This document shows positions 1-64,000 of a DNA stretch of 64,000 nt, one piece after another (position 1 is the first letter of the stretch; the number at the start of each line of letters is the position of its first letter). The translations under genes were made by a program, and so were the position numbers. Origin of the DNA: Propioniciclava flava (GTDB lineage Bacteria > Actinomycetota > Actinomycetes > Propionibacteriales > Propionibacteriaceae); NCBI RefSeq assembly GCF_004126535.1, contig NZ_PPCV01000011.1, positions 1 to 64,000 of the forward strand. The letters are read 5' to 3'. Under the pieces are notes generated by a model. It worked only from the letters and a program-made list of their open reading frames with translations, had not been told where the DNA came from and made no database searches.

Positions 1-1334
1 GGCTCATCCGAATCCAGGGTGTAGTCGGGTCTGAACCCGCCGGTCTCGAGCAGGGATCTGGCGATGTAGTTGGTCAGGTTGCGGAACCCCAGCGCCGAGC
101 CGCGCAGGTGCTCGAGCCTGCCGTTGATCGCCTCGGTGGGTCCGTTGGAGGTGCTGGGCCGGTCGAAGTAGGCCAGGACGTCGGCGGCGCGCTTCTTCAG
201 CGTCCTGCCGAGCTTGGTGATCTCGACCAGGGCCTTGGGGACGCCGGTGCTGATCGAGTCGATGAGCCGGGCCATCAGCTCGCGGCCGTGGCGCCGGTTC
301 TCGTGGCGGTAGGCGGCGATCATGCGCTGGTAGACGCTCCAGGTGACCTCGACCTCGACGTGGGCGTCGTCGGCGAACAGGGTGTCCAGTCGGTCCTTCT
401 GCTTGTCGTTGAGCAGGTCGGCGCCGGTGGACAGGGTCCGGCGGGCGGCATAGAGCGGGTCGCCCTTGCGGCCGCGGTGCCCACAGATGGCCTGCTGAAC
501 TCGCCGTCGGCACTCATCGAGCGCCTCGCCAGCGAGGCGCGTGACGTGGAAGGGATCTAGCACGGTCACCACGTCGGGCAGTTCCTCGACGGCGGCGGTC
601 TTGAACCCGGTGAAGCCGTCCATCGCGACCACCTCCACGCCGTCGCGCCACTCCTGCGGGCGGTCGGCCAGCCAGGTCTTGAACGCCTGCTTGGAGCGTC
701 CTTCGACCATGTCCAGCAGCCGTGCCGGGCCGGTGCCATCTCGCACTGGGGTGAGGTCGATGATCACGGTGACGTACCTGTCGCCGCGACGGGTGTGCCT
801 CCACACGTGCTCATCGACCCCGACGACCTTCACCCCCTCGAAGCGGTGCTCCTCGTCGATCAGCACCCGCTTGCCCTCGGCCAGAACGGCGTCGTTGGCG
901 GTGTCCCAGGCCACCCCGAGCCCCTCGGCGACCCGAGCCACGCTCAGGTGCTGGACCACGATCCCTTCCAGCGCCCACCGCAGAGCGCGCCGAGACAACT
1001 TGGCCCGGGGCTCGGCCGCGGCGGTGGTGTCCTGGCGCCACACATACCCACAGCCGCTGCAGCGGTAACGGCGCACGACGACCTCCAGCGTCGTGGGCCG
1101 CCAGCCCAGTGGTTCGTGGGCAAGCCGTCGGACCACGGTGTCACGTGGTCTCCCTTCGCAGCCGCAGCGCCGGCACCACTGGTCGGGCTCGACCACCTGG
1201 CAGGCCAATACGGCACGATCCGGCTCGAGTCGCTGCCCGGTGACAACGAGGCCGAGTTCGTCGAGGCGGCAGAAGGCAGTCAGGTCGGGGCTGGCGAACG
1301 CATCAGCGCGCCCGCCGACGGTAGCGTCGTGCAC
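1..1334 (-). CDS. ISL3-family transposase (3' end beyond window)
   Basis: This gene encodes a DDE transposase of the ISL3 family that would cut and paste its own element. The N-terminal part has the Cys-rich zinc-finger pattern of the family (CRRCGCEGRPRD, then a second pair in RCSGCGYVW at about residues 80-90). It is followed by a helix-turn-helix stretch (VARVAEGLGVAWDTAND) and the catalytic-domain start VVGVDEHVWRH. The frame is open to position 1 with about 444 codons, so only a few C-terminal residues are probably missing. I chose the GTG at 1334 because the sister copy at 11513 starts at the equivalent codon (TTG) in the same context. It is roughly full length and could be active. Confidence 0.85.
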   Translation of the reverse strand, partial: MHDATVGGRADAFASPDLTAFCRLDELGLVVTGQRLEPDRAVLACQVVEPDQWCRRCGCEGRPRDTVVRRLAHEPLGWRPTTLEVVVRRYRCSGCGYVWRQDTTAAAEPRAKLSRRALRWALEGIVVQHLSVARVAEGLGVAWDTANDAVLAEGKRVLIDEEHRFEGVKVVGVDEHVWRHTRRGDRYVTVIIDLTPVRDGTGPARLLDMVEGRSKQAFKTWLADRPQEWRDGVEVVAMDGFTGFKTAAVEELPDVVTVLDPFHVTRLAGEALDECRRRVQQAICGHRGRKGDPLYAARRTLSTGADLLNDKQKDRLDTLFADDAHVEVEVTWSVYQRMIAAYRHENRRHGRELMARLIDSISTGVPKALVEITKLGRTLKKRAADVLAYFDRPSTSNGPTEAINGRLEHLRGSALGFRNLTNYIARSLLETGGFRPDYTLDSDE

Positions 1335-1456
1335 GTCGAGGTCTTTCGGGCTGAGTGTGTAGGAACTCTCATCCTCGGGAGACCTCGACCCTCACCCCGA
1401 CACCGACGCGCCGGCCCGCCGCGCGACGTGCGCTACACCCTCATCTGGGAAGAGCC
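1..1456 (-). mobile_element. ISL3-family insertion sequence, truncated by window edge
   Basis: The element covers a transposase on the minus strand and ends on the right in a terminal repeat. Read on the minus strand from 1456 the end is GGCTCTTCCCAGATGAGG followed by GTGTAG. A close relative of this terminus (GGCTCATCACAGATGAGG) starts at 11412, which fixes the boundary by comparison. Starting with GGCTC is typical of ISL3 inverted repeats. The opposite end lies outside the window. Confidence 0.85.
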
Positions 1457-1564
1457 CCTTCCCCTCGACCGAGTAGCGACGCGTCGTCGGCTTCCCATTC
1501 GCCAGTTCCTTCGGCATAACCCCATCCTCGTTTCCAAGGTCAGGAGTCTCCAACAAACTCAGGG

Positions 1565-1778
1565 CGCTTCATGCCACCCGATCAAGGGCCACGGCCTGGC
1601 CCCCGACACCAACACCCGCAACCGGCTCATCACCCAACTCCGCGCCCCAGCCGAACGAGCCAATGCCATCATCAAACACTTCAAGGCCCTCCAGAAAGTC
1701 ACCCTCGACCCCTGGCGCATCACCCAGATCGTCCGCTCAGCCCTCGTGATCGCTACTCACGTGCGAGGAGCCTGGTGA
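1565..1778 (+). pseudogene. IS5-like transposase, C-terminal remnant
   Basis: An open stretch in one plus frame ends with the typical C-terminus of an IS5/DDE_Tnp_4-type transposase. Residues such as APAERANAIIKHFKALQK and LDPWRITQIVRSALVIATH match the conserved 'GERAxxxLKxxxALQ..T..PWRI..I..AALV' pattern. No catalytic domain or start is present upstream, where the sequence runs into the end of the ISL3 element. It is a decayed fragment and not a functional gene. Family assignment is from motif memory only. The 1457-1564 stretch shows nothing else. Confidence 0.6.
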
Positions 1779-1825
1779 GAAAACCTCAGTGTCCTCCTTG
1801 GATCTGGGGGTGGCGCTCGACGGTT

Positions 1826-3202
1826 TCAAGCCGGGTCGCCGAGGACGGCGTGGTCAGGGACGAGCATGGGCTCTGCCGTGTCGATGCGGGCGTGGCCGCG
1901 GACGGTTACGCCTTGCCCGAAGCTGACGTCACCCAAGACCGTGAGGCTGCGTGCTCCGAGCAGGCCCAGGGGGTAGGGGATGCGGCGATCGAAGTCCTGG
2001 ACGATCTTGTAGTGGTTGTCCAGACGGATCTCAGGAATCGGTCCTCGGGCGGTCAGGTGGTGATCCTCATCCAAGGAGAACAGGTCCGAGCGCAACAGCA
2101 GGAGTTCATTGGTGGTCTTGACCGGCAGGAACCGGTTGCGGTCCACGCCGATGGCACTGGCTCCCGGGAACACCTCGATGGCGGCACCCATCGCGGTCTC
2201 CATCTGGATGACCGCGGGTGAGGTGGGGTCCGCCGGATCGACGGTCTTCTCGTTGCGGATTAGCGGAAGGCCCAGCACGCCGGTGCGTTCCTGAAGGGTT
2301 CGCTTGAGCACGGGCAGGTGGACCCACAGGTTGTTGGTGTGGAAGTAGGGATGGCGGTGCTCGTCGGTGAAGAAGTCCATTTCCTCCGGCGCTGTCTGCG
2401 CCGTGTCGCGCAGTACCAGCTGTCCGTCGCGGCGGCGGATCGCCAAGTGCCCGCCCTTGCGGTCATTGGCGGTACGGGTGCACAACTCTGCGGCGTACGG
2501 GGCAGATGACTGGGCGAACCAGCCGGCCAGGAGTGCGTCCGGTGTGGCCCCGAGGTTGTCGCCGTTGCTCAGGAACAGGTATTCGTAGCCACGCTCCAAG
2601 AGCAGGTCGAGGATTCCAGAGTCGTCCAGCGCGGTATAGACGTCCCCGTGGCCCGGTGGGCACCACTCGAGGCTGGGGTCGCGAGGCCAGTCGATCGGAG
2701 TGAGGTCGTCGACCCTCAGCTTCGGCTCCTGGTTCTGCAAGAAGCACAGGGGCAAGCCCGGGACGGCGAGCTGGGGGTATGCCTCGAGCGCGCGGCGGGT
2801 GTCGGCGTCGGTACGGAAGGAGTTCATGAACAGAAGCGGCAGTCGCACGCCATGGCGCTGACGGGCGGCCAGCACTTGGCGGGCGATGATGTCGAGGAAG
2901 GTCAGCCCGTCGCGGACCTCCAGCAGGTTCTTGGCCTTGGCCAGACCCATCGACGTACCGAGGCCGCCATTGAGTTTGAGGATCGCCGTCCGGTCGAGTG
3001 CATCCTCTGCCTCACGGCGATCGATGTCGACGTCGCTGGCCATGTCGACCTCGAGGAGGGGTTCGATGTCGGCTTCGCGGACATACCCGCCGGCTCCATC
3101 GGCCAAGTTCGCATAGTGGGACTCGAACACCCGGATCGCTGCTGCTCCAACCCCTGCTGCATGCATCTTGTCGCGGGCCTGGGTCAGGCCAATGTCAGTC
3201 AT
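1826..3202 (-). CDS. UTP--glucose/galactose-1-phosphate uridylyltransferase (UDPGP type, eukaryotic-like)
   Basis: This 458-residue enzyme should form UDP-glucose or UDP-galactose from UTP and the hexose 1-phosphate in the cytoplasm. It belongs to the UDPGP type 1 family (UGP2-like), not the bacterial GalU family. The nucleotide-binding loop is LNGGLGTSMGLAKAKNLLEV near residue 75, and NNLWVHLPVLK and the C-terminal beta-helix-like part are present. The ATG at 3202 follows a GAAGGAG Shine-Dalgarno sequence and overlaps the end of the LacI-type gene by 8 bp, so it is the last gene of a galK-lacI-ugp operon. In bifidobacteria enzymes of this type act on galactose 1-phosphate. With no galT visible here, the same role is an attractive inference. 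Confidence 0.88.
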   Translation of the reverse strand: MTDIGLTQARDKMHAAGVGAAAIRVFESHYANLADGAGGYVREADIEPLLEVDMASDVDIDRREAEDALDRTAILKLNGGLGTSMGLAKAKNLLEVRDGLTFLDIIARQVLAARQRHGVRLPLLFMNSFRTDADTRRALEAYPQLAVPGLPLCFLQNQEPKLRVDDLTPIDWPRDPSLEWCPPGHGDVYTALDDSGILDLLLERGYEYLFLSNGDNLGATPDALLAGWFAQSSAPYAAELCTRTANDRKGGHLAIRRRDGQLVLRDTAQTAPEEMDFFTDEHRHPYFHTNNLWVHLPVLKRTLQERTGVLGLPLIRNEKTVDPADPTSPAVIQMETAMGAAIEVFPGASAIGVDRNRFLPVKTTNELLLLRSDLFSLDEDHHLTARGPIPEIRLDNHYKIVQDFDRRIPYPLGLLGARSLTVLGDVSFGQGVTVRGHARIDTAEPMLVPDHAVLGDPA

Positions 3203-4264
3203 GGTGTTCTCCTTCTGCGGTGCTGGGGATCCCGCTGCTTGCGCGGACCTGGAGGTGTGGTGGTACGAGGATGGACTCCCGGACCGGGCCGCCATGGTCG
3301 CGGCGGTCGATCTGGCGCAACAGGACGTCGACCAGGTGGAAGCCGATCGTGGTGAAGTCCTGCTGGACGCTGGTCAGCGGGGGCCACAGCCAGGCGGCGC
3401 TGACGTCGTCGAAGCCGACCACGGCCACGTCACGGGGAACCCTGCGGCCGCGTTCGTGCAGGGCTCGCAGGAGTCCAGCGGCCATCTCGTCATTGGCGAC
3501 GAGCACCGCGGTGATGCTGGGGTCATCGGCGACCAAGAAGCCGGCGCGGTACCCGGAGGCGGGGCTCCAGTCACCATGGCTGACCGTCGCGGGCACCCGA
3601 CGTCCAGCCGCCTGGAGGGACTCTCTCCAGCCCTGCTCCCGCTGCCTCGACTGCACCGAGTTTCGCGGCCCGGCAACCAGGTGCACAGTGTCGTGCCCCA
3701 GGCCCAGCAGGTGGTCGACCGCGAGGCGTGCTCCGGCCTGTTGGTCGAGGCCCACGTTCGGCACAGACAGGTCCGCCCAGGAGTCGGCCAACACCACGGG
3801 CAGGGACGGCGGGATGCGCACCGTCGCCAGTTCGGCCGTCTCCAATCCCAGCACGACCAGGCCCGCGACGCCCTGCCGAGCCCGTGCAATCGCGCGGTTC
3901 ACGTCCTCGGCCGACCCGCTGGCCGCGTGGGCCAAAGCCACGTCATACCCGTGCTGGCGTGCCGAGGTGCACACCGCATCGATGATGTTGGCCTCGCCTG
4001 TCCGGTTGAGGTGGTGGGCCACCACACCAATGCTTGACGACCGCCCTGCTCGCAGTGCCTGGGCGGCCGCGTTGGGGGCGTAGCCGAGCTGCGCCATCGC
4101 CGCGAGCACCTTTTGCCGAGTCGGTTCGGCCACCGACTGTGTTCCATTGGCCACTCGGGAGACGGTTTGCGCCGAGACCCCGGCCACGGCTGCGACGTCT
4201 CGTGCGGTGGCACGGCCCGACCAACCAACGCCACCCCGGGTCGACGAGCGCAGGACCTGGTCAC

Positions 4265-4268
<4 letters not shown>
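3195..4268 (-). CDS. LacI-family transcriptional regulator of the gal/lac cluster
   Basis: This is a 357-residue DNA-binding repressor of the LacI/GalR family. The helix-turn-helix is at residues 21-45 (TARDVAAVAGVSAQTVSRVANG), followed by the hinge (LGYAPNAAAQALRAGRSSSIGVV) and a periplasmic-binding-protein-like sugar-sensing domain. It overlaps galK by 4 bp (ATGA) upstream and the uridylyltransferase by 8 bp downstream, so it is co-transcribed with the genes it probably controls. The likely operator is the palindrome at 5549-5562 between galK and lacZ. The inducer is probably galactose or a galactoside, inferred from neighbours. Confidence 0.9.
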
Positions 4269-8818
<4,550 letters not shown>

Positions 8819-8840
8819 ACCCACCGGGAGACCCGAAACC

Positions 8841-10229
8841 ATGCCCACACACGCTGCAAGTTCTGGCAAGACGTACCTGACCTGGGGCAACAAGATCGGC
8901 TACGGCTCCGGTGACATCGCCGGCAACGTGGTCTACGCGTTCCTGTCGGCCTTCCTGATGATCTACCTGACCGACCAGATGGGCCTCAACGCCGGTGTCA
9001 TCGGCACGCTCATGATGGTCGCCCAGCTGTTCAATGGTGTCACCGACATCGGTTTCGGGGCCTTGCTCGACCGCACCCATACCCGAATGGGCAAGGCTCG
9101 GCCGTGGATGCTGTGGCCCTACATCGGCTGCGCTGTCACCCTGGTCGCCAGCTTCGCCATCCCCGGCGGGCTCAGTGAGACGGGCAAGTACATCTGGTTC
9201 TTCCTCGCCTATATCCTGCTCAACTCGGTGTTCTTCACCGCGAACAACATCGCCTACTCGGCGCTGACGGCGCTGATCACCAGGAACTCCGCCGAACGAG
9301 TGCAGATGGGCTCCATCCGCTTCATGTTCGCGTTCACCACCAGCATGCTCATCCAGACCTTCACCGTCCAGGGCGTGCGCATGCTGGGTGGCGGCGCCGA
9401 CGGGTGGCGGGCCATCGCGATCATCTATGCCGTCATCGGTCTGGCGGTTAACACGATCTCGGTGCTGTCGGTCAAGGAGCTGCCGCCCGAAGAGCTTGAC
9501 GAGGGCCACGATCCGGCCGCCGCCGAGCGCTACTCGTTCAAGGAGGGCGCCCGGATCCTGCTCGCCAACAAGTTCTATCTGATCATCCTGGTCATCTACC
9601 TGGTCCAGCAGATCTTCACCGCCACCCTGAACATGGGCATCTACTTCATGACCTACGTCCTCGGTGACGCGACCCGTCTGGGCGCCTTCGCATGGGCGAT
9701 CAACATTCCGCTGATCATCGGACTGCTGTTCACCCCCGTTCTGGTCAAGCGCTACGGACAGATGTACCGCCTCAACATCTGGGGTTACGTCGTCGCCGTC
9801 CTGGGCCGCTTGGGTGTCGTGGCCGGTGGCTACATGGGCAGCATCCCCCTCATGATCGCCTCCTCCGCGATCGCCTCTCTGGGCATGAGCCCCCTGCAAG
9901 GCACTCTCAATGCGCTGATCGCCGAGGCCTCCGAGTACACCTTCCTGCGCACCGGCAAGCACATCGACGGCATGATGTTCTCCTGCACCACCCTCGGTGT
10001 GAAGATCGGCGGCGGCGTCGGAACAGCCTTGGCCGGATGGCTCTTGGCCGCCAGCGGCTACGTCGGCAACGCCACCACCCAGAGCAGCTCCGCGATCCAC
10101 ATGCTCTACTTCATGTACCTGTGGATCCCCGCCATCGCCACCCTCATCATCCTCGCCTTCCTCACCCGGCTCGACGTCGAGAAGGCCAACCGGGCGCTGC
10201 GCACGTCGGCAGACCGCGTGACCGCGTGA
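8841..10229 (+). CDS. GPH-family sugar:cation symporter (MelB-like MFS transporter)
   Basis: This is a 462-residue polytopic membrane protein with about 12 hydrophobic segments, of the glycoside-pentoside-hexuronide:cation symporter family. The N-terminus (KIGYGSGDIAGNVVYAFLSA) matches the MelB/XynP-type opening, and DIGFGALLDRTHTRMGKARP is the conserved loop 2-3 motif. Being between lacZ and galE, it most likely imports lactose or another galactoside with a cation. The ATG at 8841 is preceded by CGGGAGACC. The substrate is inferred from context only. Confidence 0.9.
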   Translation: MPTHAASSGKTYLTWGNKIGYGSGDIAGNVVYAFLSAFLMIYLTDQMGLNAGVIGTLMMVAQLFNGVTDIGFGALLDRTHTRMGKARPWMLWPYIGCAVTLVASFAIPGGLSETGKYIWFFLAYILLNSVFFTANNIAYSALTALITRNSAERVQMGSIRFMFAFTTSMLIQTFTVQGVRMLGGGADGWRAIAIIYAVIGLAVNTISVLSVKELPPEELDEGHDPAAAERYSFKEGARILLANKFYLIILVIYLVQQIFTATLNMGIYFMTYVLGDATRLGAFAWAINIPLIIGLLFTPVLVKRYGQMYRLNIWGYVVAVLGRLGVVAGGYMGSIPLMIASSAIASLGMSPLQGTLNALIAEASEYTFLRTGKHIDGMMFSCTTLGVKIGGGVGTALAGWLLAASGYVGNATTQSSSAIHMLYFMYLWIPAIATLIILAFLTRLDVEKANRALRTSADRVTA

Positions 10230-10274
10230 GCACCAGCACCCTCTTCGAGCATCCCCAGAGACACAGGAGAAGAC

Positions 10275-11270
10275 ATGTCGTGGTTGGTCACCGGCGGAGC
10301 CGGCTACATCGGGTCGCACGTCGTGCGGGCCTTCATCGAGCAGGGCATCACCCCGATCGTGGTCGACGACCTGTCCAGCGGCCACCGGGAATTCGTGCCC
10401 GACGGCGTCGACTTCGTCGAAGGCCAGGTGCAGGACACCTCGCTGCTGGAGCGGACGATGCGTGAGCACGACGTCGAGGGCGTGATGCACATCGCTGGGT
10501 ACAAGTACGCCGGCGTGTCGGTCGCCCGGCCGCTGCACACCTACAGCCAGAACGTGCAGGGCACCGCGGCGGTGCTGGAGGCGATGCAGCGCGTCGGCGT
10601 CAGCCGAATCGTGTTCTCCAGCTCGGCGGCCGTCTACGGCACCCCCGACGTCGACCTGGTCACCGAGGACCAGCCCACCGCCCCCGAGTCGCCCTACGGC
10701 CAGAGCAAGCTGATCGGCGAGTGGCTGCTGGCCGACCAGGCCCGCGCGCTGGAGCTCACCGACGGTGCCACGCCGCTGCAGCACGTCAGCCTGCGCTACT
10801 TCAACGTCGTCGGCTCCGGCACCGACGAGGTCTACGACACCAGCCCGCACAACCTGTTCCCGCTGGTCATCGAGGCGCTCATCGAGGGCCGCACGCCCCG
10901 CATCAACGGCACCGACTACCCGACGCCGGACGGCACCTGCGTGCGCGACTACGTCCACGTCGCCGACTTGGCCACCAGCCACGTCGCCGCCGCGACGGCG
11001 ATGGCCGAGGGGCGCGAGCTGCGGCCGGTGTACAACCTGGGCAGCGGCGACGGGCTCTCGGTGCGCGAGATCATGGACGCGATGCAGCGTGGCACCGGCC
11101 ACACCTTCGAGCCGGTGATCGGCGAGCGCCGCCCCGGCGACCCGGCGCGCATCGTCGCCAACGGGGACGCCGCCGCCCGCGACCTGGACTGGCGGATGCG
11201 CCACTCCATCGACGACATGGTCACCTCGGCGTGGCAGGCGCGCACCGCCCATCCCGACATAAGCGAGTGA
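10275..11270 (+). CDS. galE: UDP-glucose 4-epimerase
   Basis: This 331-residue extended SDR enzyme interconverts UDP-galactose and UDP-glucose with bound NAD. The N-terminal Rossmann motif is GGAGYIGSHV, the catalytic serine region is FSSSAAVYG near residue 118, and the YxxxK pair is in SPYGQSKLIGEW near residue 142. The ATG follows ACAGGAGAAGAC. It completes the link from galactose to UDP-glucose after the uridylyltransferase step. Its third codon positions are almost all G or C. Confidence 0.95.
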   Translation: MSWLVTGGAGYIGSHVVRAFIEQGITPIVVDDLSSGHREFVPDGVDFVEGQVQDTSLLERTMREHDVEGVMHIAGYKYAGVSVARPLHTYSQNVQGTAAVLEAMQRVGVSRIVFSSSAAVYGTPDVDLVTEDQPTAPESPYGQSKLIGEWLLADQARALELTDGATPLQHVSLRYFNVVGSGTDEVYDTSPHNLFPLVIEALIEGRTPRINGTDYPTPDGTCVRDYVHVADLATSHVAAATAMAEGRELRPVYNLGSGDGLSVREIMDAMQRGTGHTFEPVIGERRPGDPARIVANGDAAARDLDWRMRHSIDDMVTSAWQARTAHPDISE

Positions 11271-11375
11271 GACCCGCTGACCACGGCACCTGCCTCATCG
11301 GGACACGACACGCCTCACCCCACCCGCGATGTCGACCACCCGAACCCGCACCCAGTTGACCAGGAGAAGTACTCA

Positions 11376-11411
11376 GTGGCAGACGTTTTCCAACCACCGG
11401 GTATCTTAATC
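11376..11411 (+). pseudogene. 5' stub of a gene severed by ISL3 insertion
   Basis: CAGGAGA at 11361-11367 and a GTG at 11376 begin a reading frame (V/M-ADVFQPPGILI) that is interrupted at codon 12 by the ISL3 terminal repeat at 11412. The spacing is right for a real ribosome-binding site. The gene followed galE in the same direction and would have been part of the lacZ-symporter-galE operon. Twelve residues are too few to identify it. galT is the biologically expected candidate, but the stub does not resemble a known GalT N-terminus. Confidence 0.4.
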
Positions 11412-11989
11412 GGCTCATCACAGATGAGGGTGTAGCTGGGGCGGTGGCCAGGTAGGGGCCGAGGTCTCCCGATGATGGGGGTTCCTACACCTTCCATCCA
11501 GAAGACCTCGACTTGTCTGACGCTACCTTCGCTTGCCCCGACCTGACCAAGTTCTGTCGGCTCGACGACCTCGGGCTCGTCGTCACCGGGCAACGGATCG
11601 AGCCCGACCGTGCCGTTCTCGCGTGCCGGGTCGTCGACGACCGCTGGTGCCGCCGCTGCGGCTGTGAAGGCAGCCCGCGCGACTCGGTCACGCGCGAGCT
11701 CGCCCATGCCCCGCAGGGCTGGCGGCCGACGACCTTGGTCGTGACGGTCCGTCGGTACCGGTGCACCGGCTGCACCCGCGTGTGGCGCCAAGACACCAGC
11801 GCGGCGGCCGAACCGCGGGCCAAGCTGTCCCGTGCTGGGCTGCGGTGGGCGCTGGAAGGGATCGTGGTCCAGCACCTCACCGTGGCCCGGGTCGCCGAAG
11901 GACTCGGCGTCGCCTGGAACACCGCCAACGACGCGGTCCTGGCCGAAGGCAAGCGGCTGCTGATCAACGACCCGGCCCGATTCGACGGG
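11412..11989 (+). mobile_element. ISL3-family element, second diverged copy, right end lost
   Basis: The left terminus GGCTCATCACAGATGAGG at 11412 corresponds to that of the copy ending at 1456. The encoded protein is a clearly related but diverged ISL3 transposase. Similarity stops after codon RFDG at about 11989, where IS3-family DNA begins, so the right end has been lost or lies elsewhere. The AT-rich TATCTTAAT next to the left end could be part of the target duplication, but without the right end this cannot be tested. Confidence 0.75.
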
Positions 11990-12019
11990 TCTGCTGCATG
12001 GATAGGTGACAGGTTGTAG
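11513..12019 (+). pseudogene. ISL3 transposase, C-terminally truncated
   Basis: The TTG-initiated frame reproduces the first about 158 residues of the ISL3 transposase: zinc-finger cysteines (CRRCGCEGSPRD, RCTGCTRVW) and the HTH (VARVAEGLGVAWNTANDAV). It then loses similarity after RFDG and ends ten codons later in unrelated DNA. The whole DDE catalytic domain is gone, so it cannot transpose by itself. The break coincides with the neighbouring IS3 fragment. Confidence 0.8.
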
Positions 12020-12691
12020 TCACGCCGCCAGTGCGACGGTCGTGTTCCTGATGGTCTCGAACTCGATGGACGTCAAACGGCCCAGGCGGGCTTGACGGCG
12101 TCGGCGGTGGTAGGTCCGCTCGATCCAGGTCACTATCGTGATCCGCAGCTGTTCGCGTGTGGTCCAGGAGCGGCGGTCGAGGACGTTCTTCTGCAGCAAC
12201 GCGAAGAAGCTTTCCATCGCGGCGTTGTCTCCGCTGGAGCCGACTCTGCCTATGGACCCGACCATGCGGTGGCGGGCCAGAGCGCGGAGCATCTTCCTGC
12301 TTCGGAATTGAGATCCCCTGTCCGAATGGACCACGCAGCCGGCGATGTCGCCGCGCACCTGGACGGCGTTCTCGAGCGCCTGAACGGCCAGCCGCGACTT
12401 CATCCGCGAGTCGATCGAGTATCCGACGATCCGGCCGGAGTAGACGTCCTTGATCGCGCAGAGGTAGAGCTTGCCCTCCACGGTCTTGTGCTCGGTGATG
12501 TCCGTCAGCCAGAGCTGGTTCGGCGCGTCCGCGGCGAACACAGGCCGGGTCCGACCGTCCTCATCGAGCACGGCGCAGAGGTCGTCGTGAACCGGCGGGC
12601 CGGGCCGGCGGCTCTTACCCCGTTTGGGTTTGCCGAACGCGCTGAACCACCCGTTCATGGAGGCGATCCGCCATGCGGTCCGATCCGACAT
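12020..12691 (-). pseudogene. IS3-family transposase OrfB, N-terminally truncated
   Basis: The reading frame encodes the rve integrase-core half of an IS3-family OrfB. The DDE residues are present: first Asp in LWLTDITEHKT, second Asp in VVHSDRGSQFRS, Glu in SSGDNAAMESFFALLQKN. The protein has 223 residues where OrfB normally has about 280-300. Upstream of the ATG at 12691 the frame hits a stop within ten codons and the sequence is serine-recombinase DNA. OrfA and the OrfB N-terminus are therefore missing. Confidence 0.8.
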
Positions 12692-13035
12692 CGCCTCACG
12701 CCATCCCGCTCGACCTCCTCAAGTCAGAGCAGGAACGCATCCGCACCACCCTCGACGCTATCGAACACCGGCTGGAGAACCTCGCCGCCAGCTACGAGGA
12801 CGCCCGTGAGGGCCTCGACCAGCTCGCCGACATCCTCACCGATCTCGGCGACGTCTACGCGCGGTGCGAACCTGCTGAACGCCGCTTCCTCAACCGAGCC
12901 CTCTTCGACAAGATCATCCTTGACGACGAGGAGACCGTCCGCTACCAGCCCGGCCAGGCCGTCCAGGCAGCGTTGGACTGCGTCATCCCTGGTCACGCAC
13001 CGATCGCCGAGGCCCAAGCATCCGACCCCGAAGAA
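12692..13035 (+). pseudogene. Serine recombinase (large resolvase type), C-terminal remnant
   Basis: About 110 codons encode the coiled-coil C-terminal region of a large serine recombinase: IPLDLLKSEQERIRTTLDAI, then ASYEDAREGLDQLADI and AERRFLNRALFDKIILDDEE. The catalytic resolvase domain and the zinc ribbon are absent because the 5' part is cut at the IS3 junction near 12691. The same frame runs on without a stop through the tRNA-Ala gene in antisense, so the natural stop is not identifiable. It is a remnant of an integrated element beside a tRNA. Confidence 0.7.
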
Positions 13036-13037
13036 AC

Positions 13038-13076
13038 TTCGAACCCTGCCCGCTTGTCTGCGGGGCAGGGTTCGAA
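13038..13076 (-). terminator. Hairpin terminator downstream of tRNA-Ala
   Basis: Perfect 14-bp arms TTCGAACCCTGCCC (13038-13051) and GGGCAGGGTTCGAA (13063-13076) enclose an 11-base loop. The hairpin begins 11 bases after the tRNA's CCA end, the expected place for its terminator. A short T-rich tract (AAGTTTCTTC on the minus strand) follows. It could act in both directions. Confidence 0.6.
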
Positions 13077-13087
13077 AATGTCACTTT

Positions 13088-13163
13088 TGGTGGAGCTAAG
13101 GGGATTCGAACCCCTGACCTCTTCCATGCCATGGAAGCGCGCTACCAACTGCGCCATAGCCCC
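13088..13163 (-). tRNA. tRNA-Ala (GGC), CCA encoded
   Basis: Read on the minus strand the gene starts GGGGCTATGGCGC and ends TAGCTCCACCA. The acceptor stem GGGGCTA pairs with TAGCTCC (one G-T), the anticodon arm is CTTCC-ATGGCAT-GGAAG giving anticodon GGC, and the T arm is GGGGTTCGAATCCCC-like. The CCA is encoded (13088-13090). It sits next to recombinase and IS debris, consistent with use as an integration site. Confidence 0.95.
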
Positions 13164-13242
13164 AAGTTACCCTGCGGAACGAGGTAGAACGTTACCCCCT
13201 GGTGGGGCTCTACGCCAAATCGTTGCCGCGGGGAGGGGAGCG

Positions 13243-13791
13243 CTAGCCGGAGATGGGGAGCGCCGACATCTGCCGTCCGGCTTTGGTGGTCAGGATGAGG
13301 GTGGCGTCACCGCGTGGGATCTCGAAGCGGACGTAGCCGGTCGTGGTCTGGCCGGCGGAGAGGTTCCCGGTGTCGAGCGCGGGTGCCGGGGCGCCGGGGG
13401 TGGGGTCGTACACGGTCGTTCCGGCGTTGGAGAACATCACGAAGCCGTAGGTGATGTCGCCGCGATCGGCTGTGATCTTGACGCGCGCGACGACGGCGTC
13501 ACCGTCCCAGGTGCGACTCAGCACCTCCCAGCGTCCCGCGCTTGCGGTGGCGCCGGGCAGCGAGAAGGGCATGCCGGGGCCCGCAGTCTGCTCAGGCGCT
13601 GACGGTGTGGGGGAGGGGGCAGGGGCGTCGCTGTTGGGCCTGATGAACACGAAGGCGAGAACGGCGGCGACCACGACAACGGCGACGGCGATCACCCAGC
13701 GGGTGCCGTTCGGGTTCTTGGGCGGTGCGTAGGCATTGATATCGACCGGGCGGCGCTGGTAGGGATCCTGCTGCGGCCACTGTTGCGTCAT
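13243..13791 (-). CDS. Membrane-anchored hypothetical protein (DUF4352-like)
   Basis: The 182-residue product has a short cytoplasmic N-terminus rich in Gln and Pro (MTQQWPQQDPYQRRP), one transmembrane segment at about residues 28-50 (WVIAVAVVVVAAVLAFVFI), a Pro/Ser linker and an extracytoplasmic beta-rich domain of about 110 residues. That domain (NLSAGQTTTGYVRFEIPRGD) resembles the immunoglobulin-like DUF4352 fold seen in actinobacterial lipoproteins and membrane proteins. No function can be assigned. The start is an ATG at 13791. It is divergent from the DUF4192 gene. Confidence 0.75.
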   Translation of the reverse strand: MTQQWPQQDPYQRRPVDINAYAPPKNPNGTRWVIAVAVVVVAAVLAFVFIRPNSDAPAPSPTPSAPEQTAGPGMPFSLPGATASAGRWEVLSRTWDGDAVVARVKITADRGDITYGFVMFSNAGTTVYDPTPGAPAPALDTGNLSAGQTTTGYVRFEIPRGDATLILTTKAGRQMSALPISG

Positions 13792-13899
13792 AGCGGCGAG
13801 GCTACCCGACCACCGGAGGTCAGCATCGCAACACCTGTGGACGAACCAAAGCGCTGTGGACGGTGCCTCATCAGCCGTGTGGTCACCCAACTGGCGGGC

Positions 13900-14844
13900 A
13901 TGAGTCTTCCCGAGACCGAGCGAGTCACTGTCGCCACCACGACCGACCTGGTTGAGATCATCCCCATGCTCCTGGGATTCCATCCTCAGGAGTCCCTCGT
14001 CGTGATTGCCGTCGACGGCTCCCAGGTCGTCGTCACCGCCCGAGCTGACCTTCCTGACGCACAGGGATGCCTCCACGCCTCGCTGGCGCACCTGTGGGGG
14101 CGATTCCCTCGGGCCTGTTTCGTGTTCGTCGGTGTCTCGGGGCAGGTGGATGCCGCTTGGTCGGCCCTTCGGCAGATGGACGCCGACCTTCCCGCTGACC
14201 TGCAGCGGCGCTTCCTCGTCGCGGATGGGCGCCGGTGGTACGACACCCCCGACGATGCGAGCGGCACGCCATACGACCGTGTTGGCAGCGTGCATGTCGC
14301 CCGTGCGGCGTTCGCTGGTCGCCCCGTGCGCGCGAGCCGTGACGAACTGGTCGCGCTGCTGGAGCCAGCCTGGTCCGCGTCAGATATGCAGGCCTCGCTG
14401 GTGCGCGTCGAGGCGAGCCTCACCGGGATCAGGCATCTGCGGGAGCGGGCAGCGGCGACGGCGGCGGTCCATCTGGCCGGTGGGCCCGATCTCTCGCTCG
14501 ATGAGGCCACTGTGGTGTGCCTGGCGTCACACGACCCGGGCTTTCTGGACGCCCAGGTGCGGGCTGTGACCCGGGAGTCGGCCGCGCAGCATCAGCGGTT
14601 CTGGCTGCAGGTCGTCCGAGGGAGTGTTCCCGCCTGCGCCGGTGGAGCGCTGGTGGGCCTAGGGATCAGCGCCTGGCTGGCCGGTGAAGGAGCACTCCAC
14701 ACCGTGTGCCTGGAGAAACTGGGATCGGTTCAGGGCCCACCGGAGTGGGTTGACCTGCTCGACCTGATCAACGCGGCCGCGCTCAGCCCCGACGAGTGGG
14801 ACAGCTTGCGAGAGGGTCACCAGGCGTTGACCCGCCTGGGCTGA
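13900..14844 (+). CDS. DUF4192 domain protein
   Basis: This 314-residue protein belongs to an actinobacterial family of unknown function. The family hallmark near the N-terminus is visible: DLVEIIPMLLGFHPQESLVVIAVDG, followed by ARADLPD and later FVGVSGQVDAAWSALRQ. I placed the start at the ATG at 13900, since residues upstream of it look non-homologous although the frame is open. It is soluble with no signal peptide. No operon partner is evident. Confidence 0.85.
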   Translation: MSLPETERVTVATTTDLVEIIPMLLGFHPQESLVVIAVDGSQVVVTARADLPDAQGCLHASLAHLWGRFPRACFVFVGVSGQVDAAWSALRQMDADLPADLQRRFLVADGRRWYDTPDDASGTPYDRVGSVHVARAAFAGRPVRASRDELVALLEPAWSASDMQASLVRVEASLTGIRHLRERAAATAAVHLAGGPDLSLDEATVVCLASHDPGFLDAQVRAVTRESAAQHQRFWLQVVRGSVPACAGGALVGLGISAWLAGEGALHTVCLEKLGSVQGPPEWVDLLDLINAAALSPDEWDSLREGHQALTRLG

Positions 14845-14862
14845 CACCGCCCAGGCCGAGGG

Positions 14863-15816
14863 CTAGAGGCGGCGACGCCAGGCAGCCAGCCCGCGGTAGA
14901 TCCGGTCATCAAGGCGGTGCGGATCCACCTCCAATGCGGCCCGATCCCAGTGGGCTGCCTCAGCACCTGCGACGTAGGTGGCATTCAAGAAGGCGAGGAG
15001 AGTCTTGTCGGGGTCTGGGCTGGTGCGAACCTCCTCATAGGAGAGGATCCACTCGCCGAGGTTCGTATCGAAATGCCCCACCGGCATGTGAGCGTCGCGA
15101 TACCCCGAGGGTTCTGGATAGAAGTACGCGTAGAAGCTGCCCTCTGGTGAGCCGCCAGGCCAAAAGCCGACTGCGGCGTTCTCGCGGGATTCAGCTTCGC
15201 CCATCACCCACGGTGGGCAGTTCGGCGGGTTGCCGGTGTGCGGTGGAGCCATCCGACCGGAAAAACGTGTCGCTGAGAGGTCGAGTGACCCCCAGAACAA
15301 CTGGACGGGACTGTCCTTCCCGATGAACCCGGCACGCCAAGCCGAGAAGGCCGGCTCCATGCTCACAAGTTGACGCCAGAAGGTGCTGGCGGCCACCGGA
15401 TCGTACTCGCGCACCGTGGTGTCCTCGGCGAACGGGATGGCCGGAGAGACCTCATTCGGGGACGCCACAATCGAGCAACCCAGCGACAACGTAACCAAAG
15501 CCTCCTGCAAGCGGGCATAGAAGTCCGCCACCGAGCCGGACACGAGGGGGATGAAGTGCTGTGCTCCGTCGCTGTCACGGATGACAAGGCGATGGTCAAC
15601 GAAGTCGAACTCCATGTCGAAGGACGCCGCGACGCCATGGAGCAGGTGCGTCCGTAGACCTCGAGCGTTCACCTCGAAGCTCACGTTCCACCAGTGGTTC
15701 AGCAGGCTCGTGGAGACCATCTGCACCTTGCCGACGATCTGCAACCACATGTGCAGCAGTTCGCGAGTGGAAGCCCACTCATCCACCACAAGCCGGGGCC
15801 AGCGTTCGTCGGTCAT
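14863..15816 (-). CDS. DUF5996 family protein
   Basis: This 317-residue protein has the DUF5996 pattern: WPRLVVDEWASTRELLHMWLQIVGKV at the N-terminus, then LTLSLGCS-like and FWGSLDLSATRFSGR, and YFYPEPSGY with AYFLP-like aromatic-rich motifs. The function is unknown. The ATG at 15816 follows CAGGAGGAACCC. It ends 18 bp after the DUF4192 stop on the opposite strand, so the two are convergent. Confidence 0.85.
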   Translation of the reverse strand: MTDERWPRLVVDEWASTRELLHMWLQIVGKVQMVSTSLLNHWWNVSFEVNARGLRTHLLHGVAASFDMEFDFVDHRLVIRDSDGAQHFIPLVSGSVADFYARLQEALVTLSLGCSIVASPNEVSPAIPFAEDTTVREYDPVAASTFWRQLVSMEPAFSAWRAGFIGKDSPVQLFWGSLDLSATRFSGRMAPPHTGNPPNCPPWVMGEAESRENAAVGFWPGGSPEGSFYAYFYPEPSGYRDAHMPVGHFDTNLGEWILSYEEVRTSPDPDKTLLAFLNATYVAGAEAAHWDRAALEVDPHRLDDRIYRGLAAWRRRL

Positions 15817-15979
15817 GGGTTCCTCCTGGGCGAGACAGGGGTGGGGTTGGGTGCTGATCGGCAGGCTAGCGCCGGGCCGTCGTTGCGGAAAGCTGTGGAT
15901 GAGGTCGGCGCGACGCATGGTTGTCCACAGGTGCACGGCGTCATGGCGCGTGGGCGTCGACGGTGCCCAACGTGATGGC

Positions 15980-17083
15980 ATGAGCAGGAACTCGGTGATG
16001 CGTGAGGCCGCACGGGCCAGGCTCAGCGCCGTCCTCGACGACGTTCGCGGCAGTCGCGATCGCACGCCTGGTATGCCGGAGACTCTGAGCGTGCCCACGA
16101 TGGGCGCGACCGAGATGATGAGCGCGGCCGAGATGTGGGCCCCTCCTGAACCCGAGCCACGGCCTGCAAGGTGGCGCGACGAAGAGCCCCCACACGTCGC
16201 GTCACAAGGCGCGCAACCCCCACCGGAGGACGACACCGACCCACCGCCACATCCTGGGAGCGGTCACGATGTGGAGTTGCGGGAGCGTGGCCCGCGGCAG
16301 GGGCGCTCGCTGTTGCCGCTGGATGAGCCTCGGGGGAGTCGTTCGAGCGAGCGGAGCGCGACTCTGCGGTCCGAACGGGGAGCGCCACCGTCAACCGAGC
16401 GACCCCGACGTGCGCGGGCTCACCCCCCGGACGAACCCGCGGAGCCGCTGTTCGCGTCACGGTGGTTGTCGTGGTTCACCCGCACCCACCTGGTGGTCGT
16501 GGCCATCATAGGCCTCATCGGGCTTGCGGTTGCCTGGTGGGCGGCCAGCCAGGCGAGTGCTCGTCCCATCGAGGTCGCGGCCCCCACACCCACCCCGATC
16601 ACCGCGACAGCCCCTCCCGCATCGGCGTCAGCGAGCCCGAAACCGACGATCCGCATCCACGTCCTGGGCGCGGTCGCTCACCCGGGGGTGGTCAGTGTGC
16701 CGGAAGGTGCCCGCGTCGAGGACGCACTGGCAGCCGCCGGTGGCCTGACGCCCCAGGCGCGGCCCGGGGAGCTGAACCTGGCGCAAGTGCTGACCGACGG
16801 CGCGCAAATCCTGATCGGTACAACCGCTGCGGTCGGTGGCGAGGTCCGCGGTGAAGCAGCCCCCGCCGCCGGTGGTGCGGCGCGCGGCAACACCGTGCTC
16901 GACCTCAACAAGGCGACGGCGGAGCAATTGGATGGCCTGCCGGGCGTGGGTCCGGTGACGGCCCAGCGGATCCTGGCCTGGCGCGATTCTCATGGGACGT
17001 TCTCCCGCGTCGAGGAACTCCAAGAGGTCGAGGGCATCGGCGCCAAGACGCTGGAGCGACTCGCACCGCTGGTCCGCGTATGA
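15980..17083 (+). CDS. comEA: ComEA-type DNA-binding competence protein
   Basis: This 367-residue protein has a long charged, low-complexity N-terminal part, one transmembrane helix at about residues 175-195 (LVVVAIIGLIGLAVAWW), an SLBB domain (IRIHVLGAVAHPGVVSVPEG) and a C-terminal double helix-hairpin-helix (LPGVGPVTAQRILAWR and VEGIGAKTLERL) that binds double-stranded DNA. It would capture DNA outside the membrane for ComEC. It overlaps comEC by 4 bp (ATGA). The start could lie further upstream, because the 5' frame is open. Confidence 0.9.
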   Translation: MSRNSVMREAARARLSAVLDDVRGSRDRTPGMPETLSVPTMGATEMMSAAEMWAPPEPEPRPARWRDEEPPHVASQGAQPPPEDDTDPPPHPGSGHDVELRERGPRQGRSLLPLDEPRGSRSSERSATLRSERGAPPSTERPRRARAHPPDEPAEPLFASRWLSWFTRTHLVVVAIIGLIGLAVAWWAASQASARPIEVAAPTPTPITATAPPASASASPKPTIRIHVLGAVAHPGVVSVPEGARVEDALAAAGGLTPQARPGELNLAQVLTDGAQILIGTTAAVGGEVRGEAAPAAGGAARGNTVLDLNKATAEQLDGLPGVGPVTAQRILAWRDSHGTFSRVEELQEVEGIGAKTLERLAPLVRV

Positions 17084-19404
17084 GCGCCGACACGTCTTCG
17101 CCTCAGCCAGTCGCGGTGTGGGTCATGCCCCTGATCGCTGTCGTGGCCTGGGGCGTGACCGCAGCCGTCAGGTCGCAGATGCCTGCCGCAACCGTGGTAG
17201 CTGTCGTACTTTTGGGGGCACTTGCGGGCGTGGCGTGGTGGCGACGCAGTGCTGTGGCCCTAGCCGCAGTGTGTCTGGGGTGTCTGTGTGCCTTGTCCAG
17301 TGGGGTCCAGGTTGCGGCGAGCACGGGCGATGCTGCCAGGGCCTTGGCGCGTGAGGGTGCGAGCGCCACCGTCGAGGTGGACGTGGGGGCCGGGCGTCTG
17401 TGGGAGGCCACCGCAACCAGGCCAGCGTGGTGGCGAGCCTCCGGGACGCTGCGCTCCATCCAAGCGAGGGGACGCGCTTGGTCGTCGGGTGCGGAGGCGA
17501 CTGTGATGGTAAGCGGGGATGCCGCTCGGGCGTGGGCGGCGTTGCCCCTGGGGAGCCGGGTACAGGCGTCGGTGCGGCTGCAGGAACCTGATCCTGGAGA
17601 GGCCTCCTGGGTCGTGGTGGCGGGCCGCGGCGCGCCCACTCATGTGGAGGCTCCCGGTCTTCCCTGGAACGTGGTGGGAGCGCTCCGTGCAGGATTGCGT
17701 GCCGCCTGTGCGGGATTGCCCGACGAGGCGCGGGGGCTGGTCCCGGCACTGGTCGTCGGAGACACCTCGGGGATCTCCGATGATCTACGGGAGCGATTCG
17801 TCACCACGGGATTGACGCACCTCACCGCAGTGTCGGGGGCAAACCTGACGTTGATGCTGGGATTTCTGCGATGGATGGCGGTGTGGCTTGGCGTGCGGGG
17901 ACGCTGGATCGCGGTCGTGCTCACCGCCGGGGTAGCGGGGTTCGTGCTGCTGTGTCTGGGGGAGCCCAGCGTGTTGCGCGCCGCGGCCATGGGGCTTGTG
18001 GGCGTGGCGGCACTGGGGCACGGTGGCGGCCCTCGGGAGGGGCTGAGGCGGCTCGCCGTGGCGGTGACAGCCGTCGTATTACTGGCTCCGGCGATGGCGC
18101 TATCAGTGGGATTCGCCCTCTCGGTGCTGGCGACCGGCGGGCTGCTGCTGTGGGCTCGGCCATTCTCGGAGGCGCTCGGGTACTGGCTGCCACGCTGGCT
18201 TGCCGAAGCCCTCGCGATCCCTCTCGCCGCGCAGGTGGCGACCGAGCCCGTGGTGATTGCCCTGGCCGGTCAAGTCAGCGTCGTCGCTGTGCTGGCCAAC
18301 CTCGCTGCGGGACCGTTCGTTGCTCCTGCCACTGTCTTGGGCTTGGCCGCAACGCTCGTAGCCCCCGTGCTGATGCCCCTCGCGCAGGGTCTTGCGTGGC
18401 TTGCAGGGTGGTGTGCGTGGGCGATCGCACAGGTCGCACGCTGGGGTGAGGCCCTTCCCGGGGCGGCGACCCCGCTCCCCGTCCACGTGGGCACGCAGGC
18501 CGTCGTGGCGGTCGCATGCCTCCTGGCTGCGGTCGCGCTACCGGCCGTACTCAGACGACCCCTCGCGGCGGTCGCGTTGGCGGGAATCGTAGCGCTGGCC
18601 TTGATTCGTCCACCGGTCACGCCCGGGTGGCCCGACGCCGAGTGGCGCCTAGCCTCCTGCGATGTCGGGCAAGGCGACGCCACCGTCGTACGAGCAGGTC
18701 CCAAGCAGGCCGTCGTGATCGACACCGGGCCCGAACCTCGCCTGCTCACCCGGTGCTTGGACCAACTCGGCGTGGCGACGGTGCCGCTGCTGATCCTGAC
18801 GCACCTCCACGCGGATCACGCGGGCGGGATCGCCGCGCTGAGCAGTCGAGGCGTCTCCATGGTCGTGACCTCCAGCGTCCGTACCCCTGCGGCGGCCGAC
18901 CGGTCCATCGCGGCGGCGCTCCCCGGAGTCCCCCGCGTCTTCGCGGGTGGCGGCGAGGCGTGGGCACTGGGGGAGGCCACCGTGACGATCGTGACGGCGC
19001 CCCAGGCCCCCGTCGAGATCGCGGTGAGTGATGGTGAGTCGTCTGCGGAGAACAATGCGTCGCTGTTGATCCGTGTGCTCGTCGGCGGGGTCAGCCTGAT
19101 CGTGGCCGGTGATGCGGAACAGCAGACCCAAGCGTCGCACGCAGGTCTCGGTGAGGCGGTGGACGCTGACGTGCTTCTGGTGCCTCACCACGGCTCCAGC
19201 CGTCATGCGGCAGCATTCTTCGACGCGGTGAGCCCGGCGGTGGCCCTGATCAGCGTGGGCGCTCGCAATGACTACGGGCACCCAGCGGCATCAACGGTGC
19301 GGGACGTCGCGGGGACGGGGGCTCGCGTGATCCGCACGGACGAGCACGGCAGCATCACTGTCGCCCCGGCCCCTGGAGGCCTCGTCGTGACGCCGCAACG
19401 GTAG
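17080..19404 (+). CDS. comEC: ComEC/Rec2-type DNA translocation channel
   Basis: This is a 774-residue polytopic membrane protein. It has a DUF4131-like N-terminal region, the Competence domain (TGLTHLTAVSGANLTLMLGF) with multiple membrane segments, and a C-terminal metallo-beta-lactamase-like domain with the metal motif LTHLHADHAGG and VPHHGSSRH. The family forms the inner channel for single-stranded DNA uptake in competence. It is translationally coupled to comEA. In most actinobacteria holA comes next, but here the next 28 kb is accessory. Confidence 0.93.
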   Translation: MSADTSSPQPVAVWVMPLIAVVAWGVTAAVRSQMPAATVVAVVLLGALAGVAWWRRSAVALAAVCLGCLCALSSGVQVAASTGDAARALAREGASATVEVDVGAGRLWEATATRPAWWRASGTLRSIQARGRAWSSGAEATVMVSGDAARAWAALPLGSRVQASVRLQEPDPGEASWVVVAGRGAPTHVEAPGLPWNVVGALRAGLRAACAGLPDEARGLVPALVVGDTSGISDDLRERFVTTGLTHLTAVSGANLTLMLGFLRWMAVWLGVRGRWIAVVLTAGVAGFVLLCLGEPSVLRAAAMGLVGVAALGHGGGPREGLRRLAVAVTAVVLLAPAMALSVGFALSVLATGGLLLWARPFSEALGYWLPRWLAEALAIPLAAQVATEPVVIALAGQVSVVAVLANLAAGPFVAPATVLGLAATLVAPVLMPLAQGLAWLAGWCAWAIAQVARWGEALPGAATPLPVHVGTQAVVAVACLLAAVALPAVLRRPLAAVALAGIVALALIRPPVTPGWPDAEWRLASCDVGQGDATVVRAGPKQAVVIDTGPEPRLLTRCLDQLGVATVPLLILTHLHADHAGGIAALSSRGVSMVVTSSVRTPAAADRSIAAALPGVPRVFAGGGEAWALGEATVTIVTAPQAPVEIAVSDGESSAENNASLLIRVLVGGVSLIVAGDAEQQTQASHAGLGEAVDADVLLVPHHGSSRHAAAFFDAVSPAVALISVGARNDYGHPAASTVRDVAGTGARVIRTDEHGSITVAPAPGGLVVTPQR

Positions 19405-19417
19405 GGGCGTGCGAGGG

Positions 19418-19627
19418 CTACGTCCCCGACGGGCGCTTGAGGAACTCCCTCAGCGCTGCCGTCGTGGTCAACCCGAAACCGAGAAGACCCGCCCCGCTCA
19501 GGAGCATGCTGCTGATGGGCGCCGATTCTGCGACGAACGCCGCCAAGCCGAGGGCGCAGGCCAAGAGCACCATCCCCGGGACGAGTCGAAAACCACGGGA
19601 AGAGCGGTGCGCGGATCGTCGTCTCAT
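19418..19627 (-). CDS. Small two-helix membrane protein
   Basis: The 69-residue product starts with a basic stretch (MRRRSAHRSSRGFR) and has two hydrophobic segments (LVPGMVLLACALGLAAFV and ISSMLLSGAGLLGFGLTTT) before a short basic tail. The ATG at 19627 is preceded by AGAAGGGGG. I do not recognise a family. It is convergent with comEC, with 13 bp between the stops. Confidence 0.6.
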   Translation of the reverse strand: MRRRSAHRSSRGFRLVPGMVLLACALGLAAFVAESAPISSMLLSGAGLLGFGLTTTAALREFLKRPSGT

Positions 19628-19738
19628 GTGGCCCCCTTCTGCGGGTGACCCCATTGTTATGCGCGTTCGCCAAGAATGGCTCCCCTGGTCGATCGTCCAT
19701 TCTTTTGGCCTACCCTGAGCTGGCACTTTCGTCTGAGG

Positions 19739-19772
19739 GGGTGTGCTCCCTGGGTAGAAGGGTGTGTTCCCT
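19739..19772. repeat. Pair of 13-bp direct repeats in an upstream region
   Basis: GGGTGTGCTCCCT (19739-19751) and GGGTGTGTTCCCT (19760-19772) differ by one base and start 21 bp apart, close to two helical turns. They lie about 110-145 bp upstream of the small membrane-protein start at 19627 and just downstream of the HAL-like gene. Helically phased repeats of this kind often bind a regulator, but none is identified. An inverted repeat AGAATGG/CCATTCT at 19673-19703 with a T-rich tail lies nearby. Confidence 0.35.
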
Positions 19773-19819
19773 AGAGAGAAAAGGGAGAGACAGACGTGAC
19801 TTCGGGCTGAGGGCTTGGC

Positions 19820-21580
19820 TCAGTGCAGTTGGTCGTGGCGGGAGACGTCACGGTCGAACCAGGACACGGGCGGCGGGGTCGCCGGAGCGCGCATTTCTGA
19901 CAGATCGTCGCCGCGCTGTTCACGTCGGAGGGCTTCCACCACCCAGTCCACCACCTCGGCGGTGGTGTGCGAGCGTCGAGTGACCTCCAGGATCGCTTCG
20001 CGGAGCCGGTAGACGGGACTGGCCAGACGGAAGGGCCGGGAGCGCGTCGCGACGGCGATCACGCTGGCGGCCAGTAGAGCCTCCACCGCGAACAGCCGCT
20101 CCACATGGTCCAGCGTGGCTTCTGTGAGCCGGATGGAGGAGTACGCCAAGGACGCATGATCCTCGATGCCGTCGCCCACCGTGGTCCCGCTCAACGAGAT
20201 GGGCGTGGCCGCATGCTTGATCTGGGCGACCAGCGCCGACGCCGTCTGCGCCAGGATGAGGGGCGTCACGTAGCCGGTGGCCGACGTGACTCGCTGCACC
20301 TGCTCGGCCAACGGGACGCCCTGGCGCAGGTGCCGCACCAAGATCGCGACCCGCCGCTCCGCGAGGAGAGCAACGTGGGCCAACCCGATCCTGAGGGCAT
20401 CGAAAGACACAGCGATATTGGTGATCGAGAAGTTGCCGTTGGAAATGAACTCCCCGGTGGTGGCGTCGAGGAAGGGATTATCGGGCGCGCAGTTCAATTC
20501 GACCTCGAGGACGCGTTCGAGGTCATCCAGCTGATCCAGTAACGCTCCATGCACCTGCGGGACAGTGCGCACCGAGATGGGATCCTGAAGCGACGCGGTG
20601 GGCCGGACGCCTTGGGCCAGGTCGCCGTCGGACAAAACCTCCCGGATCCGCGCCCCGCTCACCTGCTGGCCCGGGTGCGGACGGGCCGCGAGGACGACCT
20701 CTTTGAACGGGCTGAGGTTGGCCCCCAAGGCTTCCAAGGTGAGGGCGGCGACCAAGTCGGCCCGGGCAGCGACGAGCGTCGAGCGGCGGTGTGCCAGGGA
20801 CGCACTCGCGACCGACAAGGCATTCGAACCCACCAGGGCGAGGGCGTCCTTGGCCTCCAAAACGAGCGGACGCAAACCGGCCGCCGCGAGTGCGGTGGCT
20901 CCGGGGACGACCTCGTCTGAACCGGGCAGCCAAGCCTCCCCGGCCCCAATGAGGACTTGGCCGATGGCTGCGAGCTGCGACAGATCCGCCGCCCCCACCG
21001 AACCCTGATCAGGGATCACCGGCACCACGTCGCGCAGCAACAGTTCCAGGAGCCCCTCGAACAGGGCCGGTGACGCCCCCGAGGCGCCTGCCGCCAGCGT
21101 GTTGAGTCGCGTCACCACCGCAGCCCTGCTCTCGATGCGTGAGAGCGGCTTCCCGATCGCGGCCGCGTGGCTGAGGATCACGTAGCGCTGAAAGTCACCC
21201 ATGAGCTCGGCGGGGATCTCATGGTCGCGGAGCGGTCCTAGCCCCCGGTTGACTCCGTACGCCGGGACGCCGGAGCGCAGCGTGGCATCCACGACGGCCC
21301 GGGCGGAGCTGAGCCGCGCGAGAATCTTCCTGCGGTCGACCCGCACCGACGCGTGACCGATGGCCACGTCGGCGACATCGGTGGTCGTGAGGGGCGCCCC
21401 GATCTCGACGACGCGGGGGTGGGCGTTCATGGCGCCACGCGTCGTGGGGCAGCGGAGTGCAGGCCCGGCAGGGGAGCCCTGGACTCCCGCGCTGAGCGAG
21501 GCCGAGGCGTCGGTCAGCGTCGGGGTCTCTGTACCGTCGTGGAACCCCGTTCTCACCAGGTCGGGAAGCGTGTCGCTCAT
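19820..21580 (-). CDS. HAL/PAL-family protein lacking the MIO motif
   Basis: This protein has the fold signature of histidine/phenylalanine ammonia-lyases: AYGVNRGLGPL (Tyr109), ILSHAAAIGKPLS, ALALVGSNALS, NPFLDATTGEFISNGNFS and GDGIEDHASLAYSS. However, the segment that normally reads SVGASGDLAPL, whose Ala-Ser-Gly cyclises to the MIO electrophile, is SVGAADLSQL, one residue shorter and without Ser-Gly (residues 194-201). The catalytic Tyr of QDPYSLR is Ile335 (QDPISVR). A standard lyase reaction is therefore unlikely. The ATG at 21580 overlaps the DUF917 stop by 4 bp. A shorter form could start at the ATG near 21430, where family homology begins. Function unknown. Confidence 0.8.
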   Translation of the reverse strand: MSDTLPDLVRTGFHDGTETPTLTDASASLSAGVQGSPAGPALRCPTTRGAMNAHPRVVEIGAPLTTTDVADVAIGHASVRVDRRKILARLSSARAVVDATLRSGVPAYGVNRGLGPLRDHEIPAELMGDFQRYVILSHAAAIGKPLSRIESRAAVVTRLNTLAAGASGASPALFEGLLELLLRDVVPVIPDQGSVGAADLSQLAAIGQVLIGAGEAWLPGSDEVVPGATALAAAGLRPLVLEAKDALALVGSNALSVASASLAHRRSTLVAARADLVAALTLEALGANLSPFKEVVLAARPHPGQQVSGARIREVLSDGDLAQGVRPTASLQDPISVRTVPQVHGALLDQLDDLERVLEVELNCAPDNPFLDATTGEFISNGNFSITNIAVSFDALRIGLAHVALLAERRVAILVRHLRQGVPLAEQVQRVTSATGYVTPLILAQTASALVAQIKHAATPISLSGTTVGDGIEDHASLAYSSIRLTEATLDHVERLFAVEALLAASVIAVATRSRPFRLASPVYRLREAILEVTRRSHTTAEVVDWVVEALRREQRGDDLSEMRAPATPPPVSWFDRDVSRHDQLH

Positions 21581-22692
21581 GACGCCGGGGTGTAGGCCGC
21601 AGTGCCAGGCCGCAGATCCGCGTCCAGGTAGGAGAGGAAGTCGATCCCCATGATCGTTTCGCATTCGGCCAGCCCCGCCCGATCGATGCTGGAACTGGAC
21701 ACCGGCAGGCGTCCGGCACGAGACACCAGCAAGGCGACGTCCTGGCCGCCCTTGCCGGCATCCTTGACCGCCAAGCCCTCACCGGTGGACTTGTCGAGGA
21801 TGACGATGGTGTCGGGGTAGGTGGCGACCCGGCCGGAGGCATGCTCGACGGCCATGTATTCGTTGAGGTAGGGCACCGTGTGCTCCCCAATGCGGAATGT
21901 TCCCCGATCCCAGCCGCCCAGGGTGCGCGTCCGCTTCTCGATGCGCAGCGGCCCCTCGTCGATCAGGTCGGCCTGAAGGCGTGCCTGGGCGGCCGCCACC
22001 AGGGGGTCGGGACCGTCGTGGCGGGCGGCAGCCAGGTCGGACCCCAGGTCGAGGGCCAGCGAGATGGAACCGTGGGCGCCGTTGGCTTTGACCCAGTCGA
22101 GTTCGACGGGGTTGCGTGCGGACGCGATGAAGCCACCCACCCGCACCGAAATGTCGCGCAGCACATCGTCGACCGTGTTGAGGTTGCCGCGGTTCACCGA
22201 CACGAAGTGACCGTGCAGGGCCCGATTGCCGCCGCTGACCACCTGGATCGACTCATAGCCGGGGCGTTCCCCCAAGCCGAGGCCACCCAGCTTGCCGGTC
22301 GGGTGGGCGCGCACATCCCCGGCAGTATCCAGGACGGTGACGCCGAGCATCGCGGACTGGATCCAACCGTTCAGCGTCGTGGAGTACCCGTTTTGGGCCG
22401 TCATGACGGCGCCGATCGGCACGTCGGCGGCACGGATGAGTTCCTGCAGGGCGTGAACATAGTCGGCCGGACGGATCTCCCAGTCCCTGGCCGCGGGGGC
22501 GCCGATGGCGGTCACGGTCGCCACCCAGGTGTCTGCGGGCACCTCCTCGAGGGAGGCGAGCACCGGCCGCTCCAGGCTCGTGGCTAGCCCGCCCATGAGT
22601 TCCCCGTGGTGCTTCCAACCGCCCCCACCGCAGGCGAGGACGCCGCCGCCCAGGACGGCGTTGCTGGCATCGAGGGGGGTCAGTTCTCTCAT
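21577..22692 (-). CDS. DUF917 family protein
   Basis: This 371-residue protein has the glycine-rich N-terminal pattern of DUF917 (AVLGGGVLACGGGGWKHHGEL). Members are usually found with hydantoinase-like or amino-acid catabolic genes and may be metal-dependent, but no reaction is established. It lies between hutU (105 bp upstream) and the HAL-like gene (4-bp overlap), which implies a shared pathway. The ATG at 22692 is followed by a clear family N-terminus (MRELTPLDASNA). Confidence 0.8.
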   Translation of the reverse strand: MRELTPLDASNAVLGGGVLACGGGGWKHHGELMGGLATSLERPVLASLEEVPADTWVATVTAIGAPAARDWEIRPADYVHALQELIRAADVPIGAVMTAQNGYSTTLNGWIQSAMLGVTVLDTAGDVRAHPTGKLGGLGLGERPGYESIQVVSGGNRALHGHFVSVNRGNLNTVDDVLRDISVRVGGFIASARNPVELDWVKANGAHGSISLALDLGSDLAAARHDGPDPLVAAAQARLQADLIDEGPLRIEKRTRTLGGWDRGTFRIGEHTVPYLNEYMAVEHASGRVATYPDTIVILDKSTGEGLAVKDAGKGGQDVALLVSRAGRLPVSSSSIDRAGLAECETIMGIDFLSYLDADLRPGTAAYTPAS

Positions 22693-22797
22693 GGTGTGCT
22701 CCTGGATGTGATGTGGGGAATGGGCGATGGTGGACGAGCTGAGGGGCGCCCTTGGGCGGATGGGGCGGGAAGGTGCGAGGGAGTTGGTGGCGCGGGC

Positions 22798-24531
22798 CTA
22801 GCGAGGACGAGACCCGCCACCGAGCCAGATGAGGGGCGCATTCCCGGTTTCCCCGCCCGAGGTGACGCTCGCCGAGGCCTCCTCGTAGCCTGCGCTCGCA
22901 TGCCGCAGGACGCCCAGCCCGGTGTCGGCGTCCAGGCTTCGACGCAGCCGCACGGCCGTTTCGGGGCGCCCGTCGGCGACGATGGAAACTCCCGCCGACT
23001 GCATCCACCCCGCATAGCCGCCACCACCGGAGTGGACGGCAACCAGGTCGGCGCCGGTCGCGGCGAGCGCCATGGCGTCCAGGAGGGGGAAATCGGTGAC
23101 GCCGTCGGAACCGTCGCGCATCCCTTCGGTACCGATCCGCGGATGCGTCATGGAGGCGGAATCGAGGTGGTCGCGGCTGAAGAGGACGGGAGCCTCCAAC
23201 GTGTGGTCGGCGACCAACGCGTTCACGGCGAGCGCGAACGCTGACCGCTCGCCGTGGCCGAGCCAGCACGACCGCGCCGGGAGCCCCTGGGGCGGGATCT
23301 GGGTGCGGGCCACGTCGATCCACCGGGCCACCTCGCGACGCCGCTGCCCGAACATCTCGATGGCGAGGTCGTCCAGCACCCGCTGGTCCTGGCTCGACCC
23401 GGACAGGCACACCCAGCGGAACGGTCCGATTCCCCGGGCGAACAGCGGACGCAGGTAGGCCTCCATGAAGCCGGGGATCCGGTTCACCTGCGCCGACGCG
23501 GCCTCACTGAGGTGTTCGATCGCTTGGACGCGCAGGTTGTTGCCGTTCTCAAACACCACTGATCCGGCGTCGGCGAACGCGAGCATCGCCTGCACCTGGG
23601 TTGCCATGGCTGCCCTGGCGTCGCGCTCCAGACGCTGGGGATCCTCCGCCTGCGCGGCCCGCCACTGATCCAGCGTGTACCCGGCAGGTACGTATCCGTA
23701 GCGGGCGTCGTGGGCGGCCGTCTGGTCGGTGACGATGTCGGGCACCACGCCTCGGCTCACCAGCGCGGGGTAGACCTCTGCCGCGTTGCCGATCAGCCCG
23801 ACGGCGACGACGCTCGCGCTGTCACCGGCGTGCGCGAGAGCGTCCAGGGCCTCGTCCAGGTCGGTGGTGATCAGGTCGAGCGCACCGGCGTCCGCCAGGC
23901 GATGAACTTTCGCGGGATCCACCTCGACCGTGAGGGAACTCAGCCCCAGCATGGCGGCGCTGATGGGTTGCGAGGAGCCCATGCCGCCCATCCCGGAGGT
24001 GAGCACCCAGCGTCCGGCGAGCGCGTCGGATTCTCGGCCCGCAGCAGCGCCGAAATGATGCCGGGCGATCGTCCCGAACAGTTCGTAGGTGCCCTGCAGG
24101 ACGCCTTGGCGGCCGATGTATTGCCAGGCTCCCGCAGTGAGCCCGCCCCACATCGTCTGACCTGCGTCGGCGCGCTCATAGAACCGGTCAGAGGTGGCCC
24201 AACGGCCCACCGTGTTGTTGACCGCCGACAGCACCAAGGGGGCGGATGGGCCGGTTCCCAGGAGGCCGACGGCGGCACCCGAGGCGAGCACGAGGGTCTG
24301 TTCCTCATCGAGGGCCATCAGGGCCGCCGCGATGGCGCGCGCCTCATCCCAGTTGCGGGCGGCCTTACCCAAGGAGGCGTACACGATGAGCTCGTCGGGG
24401 TTCTCGCCGACCTCCAGCACGTTTTCGAACATCCGCAGCAGGCCTTCCGCCCGCCACGTCTTCGCGCGCAGGTGAGGGCCCCGCTGGGCGCGGTAGGACG
24501 ATGTGGGGCCTGCAAGGATGCTGCTGGTCAT
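22798..24531 (-). CDS. hutU: Urocanate hydratase
   Basis: The 577-residue product matches urocanase, which adds water to urocanate to give imidazolonepropionate using tightly bound NAD. Recognisable family features are WRAEGLLRMFENVLEVGENP near residue 27, the NAD-binding region with TSGMGGMGSSQPISAAMLG near residue 170, RIPGFMEAYLRPLFARGIGPFRW and HSGGGGYAGWMQSAGVS near the C-terminus. It heads a minus-strand operon with DUF917 and the MIO-less HAL-like protein. No hutI, hutG or canonical hutH is in the window, so the histidine route is incomplete here. The 271 bp upstream contain no recognisable gene. Confidence 0.93.
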   Translation of the reverse strand: MTSSILAGPTSSYRAQRGPHLRAKTWRAEGLLRMFENVLEVGENPDELIVYASLGKAARNWDEARAIAAALMALDEEQTLVLASGAAVGLLGTGPSAPLVLSAVNNTVGRWATSDRFYERADAGQTMWGGLTAGAWQYIGRQGVLQGTYELFGTIARHHFGAAAGRESDALAGRWVLTSGMGGMGSSQPISAAMLGLSSLTVEVDPAKVHRLADAGALDLITTDLDEALDALAHAGDSASVVAVGLIGNAAEVYPALVSRGVVPDIVTDQTAAHDARYGYVPAGYTLDQWRAAQAEDPQRLERDARAAMATQVQAMLAFADAGSVVFENGNNLRVQAIEHLSEAASAQVNRIPGFMEAYLRPLFARGIGPFRWVCLSGSSQDQRVLDDLAIEMFGQRRREVARWIDVARTQIPPQGLPARSCWLGHGERSAFALAVNALVADHTLEAPVLFSRDHLDSASMTHPRIGTEGMRDGSDGVTDFPLLDAMALAATGADLVAVHSGGGGYAGWMQSAGVSIVADGRPETAVRLRRSLDADTGLGVLRHASAGYEEASASVTSGGETGNAPLIWLGGGSRPR

Positions 24532-24802
24532 GGGGTTCCTCTGTGGAGACGGGGAGGCGACACGCCAACGATCCGCCGTGGGCGGGTCGAGTGGTGCGGG
24601 ATGAAGCGGGGCCGCGGCGAACAGGCGGCCAGGCGCGGGCAGCGCCGAATGCGGGGGTGCGCCTGAGGGCGCGTCACTCAGCGATCAGCGACAGCAACAG
24701 ATCGTTGCGGGCATGGCCAAACAGCGTGCGACCGGCCAGGTGGCGGTCGCGACGGAGGCGTTCATGCGAGCGAGCATGGAGGAACTGTACCCGGCTTAAG
24801 CC

Positions 24803-25669
24803 TCACAGGTAGGGGGCGACCAGCAGGTCGTAGCGCTCCTTCATCGTGGTCAGCGTTTGCTCCCCGGGAGTGTCCCAGATCGCCTCGTTGAAGATCTCGA
24901 CTTCGATGTCGCCGGTGTAGCCCGCCTCGGTAACCCAATGGGTGATCGTGGGGAAGTCGATGTAGCCGTCCCCGACATGACCGCGCGACAGCAAGGCGTC
25001 GGCGGCCAGGGGGAGCGTCCAATCGCAGATCTGATAGGACGCAATGCGTCCCTCGCGCCCGGCTCGGGCGATCATGTCGGCCAACTGCGGATCCCACCAC
25101 ACGTGGTAGGTGTCCACCACGACGCCCACCTCCTGGGGTGCGAACTCTGCCGCCACATCGAGGCACTGCCCCAGGGTAGAGAGCACCGCCCGATCGGCGG
25201 CGAAGATCGGGTGTAGGGGCTCCAGGACGAGCCGGACGCCGTGCTCGCGGGCGTAGCCCACCAGTTCACCGATCCGCTCGCTGACGCGGCGCCGCGCCGC
25301 CACGATGTCCTTGTCGCCGTCGGGGATCGCCGCCGACGAAGGTCCCGAGCAGGCGGGCAGGCCGCCCACCACCATGATCAACTCGTGCGTGCCCAGGGCC
25401 TGAGCCTCGCGGATGGCCAAGCGATTGTCCTCCAGCGCCGCGGCGATGCCCTCCGGGTCTGCGGCCGACAAGAACCCGCCCCGGCACAGCGAACTGACCC
25501 GCAGCCCTGCGTCGCGGACGATCCTGGCGGCGTTCTCCAGGCCCGCCTCGGCGACGCGATCGCGCCACAGGCCCACCGCTTCCAGACCCGCGTGCTGGGC
25601 GCCTGCGACGGCCTGCTCCAGCGTCCAGTGTTTCGTCGTCGCCGTGTTGAGCGAGAGCCGGTAGGTCAT
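24803..25669 (-). CDS. Sugar phosphate isomerase/epimerase family protein (AP-endonuclease-2 TIM barrel)
   Basis: This 288-residue TIM-barrel protein of the xylose-isomerase-like family is typically a metal-dependent isomerase, epimerase or dehydratase on keto-sugars or inositols. Probable metal ligands are in LVLEPLHP, VVVDTYHVWWDP and IEVEIFNE. The ATG at 25669 overlaps the preceding dehydrogenase by 4 bp (ATGA). The pair resembles the dehydrogenase-isomerase couples of inositol and 3-keto-glycoside pathways. The substrate is not known. Confidence 0.85.
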   Translation of the reverse strand: MTYRLSLNTATTKHWTLEQAVAGAQHAGLEAVGLWRDRVAEAGLENAARIVRDAGLRVSSLCRGGFLSAADPEGIAAALEDNRLAIREAQALGTHELIMVVGGLPACSGPSSAAIPDGDKDIVAARRRVSERIGELVGYAREHGVRLVLEPLHPIFAADRAVLSTLGQCLDVAAEFAPQEVGVVVDTYHVWWDPQLADMIARAGREGRIASYQICDWTLPLAADALLSRGHVGDGYIDFPTITHWVTEAGYTGDIEVEIFNEAIWDTPGEQTLTTMKERYDLLVAPYL

Positions 25670-26826
25670 GCCTGCAGCGCTTCCATCTCGATCCGGCGGC
25701 CCTCGGCAGAGGACTTCAAGCCATTCTCGGCCAACTGGACGCCGCGGGCGGCCGAGAGCAGGTCGTAGCGGTGCGGGCGTCCGGTGACGACATCGCTGAG
25801 GAACTCTTCCCATTGGGCCCGGAACCCGTTGGTCAGGTCGGCGTTGGCGGGGACATCGAGCCATTGCTCGCGGAAGCGCTCGGTGGTGGGGATATCGGGG
25901 TTCCACACGGGCTTGGGTGTGTGGGCGCGCTGCTGGGCGACGCAGGAGAACAGCCCTGCGACGGCCGAGCCGTGGGTCCCGTCGATCTGGAACTCGACCA
26001 GTTCGTCACGGTGGACGCGCACGGCCCAGGAACTGTTGATCTGCGCGATGACGGGATCGCCTTGTGGGGTGCGGAGTTCGAAGATGCCGTAGGCGGCGTC
26101 GTCGGCGGTCGCCTCGTAGGGCTGACCCTGCTCGTCCCAGCGGGTCGGAATGTGGGTGACGGCCTTCGCTGTGACGGCCTCGACCTTGCCGATGATGCCT
26201 TCCATCACGTAGTTCCAGTGGCAGAACATGTCGATCGTCATACCGCCACCGTCTTGCTTGCGGTAGTTCCAACTCGGCCGCTGCGCGGGCTGGTGGTCCC
26301 CTTCGAAGACCCAGTACCCGAACTCGCCACGCAGGGACAGGATGCGTCCAAAGAAGCCTTCCTCGACGAGTCGGCGCAGTTTGACCAGGCCGGGGAGATA
26401 GAGCTTGTCGTGGACGACACCGGCCGTCACCCCGGCGGCTGCGCGCACCCGTTCGAGTTCGACCGCTTCCTCGAGTGTTTCAGCGGTGGGCTTCTCAGTG
26501 AAGACGTGCTTGCCTGCCTGCATGGCGGCGGTGAGTGCTGCCTTGCGCTGGGAGGTCACCTGGGCGTCGAAGTAGATGTCGACCTGCGGGTCCGCGAGCA
26601 CTGCGGCAAGGTCGGTCTCCCAGCGTGCGATGCCGTGCTGCTTCGCGAGCGCGGCCAGGGTCTCGGGGCGGCGTCCGACGAGAATCGGCTCGACCTCGAC
26701 GCGCGTGCCGTCGGCCAGCGTCAGGCCTTCCTCGCGCAACGGGAGGATGGATCGCAGGAGGTGCTGGCGGTAGCCCATGCGTCCGGTGACGCCGTTCATG
26801 GCAATGGTCAGCTTCGTGGTTCCCAT
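25666..26826 (-). CDS. Gfo/Idh/MocA family oxidoreductase
   Basis: This 386-residue NAD(P)-dependent dehydrogenase has an unusual Rossmann start (AMNGVTGRMGYRQH) rather than the common GxGxxG, the hallmark EKP in VFTEKPTAETLEE near residue 118, and the C-terminal alpha/beta domain. Such enzymes oxidise a sugar or cyclitol hydroxyl. It is first in a two-gene operon with the TIM-barrel protein, preceded by a LacI-type operator at 26845-26858 and by the LacI-family gene. I chose the ATG at 26826 because it gives the family N-terminus. Confidence 0.9.
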   Translation of the reverse strand: MGTTKLTIAMNGVTGRMGYRQHLLRSILPLREEGLTLADGTRVEVEPILVGRRPETLAALAKQHGIARWETDLAAVLADPQVDIYFDAQVTSQRKAALTAAMQAGKHVFTEKPTAETLEEAVELERVRAAAGVTAGVVHDKLYLPGLVKLRRLVEEGFFGRILSLRGEFGYWVFEGDHQPAQRPSWNYRKQDGGGMTIDMFCHWNYVMEGIIGKVEAVTAKAVTHIPTRWDEQGQPYEATADDAAYGIFELRTPQGDPVIAQINSSWAVRVHRDELVEFQIDGTHGSAVAGLFSCVAQQRAHTPKPVWNPDIPTTERFREQWLDVPANADLTNGFRAQWEEFLSDVVTGRPHRYDLLSAARGVQLAENGLKSSAEGRRIEMEALQA

Positions 26827-26844
26827 GTCGGACCTCTTCTCTGA

Positions 26845-26858
26845 GGAATGCGCTTTCC
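26845..26858. promoter_or_regulatory. LacI-type operator upstream of the 25.7-26.8 kb dehydrogenase
   Basis: GGAATGCGCTTTCC is a near-perfect 14-bp palindrome centred on GCGC, 19 bp upstream of the dehydrogenase start. It is one of five related sites in the window (28043, 35288, 44784, 47739). The adjacent LacI-family gene at 26897-27940 is the obvious candidate to bind it. Confidence 0.65.
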
Positions 26859-26896
26859 CAGAGGCTAGCATGAGCGCCGCCCGTGGGGGAGGGTGT

Positions 26897-27940
26897 TTAG
26901 GCCCCCGTGCGAGGCGGGGTGGAGTCGCGCAGCACGGGGATCGCCTCGACGGTTACCGAACCGTTGCCGTCGCCGGGGCCATGCAGGGCCAGGTCGAGCC
27001 CCAGCCTGGCGAGTTGCCTGGTGGGAACGTGGACCGTGGACAGGCTGGGGCGAACGTCGATAAGGGTCGACACGTCACCAAAGCCCGTCAGTCCAACATC
27101 GGTGGGGATCTGGACCCCTGATCGGCTCGCCTCGTGGAGGGCGCCCAGGGCCATCACGTCGCTGGTGGCGACGACGACGTCGTAGTCGAGGCCCGCCTCG
27201 ATGGCCAGTCGCATGCCGATGGTCCCGCCCGTGCGGGTGAAGTCCGACCCGATGCGATGTGTGGGGGGTATCGGGTGGCCGAGTTCGGCCATGCGGGCCG
27301 CGAACCCGGCGGCACGAGCGGCCGCGGTCGAGTGGCGTTCAGGGCCCGCCAAGAGCAGCGGGCGCCGATAGCCGCGCCCCACCAGGGCCTCGGCCAACGC
27401 GCTCGCGCCCGCCTCGTTGTCGATGTGTACGCAGTCGACGCCGGGGAAGTCCATACCGAGGGCCACCACTCTGCCGCCGCGCCTGACGTATTGCTCGATC
27501 GAGGTGTGGAGCCCGCGGTGCAGGTCGGGGTCTTTCCAGCGGGCGCCGACCAAGATGATGGCACGCACGCGCATGGAGTCCAGTGCGGTGACCATGTCGC
27601 CCAGGGCCTCGATCTTGTTTCCGGTTGTGGCCAGCGTCAAGAAGAGCTTGTGTTCGGTTGCCGCAGTCGCAATGCCGTCGGCAATCTCGGCGAAATAGGG
27701 GTCGGTGAGGTCGTGGACGACGACTCCGATGGTGCGGGTCGCGCCCCGGGCCATCGCCTGGGCGTTGGCGTTGGGGGCGTAGCCAAGAGACTGGGCCGAA
27801 TCGATGACCCGGCGGCGCAGTTCCTCTCCGACGGTGCGGGTCTCCGAGCCGTTGATCGCCCGTGAGGCGGTCGCCAACGACACTCCGGCGTGTCGGGCGA
27901 CATCGCTCAGTGTGGGGGCGCTGCGTGTGGTGCGGGCCAT
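26897..27940 (-). CDS. LacI-family transcriptional regulator of the sugar-acid region
   Basis: This 347-residue repressor has its helix-turn-helix at residues 9-32 (TLSDVARHAGVSLATASRAING), a hinge (LGYAPNANAQAMARGATRTIGVV) and a ligand-binding domain. It lies between two operator copies (26845 and 28043), one in front of the dehydrogenase operon and one in front of the divergent ABC permeases. Distant matching sites upstream of the solute-binding protein, eda and another dehydrogenase suggest it controls a dispersed regulon. The inducer is unknown. Confidence 0.9.
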   Translation of the reverse strand: MARTTRSAPTLSDVARHAGVSLATASRAINGSETRTVGEELRRRVIDSAQSLGYAPNANAQAMARGATRTIGVVVHDLTDPYFAEIADGIATAATEHKLFLTLATTGNKIEALGDMVTALDSMRVRAIILVGARWKDPDLHRGLHTSIEQYVRRGGRVVALGMDFPGVDCVHIDNEAGASALAEALVGRGYRRPLLLAGPERHSTAAARAAGFAARMAELGHPIPPTHRIGSDFTRTGGTIGMRLAIEAGLDYDVVVATSDVMALGALHEASRSGVQIPTDVGLTGFGDVSTLIDVRPSLSTVHVPTRQLARLGLDLALHGPGDGNGSVTVEAIPVLRDSTPPRTGA

Positions 27941-28391
27941 GGTCCTCCCTTCGGCGGGCCGACGCCTGCACCCTAACGACCCGGTGAGTGTGCGGCAATC
28001 GAGGATCTCCTTGACGGGGCCCGGGGGTACCCCTACATTCTCGGTAAGCGCTTGCCGTCACTGGAGTCGGCTTGCCACGAGAGCAAGGGGCCCTCCGTGT
28101 CGATCCTCGCGAGCCCCACGGTCGGCCATGAGATCCGTCTCATGGAACCGTGCGCAACACCTCTAGCGAAACTCTCGCGCGGTGGTAGCTTCTGCGTGAT
28201 TCAGATGCGCGCAGCGCAAGATCTGGTTCTTTGGACGTGAGTCCGCCCCTGATGCGGCAATCGATCTCGATGGTGAGATCGCGGGCCAACTCACATGCAC
28301 TGAAGGCCGCAGGTGGGCCCATGATTCACGTCCACCCGAGGTCCCCACTCTGCCCGTACCCAACGAGCCGCACATCGCAGGAGGAGAAGCC
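27941..28391. other. Intergenic region between lacI-type gene and ABC permeases
   Basis: This 451-bp stretch separates divergent genes. It holds the LacI-type operator at 28043-28056 and, at its right end, a strong GGAGGAG ribosome-binding site (28380-28386) for the first permease. A solute-binding-protein gene would normally stand here at the head of a CUT1 sugar-importer operon. I found no protein-like remnant of one in any frame. Confidence 0.6.
28043..28056. promoter_or_regulatory. LacI-type operator upstream of ABC permeases
   Basis: GGTAAGCGCTTGCC is a palindrome with a single mismatched pair around the core AAGCGCTT. It lies 102 bp upstream of the LacI-type gene start and 335 bp upstream of the permease operon, so it may regulate both directions. 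The site matches the one upstream of the solute-binding protein (GGTAAGCGCTATCC on the minus strand at 35288-35301). Confidence 0.65.
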
Positions 28392-29315
28392 ATGAGTGCT
28401 CTCAGCGAACTCGGCAAGCTCCGAGGCCGAGGTAAGGAAGAAACGCCCGACAATGTCGCCGGGTATTTGTTCTTGTCGCCTTGGCTGATCGGCCTTGTCC
28501 TCATCACTATCGGCCCGATGCTTGCCTCCTTGTACCTTTCCTTCACCGACTACAGCCTCCTGTCCCCGCCGGAGTGGATCGGCGCGCGCAACTACGAGCG
28601 AATGCTCGCCGATCCTCGGCTACTGAATTCGCTGCGGGTGACGTTTACCTACGTCTTCGTCTCGACACCGCTCCAACTCGCCTTGGCGCTGGCCATTGCG
28701 GTACTGCTGAACCAGGGCATGCGGGGGCTCCCGTTCTATCGCTCGGTGTTCTACCTGCCGTCGCTGATGGGCTCCTCGGTGGCCATCGCGATCTTGTGGC
28801 GCCAGATCTTCGGCACCTCCGGCCTGGTCAACCAGGTCTTGATGGGACTGGGCTTCACTGATCTTCCGGGCTGGATCTCCAATCCCGACACCGCGCTCGG
28901 CACCATCATCTTGTTGCACATCTGGACCTTCGGCTCCCCGATGATCATCTTCCTTGCGGGCCTGCGTCAGATCCCCACCATGTACTACGAGGCAGCCGCG
29001 GTGGACGGCGCCTCCAAGTGGACGCAATTTTGGCGGATCACGATGCCGCTGCTCAGCCCCATCATCTTCTTCAACCTTGTGCTCCAGATCATCGGCGCCT
29101 TCCAGTCGTTCACGCAGGCGTTCATCGTCTCCGGTGGCACGGGCGGCCCCTCCGATTCCACGATGTTCTACACGCTGTACCTGTACCAGAAGGGCTTCGC
29201 CAACTTCGATATGGGGTACGCGTCCGCCATGGCGTGGCTGCTGCTGATCATCATCGGCGTCTTGACCGCTGTGAACTTCTACGTCTCTAAGTATTGGGTG
29301 TTCTACGATGACTGA
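28392..29315 (+). CDS. Carbohydrate ABC transporter permease (MalF/UgpA type)
   Basis: This 307-residue inner-membrane permease has about six hydrophobic segments, beginning with GYLFLSPWLIGLVLITIGPMLASLY. The cytoplasmic EAA loop is YYEAAAVDGASKWTQFWRITMPLL, which contacts the ATPase. The length and motif fit the CUT1 family. It overlaps the second permease by 8 bp. There is no ATPase gene nearby; actinobacteria commonly share one MsiK-type ATPase among CUT1 importers. Confidence 0.92.
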   Translation: MSALSELGKLRGRGKEETPDNVAGYLFLSPWLIGLVLITIGPMLASLYLSFTDYSLLSPPEWIGARNYERMLADPRLLNSLRVTFTYVFVSTPLQLALALAIAVLLNQGMRGLPFYRSVFYLPSLMGSSVAIAILWRQIFGTSGLVNQVLMGLGFTDLPGWISNPDTALGTIILLHIWTFGSPMIIFLAGLRQIPTMYYEAAAVDGASKWTQFWRITMPLLSPIIFFNLVLQIIGAFQSFTQAFIVSGGTGGPSDSTMFYTLYLYQKGFANFDMGYASAMAWLLLIIIGVLTAVNFYVSKYWVFYDD

Positions 29316-30243
29316 TCGACACGCCGACAGCGCGCAGGCTGTCCTCGACAACGACGTCCACCTCGATGAGGGGGGCGCAGCTGATGTCCATGCGGTGCGG
29401 CGACGCGGACGCGTCGGTTCGAGTATCAAGTCGGTCATCAAGCACGTGCTGATGATCGCGGCCGCGCTGCTCATGATCTACCCCCTCCTGTGGATGCTGG
29501 TCAGTTCCTTCCGCCCCACCGACGAGATCTTCCGCGAGTCCGGGCTGGTCCTCACCGGGCTGCACACCGAGAACTACACCGAAGGCTGGAACGCCCTGCA
29601 GTACCCGTTCGGCCACTACCTCCTCAACTCGGTGATCCTCGTTTTGGGGTGCATCCTGGGGAATGTCATCTCCTGCTCGCTGGCCGCCTATGCGTTCGCC
29701 CGCCTGAAGTTCAAGTTCAAGAACATCTTCTTCGGCATCATGTTGCTGACGATCATGCTGCCCATGCACGTCATCATCGTTCCGCAATACATCATGTTCT
29801 CCCAGTTCGGCTGGCTGAACACGTTCCTTCCCTTGATTTTGCCAAAGCTCCTCGCCACGGACGCCTTCTTCGTCTTCTTGATGGTGCAGTTCATTCGAGG
29901 ATTGCCGCGGGAGCTGGATGAGGCGGCCCGTATCGACGGTTGTGGCCATTGGCGGATCTTCTTCAACGTCATCATGCCGCTCATGACCCCTGCTATTGCC
30001 ACGACGGTGATCTTCACCTTCATCTGGACCTGGAACGACTTCTTCAGCTCGCTGATCTATCTGACCAAGCCGGAGATGTTCACCGTCCCGATCGCCTTGA
30101 AGTCCTTCCTGGACTCCACGGGCGGGTCGAACTGGGGTGCCATGTTCGCGATGAGCGTGGTGTCACTCATCCCCGTCTTCCTGGTCTTCCTCTTCGGGCA
30201 GCGGTTCCTCATCCGCGGCATCGCCACCACCGGGATCAAGTAG
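29308..30243 (+). CDS. Carbohydrate ABC transporter permease (MalG/UgpE type)
   Basis: This 311-residue second permease subunit has an unusually acidic N-terminal extension (about 30 residues: DNDVHLDEGGAADVHAVRR) before the first membrane helix. The EAA loop is ELDEAARIDGCGHWRIFFNVIMPLM near residue 210, and the C-terminus FGQRFLIRGIATTGIK is typical of the MalG branch. It pairs with the preceding gene to form the channel. A Gfo/Idh/MocA gene follows after 33 bp in the same direction. Confidence 0.92.
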   Translation: MTDRHADSAQAVLDNDVHLDEGGAADVHAVRRRGRVGSSIKSVIKHVLMIAAALLMIYPLLWMLVSSFRPTDEIFRESGLVLTGLHTENYTEGWNALQYPFGHYLLNSVILVLGCILGNVISCSLAAYAFARLKFKFKNIFFGIMLLTIMLPMHVIIVPQYIMFSQFGWLNTFLPLILPKLLATDAFFVFLMVQFIRGLPRELDEAARIDGCGHWRIFFNVIMPLMTPAIATTVIFTFIWTWNDFFSSLIYLTKPEMFTVPIALKSFLDSTGGSNWGAMFAMSVVSLIPVFLVFLFGQRFLIRGIATTGIK

Positions 30244-30276
30244 CCGGTCGTGCCAGTCAAGGAGAATCGAGTTTCC

Positions 30277-31599
30277 ATGCAGCGCTATGGCCTCATCGGT
30301 GCCGGGCACCGTGCTCAGATGTACACCGACGCGATCGGGGGTGCTCACCGCGACATCGCCACGCTCGTGGCGATCGCCGACAGCAACCCCGGCCGGGCGG
30401 CCTACCACCGAGACCGGATGGTAACCGAGTACGGCTACGCGCCGGACACCATCGCCCTCTACGGTCCTGCCGACCTTGAGGCGATGATCGCCGACCAGCG
30501 GCTGGGTCGGGTCGTCATCACCAGCCCGGATTACACCCACGCCGAGATGATCGTCCGCGCGCTGCGGGCCGGTGTTGACGTCGTGGTTGAAAAGCCCCTC
30601 ACCATCAATGCCCCCTCCGCGCAGGCCATCGTGGCTGCGGTGGAGGAGACGGGGCATCAGGTGGTGGTGACGTTCAACTACCGCTACAGCCCACGCAACT
30701 CGGCGCTGAAGGAACTCCTCGCTTCAGGAGTCATCGGGACGCCGCTCTCCATGACCTTCGAATGGGTGCTCGACACGGCCCACGGCGCGGACTACTTCCG
30801 CCGCTGGCACCGAGACAAGGCCAACTCAGGGGGGCTGCTGATTCACAAGGCAAGCCACCACTTCGACCTGATCAACTGGTGGTTGGCCGACGTTCCCCGA
30901 CGAGTGTTCGCCAGCGGAGGGGTGAAGTTCTATGGCGCCGAGGCTGCGGCGTCGCGCGGGCTGCCGCCGCGTCCGCCCCGAGGCACCCATGAAGGGGAGC
31001 ATGGCCCCTTCGAACTGGACCTGCGCGATGATCCCCGTCTGGCGGCGCTCTACCTGGACAACGAGCACTACGACGGCTACCTGCGCGACCAAGACGTGTT
31101 CGCCCCAGGCGTCACGACAGAGGACAACCTCGCGGTGATCGTCGAGTATCAAGGCGGGCCGACCTTGTCGTACGCGTTGAACGCCCACAGCCCGTGGGAG
31201 GGGTACCGAGTGGCCGTCAACGGGACGCTGGGCCGGGCTGAACTCGAGGTCATCGAGCGTGCTCGGATCAGTGTGGACGCCGCCGGCAAGGTCATCGTCG
31301 ACCCCTCGGCCATGGCCGACGCAGTGGGGGCCCGCGACAAGGGGGAGCGGCTCACCGTCCAGCGGCACTTCGAGGCCGCCTACGAGGTGCCCATTCCCGA
31401 GGGGACCGGCGGCCACGGCGGCGGGGATGCGCTCCTGTTGTCGGATGTCTTCAACGGTCCAGGCCCGGATCCGCTGGGTCGCCCCTCGGATTATGTCGAT
31501 GGCCTGCGGGCGATCGCGGTTGGCATCTGCGGCAACGAGTCCCTCGCAACCGGTAAGGCCGTGACCCCTGACGAACTGGGGATCCCCTTGACGCGGTGA
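30277..31599 (+). CDS. Gfo/Idh/MocA family oxidoreductase
   Basis: This 440-residue dehydrogenase has the N-terminal Rossmann motif YGLIGAGHRAQMY, the EKP motif VVVEKPLTINAP near residue 105, and the C-terminal domain with GGLLIHKASHHFDLINWW carrying the catalytic Lys/His set. It is longer than average because of an insertion around residues 220-270. I chose the ATG at 30277 (AAGGAG 12 bases upstream) over an upstream GTG at 30250 that has no ribosome-binding site. It probably acts on the sugar or sugar acid imported by the preceding permeases. Confidence 0.9.
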   Translation: MQRYGLIGAGHRAQMYTDAIGGAHRDIATLVAIADSNPGRAAYHRDRMVTEYGYAPDTIALYGPADLEAMIADQRLGRVVITSPDYTHAEMIVRALRAGVDVVVEKPLTINAPSAQAIVAAVEETGHQVVVTFNYRYSPRNSALKELLASGVIGTPLSMTFEWVLDTAHGADYFRRWHRDKANSGGLLIHKASHHFDLINWWLADVPRRVFASGGVKFYGAEAAASRGLPPRPPRGTHEGEHGPFELDLRDDPRLAALYLDNEHYDGYLRDQDVFAPGVTTEDNLAVIVEYQGGPTLSYALNAHSPWEGYRVAVNGTLGRAELEVIERARISVDAAGKVIVDPSAMADAVGARDKGERLTVQRHFEAAYEVPIPEGTGGHGGGDALLLSDVFNGPGPDPLGRPSDYVDGLRAIAVGICGNESLATGKAVTPDELGIPLTR

Positions 31600-31719
31600 G
31601 AGTTCGGGGCGGCGCCGAGGCTTCACACGTTTGCGCGACGTGAGCTTTCGGCGTCCTGCCTCGTTGCTCGGCCTTGCGTCGTCTCACGCACGGACAACAT
31701 CCACCAGAAAGGTACTGAC

Positions 31720-33138
31720 ATGAGCACCGACTACGCGGCCTCGCGCGTCTCCTATGAGGGCGCCGAGTTCAGGCTGCAGCGCAACGACGACCGTAGCCAA
31801 TCGCTGGTGATCACGGGCGCCCCCGAGTCCTTGACGGCGGCGTTCAGCGGTCGCAGGGACGGGGATGCGTTCGTGGCTCCCGCCACGGGGGAGAATGCGG
31901 CCGCGCTGCGGTCGGTGCTGCCGTGGCTGAAACCTCGCCGCTGGGGGCTGGAGACCTCGGCCGGCACCGGCGACCGTCTCGGCCTGGCCACCCCGGGGCA
32001 TGTGCAAGCGTTCAAGGACGTCGCAGGAGTGAACCCGGTCTTCGCGCAGCAGTCGACCCGCGAGATGGGCCGCACCCACCGCACGCCGCGCAACGTCCTC
32101 GACGACGCCACCTGGGGCGCCTTCCAGGAGGGCTGGACCGGAGGCGTGGGCGCCGACGCCGACCACCAGAAGACCGAGGAGTCGCTGAGCGAGTGCGCCG
32201 AGGCGGGCTTCGTCTTCTTCACGATCGACCCGGGCGACGAGATGGACATGGCCGCCCACGACGACGACGAGGCGACGGTGCGGAGCAAGGCCGCCGCCAT
32301 CGACCTCAGCTCGCTGGACACCTCGGCCGACGACATCGTCTCCCGCTACGCCGGGCAGACCATCGAGCTCGAGTCCGGCCCGCTGACCCTGGACGAGGAG
32401 TCCGTCCTCCGCGCCGTCGCCAAGGCCGGCCCCGCGCTGGTGCGCGGCCTGCAGCTGATCAACCACGTCGAGGGGCTGGGCGTCGAGCACGAGCTCGAGT
32501 TCGCCATCGACGAGACCGACAAGCCGACCACGCTGGTCGAGCACGTCGTCGTGGTGAAGGAGCTGCAGCGCAACGGGGTGGAGCTCATCAGCTTCGCGCC
32601 CCGCTGGGTCGGCCAGTTCGAGAAGGGCGTGGAGTACATCGGCGACCGCGAGGCGCTGGCCAAGAACTTCTCCGACCACGCCGAGATCGCGCGCGTGCTC
32701 GGCCCGTACAAGCTGTCGCTGCACTCGGGCTCGGACAAGTTCTCGATCTACCCCTCCTTCGTCGAGGCCACCCGGGGTGTGGCGCACCTGAAGACCGCCG
32801 GCACCAGCTGGATCGAGGCGCTGCGCATCGTCGCCGCCCACGACCCGCAGCTGCTGCGCGACATCCTGAAGCTGTCGCTGGAGAGCTTCGAGGAGAACCG
32901 CCACAGCTACCACCTGTCCTGCGACACCACGCGCATCCCCACCGACGTGCCCGACGACAAGGTCGGCGAGCTGGTCACCGCGCTGGAGTCCCGCCAGGTC
33001 ATGCACGTGGGCTACGGCGCCGTCCTCGACGAGTACGGGGTCCAGATCAAGGACCTGCTCAACACCCACGAGGACGAGTACGCGGCGCTGATGAAGGAGC
33101 ATTTCATCGCGCACATCGCGCCCTTCGGCAAGCGCTGA
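31720..33138 (+). CDS. uxaE: Tagaturonate/fructuronate epimerase (UxaE family)
   Basis: This 472-residue protein resembles UxaE, described from Thermotoga maritima, which epimerises D-tagaturonate to D-fructuronate in galacturonate catabolism. Family-like segments are ELISFAPRWVGQFEKGVEY near residue 290, then LSLHSGSDKFSIYPSF near residue 336. The ATG at 31720 follows AGAAAGG. A strong hairpin follows the stop. uxuA and uxuB, needed to carry fructuronate to KDG, are not in the window, but kdgK and eda are. The first about 300 bp look less biased in third codon position than the remainder. Confidence 0.8.
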   Translation: MSTDYAASRVSYEGAEFRLQRNDDRSQSLVITGAPESLTAAFSGRRDGDAFVAPATGENAAALRSVLPWLKPRRWGLETSAGTGDRLGLATPGHVQAFKDVAGVNPVFAQQSTREMGRTHRTPRNVLDDATWGAFQEGWTGGVGADADHQKTEESLSECAEAGFVFFTIDPGDEMDMAAHDDDEATVRSKAAAIDLSSLDTSADDIVSRYAGQTIELESGPLTLDEESVLRAVAKAGPALVRGLQLINHVEGLGVEHELEFAIDETDKPTTLVEHVVVVKELQRNGVELISFAPRWVGQFEKGVEYIGDREALAKNFSDHAEIARVLGPYKLSLHSGSDKFSIYPSFVEATRGVAHLKTAGTSWIEALRIVAAHDPQLLRDILKLSLESFEENRHSYHLSCDTTRIPTDVPDDKVGELVTALESRQVMHVGYGAVLDEYGVQIKDLLNTHEDEYAALMKEHFIAHIAPFGKR

Positions 33139-33150
33139 TCCGCCTCAACG

Positions 33151-33186
33151 GCACGGCCCCGGTCCCCTCGAGGACCGGGGCCGTGC
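33151..33186 (+). terminator. Rho-independent-type hairpin after uxaE
   Basis: A perfect 15-bp stem, GCACGGCCCCGGTCC (33151-33165) and GGACCGGGGCCGTGC (33172-33186), has a six-base loop and starts 12 bp after the uxaE stop. No T-run follows, as is common in high-GC actinobacteria. Confidence 0.75.
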
Positions 33187-33317
33187 GCGTTCCCCGGTGC
33201 GACGCGTCGGCAGGGTGCGCCGCGTGTCCCGCGCGCCGGTCGCCGCTAAGTTGATGCCCAGCGTGGACACCCCCTGACCGTCAGGACCCCCCGAGCCACG
33301 CGGAGACGGAGACGCCG

Positions 33318-33893
33318 ATGAGCGCGACCGAGGACTTCCAGCAGCAGGTTCTGCGCGGCCACGACCTGCCCGCCGACCTGCGCCTGCTGGTGGCCGGCGC
33401 CGCCGAGGGCGAGGAGACGCCCTTCGACGACCTCGAGGCAGAACCGCTGCTGCCCGGGTCGGACGACGTGAACGACACCTCTTACCTGAGCGAGGAGGAG
33501 CGCGCCGACCCGGACATCGCGGCCAACCTCGCCGCGATCGACGAGGTGCTGGCGCGGGCGGTCTGGGTCGCCCGCGACGGCGAGGGCCGCGCGTACGGCT
33601 ACTGGCTCGAGGGCCGGGCCGAAGCCGACGGCGTCCAGGGGGCCCCGATCGTCACGTTCGATTCGGAGGGCCAGTTCGACCTCTCGCCCGCCGCCACGCT
33701 GGCCGAGGCGTGCGTGTACGCCAACGCGCTGGACGAGGAGGACTTCGAGGCGGGCCGCGACGCCTTCGCCGGGGCCGGCATCGCGTTCTCGGCGCAGACG
33801 CTGGGGGAGCTCGACGCCGTCGAGGCGACCGTGTCCCCGACGCCGGCCGAGCTGCACGCGCGCCGCTACGAAGAACTGCTCAAGACCAGCTGA
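33318..33893 (+). CDS. Acidic hypothetical protein
   Basis: This 191-residue soluble protein is very rich in Asp and Glu. I do not recognise a domain, although a central stretch (AVWVARDGEGRAYGYWLEGR followed by IVTFDSEGQFDL) recalls SMI1/KNR4-like (SUKH) proteins. That similarity is weak. The ATG at 33318 has GGAGACGGAGACG upstream. It is convergent with the solute-binding-protein pseudogene, with a shared hairpin between them. Confidence 0.65.
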   Translation: MSATEDFQQQVLRGHDLPADLRLLVAGAAEGEETPFDDLEAEPLLPGSDDVNDTSYLSEEERADPDIAANLAAIDEVLARAVWVARDGEGRAYGYWLEGRAEADGVQGAPIVTFDSEGQFDLSPAATLAEACVYANALDEEDFEAGRDAFAGAGIAFSAQTLGELDAVEATVSPTPAELHARRYEELLKTS

Positions 33894-33908
33894 CCGCGGA
33901 CGCGACGA

Positions 33909-33934
33909 GGCTCCCGATCGGTCGACCGGGAGCC
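33909..33934. terminator. Bidirectional hairpin between convergent genes
   Basis: Arms GGCTCCCG (33909-33916) and CGGGAGCC (33927-33934) form a stem extended by imperfect GC pairs. It lies between the stops of the acidic protein gene and the solute-binding-protein pseudogene, where a terminator for both would be expected. Confidence 0.55.
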
Positions 33935-33950
33935 CTCGCCGCGCGGCGGA

Positions 33951-35243
33951 TTACTTGATGCCGCTCTTGACCTCGTCGTAGAAGGCCTTGGCCTCCGCCT
34001 CGGGGGTGCCGCGGTTGAAGTAGACGTTCTGCGCGTGGCGCTTCTGGATGTCGGGGCTCTGGCCACCGCCCTGCGGGGGAACCACCGCGGTCGGGCCGAG
34101 CTCCGGCTCGATCTTCTCCATGAAGGCGACGACCTTCTTGTCGGACGCGCTGAACTTCTCCGAGATCGCCTCGCGGACCTTCAGGTTCGGCGGCAGCCCG
34201 CGCTCGGTGCCGAGGATGGCGCCGGCCTCGGTCGAGTTGGACAGGTAGTCGATGAACTTCTTGACCTCGTCGGCGTTCTTGGTGCGGGCCGAGGCGCTCC
34301 AGTACATCGACGCCTTGTACCACAGGCCGACGTCCTTGGCCTGGCCGGTCTGGCTGGGCAGGCGGAGCAGGGCCATGTCCTGGCCGGACGCCTTGTCCAT
34401 CGCGTTGATCTGGTTCGACCACAGCGTGCCCATGCCGACCTTGCTCTGCGCGATCAGGGTCTGGTCGAGCGCCTTGCCCTCGTCCTCGCTGGTGACGGAC
34501 GCCGGGGGGAAGGTGCCGTCGTCGGGCAGGCTCTTGCCCCACGCGTAGAAGCTCGCGACGTCGGCCGCCTCGTAGCCCTGGCCGTCGGCGGTCCACTGCT
34601 CCTTGCCGTGCTGGCGCAGCCATGCCTTGAGGGTGGAGTCCACGCTCATCACGTTGACCGAGCCCCAGGTCTGGCCGTTGCCCTTCTCGCTGATCTGCTT
34701 GGCGACCTTGTGGAAGTCGTCCCACGTCCACGTCGCGTCGTCCGGCATCTCGACGCCGGCGTCGGCGAAGACCTTCGGGTTGGCGACCAGGGCGGGGGCG
34801 TTGACGCCGATGTTGATGCCGACGAGCTTCTCGCCGACCTTGCCCAGCTCCACGGTGCCCTCGGCGAAGTCGGCGGTGTTGATCGAGGAGAGATCCATCA
34901 GCGCGCCGCGCTTGCCGTACTCGGAGATGTACTTCTCGTCCATCTGGATCACGTCGGGCATGTCGTTGGCGGCCACCTGCGTGGCCACCTTGTCCCAGTA
35001 GCTGCCGCCGTCGGTGGACTCGCCCACGATGTCCACGTCGGGGTTGGCCTTCTCGTAGGCCTCGATGACCTGGTTGGTGATCTTGTTGCGGGTGTCGTTG
35101 CCCCACTAGGCGAAGCGGATGACCGTCTTATCGCCGGGCTGCTTGGACGCCTGGGGCGTGCCGCCCGCGCACCCGCTCAGCGCCAGGGAGGCCCCCAGCC
35201 CGAGGGTGACGACGGAGAGCAGGATCTTCTTGCTGGATGCCAT
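33951..35243 (-). pseudogene. Sugar ABC transporter solute-binding protein with in-frame amber codon
   Basis: The reading frame from the ATG at 35243 encodes a lipoprotein signal (MASSKKILLSVVTLGLGAS then LALSGCAGG, lipobox Cys about residue 26) and reaches TAG at 35106-35108. The same frame continues as WGNDTRNKITNQVIEAYEK to the stop at 33951, giving 430 codons in total, the normal length of a CUT1 family-1 binding protein. The expected residues at the lesion are FAWWGND, so a Trp codon TGG has become TAG by one base. The protein would be cut after 45 residues unless the stop is suppressed or is a sequencing error. A LacI-type operator lies upstream. Confidence 0.85.
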
Positions 35244-35287
35244 GGTGCGATGTCCCTTCGTAGCCTGGCGGGTGGTCTCTCCTTCGA

Positions 35288-35301
35288 GGATAGCGCTTAC
35301 C
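35288..35301. promoter_or_regulatory. LacI-type operator upstream of the solute-binding protein
   Basis: On the minus strand the site reads GGTAAGCGCTATCC, sharing its first ten bases with the permease operator at 28043. It is 45 bp upstream of the solute-binding-protein start. The match supports co-regulation of this binding protein with the orphan permeases. Confidence 0.65.
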
Positions 35302-35386
35302 CACGTTTCAGGATCAACGTTATGAGGTCTCTGTTCGATCACGACCGTCCGCCCTGGCCACAGCGGTGTCGGGACGCGGGCGCTGG

Positions 35387-36613
35387 TCAGGCGAGGTCCG
35401 CGAGCGGCACCTTCGGGTCGGCCAGCGCCGCGGCATCCACCGGACGCTGGGCGCGCAGCAGCGCCTCGATCGCCTCGCTGTCGTCCCACAGGTTGAGGTT
35501 GAGCGCGGCCCTCGGGACGCCGCCGGCGTCCAGCCAGAACGTGAGGCAGGCGTCGTCGGGGCCGCGCTGCACGAAGCGGTGCTCGGCCGGGATCTCGCCG
35601 CGGAACTCCAGGCCCCAGTCGTACTGGTCGGTGAAGAAGTAGGGGATGGTGTCGAGCGCGGCCTCGTCGCCCACGAGCGTCCGGGCGGCGAAGTCCGGAT
35701 CCTTCAGCGCCGCCGCCCAGTGCTGGACGCGCAACCGGTGGCCCAGGAAGACGTTCTCCGCGTTGGCGATGTCGCCCACCGCGGTGATCGCCGGGTCGCT
35801 GGAGGCCAGCCCGGCGTCCACCAGGACGCCGTCGTCCAGGGCGAGGCCCGCGTGCTCGGCCAGCTCGACCCGCGGCTCGGCGCCGATGGCCAGCAGCACG
35901 TGCCCGGCGGCCAGGGCGGCGCCGTCGCGCAGCGTCACGCCGGCGACCGGACCCGAGGGGCCCTCGCCGTCGATGGAGGACACCTCGGCGTTGAAGCGCA
36001 GGTCGACGCCGTGATCGCGGTGCAGCGCGGCGAACCGCTCGCCCCACTCGGGCCCCAGCGCCTCCAGCACGTGGTCGCCGCGGGCGATGATGCTCACCTC
36101 GGCCCCCAGTGTGCGGGCGCTCGCGGCCACCTCGAGGGCGATCCAGCTGCTGCCGACGATCACCAGGCGGCGCCCGTCCCGCGCCAGGGTCAGGATGGCG
36201 TCGCGGAGCTGCTGGCTCTCCTCGATGGTGCGCAGTGTCTGGACGCCCGGGCGCGCGACGCCGGGGACGCGCAGCGAGCGCGGGCGCGAGCCGGTGGCGA
36301 GCACGAGGCCGTCGTAGCTCAGGCTGGAACCGTCGGAGAGTTCGACGACGCGGGCGGAGGCGTCCAGGCCGGTGGCGAACTGGCCCAGCCGCAGCGCGAC
36401 CTCGTTGTCGGCGTACCAGGACGCCTCGAAGACCGTGAACTCGGGGAGGGTCTTGGTGCCTTGCAGGAACTCCTTCGACAGCGGCGGGCGCTCGTAGGGG
36501 AGCGCCCGTTCGCCGGCGACGAGGGTGATCTGCGCCGAGCCGTCCAGTTCGCGCAGGGCCTCGGCCGCCTTCGCGCCGCCGAGCCCTCCGCCGATGATCA
36601 CGTACCGGGTCAC
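35387..36613 (-). CDS. FAD-dependent ferredoxin/putidaredoxin reductase-like protein
   Basis: This 408-residue flavoprotein of the pyridine nucleotide-disulfide oxidoreductase class II group has an FAD motif YVIIGGGLGGAKAAEAL at the N-terminus, an NAD(P) motif RRLVIVGSSWIALEVAASAR near residue 145, a second FAD motif GHVLLAIGAEPR ... ITAVGDIA near residues 250-285, and a Reductase_C-type C-terminal domain. It would pass electrons from NAD(P)H to a ferredoxin serving an oxygenase or other redox partner, but no ferredoxin or P450 is in the window. The start is a GTG at 36613. It is divergent from the galactarate dehydratase gene across a GntR operator. Confidence 0.85.
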   Translation of the reverse strand: MTRYVIIGGGLGGAKAAEALRELDGSAQITLVAGERALPYERPPLSKEFLQGTKTLPEFTVFEASWYADNEVALRLGQFATGLDASARVVELSDGSSLSYDGLVLATGSRPRSLRVPGVARPGVQTLRTIEESQQLRDAILTLARDGRRLVIVGSSWIALEVAASARTLGAEVSIIARGDHVLEALGPEWGERFAALHRDHGVDLRFNAEVSSIDGEGPSGPVAGVTLRDGAALAAGHVLLAIGAEPRVELAEHAGLALDDGVLVDAGLASSDPAITAVGDIANAENVFLGHRLRVQHWAAALKDPDFAARTLVGDEAALDTIPYFFTDQYDWGLEFRGEIPAEHRFVQRGPDDACLTFWLDAGGVPRAALNLNLWDDSEAIEALLRAQRPVDAAALADPKVPLADLA

Positions 36614-36692
36614 GTTCGCCTCCCAGGGTCGTGGCCGCGTCCGCGCGGCCGGAGCGCTCCCCAGCGTAGGGGGATTCCAGTGCCCGCACCAG

Positions 36693-36703
36693 TTGTATAA
36701 CAA
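36693..36703. promoter_or_regulatory. GntR (FadR-subfamily) operator
   Basis: TTGTATAACAA exactly fits the FadR-subfamily consensus TNGTNNNACNA and is a palindrome with one central mismatch. It lies 50 bp upstream of the galactarate/talarate dehydratase start and 80 bp upstream of the divergent reductase. The GntR gene at 37898 in the same operon is the probable ligand-responsive repressor. Confidence 0.65.
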
Positions 36704-36752
36704 GTAGCTCACTTGTGCGATGAATCGCATCGCCCATCAGGAGGAGCCATCG

Positions 36753-37895
36753 ATGCCCGCCTCTGACGTGATCCGCAGCGTCACCCTGTCGCAGGTCATC
36801 CTGCCACTGCGCACAGCCATCAGCGACGCGAAGGTCCTCACCGGCCGGCAGCGCCCGATGACCGAGGTGGCGTTCCTGTTCTGCGAGATCACCACCGAGC
36901 AGGGGTTCGGCGGCGTCGGGTTCAGCTATTCCAAGCGCGCCGGCGGGCCCGCCCAGTTCGCCCACGCCCGCGAGGTGGCGCCGTTGCTCATCGGGGAGGA
37001 TCCCAGCGACATCCCGCGCGTGTACGACCGGCTCCTGTGGGCGGGGGCGTCCGTGGGGCGCTCGGGCGTGGCCACGCAGGCGCTGGCCGCCATCGACGTC
37101 TGCCTTTGGGATCTCAAGGCCAAGCGCGCCGGCCTGCCGCTGGCCAAGCTCATCGGGCCGTACCGCGACTCGGTGCGCACCTACAACACCTCCGGCGGCT
37201 TCCTCAACGCGCCGATCGAGGAGGTCTGCGAGCGGGCCCAGCGCTCGCTGGCCGACGGCATCGGCGGCATCAAGATCGAGGTCGGCCACCCCGACCGCGG
37301 CGTCGACATGGCCCGACTGAAGGCCGTCCGCTCGGCGATCGGCGACGCCCCGCTGATGGTGGACGCCAACCAGCAGTGGGACCGCGCCACCGCGCTGCGC
37401 ATGGGCCGCCGCTTCAAGGACTACGACCTGGTCTGGATCGAGGAGCCCCTGGACGCCTACGACGCCGAGGGCCACGCCGAGCGCGCCCGCCGGCTCGACA
37501 CCCCGATCGCCACCGGCGAGATGCTCGCCAGCGTCGCCGAGCACGTCCGGCTCATCGACGCGCGCGCTGCCGACATCATCCAGCCCGACGCTCCCCGCGT
37601 TGGCGGCATCACCGCGTTCCTGCGCCTGGTCACCCTCGCCGACGCGGCCGGGCTTGACCTTGCCCCGCACTTCGCGATGGAGATCCACCTCCACCTGGCC
37701 GCCTCCTACCCGCGCGAGCCCTGGGTGGAGCACTTCGACTGGCTGGACCCGCTGTTCGAGGAGCGGCTCGAGACCCGCGACGGCCGCATGATCGTGCCCG
37801 ACCGACCCGGGCTGGGCATCACGCTGTCCGACCAGTGCCGCGCCTGGACGGTCGACACGGCGACGTTCGGCGTCCGCGACGCGGTGGGGGTGTGA
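36753..37895 (+). CDS. L-talarate/galactarate dehydratase (enolase superfamily)
   Basis: This 380-residue enzyme of the mandelate-racemase subgroup dehydrates galactarate or L-talarate to 5-keto-4-deoxy-D-glucarate. Long stretches agree with the characterised Salmonella-type TalrD/GalrD: ISDAKVLTGRQRPMTEVAFL, FSYSKRAGGPAQFAHAREVA, YNTSGGFL, DANQQWDRATALRMGR, WIEEPLDAYD and LAPHFAMEIHLHLAA. The metal ligands (Asp, Glu, Glu) and the KIE and His-Asp acid/base residues are present. The ATG at 36753 follows CAGGAGGAG. It is followed 2 bp later by the GntR gene. Confidence 0.9.
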   Translation: MPASDVIRSVTLSQVILPLRTAISDAKVLTGRQRPMTEVAFLFCEITTEQGFGGVGFSYSKRAGGPAQFAHAREVAPLLIGEDPSDIPRVYDRLLWAGASVGRSGVATQALAAIDVCLWDLKAKRAGLPLAKLIGPYRDSVRTYNTSGGFLNAPIEEVCERAQRSLADGIGGIKIEVGHPDRGVDMARLKAVRSAIGDAPLMVDANQQWDRATALRMGRRFKDYDLVWIEEPLDAYDAEGHAERARRLDTPIATGEMLASVAEHVRLIDARAADIIQPDAPRVGGITAFLRLVTLADAAGLDLAPHFAMEIHLHLAASYPREPWVEHFDWLDPLFEERLETRDGRMIVPDRPGLGITLSDQCRAWTVDTATFGVRDAVGV

Positions 37896-37897
37896 CC

Positions 37898-38587
37898 ATG
37901 CAGGAGGCGCCGCGGGGGCTGGCCAGCGAGATCGCCGACGAGCTGCGCGGGAGGATCCTCTCCGGCGCGATGCCGGCCGGCAGCCAGGTCCCGACCGAGG
38001 CCGGCCTCACCGAGGAGTTCGGCGTCAGCCGCACGGTCGTCCGGGAGGCGCTGCAGCAGCTGCGCGCCGGCGGGCTCGTCGAGAGCTTCCAGGGGCGCGG
38101 CAGCTTCGTGCTGTCCATCCCGGCCGAGCCGGCCGACGGGCTGCTCAAGCAGGTTGCGTCCCGCCGCGACGTCGTGGACCTGATCGAGTACCGGGTGGGC
38201 GTGGAGTCCGAGATCGCCGCCCACGCCGCCACCCGGCGCTCCGAGACCCAGCTGCTCGCCATCCAGCGCGCGCTGGACGCCTTCGCCTCGGTCGGCGGCG
38301 AGCCGGAGAAGGCCGTGCGCGCCGACTTCGCGTTCCACCTGGCGATCGCGCAGGCGACCAACAACCGGCTGTTCCTGGGGGCGCTGGAGGAGCTGGGGCC
38401 CCGCATGATCCTGCTGCAGCGCACCGGGCTGGACGAGAACAGCGCCCTGACCTCGGCGTCCCACCTGGCCACGGTGCTGGCCGAGCACGCCCAGGTCGTG
38501 GCCGCGATCCAGCGCTCCGACCCGCTCGCCGCCGCCGCGGCGATGCGGCTGCACCTGTCGAACTCGAAGTCGAGGTTGCGGCCGTGA
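37898..38587 (+). CDS. GntR-family (FadR/FCD) transcriptional regulator
   Basis: This 229-residue regulator has an N-terminal winged helix-turn-helix (VPTEAGLTEEFGVSRTVVREALQQLRAGGLVE) and a C-terminal FCD ligand-binding domain (VDLIEYRVGVESEIAAHAA ... FHLAIAQATNNRLF ... EHAQVVAAIQRSD). I chose the ATG at 37898, which has GGTGGGGG at suitable spacing. A GTG at 37892 that overlaps the upstream stop is possible. It presumably senses a sugar acid and controls the galactarate dehydratase operon through the TTGTATAACAA site at 36693. Confidence 0.9.
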   Translation: MQEAPRGLASEIADELRGRILSGAMPAGSQVPTEAGLTEEFGVSRTVVREALQQLRAGGLVESFQGRGSFVLSIPAEPADGLLKQVASRRDVVDLIEYRVGVESEIAAHAATRRSETQLLAIQRALDAFASVGGEPEKAVRADFAFHLAIAQATNNRLFLGALEELGPRMILLQRTGLDENSALTSASHLATVLAEHAQVVAAIQRSDPLAAAAAMRLHLSNSKSRLRP

Positions 38588-38726
38588 GCGCCGCGCCCGG
38601 GAGGGGCGCCGTGCCGTTCACGCCGCAGGGGGCCATCCCCGCGCTGGTCACGCCGCTCACCGAGGACGGCGAGCTGATGGAGCAGGGGCTGCGCGAGGTG
38701 ACGGTCGAGCACGTGGCCGGCCGGGT
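38584..38726 (+). pseudogene. DapA/KdgD-family aldolase or dehydratase, N-terminal fragment
   Basis: The GTG at 38584 overlaps the GntR stop by 4 bp and begins a DapA-superfamily N-terminus (GAIPALVTPLTEDGELMEQG). After about 45 residues the similarity stops at around 38715-38726, and the sequence becomes garR in another frame. About 250 residues of the aldolase, including the catalytic lysine, are gone. In a galactarate operon the lost enzyme was most likely 5-dehydro-4-deoxyglucarate dehydratase or a KDG-type aldolase. That is inferred from context. Confidence 0.75.
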
Positions 38727-39308
38727 TGGGAGATCGGCGAGGCGCTGGCCGAGCGCGGCATCACGATGCTGGACGCCCCCGTCTCGGGCGCCGAGCCCGG
38801 CGCGGTGGCCGGCACGCTCGCGATCATGGTCGGCGGCGACGAGACCGCGTTCGAGGCGCTGAAGCCGGTGCTGCTGCAGATGGGCGCGAGCGCGACCCGG
38901 GTGGGTCCGCTCGGTGCAGGCAACGTCGCCAAGCTGGCCAACCAGGCCATCGTCGCGGTGAACATCGCGGTGCTCGGCGAGGCTTTGGTGCTGGCGCACC
39001 GCGCTGGGGTCGACCCGGCGGCGGTGCTGGACGCCATCGGCGGGGGCCTGGCCGGCTCGAACGTGATGAAGGCGAAGGGGCCGATGATGCTGGCCGGCGG
39101 GTTCAACCCCGGCTTCCGCGTCGAACTTCACGCCAAGGACCTGGACAACGCCCTGGCGACCGGGCACGAGACGGCCACTCCGCTTCCTTTGACGGCGGCC
39201 GTCCGGGAGATGCTGGCCGCGCTGTCGGCGTCCGGTCAGGATGACCGCGACCACTCCGCGCTGGTGTCCTACTTCGAGCGGCTGTCGGGCACCGAACTGC
39301 CGCGCTGA
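38727..39308 (+). pseudogene. Tartronate semialdehyde reductase (GarR-like), C-terminal fragment
   Basis: The open frame encodes the last about 193 residues of a beta-hydroxyacid dehydrogenase of GarR type: LDAPVSGAEPGAVAGTLAIM, VAKLANQAIVAVNIAVLGEA (with the catalytic Lys in GNVAKLANQ), FNPGFRVELHAKDLDNAL and DHSALVSYFE. The NADP-binding Rossmann half of about 100 residues is missing, removed by the deletion that fused it to the DapA fragment. No own start or ribosome-binding site is apparent other than an internal ATG at 38766. It is not expected to be active. Confidence 0.85.
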
Positions 39309-39459
39309 ACAAGACTCCGGGCGGGGATCCCGTTACCCCGACCGGACGCCGTGCGGCCACGGGATCCTCCCGGCGCCGCCGCACGGCTCGGGCCACCGGC
39401 GTCCACCGCGCGCCGGTGGTTCGAGCGCCGTTCCCGCCGCTGCGGCGATATCGTGGATC

Positions 39460-39796
39460 ATGACTGACTTGGCCCCCACAACTGCGCGCCGGGGGACGCT
39501 ACTGCGTCATCGCCGCGGCGGTGCTCGTGCTCGCCCACGCCGGTGTCACCATGGCTTGGTCGAACGTTCAGCAGACCACGCCGACGCCACCGTGGGTCAC
39601 CACGGCGACGATGGTGTTCAGCTCGCTCCTCACCGTCCTGATGTTCGCGGCGCCCATGCTGCTGGTGATCGGCGTGGTGCTCATCCGACTGGCCGCCGTG
39701 CTTGAGGCCACGTTGAATGCGGCGTCTGCCCCCGAGGAGCCCGAGGAGTTCTTCGACGGCGACGATCAGACGGCCTGGGCTCCCGAGGACAGGTAG
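39460..39796 (+). pseudogene. Small membrane protein with frameshift in a G run
   Basis: The ATG at 39460 starts MTDLAPTTARRG, but the frame then turns into Arg/His-rich nonsense. Removing one G from the GGGGG at 39491-39495 joins this start to a good membrane-protein frame (RYCVIAAAVLVLAHAGVTMA, then MVFSSLLTVLMFAAPMLLVIGVVLIRLAAVL and an acidic tail EEPEEFFDGDD). That gives a two-helix protein of about 111 residues. This is either a real homopolymer frameshift or a sequencing error. The family is unknown. Confidence 0.55.
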
Positions 39797-39827
39797 TCGC
39801 TTGGGGTCGCCCCGCTCAGTCAGTGCG

Positions 39828-39910
39828 GAAGTCCTCGGCGGGCTAACTAGAAGTCCTCGGCGAGGTAGGGAGAAGTCCTCAGCGGTCAGGCGGGGAGGAA
39901 GTCCTCGCGC
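39828..39910. repeat. Tandem direct repeats of GAAGTCCTCGGCG
   Basis: GAAGTCCTCGGCG occurs at 39828 and 39850, GAAGTCCTCAGCG at 39872 and GAAGTCCTCGCGC at 39898. The start-to-start distances are 22, 22 and 26 bp. The last copy encodes the cupin C-terminus (EDFLPA on the minus strand) and the others lie just past its stop. It looks like partial duplication of the 3' end of the gene by slippage, though a protein-binding array cannot be excluded. Confidence 0.6.
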
Positions 39911-40134
39911 TGGGGGGTGAAGACGTCCACCAGGACCGTGTCGGCGTGGATGATCACGCCGTGAGGGACGTTCGGCGGGACGTAGTAGCTGGGGCCCGTG
40001 GTCAGGTGTTCGTCGGGCGTGCCCTCCATCAGCAGCGTCAGGTCGCCGGAGACGACGTAGCTCAGCAGCCGGCGCTGGGCGCCCTCGGGGGTGGTGACGG
40101 GCTCGACGTCCGCGCTGCGGGCGATGATCTGCAT
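39886..40134 (-). CDS. Small cupin-domain protein
   Basis: This 82-residue single-domain cupin has the beta-barrel pattern SYVVSGDLTLLMEG ... TGPSYYVPPNVPHGVIIHAD. A histidine that may bind metal is in PHGVIIH, but the first cupin motif lacks its usual HxH pair. It is the last gene of the eda-kdgK-SDR-flavoprotein-cupin operon, 56 bp after the flavoprotein. Such small cupins often act as sugar-acid isomerases or sensors, and the substrate is unknown. Its 3' end is involved in the tandem repeat. Confidence 0.75.
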   Translation of the reverse strand: MQIIARSADVEPVTTPEGAQRRLLSYVVSGDLTLLMEGTPDEHLTTGPSYYVPPNVPHGVIIHADTVLVDVFTPQREDFLPA

Positions 40135-40190
40135 GGGGTCCCCTTGTCGAGGCGTCCGGCGGCGGGTGCGTCGCCCCGCCGCCGGCACGC

Positions 40191-42236
40191 TCAGCCGATG
40201 TTCTTGTTCTCGCGGTAGGTGCGCCAGGTGTTCTCGAACGCCTCGGTCTGCTCGGGGACGGCGCGGCGCTCGCGCCAGCTGAACTCCGGCGCGTTCTCCC
40301 CGTCCCAGCTCGTCACCTGGATCACGTCGTCCAGCTTGCCGCCGTCCAGCCGCAGCCGGAACAGTTCGGGCAGCTCGGCCGTCACCGCGGCGTCCACGGT
40401 CGGGAGGGTGCCTTCGGGGTCGGTGTACAGCACCGAGCCGCGCGACAGGCCGCCGCTGTCGACGTAGTGCTCCATGGCGTTGAGGTAGACGTACTGGCTG
40501 GTCAGGATGTCCCGGATCAGGAACAGCCGGCTCACCGAGCGGCGGCTCTCGGGATCCGCGGCGATCGTCGCGTCGTACTCACCCAGCAGCCGCGTGATCT
40601 CCTCGCGCGCCTCGGCGACCGACTCTCGCGACCGGACGACGCCGGCCTTGTCGCTCATCAGCCTGCGCACGTGGGTCAGCAGTTCGTCGGTCGAGTCCGG
40701 TCCGGACGCCGCCCGCGCGGACGCGTCCTTCAGCAGGGACGCCGCCCGCTCGGCCACGGGGGAGGCGGCCGCGGCGAACGTGCCCTCGTCGACCGGATCC
40801 TGACGCCGCGCCTGGGCGATGTAGGACGCCGCCCGTGTGGCCCCGACCTGGCCCGAGTTCAGGGCCGCCCCGCCGGGGCGGTAGACGCCGTGGGCTCCGG
40901 CCGCCTCGCCGACCGGGAAGAAGCCGGCCAGGTTCGACTGCCACCACTGGTCGACCTCGAGCCCGCCGTTGTTGTGCTGGGCGCACACGGCGACCTCCAG
41001 CATGTCGGTCTCCAGGTCGACGCCCGGGTTGCGCTGCAGGTAGAACTCGTAGGCGGGCCGGTTCATGTGCTGCAGCCGCTGGATGGGCGTGCTGTCGCGC
41101 AGCTCGGTGACGCCGGTCGCCTCGAGGTAGGCGTAGGCCTCAGCCGACAGCTTCGAGGCGTCGAACGACTCCCGGGCGGGGTTGGAGCGGAAATCCAGCC
41201 ACACGCGGCGTCCGCGCAGCTTGGTCTCCTGGTAGACCAGCAGGTCGATCAGGGAACTGCCCTCGGGCGCCTTGCGGACGTCGAAGGGCCACTGGTAGCC
41301 CTTCAGGAAGATCCGGGTGAGCTGGTCGCCGTAGTCGGGCAGGAACTCGCCCAGGAACTCCCGGGCGTCGCCGCCGTCGGCGTCGGTGGAGACGAAGCGG
41401 GGGAGCGCCTGCATGTAGGTGCCCGACACGTTCCAGCGCGGGTGCACCGACGCCAGGCCGAACTGCCACTCGGTGAGGTTCTTGCCGTGGACGCCGGCGC
41501 GCAGCGCCGCGCCGTTGGCGCCCCACTGGCCGTTGGGGTAGACCGAGTCGGCATACATGCCGGCCGGGCCGCCCGTGGCGTAGACCAGGTTGGTGCAGCG
41601 CAGCAGCAGGAAGCGGCTCGGGTGGTCGGCGCCCACGTCCAGGCGGACGCACAGCAGCCCGACCACCGCCCCGTCGGAGACGACCAGGTCAACGACCCGG
41701 CACAGGTCGAGCACCTCGACGCGGTGCCCGTCGCGGACGCGTCCCTCGAGCTTCTCCACCATGGTGCGCGAGGTGTACGGACCCACCGAGGTGGCCCGCT
41801 GCCGCGGGTCGTGGTCGGTCTTGTAGCCGACGTACTCACCCGAGGCGTTGTGCGGGAACGGGACGCCGGACTCCACCAGGTGGAAGAACGCCCGCGGCGA
41901 CCAGGCCGCCTCGGCCAGGGCGATGTCGCCGTCCATCGAGCCGCCCGAGAACAGGGTCTCGGCCATCTCGCGCACCGAGTCGGGCTCGGCGCCGGACAGG
42001 GTCAGCTTGTAGTAGGTCTGCTTGTCCGACCCGGCGTTGCGGGACGCCCCCGCCCGCCGCTTGTCGGTCACCATGACCACGTCGCGCTGGCCCAGCATCA
42101 CGAGCCGGTCCGCGGCGCAGTAGCCCGCTGCTCCCGTCCCGACGACGACCGTGTTCGCGGTGACGATCGGGATGGATTGACCTGCCACACTCAGGTGGCC
42201 ACTGGCGTGGGCGTCGATCCAGTCGGCGTGGGTCAT
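40191..42236 (-). CDS. FAD-binding flavoprotein of the fumarate reductase/L-aspartate oxidase family
   Basis: This 681-residue flavoprotein has an FAD motif NTVVVGTGAAGYCAADRL near residue 28, the covalent/substrate region TSVGPYTSRTMVEKLEG, NLVYATGGPAGMYADSV, the C-terminal half-motif AQHNNGGLEVDQWW and GFFPVGEAAGAHGVYRPGGA, and a helical C-terminal domain as in SdhA/FrdA/NadB. No iron-sulfur or membrane-anchor subunit gene is adjacent. It sits in a sugar-acid operon only 7 bp after the SDR gene, so it may oxidise or reduce a sugar-acid intermediate. That is an inference and I know of no characterised match. Confidence 0.8.
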   Translation of the reverse strand: MTHADWIDAHASGHLSVAGQSIPIVTANTVVVGTGAAGYCAADRLVMLGQRDVVMVTDKRRAGASRNAGSDKQTYYKLTLSGAEPDSVREMAETLFSGGSMDGDIALAEAAWSPRAFFHLVESGVPFPHNASGEYVGYKTDHDPRQRATSVGPYTSRTMVEKLEGRVRDGHRVEVLDLCRVVDLVVSDGAVVGLLCVRLDVGADHPSRFLLLRCTNLVYATGGPAGMYADSVYPNGQWGANGAALRAGVHGKNLTEWQFGLASVHPRWNVSGTYMQALPRFVSTDADGGDAREFLGEFLPDYGDQLTRIFLKGYQWPFDVRKAPEGSSLIDLLVYQETKLRGRRVWLDFRSNPARESFDASKLSAEAYAYLEATGVTELRDSTPIQRLQHMNRPAYEFYLQRNPGVDLETDMLEVAVCAQHNNGGLEVDQWWQSNLAGFFPVGEAAGAHGVYRPGGAALNSGQVGATRAASYIAQARRQDPVDEGTFAAAASPVAERAASLLKDASARAASGPDSTDELLTHVRRLMSDKAGVVRSRESVAEAREEITRLLGEYDATIAADPESRRSVSRLFLIRDILTSQYVYLNAMEHYVDSGGLSRGSVLYTDPEGTLPTVDAAVTAELPELFRLRLDGGKLDDVIQVTSWDGENAPEFSWRERRAVPEQTEAFENTWRTYRENKNIG

Positions 42237-42243
42237 GGCGTCC

Positions 42244-43008
42244 TCACAAGGTCTTGATCTGCATGCCACCACCCACGGTGATGACATCTCCGGTCGAGTA
42301 GGGCATGCGTCCGGCGGTCAGTTGGGCGACGGCGCCGCCGACGTCACTGGGGCGTCCCCAGCGCGGCATGGGCACGGCGCCGGAGGCGAAGAAGGCGTCG
42401 TACTTCTCGGTGACGCCGGCTGTCATGTCGGTGGCGATGACGCCGGGGCGCACCTCATAGACCAGGATGCCTTCGGGGGCCAGTCGCACCGCCCACAACT
42501 GGGTCGCCATGCCCACGCCAGCCTTCGACAGGCAGTACTCACCCCGGTTGGTGGAGACAGTGTCGGCACTGATCGAGGACACGTTGACGATGGTCCCGGT
42601 GATCTCGCCCTCGGCCGGTGGGCCCTGGGCGATCATCACGTTGGCCACCTTCTGGGTCAGGAAGTAGGGCCCGCGCAGGTTGATCGCCATGACGCGGTCG
42701 TAGCTGTCCGGGGTTGCGTCGAGAAGATCGTCGCGCTGGGAGGGGGCGACGCCCGCGTTGTTGACCAGGGCGTCGATGCGTCCCCAGTCCGCGAGCGTCT
42801 CCTCGACATAACGAGCATGGTCGCCCAGGTCCGCGACGCTGCCTTGGGTGTAGCGCACCTCTCCCAGCGTCGCCAGATCGGCCAACACATCAGACGGGGC
42901 GGGGCGGGTCGCCATGATGGACACCCGCCAGCCCTCGCGCAGGAGCGCCTCGGTGATCCCGCGGCCAATGCCGCGGTTACCGCCAGTGACCAGGGCGACC
43001 TTGCTCAT
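42244..43008 (-). CDS. SDR-family oxidoreductase (FabG/KduD-like)
   Basis: This 254-residue classical short-chain dehydrogenase has the NAD motif TGGNRGIGRG, NNAG in VNNAGVAPS, Ser in VNVSSISADT and the YxxxK pair in EYCLSKAGV. The neighbourhood (kdgK 16 bp upstream, flavoprotein 7 bp downstream) suggests it works on a keto-deoxy sugar acid, as KduD does, rather than in fatty-acid synthesis. It is complete and in the middle of a five-gene operon. Confidence 0.88.
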   Translation of the reverse strand: MSKVALVTGGNRGIGRGITEALLREGWRVSIMATRPAPSDVLADLATLGEVRYTQGSVADLGDHARYVEETLADWGRIDALVNNAGVAPSQRDDLLDATPDSYDRVMAINLRGPYFLTQKVANVMIAQGPPAEGEITGTIVNVSSISADTVSTNRGEYCLSKAGVGMATQLWAVRLAPEGILVYEVRPGVIATDMTAGVTEKYDAFFASGAVPMPRWGRPSDVGGAVAQLTAGRMPYSTGDVITVGGGMQIKTL

Positions 43009-43024
43009 GATGGTGAGCCTTCGC

Positions 43025-44125
43025 TCAGCGATCGACGCGGGCGCTACCGCCCCCGGCGAGCTTGAGGACCTCAGCCTTGGTGGCCATGGACGTGTCGCCG
43101 GGCGTGGTCATGGCGAGCGCGCCGTGGGCGGCACCGTATTCGAGGGCCGTCTGCAGGGGCTGGCCGTCGAGCAGGCCGAACGCCAGACCGGACGCGAAGG
43201 AATCCCCGCCCCCGACACGGTCGAAGATCTCCAGGCCTGGCCGCTGCGTCGACTGCAGCACACCAGTCTCCGCAGACCAGGCAATCGCCGCCCAGTCGTT
43301 GATCGTGGCGGTCTTGACCCCGCGCATCGTCGTGGCGATGACACCGAAGTTCGGGTAGGCCTTGGCCGCATTCGTGATCATCGCGGCGAAGCTCTCCAGG
43401 GGGAGCGCGCTGAGGTTCTCGTCGACGCCTTCGATCTCCAGCCCAAGGCTGGCGGTGAAGTCCTCCTCGTTGCCGATCATCACGTCGATGTGGGGCGCGA
43501 TGGTGGTGTTGACCTCGCGCGCCTTCTCCAGGCCGCCGATGGACTTCCACAGGCTGGGACGGTAGTTGAGGTCGTAGGAGACGACCGTGCCGTACTTCTT
43601 GGCGGCGGTGACGGCCGCGATGACGGTGTCGGCGGCGTCGGTGGAGAGCGCCGCGTAGATACCGCCGGTGTGCAGCCACCGGACACCCAACTCCCCGAAC
43701 AGGTAATCCCAGTCGACATCCTCGGGGCGCAGTTGAGCCGCCGCAGTGTTACCGCGGTCGGAGACCCCGACGGCGCCGCGAACACCGAAGCCGCGCTCGG
43801 TGAAGTTCAGGCCGTTGCGGACGGTTCGCCCGATGCCGTCGCTGGGACGCCACACGATGTGGCTGGCGTCCACGCCACCGGCCAGGATCATGTTCTCGAC
43901 GAGATGGCCCACCTCGTTGTCGACGAGTGCGGTGACGACGCCGGCGCGCAGGCCGAAGGCGCGCGACAGGCCGCGGGCCACGTTGTACTCGCCGCCGCCC
44001 TCCCACACGTCAAAGGAACGGGCGGTGCGGATCCGGCTCGCGCCCGGATCCAGGCGCAGCATGACCTCGCCGAGGGAGACGACGTCGTAGCGGCACTCCT
44101 CGGCCGGCCGCAGGGTGATCGCCAT
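43025..44125 (-). CDS. kdgK: 2-keto-3-deoxygluconate kinase-like PfkB sugar kinase
   Basis: This 366-residue ribokinase-family enzyme should phosphorylate 2-keto-3-deoxygluconate to KDPG. PfkB signatures are EGGGEYNVARGLSRAFGL near residue 43 and DRVGGGDSFASGLAFGLL near residue 305, with the catalytic Asp in GGGDSF. Its partner eda ends 2 bp upstream, strongly supporting the KDG assignment. The ATG is at 44125. Confidence 0.9.
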   Translation of the reverse strand: MAITLRPAEECRYDVVSLGEVMLRLDPGASRIRTARSFDVWEGGGEYNVARGLSRAFGLRAGVVTALVDNEVGHLVENMILAGGVDASHIVWRPSDGIGRTVRNGLNFTERGFGVRGAVGVSDRGNTAAAQLRPEDVDWDYLFGELGVRWLHTGGIYAALSTDAADTVIAAVTAAKKYGTVVSYDLNYRPSLWKSIGGLEKAREVNTTIAPHIDVMIGNEEDFTASLGLEIEGVDENLSALPLESFAAMITNAAKAYPNFGVIATTMRGVKTATINDWAAIAWSAETGVLQSTQRPGLEIFDRVGGGDSFASGLAFGLLDGQPLQTALEYGAAHGALAMTTPGDTSMATKAEVLKLAGGGSARVDR

Positions 44126-44127
44126 GC

Positions 44128-44766
44128 TCAGGCCCCCTTCAGCGACGTGACGAGTTCGACGGCCTCACGGCACAGTCGCTCGATGGTGGCGAAGTCGCCC
44201 GCCTTGACGGCGTCGCGCGGGCACATCCAGGAGCCGCCGCAGGCGGGGATCGCGGGCACGGCCAGGTAGTCGGCGATGTTCTTGGGGCCGATGCCGCCGG
44301 TGGGCACGAACGTCAGGTCCGGGAAGGGTGCCGCGAGGGCCTTGATCGCCGGGACGCCGCCGGACGTCTCTGCGGGGAAGAACTTGACGGCGTCCAGGCC
44401 CAGATCGAGGGCGGTGACGATTTCGGTGGCGGTGGCGATCCCGGGCAGGACGGCGACGCCGAGTTCCTGGGCGCGGCGCACGACGGCGGGGCTCAGGCCA
44501 GCGGACACGATGTAGGTGGCGCCAGCTTCGACGGCGCGGTCGACCTGCTCGGCGGTGTGGACGGTGCCAGCGCCAAGAATGATGTCGGGATTGGTGGCCA
44601 TGCGCGCGATCGCTTCAGCGGCGGCCGGGGTGCGGAAGGTGACCTCCGCGACCGGCAGGCCGCCGGCGACCAGCGCGTCGGCCAAGCCGGGGGCGCTGTA
44701 GGCGTCGTCGATGACGACAACCGGAATCAAAGAATGGCTAACGATGGGAGACAGACGGGCGTCCAT
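44128..44766 (-). CDS. eda: 2-keto-3-deoxy-6-phosphogluconate aldolase
   Basis: This 212-residue class I aldolase cleaves KDPG to pyruvate and glyceraldehyde 3-phosphate. It shows the catalytic Glu in VAEVTFRTPAAAEAI and the Schiff-base Lys in AVKFFPAE, followed by FVPTGGI. The ATG at 44766 lies 17 bp downstream of a LacI-type operator and heads the operon eda-kdgK-SDR-flavoprotein-cupin. It is the exit of the uronate/aldonate part into central metabolism. Confidence 0.94.
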   Translation of the reverse strand: MDARLSPIVSHSLIPVVVIDDAYSAPGLADALVAGGLPVAEVTFRTPAAAEAIARMATNPDIILGAGTVHTAEQVDRAVEAGATYIVSAGLSPAVVRRAQELGVAVLPGIATATEIVTALDLGLDAVKFFPAETSGGVPAIKALAAPFPDLTFVPTGGIGPKNIADYLAVPAIPACGGSWMCPRDAVKAGDFATIERLCREAVELVTSLKGA

Positions 44767-44783
44767 CACGGTCCTCTCGAGAC

Positions 44784-44797
44784 GGCAAGCGCTTTCC
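44784..44797. promoter_or_regulatory. LacI-type operator upstream of eda operon
   Basis: GGCAAGCGCTTTCC is a near-perfect palindrome around AAGCGCTT, 17 bp upstream of the eda start. It fits the same consensus as the sites at 26845, 28043, 35288 and 47739. Confidence 0.65.
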
Positions 44798-44888
44798 AAA
44801 GCACACTATCAGGCCCCTGCGCGACCAGGAATAGGTCGGGGCGAGGGGTATGCCCTCAGCTTATCGGACCTAGCTGCGGCAAGGGGGT

Positions 44889-45371
44889 TCAGCCGCGGTT
44901 CGCCCACGCCAGCCGCGCACCGGAGAGGTCCGCCCAGGTGCCCTCGAAGTCGATGCGGGCGACGGTGGCGGTAGGAAAGTGCGTACTCACGCGGGCGACG
45001 GCGTCGGGATCGCTGCCGGGGCCGGTGAGTTCGTCCACGAGGGCAGGAACGCCGGGAGCGTGGGCAACCAGCGCGGCAACCTGCACCGATGTCGCATCCA
45101 AGTCGGCCAGGGTGCGGGCGATCGTGACGGTAGAGGCGTCATAGAGGGCGTCGATCGACTCGACGGGGGCGCTCAGCCCCATTCCCTTGGCTGTCTCCTG
45201 GGCGCGATCGGCGGTGGAGGCCAGGATGATCTCGATGCCGGCGTGCGCCAGCATGTGGCCGAGCCGTGCGGCCTGCGCGAGCCCGCCGTCGGTGAGGCGG
45301 CGACCGCGATCGCCGCGTCCGTGGCCGGTGAACTCTGCCTCGCCATGCCGGATCAAAAACAGCCGCTTCAT
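44889..45371 (-). CDS. SixA-type phosphohistidine phosphatase (histidine phosphatase superfamily)
   Basis: This 160-residue protein has the histidine phosphatase signature MKRLFLIRHGEAE at the N-terminus (phosphohistidine in RHGE), a second block LTDGGLAQAARLGHMLAHAG and LVAHAPGVPALV with the other active-site His. The length matches SixA. It probably removes phosphate from a phosphohistidine protein or a small metabolite. It is not clearly part of the sugar-acid operon. Confidence 0.85.
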   Translation of the reverse strand: MKRLFLIRHGEAEFTGHGRGDRGRRLTDGGLAQAARLGHMLAHAGIEIILASTADRAQETAKGMGLSAPVESIDALYDASTVTIARTLADLDATSVQVAALVAHAPGVPALVDELTGPGSDPDAVARVSTHFPTATVARIDFEGTWADLSGARLAWANRG

Positions 45372-45420
45372 GGCGTCAAGGCTAGAGGTTTGCCGCTCAA
45401 TGTCGGGCTAGGGCGGCCCG

Positions 45421-45480
45421 CTCGGGACGCTGTTGTGGCGTCCCGAGGGGTTCCCCCGTGCGTCGTCCCCCAAGGGACGA
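45421..45480 (-). terminator. Two adjacent hairpins after the LLM oxidoreductase gene
   Basis: CTCGGGACGC/GCGTCCCGAG (45421-45447, loop of 7) and TCGTCCC/GGGACGA (45463-45480, loop of 4) lie between the LLM oxidoreductase stop at 45492 and the sixA-like start at 45371. Read on the minus strand they are placed to end transcription from the LLM gene. This argues that sixA has its own promoter. Confidence 0.6.
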
Positions 45481-45491
45481 GGTCAGATGCC

Positions 45492-46514
45492 TCAGCGCCA
45501 GCCGAGGCCGGGCGCAACCATGGTCAGGATGTTGCCTAGGGCGCGCACGTTGTAGTCCACCCCGAGTTGGCTTGGGATGGTCAGCAAGAGGGTGTCGGCG
45601 GCCTGGATGGCCTCATCCTCGGCGAGTTCGGCGATGAGCTGGTCGGGCTCGGCGGCGTAGCTGCGTCCAAAGATGGCGGCCCCGTTGTCGAGTTGGCCGA
45701 TCTGGTCGGAACTGCTGCGGTCGGCGCCGAAATAGCGACGATCCTCATCGTTGACCAGGGCGAAGATCGAGCGGCTCACCGAGACGCGCGGCTGGAAGTC
45801 GTGACCGGCCTCTTTCCAAGCGGCGCGGAACGCTTCGATCTGCTTGCGCTGCTGAACGTGGAACGGCTCCTCGGACTCGTGGTCTTTCAAGGTGGAGCTC
45901 ATCAGGTTCATGCCCTGCTGAGCGGCCCAGACCGCGGTGGCATTGGATCCTGCGCCCCACCAGATCCGTCGACGCAGCCCGGGGGACTGCGGCTCGATGC
46001 CCAGGGGGCCTGCGTACGGGTTGGGGAACATCGGCCTCGGGTTGGGCTCGGCGAAGCGGGCCCCGTCGATGACCTTGAGGTAGGTCTCGGTGTTGGCCCT
46101 GGCGACGTCGGCCATGGTCATACCCTCAGGCGCGTCATAGCCGAAGTAGCGCCAGCCGTCGATGACCTGCTCGGGCGAACCGCGGCTCACGCCGAGTTGG
46201 AGCCGCCCTTCGGAGATGAGGTCGGCGGCGGCGGAGTCCTCGGCCATGTAGAGGGGGTTCTCGTAGCGCATGTCGATGACGCCGGTCCCGATCTCGATCG
46301 TGGACGTCTTCGCGCCGATGGCGGCCAGCAGCGGGAAGGGTGATCCCAGTTGGCGCGCATAGTGATGGACGCGGAAGTAGGCGCCGTCGACGCCGATCTC
46401 CTCGGCGGCCACGGATAGGTCGATCGATTGGTGGAGCACCTCGCTGGCGGAGCGCGTCCCGCTCTGCGGATGGGGGGACCAGTGTCCGAAGGACAAGAAT
46501 CCAATCTTCTTCAT
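45492..46514 (-). CDS. LLM-class flavin-dependent oxidoreductase
   Basis: This 340-residue bacterial-luciferase-like TIM-barrel protein has the N-terminal MKKIGFLSFGHWSPH, the core GVDGAYFRVHHYARQ and SPFPLLAAIGAKTSTIEIGTGV, and the usual LGVSRGSPEQVIDGWRYFG-type FMN-phosphate site. Such enzymes use FMN or F420. The substrate is unknown. It lies 43 bp after a Gfo/Idh/MocA gene in the same direction, so they may form an operon behind the LacI-type operator at 47739. Confidence 0.88.
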   Translation of the reverse strand: MKKIGFLSFGHWSPHPQSGTRSASEVLHQSIDLSVAAEEIGVDGAYFRVHHYARQLGSPFPLLAAIGAKTSTIEIGTGVIDMRYENPLYMAEDSAAADLISEGRLQLGVSRGSPEQVIDGWRYFGYDAPEGMTMADVARANTETYLKVIDGARFAEPNPRPMFPNPYAGPLGIEPQSPGLRRRIWWGAGSNATAVWAAQQGMNLMSSTLKDHESEEPFHVQQRKQIEAFRAAWKEAGHDFQPRVSVSRSIFALVNDEDRRYFGADRSSSDQIGQLDNGAAIFGRSYAAEPDQLIAELAEDEAIQAADTLLLTIPSQLGVDYNVRALGNILTMVAPGLGWR

Positions 46515-46557
46515 GTTTCAACTAACGCCGGGGGTGGGGCGTTCATTCCCGACACCG

Positions 46558-47721
46558 TCAGCCGAGCGGCCCGGGGTCGGCGTTGGGGCGCCAGATCGCG
46601 ACCGCGGCGGGGTCGGCCCACGGTGCCCCGGCCGCCGCAAATCCCTCCTGATGGTGCAAGGCCTGGTCCATCCAGTACTCGACGTCGTCGACGACCGGGT
46701 GTGCCGCCGAGCCTTCGCCTTCCCATGTCAGGTACTGCTCGGGGATCTGTACCGGAGCAGGTCGCAGTTGGGTTGCCTCCAAGACGCACATGAACCCGAT
46801 CGTCTCCGCGAGCGGCACGAGGGCCGGCGCCCCCGTCTCGAGGTGATCGACGAAGTTCTCCAAGAGGTCGAGGCGCGGAAAGGTCTCGTGCGTGGTCCCC
46901 GCACGCGTATGAAGGTGCAGCACGTCGCGGGTGTATTCGTAGGTCGCGACGCCCTGGGTGCCCTCCAGGGTCACCACCGCGGTGCCTTGGCCAGGCGCGG
47001 CCAACGTCAACGCCGCGCACACTGGGGGCCCCTCGACGAGATCGATACGGACGAAGCTGGTGTCATCGGCCTCGATGTGGTGCGCATGGTAAAGCTCGGT
47101 GGTGATGGCCGTGATGCTGTCGGGCGTGGTGGCACCGGCCAGCCACAGCGCGGTGGCGATCGCGTGGGCGAGGGGATTGGTCACCACCCCATCGGCGACG
47201 CGGGCGCCGTCGAGGGTTCGGCGTCCGGCCCAACGGGCCCGTTCGTAGTAGCCGCGATCGCGCAGCCAGGCTCCACGGGCACTGATGCGGGTGAGGGTGC
47301 CCAGCGTGCCGTCCGTGGCGAGGTCACGCAGTCGGGTCACGCCGGCGGAGCCGAGGCTCTGGAAGCCAATCTGGACGTGGCGACCGGTCGCTCGCGCGAC
47401 CTCCATCACCTGGGCGAACTCCGCCAGCGACGCGAAAGGAGGTTTCTCCAAGAACACGTCCGCTCCGGCCTGCAGCGCCTCGATCGCGAGGGGTGCGTGC
47501 GTGCCGATCGGTGTGGCGATGCTGACGATGTCGGGGGCGTGCTCGGTGAGCAGGTCGGAGAGGCTGGGGTACCAGGCGACGTCGCGATCGTTGAGGGGGC
47601 CGCCGGGGTCGGCGGTCGCGATGAGGGAGACGCGCCCGCTGGGAGTCAACCGGTCGATGCGCTCCAGGTGGATCGTGCCGAAGCCTCGGACGCCGACTTG
47701 CGCGATGGTTGTGCTGGGCAC
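46558..47721 (-). CDS. Gfo/Idh/MocA family oxidoreductase
   Basis: This is a 387-residue dehydrogenase with N-terminal Rossmann motif AQVGVRGFGTIHLERI, the EKP motif DVFLEKPPFASLAEF near residue 90 and a C-terminal domain. I chose the GTG at 47721 because TTGGAGG stands five bases before it; an upstream TTG at 47733 overlaps that site. It is the third member of this family in the region and follows a LacI-type operator 18 bp upstream. Its target sugar is unknown. Confidence 0.87.
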   Translation of the reverse strand: MPSTTIAQVGVRGFGTIHLERIDRLTPSGRVSLIATADPGGPLNDRDVAWYPSLSDLLTEHAPDIVSIATPIGTHAPLAIEALQAGADVFLEKPPFASLAEFAQVMEVARATGRHVQIGFQSLGSAGVTRLRDLATDGTLGTLTRISARGAWLRDRGYYERARWAGRRTLDGARVADGVVTNPLAHAIATALWLAGATTPDSITAITTELYHAHHIEADDTSFVRIDLVEGPPVCAALTLAAPGQGTAVVTLEGTQGVATYEYTRDVLHLHTRAGTTHETFPRLDLLENFVDHLETGAPALVPLAETIGFMCVLEATQLRPAPVQIPEQYLTWEGEGSAAHPVVDDVEYWMDQALHHQEGFAAAGAPWADPAAVAIWRPNADPGPLG

Positions 47722-47738
47722 CGGTGCCTCCAAGCATG

Positions 47739-47752
47739 GGAATGCGTTTACC
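47739..47752. promoter_or_regulatory. LacI-type operator upstream of the 46.6-47.7 kb dehydrogenase
   Basis: GGAATGCGTTTACC (GGTAAACGCATTCC on the minus strand) matches the operator family with a slightly weaker palindrome. It is the right-most of the five sites and stands at the edge of the accessory block, just before holA. Confidence 0.55.
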
Positions 47753-47877
47753 GGCCACCTTATCGCAGGGGGAGCTGACGCAGAGGTGGGTGGTGAAGGG
47801 CCGTCCGTGTGCCGGGCTCATCGAGGCTGCGTGCGGTAGGGGCGATGGATGTCTGCGTGCGCTGGCAGGATGTCCGT

Positions 47878-48873
47878 GTGGAGGAGACGGCGATTTTCGG
47901 TGCGGTGACGCTCGTGAGCGGCCCTGAGGCCCTGCTGGCCGAGCGGGCGATACGAAGCCTGACGCAGCGGGCCCTGGCCGAGCGTCCTGAGGCGTCGGTC
48001 ACCACGCTGGAGGGCGCAGGTCTGGACGCGTCCGCCTTGGCACAGGCGACGACCGGGTCGCTGTTCGCCTCGGACGCCATCGTGATCATCAACCCGATTT
48101 CCGAGGTCCCGGCCGAGTTGTTCGACACTCTCGCGGGCTACGCGAAGACCCCGCAAAGCGATCTTGGTCTGGTGCTCGTGCATCCGGGGGGAGTCAAAGG
48201 CAAGCGCCTGCTGGACGCCTTGAAGAAGGCCAAGGTCGCCGTCGTGGACTGCCCCACGATCAAACCGTGGGAACTGGCCGGGTTTGCCATCAACGAGGCC
48301 CGGCGGGTGGGTGGGCGTATCGATCAAGGCACGGCGGCGCGTCTGGTGGAGGCGTTGGGCGCGGACGCGCGGGCGGTCGCCGGGGCCATTCGTCAGTTGC
48401 TGGCCGACTCCGATGATCGTGTCGTCACCGAAGCTGCGGTCCGGCGGTATTTCACGGGGCGGGCAGATGTGACGAGCTTCACCGTTGCCGATCACGTGAT
48501 GGCGGGGCGTCGCAACGAGGCGCTCGGGGCGTTGCGGTGGGCCCTGGATACGGGTGTGGCTCCTGTGCTCGTGACCAGCGCGGTGGCCGCCGCGGTACGG
48601 CAGCAGGGTCGCTATAGCGACCTGGCGGGACAGCGCATGCGCGATGGCGATGTCGCTCGTGAGATCGGCGTTCCACCGTGGAAGGTGAAGGATCTGGTGC
48701 GGCACTCCCGGGACTGGACGGCGCGCGGCCTGGCGGATGCGCTGCAGCGGGTCGCGGTGGCGGATGCGGCGGTCAAAGGCTCGGCCGCCGACCCCGCGTT
48801 TGCCTTGGAGCGGATGGTGTTGGACGTCGCGGCCTTGCGGGGGCGGCGTCCCGAATCGGGCATGGGGCGCTGA
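47878..48873 (+). CDS. holA: DNA polymerase III subunit delta
   Basis: This 331-residue clamp-loader subunit opens the sliding clamp at the replication fork. The N-terminal AAA+-like domain starts at VTLVSGPEALLAERAI, the mid-region reads IKPWELAGFAINEARRVGGRI near residue 130, and the C-terminal collar domain ends with ADAAVKGSAADPAFALERMVLDVA, all typical of actinobacterial HolA. I prefer the GTG at 47878 (AGGA six bases upstream). An ATG at 47845 in the same frame is possible. It is normally next to comEC in actinobacteria. Confidence 0.9.
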   Translation: MEETAIFGAVTLVSGPEALLAERAIRSLTQRALAERPEASVTTLEGAGLDASALAQATTGSLFASDAIVIINPISEVPAELFDTLAGYAKTPQSDLGLVLVHPGGVKGKRLLDALKKAKVAVVDCPTIKPWELAGFAINEARRVGGRIDQGTAARLVEALGADARAVAGAIRQLLADSDDRVVTEAAVRRYFTGRADVTSFTVADHVMAGRRNEALGALRWALDTGVAPVLVTSAVAAAVRQQGRYSDLAGQRMRDGDVAREIGVPPWKVKDLVRHSRDWTARGLADALQRVAVADAAVKGSAADPAFALERMVLDVAALRGRRPESGMGR

Positions 48874-48963
48874 TTTGGGGCCGGGGCGCGGCACTGGTAA
48901 GCTTGTGGATCGCGTCCATAGTGGGCGCACCCCTTAGATCGAACCTGAACCGAAGGCTTGCCC

Positions 48964-49224
48964 GTGGCGAACATCAAGTCCCAGAAGAAGCGGATCCTCA
49001 CGAACGAGAAGGCGCGTCTGCGCAACAAGGCCGTGAAGTCCGCTCTGAAGACGCACATTCGCAAGTTCCACGAGGCCGCCGAGGCCGGGGACGCTGCGAA
49101 GGCGCAGAAGCTGGCGCAGGTCGCGTGCCGTGAACTCGACGTGGCCGTCAGCAAGGGCGTCATCCACAAGAACCAGGCGGCCAACCGCAAGTCGGCCGTC
49201 GCTTCGGCTGCCGCCGCGCTCTGA
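48964..49224 (+). CDS. rpsT: 30S ribosomal protein S20
   Basis: This 86-residue basic protein binds 16S rRNA. The family start (V/M)[20 protein letters not shown] is clear, with [13 protein letters not shown] near the C-terminus. I chose the GTG at 48964, giving MANIKSQ, over the TTG two codons earlier. The 90 bp upstream contain its promoter region. It is followed by a GC-rich terminator. Confidence 0.97.
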
Positions 49225-49236
49225 CGAACGTTTGCG

Positions 49237-49269
49237 ACGTCGCCCCGCCGGGTAAGGCCGGGGCGACGT
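49237..49269 (+). terminator. Terminator after rpsT
   Basis: ACGTCGCCCC (49237-49246) and GGGGCGACGT (49260-49269) form a perfect 10-bp stem with an inner GC-rich loop, starting 13 bp after the rpsT stop. A short GT-rich tract follows. It separates rpsT from lepA. Confidence 0.7.
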
Positions 49270-49303
49270 TGTGTCGTACCCGCATCCGGAGAGGGGGACG
49301 CGC

Positions 49304-51136
49304 GTGAGCGCGCCGCAGCCTGGGGCGACGCCCCCGCAGATCATCCGCAACTTCTGCATCATCGCCCACATCGACCACGGCAAGTCGACCCTGGCCGACC
49401 GGATGCTCCAACTCACCGGAGTGGTCGATGAGCGCTCGATGCGTGCGCAATACCTGGATCGGATGGATATCGAGCGCGAGCGCGGTATCACGATCAAGAG
49501 CCAAGCCGTCCGCATGCCCTGGCGGGTGGGTGAAACCGATTATGTGCTGAACATGATCGACACGCCCGGCCACGTCGACTTCACCTATGAGGTCTCCCGC
49601 TCGCTCGCGGCGTGCGAGGGTGCTGTCCTTCTGGTGGACGCCGCTCAGGGCATCGAGGCCCAGACGCTGGCCAACCTGTACCTGGCGATGGAAGCCGACC
49701 TCCAGATCATTCCGGTGCTGAACAAGATCGACCTGCCCGGCGCCCAACCGGAGAAGTACGCCGAGGAACTCGCCTCCTTGGTGGGCTGCGAGCCCGAAGA
49801 CGTCTTCCGGGTATCCGGGAAGACCGGGGTCGGCGTCCCCGCGTTGCTGGACGCGATCGTCGCCCAGATCGACGCCCCCGTCGGGGAGGCGTCCGGTCCC
49901 GCACGCGCCCTCATCTTCGACTCGGTGTATGACACCTACCGCGGCGTCGTCACGTATGTGCGCGTCGTCGATGGGGAACTGAAGCATCGCGAGCGAGTCG
50001 CTATGATGTCGACGCGTTCCACACACGAACTGCTTGAAGTCGGCGTCATCAGCCCCGAACCGATTCCTGGCAAGGCTCTGGGCGTCGGCGAGGTCGGCTA
50101 CCTCATCACCGGCGTCAAGGACGTACGGCAAAGCCGCGTCGGCGACACGGTGACGCTGCAGCACAACCAAGCCACCCAACCGCTCGCGTGCTACAAGAAT
50201 CCCAATCCGATGGTGTACGCGGGCCTGTACCCCATCGACGGTGCGGACTTCCCCGAACTCCGCGAAGCCTTGGAGAAGCTCCAACTCAATGATGCGGCGC
50301 TGACCTACGAACCGGAGACCTCAGGCGCGCTGGGTTTCGGGTTCCGCATCGGCTTCCTGGGCTTGCTGCACATGGAGATCGTGCGCGAGCGTTTGGAACG
50401 CGAGTTCAATCTCGACTTGATCTCGACCGCACCCAACGTCGTCTACCGGGTCGTGATGGAAGACGGCAGCCAGCATCAGGTCACCAACCCCAGCGAGTTC
50501 CCTGAAGGCAAGATCGCCGAGGTGTGGGAGCCGGTCGTGCACGCGACGATCCTCACGCCAACCGACTACATCGGGACGATCCTCGAGTTGTGCCAGCAAC
50601 GCCGGGGCCTGCAACGCGGTATGGATTACCTGTCGTCGGATCGCGTGGAGATTCGGTACACGCTTCCGCTGGCCGAGATCGTCTTCGATTTCTTCGATGC
50701 GCTCAAGAGCCGCACGAAGGGCTATGCGTCCCTGGACTACGACGAGGCGGGCGAACAGACCGCCGAGTTGGTGAAGGTCGACATCCTGCTCCACGGTGAG
50801 CCGGTGGATGCCTTCAGTTCGATCGTCCACAAGGACGCCGCCTACTCCTACGGGTTGGCGATGGCCAAGAAGTTGAAGGAACTCATCCCTCGCCAGCAGT
50901 TCGAGGTGCCCATCCAGGCGGCCATCGGGGCACGGGTCATCGCGCGCGAAACGGTGCGGGCGATGCGTAAGGACGTGCTGGCCAAGTGCTATGGCGGCGA
51001 CATCAGCCGTAAGCGCAAGCTGCTGGAGAAGCAGAAGGAAGGCAAGAAGCGGATGAAGATGGTGGGCCGGGTCGAGGTGCCACAAGAGGCCTTCGTCGCG
51101 GCACTGTCCACCGGGGAGTCCCGCGAGCCCAAGTAG
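49304..51136 (+). CDS. lepA: Elongation factor 4 (LepA)
   Basis: This 610-residue translational GTPase acts on stalled or mistranslocated ribosomes. GTPase motifs are [10 protein letters not shown] (G1), DTPGHVDF (G3) and NKIDLP (G4). The LepA-specific C-terminal domain ends with [21 protein letters not shown] set the start at the GTG at 49304 behind GAGAGGGGGACGC. The frame is open further upstream into the rpsT terminator, which is unlikely to be translated. Confidence 0.97.
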
Positions 51137-51153
51137 CGCGACCGGTCTGGGGT

Positions 51154-51336
51154 TCAGCTCTGCTCGTCGGCCTCGCGTGGTGGCTGGGGGCGGTGCACGA
51201 TGATGACGCCCGAGTCCAGGTCGAGCGGGGGCGGGCCTGAGCCAGCCTGGTCGGTGCGATGCACCAGCACTTTCTGTAGTTCCTTGTGCTCGCGCCAGTG
51301 CCGCAGCCCTGGGTCGAGCACTTCGAGGAAGCTCAT
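51154..51336 (-). CDS. Small DUF6191-like protein
   Basis: This 60-residue protein begins MSFLEVLDPGLRHWREHKE and has a C-terminal PPPLDLDSGVIIVHRP, resembling the short actinobacterial DUF6191 family (N-terminal 'DPG..H' and C-terminal 'DLDSG.V.V'). The function is unknown. It is convergent with lepA and follows the 64-residue hypothetical gene in the same direction. Confidence 0.65.
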   Translation of the reverse strand: MSFLEVLDPGLRHWREHKELQKVLVHRTDQAGSGPPPLDLDSGVIIVHRPQPPREADEQS

Positions 51337-51340
51337 GGGC

Positions 51341-51535
51341 TCAGCCTAGGCCGGGCGCCGCGACGCTTCCAGGCATCACCGAGATCGCCGTGAGGTCACG
51401 TTCGCGGGCCTCGGCGAGGAACCGGATCAGGTGGTCTGTGAAATCGCCACGCGCCCCGAGCGTCTGTGGCTCCTTGTGGGTCGTTGTGGAATCTCCGCCC
51501 AGCAGCACTGCGGGGACGTCGCGCTCGATCATCAT
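51341..51535 (-). CDS. Small hypothetical protein coupled to rhomboid gene
   Basis: The 64-residue frame begins MMIERDVPAVLLGGDSTTTH at 51535, overlaps the rhomboid stop by 4 bp (ATGA) and ends 4 bp before the DUF6191-like gene. The translation looks protein-like (GDFTDHLIRFLAEARERDLT), and coupling supports a real gene. I recognise no family. It may be a fragment of something larger. Confidence 0.5.
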   Translation of the reverse strand: MMIERDVPAVLLGGDSTTTHKEPQTLGARGDFTDHLIRFLAEARERDLTAISVMPGSVAAPGLG

Positions 51536-52203
51536 CGGAGTCCAGGCGCTGTGTTGGCCTTGCGATGCAGGCCCCACGCCGCCAATACGCCGCCGAGGAT
51601 CCCACCCAGGTGGGCCTGCCACGAGACGCCGGGCAGTGTGGGGAACACCCCCCACAGCATGCCGCCGAAGAAGCCGAACACAGCCGCTGCGATGAGGATC
51701 TGCACCCAGTTGCGCGCGAAGAGGCCGCGCAGCAGCAGGTAGCCGAGCCACCCGAACACGAGCCCGGACGCGCCCGCCGTGACGCTGCCCGGTGCCGAAA
51801 TGAGCCATGTGAGCAGCCCTGACACGACGATCGAACTCAGGGTGGCGACCCAAAACTCGCGCCGACCACTCATGCGGGTGAGCGTCCCCAACACCAGGAA
51901 CGGGATCGTATTGGCCATGAGGTGACCGAACCCGAAGTGCAGGAAGGGCGCGGTGAAGATCTGCGGGAGTTCCCCGATGATCCGCGGGCTGACCCCCAGG
52001 CTGTCCAGGGCCCCGCCGGTCACCACGTCGATGCCCTCGAGAAGCCACATCAGGGCAAGCCAGCTGCCGACGAAGAAGAACGACGCGATGGGGCCAGGAC
52101 GCCTGTCCACGACGAGCGGGTAGCCGGGGTAGGGGGTGAGGCCCTGAGCCGACGGGGTCGGGGCCGCCGCCGGGGGCTGCCAGGGGCCGGTCGGAATGCT
52201 CAT
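51532..52203 (-). CDS. Rhomboid-family intramembrane serine protease
   Basis: This 223-residue membrane protein has a Pro-rich cytoplasmic N-terminus and about six membrane segments. Catalytic features are HFGFGHLMANTIPFLVLG (helix 2 His/Asn), GASGLVFGWLGYLLLRG (nucleophilic Ser in GASG) and AHLGGILGGVLAAWG (catalytic His). It would cleave membrane-embedded substrates. The ATG at 52203 is divergent from the YciI-like gene. Confidence 0.9.
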   Translation of the reverse strand: MSIPTGPWQPPAAAPTPSAQGLTPYPGYPLVVDRRPGPIASFFFVGSWLALMWLLEGIDVVTGGALDSLGVSPRIIGELPQIFTAPFLHFGFGHLMANTIPFLVLGTLTRMSGRREFWVATLSSIVVSGLLTWLISAPGSVTAGASGLVFGWLGYLLLRGLFARNWVQILIAAAVFGFFGGMLWGVFPTLPGVSWQAHLGGILGGVLAAWGLHRKANTAPGLR

Positions 52204-52259
52204 GTCCTCTAGTGTGCCGGGTGGCCCCCAGCCGGGAATCAACTCCTAGGATGACCAGC

Positions 52260-52562
52260 ATGAGCCTGTTCACCGTCTGGTACACCTACAGCGACGACAC
52301 CGCCTTGCGCGACACGGTGCGTCCCGACCACCGAGCGTTCCTGGGGGAGTTGGCCGCTGAGGGCACCATCGTGTTGTCTGGGCCGGTCTCCTCGCCGGAG
52401 GGCGCCCCCGCTGCCGCGCTCCTGCTGGTGCGTGCCGACAGTGCCGATGATGCCCTGGCCCGGCTGTCCAACGACCCGTTCCAGGTCAACAGCGTCGTCG
52501 CACACATCGACGTGCGTGAGTGGACGCCGGTCCTGGGCGACCTGTTCGACGCGCTGTCTTGA
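52260..52562 (+). CDS. YciI-like protein
   Basis: This 100-residue dimeric ferredoxin-like protein has the YCII pattern: TVWYTYSDDTALRDTVRPDHRAFLGELAAEG with the conserved His of RxxHxxFL and GTIVLSGPV, and C-terminal DPFQVNSVVAHIDVREW. The biochemical role is unclear. The ATG at 52260 or another ATG three codons upstream could be used. Its stop overlaps the next start by one base. Confidence 0.85.
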   Translation: MSLFTVWYTYSDDTALRDTVRPDHRAFLGELAAEGTIVLSGPVSSPEGAPAAALLLVRADSADDALARLSNDPFQVNSVVAHIDVREWTPVLGDLFDALS

Positions 52563-53401
52563 TGGCGTCGACCCGCGCCGACATCGGCATCATTGGCGGA
52601 TCAGGGTTCTACTCGTTCCTTCCCGGCGGAAGCCGCGTCGAGGTGGAGACCCCGTTCGGGGCTCCCTCGGCCCCCATCACACTGGGGGAGATGGGCGGGC
52701 GCCGCGTCGCGTTCCTGCCCCGTCACGGCGAGCGGCACCAGTTCGCACCGCATCGCGTCAACTACCGGGCGAACCTGTGGGCGCTGAAGGCGCTCGGGGT
52801 TTCCCGCGTGCTGAGCGCCTGCGCGGTGGGTTCTCTCCAGCCGTCGCTCCAGCCGGGCACGTTCGTCGTCCCCGACCAGGTCGTCGACCGGACCTACCGC
52901 CCTGGACACACCGTGTGGGAAGCCGACGGCCCCGTCGTCCACGTCCCCTTCGCCGATCCGTACTGCCCCGCCACCCGGGAGGTGTTCCTCACCGCCGAGG
53001 GAGGGCAGGCGCCACTGATCGACGGCGGGACGATGGTCGTCATCAACGGTCCCCGGTTCTCCAGCAGGGCAGAGTCACAGTGGCATGCGGCTGCGGGCTG
53101 GTCGGTCGTGGGGATGACGGGCATGCCCGAGGCATCCATCGCCCGGGAACTCGCGCTGTGTTACGCGACCGTGTGCTGCGTCACCGATATGGACGCGGGC
53201 GCCGAGGGCGAGGCGGGGGTGCGAGCCGGTGACGTGAAGGCCGTGTTCGCCAGCAACATCGGACGTCTCAAGCGCCTCCTGGAGCGGGCGGTGACCGTGG
53301 AACCAGCCCAGGCCTGTGAGTGCGCGCACGCCGTGGACGGTTTGCCGCTGCCCTTCCCGCTGCCCACGGTGGGCGACGGGATCGGCCCGGTTCTGGGCTG
53401 A
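52562..53401 (+). CDS. Purine nucleoside / S-methyl-5'-thioadenosine phosphorylase family
   Basis: This 279-residue enzyme phosphorolyses a 6-oxopurine nucleoside or methylthioadenosine. The N-terminal GIIGGSGFYSFL and FLPRHGERHQFAPHRVNYRAN carry phosphate-binding residues, and GPRFSSRAESQWHAAAGWSVVGMTGMPEAS is the PNP/MTAP family-2 signature. The choice between MTA and other nucleosides cannot be made safely from what I see. It is likely co-transcribed with the YciI-like gene and hemW. Confidence 0.88.
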   Translation: MASTRADIGIIGGSGFYSFLPGGSRVEVETPFGAPSAPITLGEMGGRRVAFLPRHGERHQFAPHRVNYRANLWALKALGVSRVLSACAVGSLQPSLQPGTFVVPDQVVDRTYRPGHTVWEADGPVVHVPFADPYCPATREVFLTAEGGQAPLIDGGTMVVINGPRFSSRAESQWHAAAGWSVVGMTGMPEASIARELALCYATVCCVTDMDAGAEGEAGVRAGDVKAVFASNIGRLKRLLERAVTVEPAQACECAHAVDGLPLPFPLPTVGDGIGPVLG

Positions 53402-53408
53402 CGCGTCG

Positions 53409-54623
53409 ATGAGCCCATCCACCCTGCCGGAAGGGGAACCGGCACCCGCCGACGGCGCGTTGCCGCCCGAGGCGCTGGCCGGGCAGGCGTCGCGGCGGCT
53501 GTCGGCTTACCTCCACGTCCCGTTCTGCGCGACGCGTTGCGGCTACTGCGATTTCAACACCTACACCGCGGCCGAACTTGGGGCTGCGCCCGGGACGTCT
53601 CAACGCAGTTACCTGGATGCCATGGCCGCCGAAATGCGCCTGGCGGGGGGCGTCTTGGGGGAGCCGCGTCCCCTTCACACGGTGTTCTTCGGGGGCGGTA
53701 CTCCCACTTTGTTGCCCGCCGACGATCTCGCGGGCCTGCTCCAGACGGCTCGCGACACGTTCGGGCTGGCCACAGACGCGGAGGTGACCACCGAAGCCAA
53801 CCCAGATTCGGTGACCCCGGCCTACCTGGAGCGCCTGGTGGAGGCCGGGTTCACGCGGATCAGTTTCGGGATGCAAAGCGCTGTCCCGCACGTGCTGGCC
53901 CTGCTGGAACGCACCCATACCCCGGGTCGCGCGCTGGAGGCCGTCGGCTGGGCGCGGGCCGCAGGCTTCGCATCGGTCAGCGTGGACCTCATCTACGGGA
54001 CGCCGGGGGAGTCGCTGCAGGATTGGCGTGCGTCGGTCGAGCAGGCCCTCTCGGCTGAGCCCGACCATGTCAGCGCCTACTCGCTCATCGTTGAGGAGGG
54101 CACCCGCTTTGCCGCGCGCGTCCGACGCGGTGAGGTCCCGCTGCCCCAAGAAGACGATCTCGCCGACAAGTACGACCTGGCAGACGCGTTGTTCCGGGAG
54201 GCGGGACTCTCCTGGTACGAGGTGTCCAACTGGGCCCGCCCCGGCCACGCATGCCGCCACAACCTCGCCTACTGGGTGGGTGACGACTGGTGGGGGTTCG
54301 GCCCCGGCGCCCACAGCCATATCGGGGGCGTCCGGTTCTGGAACGTCAAGCATCCGCGCACCTATGCGACGCGGCTGGGGCGCGGGGATTCCCCCGCCGC
54401 TGGGCGTGAGCGGCTCGACGCCGAGCAACGGCGAGTCGAGCGCGTCCTGCTGGAACTGCGGCTGCATCAGGGCCTACCGGAAACAGTGCTCACCCCCGCT
54501 GAACGACGCCGCCTGCCGGAACTTCAGCGGCGTGGCTGGCTCATCAGCGCCGGGGGATACGTCCGCGTCACGGAGGCCGGGCGACTGCTCGCCGACGCGG
54601 CCGTCCGCGACCTGCTCGACTGA
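53409..54623 (+). CDS. hemW: Radical SAM heme chaperone HemW
   Basis: This 404-residue radical SAM protein has the cluster motif CATRCGYCDFNTYT (CxxxCxYC followed by F, the HemW type with an additional Cys position lacking), GGGTPTLL, ISFGMQSAVPHVLALLERTH and the C-terminal HemN_C domain. The family inserts heme into target proteins rather than oxidising coproporphyrinogen. The ATG at 53409 lies 7 bp after the phosphorylase stop. It commonly precedes hrcA-dnaJ in actinobacteria. Confidence 0.92.
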   Translation: MSPSTLPEGEPAPADGALPPEALAGQASRRLSAYLHVPFCATRCGYCDFNTYTAAELGAAPGTSQRSYLDAMAAEMRLAGGVLGEPRPLHTVFFGGGTPTLLPADDLAGLLQTARDTFGLATDAEVTTEANPDSVTPAYLERLVEAGFTRISFGMQSAVPHVLALLERTHTPGRALEAVGWARAAGFASVSVDLIYGTPGESLQDWRASVEQALSAEPDHVSAYSLIVEEGTRFAARVRRGEVPLPQEDDLADKYDLADALFREAGLSWYEVSNWARPGHACRHNLAYWVGDDWWGFGPGAHSHIGGVRFWNVKHPRTYATRLGRGDSPAAGRERLDAEQRRVERVLLELRLHQGLPETVLTPAERRRLPELQRRGWLISAGGYVRVTEAGRLLADAAVRDLLD

Positions 54624-54671
54624 CGGCTGCCTGAGCCCCACGCCCCGCAGGCCCCCGTAGGCTGGGGGACC

Positions 54672-55535
54672 GTGAACCGCTATTCCTCTGACGTGCTCGC
54701 GAAGGGCTGGCAGCGGGCCAACAAGCCCTCGGCAACACCCACCCCCGTGTCGAAGGACCTGGTCTTGGAAGAACCCACCTCGGGGTTCGTCGGGGCCGTG
54801 GTCGGCTGGGAGAACGGCGTGGTCATCTTGGAGGATCGCCGTGGCAAGCGACGCAGCTTCCCCTTCGGCCCCAACTTTTGGCTCGATGGAGCACCGATCG
54901 ACCTCACCGGGCCGACGCGCAGCGCGCCGAGCGCCCGCGACAAAGCACAGGAATACAACCGGACCCACACCGCCTCCGGCTCCCGGGTCGGCCCGGTCGA
55001 GAAGGCCAAGGTGGCGCTCCCGAGCCGCATCTACGTTGAGGGGCGGCACGACGCCGAACTCGTCGAGAAGGTGTGGGGTGCCGACCTGCGCCACGTGGGC
55101 GTCGTCGTGGAGTACCTGGGCGGTATCGACGACCTGCCCGCCATCGTCGCCGAGTTCGCCCCGGTGAAGGGGCGGCGCCTGGGCGTCCTGGTGGATCATC
55201 TGGTTCCGGGAACCAAGGAGTCGCGGATCGTCTCCCAGGTCAGCGGGGAGTACGTGTTCGTGACCGGGCACGAGTTCATCGACATTTGGGAAGCCGTCAA
55301 GCCTGAGCGTCTGGGGCTAGAGGCCTGGCCCCGTATCCCGCGCGGCACCGACTGGAAGCATGGCATCTGCGCGACGCTCGGCTGGCCGCACGAGTCCCAG
55401 GCTGACATCGCCACCGCGTGGAAGACCATCCTGGGACGGGTCCGGGGCTGGCAGGATCTTGATCCTCACCTACTCACGGAGGTCGAACGGTTGATTGACT
55501 TCGTCTCCGCCGACCACATCGACCGGGAGTCCTGA
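54672..55535 (+). CDS. DUF3097 family protein
   Basis: This 287-residue actinobacterial protein of unknown function has the family opening (V/M)NRYSSDVLAKGWQRA, the block RIYVEGRHDAELVEKVWG and VEYLGGIDDLPAIV (TOPRIM-like appearance) and DHLVPGTKESRI. The GTG at 54672 is the start. It overlaps the following phosphatase by one base. Confidence 0.88.
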   Translation: MNRYSSDVLAKGWQRANKPSATPTPVSKDLVLEEPTSGFVGAVVGWENGVVILEDRRGKRRSFPFGPNFWLDGAPIDLTGPTRSAPSARDKAQEYNRTHTASGSRVGPVEKAKVALPSRIYVEGRHDAELVEKVWGADLRHVGVVVEYLGGIDDLPAIVAEFAPVKGRRLGVLVDHLVPGTKESRIVSQVSGEYVFVTGHEFIDIWEAVKPERLGLEAWPRIPRGTDWKHGICATLGWPHESQADIATAWKTILGRVRGWQDLDPHLLTEVERLIDFVSADHIDRES

Positions 55536-56296
55536 TGCGCACCGACGACGTCAACGCCCTCATTCGCGAGGTGACCGAGCGCCTGATCCTGCCGCGGTTC
55601 CGCCATCTGGCACCCGACGAGGTGATACAGAAGCACCCGGGAGACCTGGTCACGGTCGCCGACCGCGAGGCTGAGGTGGCCCTCACCCAAGCCCTCCAGC
55701 GCGCCACCCCGGACGCGGTGATCGTGGGCGAAGAGGCGACGTTCGCTGATCCCACCACGCTGACACGACTGAACGGCGCCGACCATGCGTGGGTCATCGA
55801 TCCCGTCGACGGCACCCGCAACTTCGCCCACGGCAGTGAGGACTTCGGCGTCATGCTTGCCGAGGTACGCGGCGGGCAAACCGTGCGCGGGTGGATCTGG
55901 CAGCCGCGCCACGACCAGTTCTTTGAGGTCGAGCGCGGGAGCGGAGCCACCTGCAACGGCGAGTCGCTGTCGCCGGTGCGGCCCCATGACGCGCCGTGGA
56001 CGGCCGCCGTCTGGGGCACGCTCGAATCCGCCCATGACCCTCGCCTGCAGATGCGGCGGACGCGCGGGGCGTGCGCGATCGACTACCCGGCGTTGGCCCG
56101 CGGTGAGGTCGATGCGCTCGCCTACCGCTCCATTCACCCCTGGGATCACCTGGCCGGGGCCCTCCTGGTCACCGAACTGGGAGGCGTGTCCCGGGTGGAC
56201 GGACGCCCCTACGGGCCTGGCGTCACCGGCGCGTTGATCGTGACGGCCAGTAGCGAACAGGCAGCGCAGGCAGTGGAAGATCTGGCCCGAACCTGA
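55535..56296 (+). CDS. Inositol monophosphatase-family phosphatase
   Basis: This 253-residue Mg-dependent sugar or histidinol phosphatase of the IMPase superfamily has the metal motifs VGEEAT, DPVDGTRNFAHG and HPWDHLAGALLVTELGG. Possible substrates are histidinol phosphate (HisN-like), inositol phosphate or 3'-phosphoadenosine phosphate. Context does not decide. It is coupled to the DUF3097 gene and followed by 142 bp with a small palindrome (TCCACG-GCGG-CGTGGA near 56305). Confidence 0.88.
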   Translation: MRTDDVNALIREVTERLILPRFRHLAPDEVIQKHPGDLVTVADREAEVALTQALQRATPDAVIVGEEATFADPTTLTRLNGADHAWVIDPVDGTRNFAHGSEDFGVMLAEVRGGQTVRGWIWQPRHDQFFEVERGSGATCNGESLSPVRPHDAPWTAAVWGTLESAHDPRLQMRRTRGACAIDYPALARGEVDALAYRSIHPWDHLAGALLVTELGGVSRVDGRPYGPGVTGALIVTASSEQAAQAVEDLART

Positions 56297-56438
56297 ACCG
56301 GCGTCCACGGCGGCGTGGAGATCGGCACGCTGCACCAGGGCTGGAGCAGGTGTGCTGTGCTGGGGAACAGGTCGCCACTCAGCTTTGAAGCCGGGCGCAG
56401 CCGAGTGCTAGGCCAGCGCGGGTAGAGGCGGCCGACGC

Positions 56439-57287
56439 TCAGGTGAGCAAGCGCAGCGAACGGCTCGGGCGGCGTCCGGAGGCGGCGAGGCGCCGCATAG
56501 CGATCTCCATGAAGGCCTCGGACTGTTCCTGCGGCCAGGGCCACTCGCCGCCCTCGCGCCAGGAGCCCTGGGCGGGGGTGCGAGCATCGTAAAGTTCCTC
56601 GGCTTTGCCGCCGTACCAGGCCAGCTCAGCGCGCTGGGCGAAGGCGTCCTCACGGCTCATGGTCGGGCCATGCCCGGGCACGACGATCGAGTCCTTCCCG
56701 AGGGTGCCGAGCATCCCATCGAGGGTTTGGGGCCACTCGGAGGGCCACGTGTCCTCACCCGCCCAGGGGCCGCCGTCGCTTTCCAGAAGATCCCCGGCAA
56801 ACACCACGGCGCGCTCGGGGATGAGCACCACCACATCGTGGTCGGTGTGGCCGCGACCAAAATGGACGACCTCGACGTAGCAGTCGCCCAAGTCCAGCGT
56901 CGTGGCCAGCGAGAAGGTCGTGGTGGGGGCGACGAGGTCATCGGGTGTGACGCCGAGGCTCTCACGTTGGTCGGCAGGGATCGGGGCGGCGTGCGCCGCA
57001 GCAAACAGGCCGCGGTGGGCCACCGAGGTGACGCCGGAGAATCCGCCCAGACCGAAGTAGTGATCGAAGTGGGCGTGCGTGATCACGACGTGGCGTACAG
57101 GAACCTCCCCGGCCACGTCCTGCGCTGCCGCCAGGATCGCTGCGCCTTGGGCGGGAGAACTGCCGGTGTCGATGACCAGGGCGGATTCTCGCCCCACCAC
57201 CAACCCGATGGTGACGCAGGCGGGTTGCGCTTGGGCGAGGTAGACGCCGTCGGCGATGGCGGTGAAGGGACTGAGTTCGAACGTCAC
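56439..57287 (-). CDS. MBL-fold metallohydrolase
   Basis: This 282-residue metallo-beta-lactamase-fold hydrolase has the metal motif VITHAHFDHYFG, VVHFGRGHTDHDVVV and VVPGHGPTMSREDA. It has no signal peptide. The specific substrate is unknown; members include glyoxalase II and quinoprotein-relay-like hydrolases. It is divergent from hrcA with 114 bp between starts, which hold the CIRCE element. Confidence 0.87.
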   Translation of the reverse strand: MTFELSPFTAIADGVYLAQAQPACVTIGLVVGRESALVIDTGSSPAQGAAILAAAQDVAGEVPVRHVVITHAHFDHYFGLGGFSGVTSVAHRGLFAAAHAAPIPADQRESLGVTPDDLVAPTTTFSLATTLDLGDCYVEVVHFGRGHTDHDVVVLIPERAVVFAGDLLESDGGPWAGEDTWPSEWPQTLDGMLGTLGKDSIVVPGHGPTMSREDAFAQRAELAWYGGKAEELYDARTPAQGSWREGGEWPWPQEQSEAFMEIAMRRLAASGRRPSRSLRLLT

Positions 57288-57356
57288 CGCGCCAACTTAC
57301 CCGTCAGTCAGGGTGGTTCGACCCGTGATGCGGGATCATCTTCGGCCGTCGCGTAT

Positions 57357-57385
57357 GCTGGCACTCGCGGCATCGGAGTGCCAGC
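57357..57385 (+). promoter_or_regulatory. CIRCE operator upstream of hrcA
   Basis: GCTGGCACTC, nine bases, GAGTGCCAGC: a perfect 10-bp inverted repeat with the spacer of the classical CIRCE element, differing from the TTAGCACTC consensus only at the outer bases. It ends 16 bp before the hrcA start and overlaps a possible -10 (TATGCT at 57354), so HrcA binding would block its own promoter. Confidence 0.92.
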
Positions 57386-57401
57386 ACGCAGGAGGTGAGG
57401 G

Positions 57402-58412
57402 ATGGACGATCGGAAACTGACGATTCTCAAGGCGATCGTCACCGACTACGTATCGAGCCGCGAGCCGGTTGGCTCGCAGGCGCTGGTACAACGGCACAAC
57501 CTGCAGGTGTCCCCAGCGACGGTCCGCAACGACATGGCCGCCTTGGAAGACGAGGGGTACATCACCCAGCCCCACACCTCTGCGGGGCGCATCCCCACCG
57601 ACAAGGGCTATCGCCTCTTCGTCGATCGCCTCTCCACCGTGAAGCCGCTGAGCGTGGCCGAGCGCCGGGCGATCCAGACGTTCATGGAGGGCGCCTTGGA
57701 TGTGGAGGAGATCGTGCGTCGCTCCGTGGCTTTGCTGGCGAACGTCACCCGGCAGGTCGCCATCGTCCAGTACCCCTTGTTCTCCAGCGCCACGATCCGT
57801 CACGTGGACGTGCTCGCGTTGGGGGCCGGCCGAGGCTTGGTCATGGTGGTGTCCTCCAGCGGGACCATCGGGCAGCGGTTCGTGCCGCTGACCGACTCCG
57901 ACGAGCAGCAGGTGTCACGGATCCGGGGCCGCATCGCCGAGCAGATCCTGGACCTCACCCACCGGGATGCCGCCGGGCGCCTTGCCGTAGGCGAGGACGC
58001 CGCCGAGTCGTCGACCGCGGACCTGTCGGGTCCCATCCTCGACGCGGTGCGCGACATCGTCTCCGAGGAGGCGGACGCGCGCGTCGCCGTCGCAGGGGTC
58101 CCGAACCTCACCCGATTCGGGGACCAATACGAGACCACGGTCAAACCGATGCTGGAGGCCCTCGAAGAGCAGGTGGTGCTGCTGCACCTGCTGGGCGAGT
58201 CGGCCAGCAACGATGTGCGCGTCCGGATCGGACGCGAAAACCCCTATGAGCCCTTCCAGGCCGCCTCCGTGGTGGCGTCGGGGTATGGGGACGACGCGAC
58301 CTCCTGGGGGTCGCTGGGTGTCATGGGCCCCACCCGCATGGACTATCCCGCGGCGATCGCTTCGGTGCGCGCCGTGGCCCGTTACGTCGGTCGATTTTTG
58401 GCCGAAGGCTGA
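57402..58412 (+). CDS. hrcA: Heat-inducible transcription repressor HrcA
   Basis: This 336-residue repressor of class I heat-shock genes has an N-terminal winged helix (LKAIVTDYVSSREPVGSQAL ... VSPATVRNDMAALEDEGYI and HTSAGRIPTDKGYRLFVD) and a GAF-like dimerisation domain. It binds the CIRCE element immediately upstream and is expected to be folded by GroEL when stress is absent. dnaJ follows after 36 bp. Confidence 0.96.
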   Translation: MDDRKLTILKAIVTDYVSSREPVGSQALVQRHNLQVSPATVRNDMAALEDEGYITQPHTSAGRIPTDKGYRLFVDRLSTVKPLSVAERRAIQTFMEGALDVEEIVRRSVALLANVTRQVAIVQYPLFSSATIRHVDVLALGAGRGLVMVVSSSGTIGQRFVPLTDSDEQQVSRIRGRIAEQILDLTHRDAAGRLAVGEDAAESSTADLSGPILDAVRDIVSEEADARVAVAGVPNLTRFGDQYETTVKPMLEALEEQVVLLHLLGESASNDVRVRIGRENPYEPFQAASVVASGYGDDATSWGSLGVMGPTRMDYPAAIASVRAVARYVGRFLAEG

Positions 58413-58448
58413 GCGACCTCCCGATTTGGTGAAGAACGAAGGACAACG

Positions 58449-59621
58449 TTGAGCGATCACTACGAGGTTCTGGGCGTGTCCCGGGACGCGAGCGGCGACG
58501 AGATCAAGCGCGCCTACCGCAAGCTGGCGATGAAGTACCACCCAGACGTCACCGATGAGCCGGGTGCCGCCGACAAGTTCAAGGAGATCGGCGAGGCGTA
58601 CGCGGTCCTCTCCGACGCCAAGAAGCGTCAGATGTATGACCTCGGCGGGAACCCCCTCAGCGGCGGTGAAGCCGGGGGGATGGGCGGCTACGGCTTCCCC
58701 GGTGGTGCAGCGGGTTTCGACGTGGGTGGCCTGTTCGACGCCATGTTCGGCGCCCAGTCGTCGCGGGGCCCCCGCAGCCGCGTCCGGAAGGGACAAGATG
58801 CCCTGGTCAGGCTGAACCTGACCCTCGCCGAGGCGGCGTTCGGGGTCACCAAGCCGATCCGGGTGGACACGGCGGTCGTGTGTCCCACCTGTAGCGGAAA
58901 GGGGGCAGCCGACGGTGCGGAGCCGGTCACCTGCTCCACCTGTCACGGATCGGGGGATGTGCAGACCGTCCAGCGGTCATTCCTGGGCGACATTCGCACC
59001 GTGCAGCCGTGCCCGACCTGCCGTGGCTACGGCACGATCATCGAGCATCCGTGTGGCGAGTGCTCCGGTGAGGGCCGCGTCCGCTCGACGCGGACCATCA
59101 ACGTGAAGATCCCCGCAGGCGTGAGCCCCGGGAACCGGGTCCATCTCGATTCGCAAGGCGAAGTGGGTCCTGGCGGCGGGCCCGCCGGTGACCTCTACGT
59201 CGAGCTGACCGTGAGCCCCCATGAGATCTTCAAGCGCGACGGCGACAACCTTGAAATGGTCGCCAAGCTTCCGATGACGGCCGCCGCGCTCGGCACCGAG
59301 GTGTGGATCCAAACACTGGAGGCCGACGTCGAAGGCACCTCGGAGGAGGAGGCCAAGGTGAAGCTCGAGGTGCCGGCTGGTACCCAATCCGGTGCTCGGC
59401 TCGTCGTGCCGGGCCGGGGGGTGCCGCGGCTGCGTGGCAGCGGGCGTGGCGATCTCGGCGTTACCCTGTTGGTGCAGACCCCGACCAGTCTTGATGACGC
59501 GCAGCGTGACCTCTTGCGGCAGTTGGCCCAGGAACGAAACGAGACGCGTCCCGAGGCGTCGGTGGCCCGCTCCGGCGGCAAGGGGTTCTTCGGACGCCTG
59601 AAGGACGCCTTCGCTGACTGA
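58449..59621 (+). CDS. dnaJ: Chaperone DnaJ
   Basis: This 390-residue type I Hsp40 co-chaperone has a J domain with the HPD motif ([10 protein letters not shown]), a short Gly/Phe region ([15 protein letters not shown]), four zinc repeats ([32 protein letters not shown]) and the substrate-binding C-terminal domains. The start is a TTG at 58449 with AAGGA upstream. It is the DnaJ2 type linked to hrcA in actinobacteria. Confidence 0.96.
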
Positions 59622-59651
59622 CCCGACCCGCTGGCTGAGATCGAGGAGCCG

Positions 59652-60398
59652 ATGACCGAAGCGCTGTTCCTGGCGGACCTGCATCACCCGCACGTCGGCG
59701 ACACCGTCGCCCTGCGGGGCGAGGAGGGCCGTCATGCGGCCGCTGTGCGCCGTATCCGTGTCGGGGAGACCATCACTATCAGTGACGGGGCCGGGACGGG
59801 CGTCCGTGGCCCTGTGGTGGAGGCCGACAAGGCAAGCGTGACCATCGAGGTCGCCGAGGTGCTGTCCGCTGGCGTCCCGGACGTCCGCTACCACGTGGTG
59901 CAGGCGTTGGCGAAGGGCGATCGCTCCGAGCAGGCCGTGGAGATGCTGACCGAGATCGGTGCGGACCGGATCATCCCCTGGCAGTCGAGCCGGTCGGTTG
60001 TCCGCTGGACGCACGACCGCGAGGAACGTCAGCTGGGGCGGTGGCGTTCGACGGCACGCGAGGCCACCAAACAGAGCAGGCGCCTGCGGGTGCCGATCGT
60101 CACGGCGGCCATGCGCACCCGCGAACTAGTCGAGCTGATCCCGCAGACGACCGTGGCCCTGATCTTGCACGAGAGCGCAGCCACGACGTTGTCTGAGGTT
60201 GCGTTGCCGACATCTGGCGACGTCTTGGTCATCGTGGGGCCCGAAGGAGGGCTGACCGATGAGGAGGTCGAGGCCTTCACCCATGCCGGCGCCCACGCTG
60301 TGCTGGTGAGCGACGGCGTCTTGCGCACATCGACGGCGGGCGTGGTGGCCTTGGCGCAACTCCAGGCGTTGCAGCAGCGGGTGAGCAAGGCCAAATGA
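59652..60398 (+). CDS. rsmE: 16S rRNA (uracil1498-N3)-methyltransferase
   Basis: This 248-residue SPOUT-class RNA methyltransferase has the knot region LVIVGPEGGLTDEEVEAF and LRTSTAGVVALAQLQALQ, together with RSVVRWTHDREERQLGRWR. It modifies U1498 in the decoding site of 16S rRNA using S-adenosylmethionine. It overlaps tgt by 4 bp (ATGA). Confidence 0.95.
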   Translation: MTEALFLADLHHPHVGDTVALRGEEGRHAAAVRRIRVGETITISDGAGTGVRGPVVEADKASVTIEVAEVLSAGVPDVRYHVVQALAKGDRSEQAVEMLTEIGADRIIPWQSSRSVVRWTHDREERQLGRWRSTAREATKQSRRLRVPIVTAAMRTRELVELIPQTTVALILHESAATTLSEVALPTSGDVLVIVGPEGGLTDEEVEAFTHAGAHAVLVSDGVLRTSTAGVVALAQLQALQQRVSKAK

Positions 60399-61642
60399 CG
60401 CACGCTTCTTCCGCCGCTTTCGGCTTCGAGCCGGGGGCGGGGATCCCTGGCGGGCGCGGACGCACCGGCGTCATCACGACCCCACACGGCACGATCGCGA
60501 CACCCGCGTTCGTCGTCGTGGGCACCAAGGCCACGGTCAAGGCCGTCTTGCCGGAATCCGTGGCCGACCTCGGGGCCCAAGCCGTGCTCGCCAACGCCTA
60601 CCACCTGTACTTGCAGCCTGGTTCCGACCTGATCGATGAGGCGGGCGGCTTGGGCCGGTTCATGAACTGGCCGGGCCCCACCTTGACCGATTCAGGCGGC
60701 TTCCAGGTGATGAGCTTGGGCGTCGGTTTCAAGAAGGTGCTCGCCATGGACGCGACCGGCGTCACCAATGACGAGGTGATCGCGGCCGGCAAGGAACGCC
60801 TTGCCGTCGTCGACGAGGACGGGGTCACGTTCAAGAGTCACCTCAACGGGGACCGGCACCGGTTCACTCCCGAGGTCAGCATGCGCGTCCAGCACGAGTT
60901 GGGCGCCGACATCATGTTTGCCTTCGACGAGTTGACGACCCTGATGAATACGCGTGGCTATCAGGAAGAGTCGGTGGCCCGCACCCACCGGTGGGCGGCG
61001 CGCTGTTTGGCCGAGCATGCGCGGCTCACGGCGGCCCGCGCGCACAAGCCGTATCAAGCGCTGTTCGGTGTCGTGCAGGGCGCGCAGTACGAGGATCTTC
61101 GCCGCCAGGCCGCCCGCGGGCTGGCCGAGTTGGAGGTGGAGGGGCAGCGCTTCGACGGTTTCGGGCTGGGCGGGGCGCTGGAGAAGGAGAACCTCGGCAC
61201 GATCGTGGGCTGGTGCGCCGACGAGCTTCCCGAGGACAAGCCCTGTCACCTGCTCGGAATCTCCGAGCCCGACGACTTCTTCGCGGCTATTGAGAATGGC
61301 GCCGACACGTTCGATTGCGTCAACCCGTCGCGTGTGGCGCGTAACTCGGCCGTCTACACCGGTGATGGGCGCTACAACTTGCTGGCGGCGTCCCACCGTC
61401 GCGCGTTCGCCCCCATCGAGGAGGGCTGCGACTGCTACACGTGCGCCCACTACACGAAGGCCTACCTGCACCACCTGTTCAAGGCGAAAGAGATGCTGGC
61501 CTCCACGCTGGCGACGATTCACAACGAGCGCTTCACCGTACGGCTGGTCGACGACATCCGCGCGGGCATCGTGGCCGGTGACTTCGCCGCCCACAAAGAG
61601 GAGTTCCTCGGCCGGTTCTACGCCCGCAGTCGGCGGTCATGA
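60395..61642 (+). CDS. tgt: tRNA-guanine transglycosylase
   Basis: This 415-residue enzyme exchanges G34 in GUN anticodons for a queuine precursor. Catalytic Asp regions are TDSGGFQVMSLG near residue 105 and ADTFDCVNPSRVARNS near residue 310, and the zinc site is CDCYTCAHYTKAYLHHL. No preQ1 synthesis genes (queCDEF) or queA/queG are in the window, while a YhhQ-type precursor transporter lies 0.7 kb downstream. Together they suggest use of imported precursor. FDCVNPSR differs from the commoner FDCVxPTR. Confidence 0.94.
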   Translation: MTHASSAAFGFEPGAGIPGGRGRTGVITTPHGTIATPAFVVVGTKATVKAVLPESVADLGAQAVLANAYHLYLQPGSDLIDEAGGLGRFMNWPGPTLTDSGGFQVMSLGVGFKKVLAMDATGVTNDEVIAAGKERLAVVDEDGVTFKSHLNGDRHRFTPEVSMRVQHELGADIMFAFDELTTLMNTRGYQEESVARTHRWAARCLAEHARLTAARAHKPYQALFGVVQGAQYEDLRRQAARGLAELEVEGQRFDGFGLGGALEKENLGTIVGWCADELPEDKPCHLLGISEPDDFFAAIENGADTFDCVNPSRVARNSAVYTGDGRYNLLAASHRRAFAPIEEGCDCYTCAHYTKAYLHHLFKAKEMLASTLATIHNERFTVRLVDDIRAGIVAGDFAAHKEEFLGRFYARSRRS

Positions 61643-62361
61643 TCGCGTGGGGAGCCCGCACCGATGTGGGGTGCGTCCGGGCGGGCAACGAGGACTCCTA
61701 CCTGGCCACCGACGGGTTGTGGCTGGTCTCCGACGGGATGGGCGGTCACGCGGCCGGTGAGGTCGCCAGCCGGATCGTCATCGACGCCTTCGTCCCTTTG
61801 GCCCGTCGTACCACCGTGCGGGTGGCCGATCTGGTGGCCGCCGTCCACTGTGCCCATGCCGCCGTGTGTGACTACGGGGCCAGCCATCTGGAGGCTCGTG
61901 GGCTGGGCGCCACGGTGACCGGGGTCGCGCGCGTGGTGGTGGCGGGCCAGCCCATGTGGGCGATCCTCAACGTCGGGGACAGCCGCGTCTACCGCCTCAC
62001 TGACGCGCTGTTAAGGCGCGCCACCGTCGACCACTCCGAAACCGAGGAGTTGATCCTTGAGGGCGTCATCTCGGTCGAGGAGGCGCGGACCCATCACGCC
62101 CGCAACGTGATCACCCGCAGCGTGGGACAAGGCGATGCCCTGCAGCCGGACCTGTGGCTGCTTCCCAGCGCCCCCGCCGAACGGTTCGTGGTGTGTTCGG
62201 ACGGGCTGAACTCGGAACTGCGGGACGACGACATCCGCACCATCTGCCGCGAGCATCCCGCACCCCAGGACGCGGCGGATGCGCTGGTCGAGGCCGCTTT
62301 GGCCTCCGGTGGCCGCGACAACGTGACGGTGATCGTCCTCGACGCGGTCTCACCGGCCTGA
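61639..62361 (+). CDS. PP2C-family serine/threonine protein phosphatase
   Basis: This 240-residue Mn/Mg-dependent phosphatase has motifs CVRAGNEDSYL, LVSDGMGGHAAGEVAS, NVGDSRVYRL, VVCSDGLNSEL and GGRDNVTVIVLD in the correct order. It has no transmembrane segment. It overlaps tgt by 4 bp and its 3' end overlaps that of the convergent yhhQ gene by 12 bp. The substrate is unknown. Confidence 0.93.
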   Translation: MIAWGARTDVGCVRAGNEDSYLATDGLWLVSDGMGGHAAGEVASRIVIDAFVPLARRTTVRVADLVAAVHCAHAAVCDYGASHLEARGLGATVTGVARVVVAGQPMWAILNVGDSRVYRLTDALLRRATVDHSETEELILEGVISVEEARTHHARNVITRSVGQGDALQPDLWLLPSAPAERFVVCSDGLNSELRDDDIRTICREHPAPQDAADALVEAALASGGRDNVTVIVLDAVSPA

Positions 62362-63081
62362 GTCGGCGTCCTCGCGTCGCTTGACGGCCGCGATGACCCG
62401 ATAGGTCAGCGGCAGGAGCACCGCTTCCACCCCGACCTTGTAGACGAAGCCTACGGCGATGTAGTTGATCAGGGCAGGCAGCGGAATCGAGCCACCGCCC
62501 ATCCAGACGCCCAACGGCCCGAAGGCGATCGTGCAAAACACCAGCGTGTCCACGAACTCGCCTGCCACGGTCGAGGTCAGCAACCGGACCCACAGGCGGC
62601 TCTCGCCGGTGCGGCGCTTGATGACGACCAGCACCCAGGCGTTGAGCAACTGGCCCAGCAGATAGGCCACCAGGCTGGCCACCACGATCCGGGGAACGAA
62701 GCCCAGCACCGAGACCCAGGCGTCCTGCAGCGTCCAATCCGAGGCGGGGGGTGCCATGCCCACGACGAGGAAGGTGACGCTCATCAAGGCCGACATAGCG
62801 AAGCCCAGCACGATGGCGCGGCGGGCCTGACGCAGGCCGTACACCTCCGCGAGTACGTCGCCCAGGATGTAGGTGAGCGGGAATAGCACGGCGCCGCCGT
62901 CGGTGACGAGCGGGAGGATCTGAACTCCCCCCAGCGAGAAGTGCGGCCCCAACTCGATCAGCTTGGTCGCCGCCACATTCGCGATCAGCAACAACGCGAC
63001 GAAGCTGGCCACGACGAGATCGGTCAGCCCTCGGGGCGGGCGCTCGGCGGGCATGGGGCGCGAGGAAGGGGCGTCGGTCAC
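62350..63081 (-). CDS. YhhQ-type queuosine precursor transporter
   Basis: This 243-residue membrane protein of the VUT/YhhQ family has about six helices: LVVASFVALLLIANVAATKL at the N-terminus, FPLTYILGDVLAEVYG (family hallmark) and EFVDTLVFCTIAFGPLG. E. coli YhhQ imports preQ0/preQ1. I kept the GTG at 63081, although the ATG nine codons later (MPAERPP) could be used. Its proximity to tgt supports a role in queuosine salvage. It is convergent with the PP2C gene. Confidence 0.9.
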   Translation of the reverse strand: MTDAPSSRPMPAERPPRGLTDLVVASFVALLLIANVAATKLIELGPHFSLGGVQILPLVTDGGAVLFPLTYILGDVLAEVYGLRQARRAIVLGFAMSALMSVTFLVVGMAPPASDWTLQDAWVSVLGFVPRIVVASLVAYLLGQLLNAWVLVVIKRRTGESRLWVRLLTSTVAGEFVDTLVFCTIAFGPLGVWMGGGSIPLPALINYIAVGFVYKVGVEAVLLPLTYRVIAAVKRREDADSGR

Positions 63082-63188
63082 GGGCCCGCATGCTATACCC
63101 CCGGGCGGTTCTTTGCCTGCTGGGTGGCCGTGGTGTTGGGCGCCGCGGGGCTGCTGACGGCGAGGCGCGATGGTGGCAAGATCGGTGC

Positions 63189-63629
63189 ATGAGCGACGAA
63201 GAGATCACGATCACCGACGATGGTCCTGACACCATCGACCAGCTCCAGCCGGACGAGACGCTCATCGATCGGGGCGTCGATGACGTCCTCGACGAGGGCT
63301 ACATCCCTCCCGACCATTGGTCGCCGGGGATGGGATTCGGCAACACGCCCGCCGAGGCCCACCAAGGCGAGACGCTCGAAATGCGCGTCGCCCAAGAGGT
63401 CCCCGAGGCGAGCGGCCCTGACGAGACGCCTTGGAACCCCGATGGCGAAGCACGTGAGGTCGGCAGCGTTCGCGCCGGACGCCTGGTCGACGCCAACCAC
63501 GGCGAACAGGGGGTGGATACCACCAGCGAGGCGGTCGCGTTCGCGGTCGGCATCGATGGGGGAGCGGCCAGCGCGGAAGAGGCGGCCATGCACATCATCG
63601 AGCCTGACGACGACGAGGACATCGTCTGA
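63189..63629 (+). CDS. DUF5709 protein
   Basis: This 146-residue acidic protein has the DUF5709 pattern: DQLQPDETLIDRGVDDVLDEGYIPPDHW at the N-terminus and GRLVDANHGEQGVDTTSEAVAFAVGIDGGAASAEEAAMHI at the C-terminus. It is common in actinobacteria and of unknown function. The ATG at 63189 is used. It may share a promoter region with the divergent yhhQ gene. Confidence 0.88.
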   Translation: MSDEEITITDDGPDTIDQLQPDETLIDRGVDDVLDEGYIPPDHWSPGMGFGNTPAEAHQGETLEMRVAQEVPEASGPDETPWNPDGEAREVGSVRAGRLVDANHGEQGVDTTSEAVAFAVGIDGGAASAEEAAMHIIEPDDDEDIV

Positions 63630-63702
63630 GCGAGCGGCCAACTAGACTGGTGGCCTTGCCGGACGCCGCGTTCGGCATCCCACCCAACATGGAGGAAAGA
63701 CC

Positions 63703-64000
63703 CTGTCGTCCCAGACACAACCCGGCCGTGACGCTGCCCGCCAGGTGAGCGTTCCCGCTTCGATTCCGATGGTGTCCATCGTCGGGCCACACGACGAATT
63801 CCTGCGCACGCTTGAGGCTCACCTCGACGCCGACGTGCACGTCCGCGGCAACGAGGTGACGTTCACCGGGTCCGCCGAGGCAGTGACCCGGGCCGCGGAC
63901 GTCCTCACCGAACTCATCACGATCGTGCGCACGGGCCAGGGGCTCACCGCAGACGCCGTCGAGCGCGTCGTCGGCATGGCCGCCGATCCCGACACGCACG
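63703..64000 (+). CDS. PhoH-like protein, N-terminal part (runs off window)
   Basis: The frame beginning LSSQTQPGRDAARQ continues with SIPMVSIVGPHDEFLRTLEA, then DVHVRGNEVTFTGSAEAVTRA, the KH-like N-terminal domain of PhoH/YbeZ ATPases. The ATP-binding part lies beyond the window. A strong GGAGGAAAG at 63691 points to initiation at the CTG at 63703. The first conventional in-frame start is a GTG at 63745, which has no good ribosome-binding site. Confidence 0.8.
   Translation, partial: MSSQTQPGRDAARQVSVPASIPMVSIVGPHDEFLRTLEAHLDADVHVRGNEVTFTGSAEAVTRAADVLTELITIVRTGQGLTADAVERVVGMAADPDTH

Follow-up and report, generated by a model that had tools for sequence, protein, structure and literature searches.

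The window analysed here, a 64,000-nucleotide stretch of Propioniciclava flava DNA, carries three minus-strand genes in the order hydratase, DUF917 protein and lyase (Table 1). The lyase reading frame (19820-21664, minus strand) is intact and open from 21664, with the likely ATG start overlapping the stop of the DUF917 (desulfurase) gene and an alternative start at 21430. In profile searches, the protein scores 390.5 bits against PF00221, and 326.3 and 331.5 bits against two hutH models (cut-offs 539.15 and 524), neither of which it passes. A promoter and terminator scan gave no matches. Upstream of the cluster, positions 24803-31599 encode a xylose-isomerase-like protein, a Gfo/Idh/MocA oxidoreductase, a LacI regulator, two ABC permeases and another oxidoreductase, in what looks like a separate sugar locus.

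Table 1. Genes and active-site features of the lyase cluster, with positions in the window.
Feature	Position	Strand	Remarks
MIO-less lyase, ergothionase clade	19820..21580	minus	586 aa, start ATG at 21580
V195-G196-A197-A198-D199, one-residue-short site	20984..20998	minus	VGASGD in MIO lyases
Ile335 in LQDPISVR	20576..20578	minus	Tyr in MIO lyases
Gln445	20246..20248	minus	aligns with Lys of IQK in ergothionase 6s7j
Glu473 of GIEDH	20162..20164	minus	invariant in 17/17 rows (ergothionase-proper and window clade); MIO rows keep it
DUF917 protein, thiohydantoin-desulfurase type	21577..22692	minus	NF058529 319.9 bits, cut-off 440
Urocanase-family protein, thiourocanate-hydratase type	22798..24531	minus	NF058530 710.6 bits, cut-off 930

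The codons of the short site lie within DQGSVGAADLSQL and encode VGAAD, one residue shorter on alignment than the corresponding stretch of P. putida HAL 1gkj (SVGASGDLAPL), and the A-S-G (or C/T-S-G) triad for MIO is absent. Translation and alignment thereby confirm the original prediction of a site lacking both the triad and one residue, and the reading LQDPISVR bears out its claim that the QDPYSLR tyrosine is replaced by isoleucine. The Asn of GSNALS, listed there as a retained HAL pocket residue, instead aligns with a Thr of HAL and other MIO lyases and is common to ergothionase, so that this detail is corrected. Tyr108, Asp199, Arg338, Glu473 and Asp474 are invariant in the 17 rows of ergothionase-proper and the window clade.

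The predicted structure of the window lyase (pLDDT 84.8, 11 sequences) matches 6s7j, the crystallised ergothionase of Treponema denticola, at rank 11 of a fold search (TMq 0.83, TMt 0.89), with P. putida HAL (TMq 0.83) ranked above it. The model confirms the fold; HAL, aminomutases and 6s7j match it about equally, so that it does not discriminate between them.

The short site among relatives and known lyases

Scanning of genome_contigs with two peptide patterns built from the window clade itself returned 13 loci, every one under an actinobacterial name and five being near-copies from Pseudoclavibacter. In 12 of these relatives the site can be read, and in all 12 it is one residue short, with the form GSVG-[A/S][A/G]-D, which argues that the window site is not a sequencing slip and, together with the uninterrupted frame, upholds the earlier view of an intact gene for a conserved protein. 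Among 20 fetched loci of the same family, CSGD occurs in 16 (L010-L025, 32-37% identical to the window lyase), the short form in three (the window's own, L007 and L009), and the site is uncovered in one. Of the 43 aligned rows, 26 lack one residue at the site, four of Agrobacterium type lack three, and 13 have the triad; the QDPYSLR-type tyrosine is present in 13/13 triad rows and in 0/30 of the remainder, and the two losses coincide in every row.

HutH and the window lyase share the fold and family PF00221; HutH carries an ASG/CSG-derived MIO and the QDPYSLR tyrosine, whereas the window lyase has neither. The same one-residue-short site is found in 6s7j, reading SSIGEGD within SSIGEGDITTLSHIG, and there too the tyrosine is gone (LQDPLSFR). 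Together, 6s7j / 6s7q and the window lyase share the HAL fold, Asn where HAL has Thr, the IED motif and a clade supported at 100/99.9, with 25% identity between 6s7j and the window lyase in the structural match. PMC13405746 describes ergothionase as an enzyme without MIO whose products are trimethylamine and thiourocanic acid.

The window branch nevertheless differs from the T. denticola enzyme in the NKD and SANFE stretches, and the Lys of IQK in 6s7j is replaced by Gln or Asn throughout the branch; within ergothionase-proper, this position is Lys in six of seven rows and Ala in the seventh. Invariant residues at 15 positions set the seven ergothionase-proper rows apart from the MIO rows; the window clade has three of these in common and differs at 12. 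An essential lysine is reported for T. denticola ergothionase, and it may be the Lys of IQK. Since the window branch has Gln or Asn where most classical ergothionases have the IQK lysine, its proton transfer or its contacts with the substrate are probably different.

Placement of the MIO-less lyases

The main tree comprises 46 rows, with the site columns removed and an aminomutase-like outgroup included; it extends an earlier set of 40 rows by six MIO rows, the outgroup being one of them. A tyrosine-aminomutase family search (0/296 genomes above the cut-off, 122 with some match) supplied MIO-bearing rows only. All 23 one-residue-short rows placed on the tree, out of the 26 in the 43-row alignment and with 6s7j included, form one clade (support 100/99.9), within which the window branch is an actinobacterial clade of 10 rows (100/100) and ergothionase-proper a clade of seven (99/96). 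The window lyase thus shares ancestry with the characterised ergothionase apart from MIO lyases, while sitting outside the 6s7j-type branch in a separate branch of its own. The window branch, ergothionase-proper and the remaining short branches meet at an open fork, with no branching order among them. Long branches were flagged for L032 and the outgroup L073, and the 6s7j row is odd in composition.

All 27 MIO-less rows fall on one side of a branch with support 98/90. In the 40-row tree, which had no outgroup, the group with the three-residue deletion (Agrobacterium type) joined the MIO lyases at 100/99, so the placement of that group depends on sampling. Subject to the same dependence, the tree fits one loss of the triad with radiation afterwards, and separate origins of MIO loss, though possible, are not required.

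Gene neighbourhood, transport and the rest of the genome

Both neighbours of the window lyase best match the thiourocanate hydratase (TUH) and thiohydantoin desulfurase (THD) models, yet below the pathway cut-offs. The DUF917 protein scores 213.6 bits with the S-methyl model vs 319.9 with the desulfurase model, and the hydratase scores 611.1 bits with its S-methyl model (cut-off 880) and 575.5 with the general hutU model, whose cut-off of 375 it passes, its thiourocanate hydratase score standing 135 bits above that for hutU. The original prediction had envisaged a distinct AAD clade beside hutU and DUF917; the clade is there, and the genes beside it score best as thiourocanate hydratase and thiohydantoin desulfurase, which act next in the ergothionase pathway. 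L026, L034 and L037 show the same pattern as the window, with the two pathway models outscoring the S-methyl and hutU models. At positions separating thione (nine loci) from S-methyl (two loci) types, the clade's hydratase has the thione residue at 36, the S-methyl residue at 16 and another residue at 20, and its desulfurase at 36, 11 and 30, respectively; the counts for the hydratase against five hutU-type loci were 42, 18 and 22. An S-methyl type for the window cluster was considered and is less favoured, hydratase and desulfurase being nearer the thione type. A survey of the phylum with the desulfurase model found some match in 18 of 396 genomes, none of them over the cut-off, with scores above 250 bits only in the window's genome (319.5) and G403 (254.9).

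TUH and THD are both present in the stretches of 11/13 genome_contigs relatives, with L040 and L043 cut by contig ends, while a hydantoinase-like gene occurs in 6/13 and a carbamoylase in 2/13. In L034, an Arsenicicoccus relative, the carbamoylase passes the ErtE model (531 bits, cut-off 520), and ErtD is the best model for the hydantoinase, below its cut-off (368.7 of 650); in L037 both ErtE (506.4, cut-off 520) and ErtD (381.9, cut-off 600) fall below. In Pseudoclavibacter L038, L039, L041 and L046 the transporter adjoins the lyase, with the hydratase and desulfurase genes some 7 kb further downstream.

Comparable clusters occur on other replicons. Burkholderia and Paracoccus clusters (L031, L029) hold TUH, THD, hydantoinase, carbamoylase and a MIO-less lyase (GEAD) in one stretch; TUH and THD of L031 exceed the NCBIfam cut-offs (1050 and 608.3 bits), unlike the window's counterparts, and both lyases belong to a different branch from the window lyase. 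The Agrobacterium pAt cluster (L033) combines a MIO-less lyase having a three-residue deletion at the site (GSVGY--L) with TUH, DUF917, hydantoinase, carbamoylase and a glycine-betaine-type transporter, its TUH and DUF917 proteins passing the S-methyl models; transporter genes of that type also lie near the L065 lyase. TUH and THD occur together in 12 plasmid loci, and the fetched stretches of eight of these hold a lyase-like gene, seven MIO-less and one MIO-bearing. The latter, at L058:15694-17226 on a Lichenihabitans plasmid, is an ASGD hutH clustered with hydratase, DUF917, hydantoinase and carbamoylase, so the hydratase/desulfurase cluster does not always accompany a MIO-less lyase. Ochrobactrum, Shinella and Rhizobium plasmids (L051, L052, L054) carry yet another branch of MIO-less lyases, marked by Cys at the site (GCAD), and the genes alongside encode hydantoinase, carbamoylase, DUF917 and hydratase proteins.

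An OpuC-type quaternary-amine ABC transporter adjoins the lyase in 11/13 related loci. In the window no transporter is linked to the lyase cluster, and a complete OpuC-type transporter is encoded elsewhere in the same genome, on contig C23. The solute-binding proteins of the relatives fall in the quaternary-amine family, as does EgtUC, and all eight aligned carry Phe at the position that, by indirect alignment through AfProX, presumably corresponds to Gly244 of EgtUC; PMC9732360 gives a roughly 100-fold weakening of ergothioneine binding for the Gly244 to Phe exchange in EgtUC.

The window lyase is the single PF00221 gene of its genome. EgtD gave no match there, with a control that matched one of 14 genomes, below the cut-off. 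The carbamoylase (ErtE-type) query also gave none, a result that shows little without a positive control in this genome; the query does match L029-L031, L033, L034 and L037. The hydantoinase query brought up no dedicated ErtD; of its two matches, the better is a dihydroorotase that exceeds the cut-off, and the second is short and weak. Contig C22 of the genome (L028:5241-13064) holds three further DUF917 genes, a Hydantoinase_A-type gene, a cytosine/purine-type permease and a protein with a PucR-type HTH; speculatively, the Hydantoinase_A-type gene might serve a later pathway step.

Proposed reaction and alternative readings

The window lyase diverges from the other members of the ergothionase clade to which it belongs, and lies in a probable ergothioneine-type catabolic cluster. 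The gene likely encodes a MIO-independent, 1,2-eliminating lyase of this clade, whose substrate is most likely ergothioneine or a closely related thiohistidine betaine, from which it would release trimethylamine. The missing triad, the site architecture in common with ergothionase, the clade and the neighbourhood are read directly from the sequence; the substrate, the acid-base chemistry and the reaction order are inferred. In primary-amine lyases, MIO is what makes NH3 a leaving group; trimethylammonium is already one, and a betaine-specific lyase can therefore do without MIO, with which the association of quaternary-amine-type transporters agrees. A base would take the beta proton, after which trimethylamine would leave, yielding thiourocanate, which the hydratase and desulfurase encoded next to the lyase would then convert to hydantoin-5-propionate and sulfide.

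Counted in favour of the ergothionase reading are the short site and the clade in common with 6s7j, the scores and position counts of the neighbours, TUH, THD and the transporter in the relatives' stretches, ErtE in L034, the structural match to 6s7j, and the absence from the genome of another PF00221 gene and of an EgtD match. Counted against it are the open fork at the base of the window branch, a fold that fits HAL equally well, neighbours below the pathway cut-offs, a hydratase that passes the general hutU cut-off, the sharing of only 3/15 specific positions, Phe in the relatives' binding proteins, the lack of a linked transporter, no ErtE-type match in the genome (with no positive control) and the MIO-bearing L058 lyase.

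A possible but less likely reading is that the actinobacterial branch is a separate class of MIO-less enzyme with another acid-base set-up (Gln or Asn for Lys), perhaps another thiohistidine betaine as substrate, and a shortened pathway in the window's organism, which would end at hydantoin-5-propionate or continue through an unlinked hydantoinase. As a sub-case of the preferred ergothionase reading, with overlapping odds, the mechanism could be the same but act on a betaine other than ergothioneine itself, for instance its S-methyl form, its sulfonate or some other substituted thiohistidine betaine. The exchange of the 6s7j lysine, the 12/15 ergothionase-specific positions not shared, neighbours below thione and S-methyl cut-offs alike, and binding proteins that seem to lack the EgtUC Gly speak for such a substrate; hydratase and desulfurase nearer the thione than the S-methyl type by scores and grouping, with two S-methyl loci compared, speak against it, and on balance we regard it as unlikely.

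A catalytically dead HAL paralogue, retained as a binding or regulatory subunit, would explain the joint absence of triad and tyrosine, but the crystallised ergothionase has both losses too, the five residues from Tyr108 to Asp474 named above are invariant across 17 rows, and the genome offers no other PF00221 gene as a partner, which makes this explanation highly improbable. Least credible is a histidine ammonia-lyase without MIO or with an unusual one, working beside hutU in histidine use: membership of PF00221, the 32-37% identity to the CSGD loci and a urocanase-family neighbour above the hutU cut-off would fit, but AAD cannot form the usual triad, the hutH models reach 326-332 bits of 524-539, the neighbour scores 135 bits better as thiourocanate hydratase, and DUF917 is not known to be part of histidine degradation.

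Under the preferred reading as an ergothionase-clade lyase, part of the original proposal of a conserved protein with changed chemistry holds, the protein being conserved and unable to form MIO; the chemistry itself, trimethylamine elimination, is already known from ergothionase. Since a MIO-free ergothionase was already known, the window lyase represents a divergent branch of a known kind and not new chemistry. No paper on an actinobacterial ergothionase branch was found among the matches listed in searches of openly available literature. Ergothionases are called restricted to few genera in PMC13405746, which warns that this leaves divergent homologues out of account.

Ergothionases are easily missed, being named histidine or aromatic ammonia-lyases. 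In public plasmid records, the MIO-less lyases at L065:3025-4530, L033:17197-18690 and L069:7977-9470 are labelled histidine ammonia-lyase (hutH). In the 43 aligned rows the triad and the QDPYSLR tyrosine are always lost together, which offers a quick test for re-annotation. The actinobacterial branch that comes with the window has gene clusters of probable ergothioneine type; those of their hydratases and desulfurases that were scored lie below the NCBIfam pathway cut-offs.
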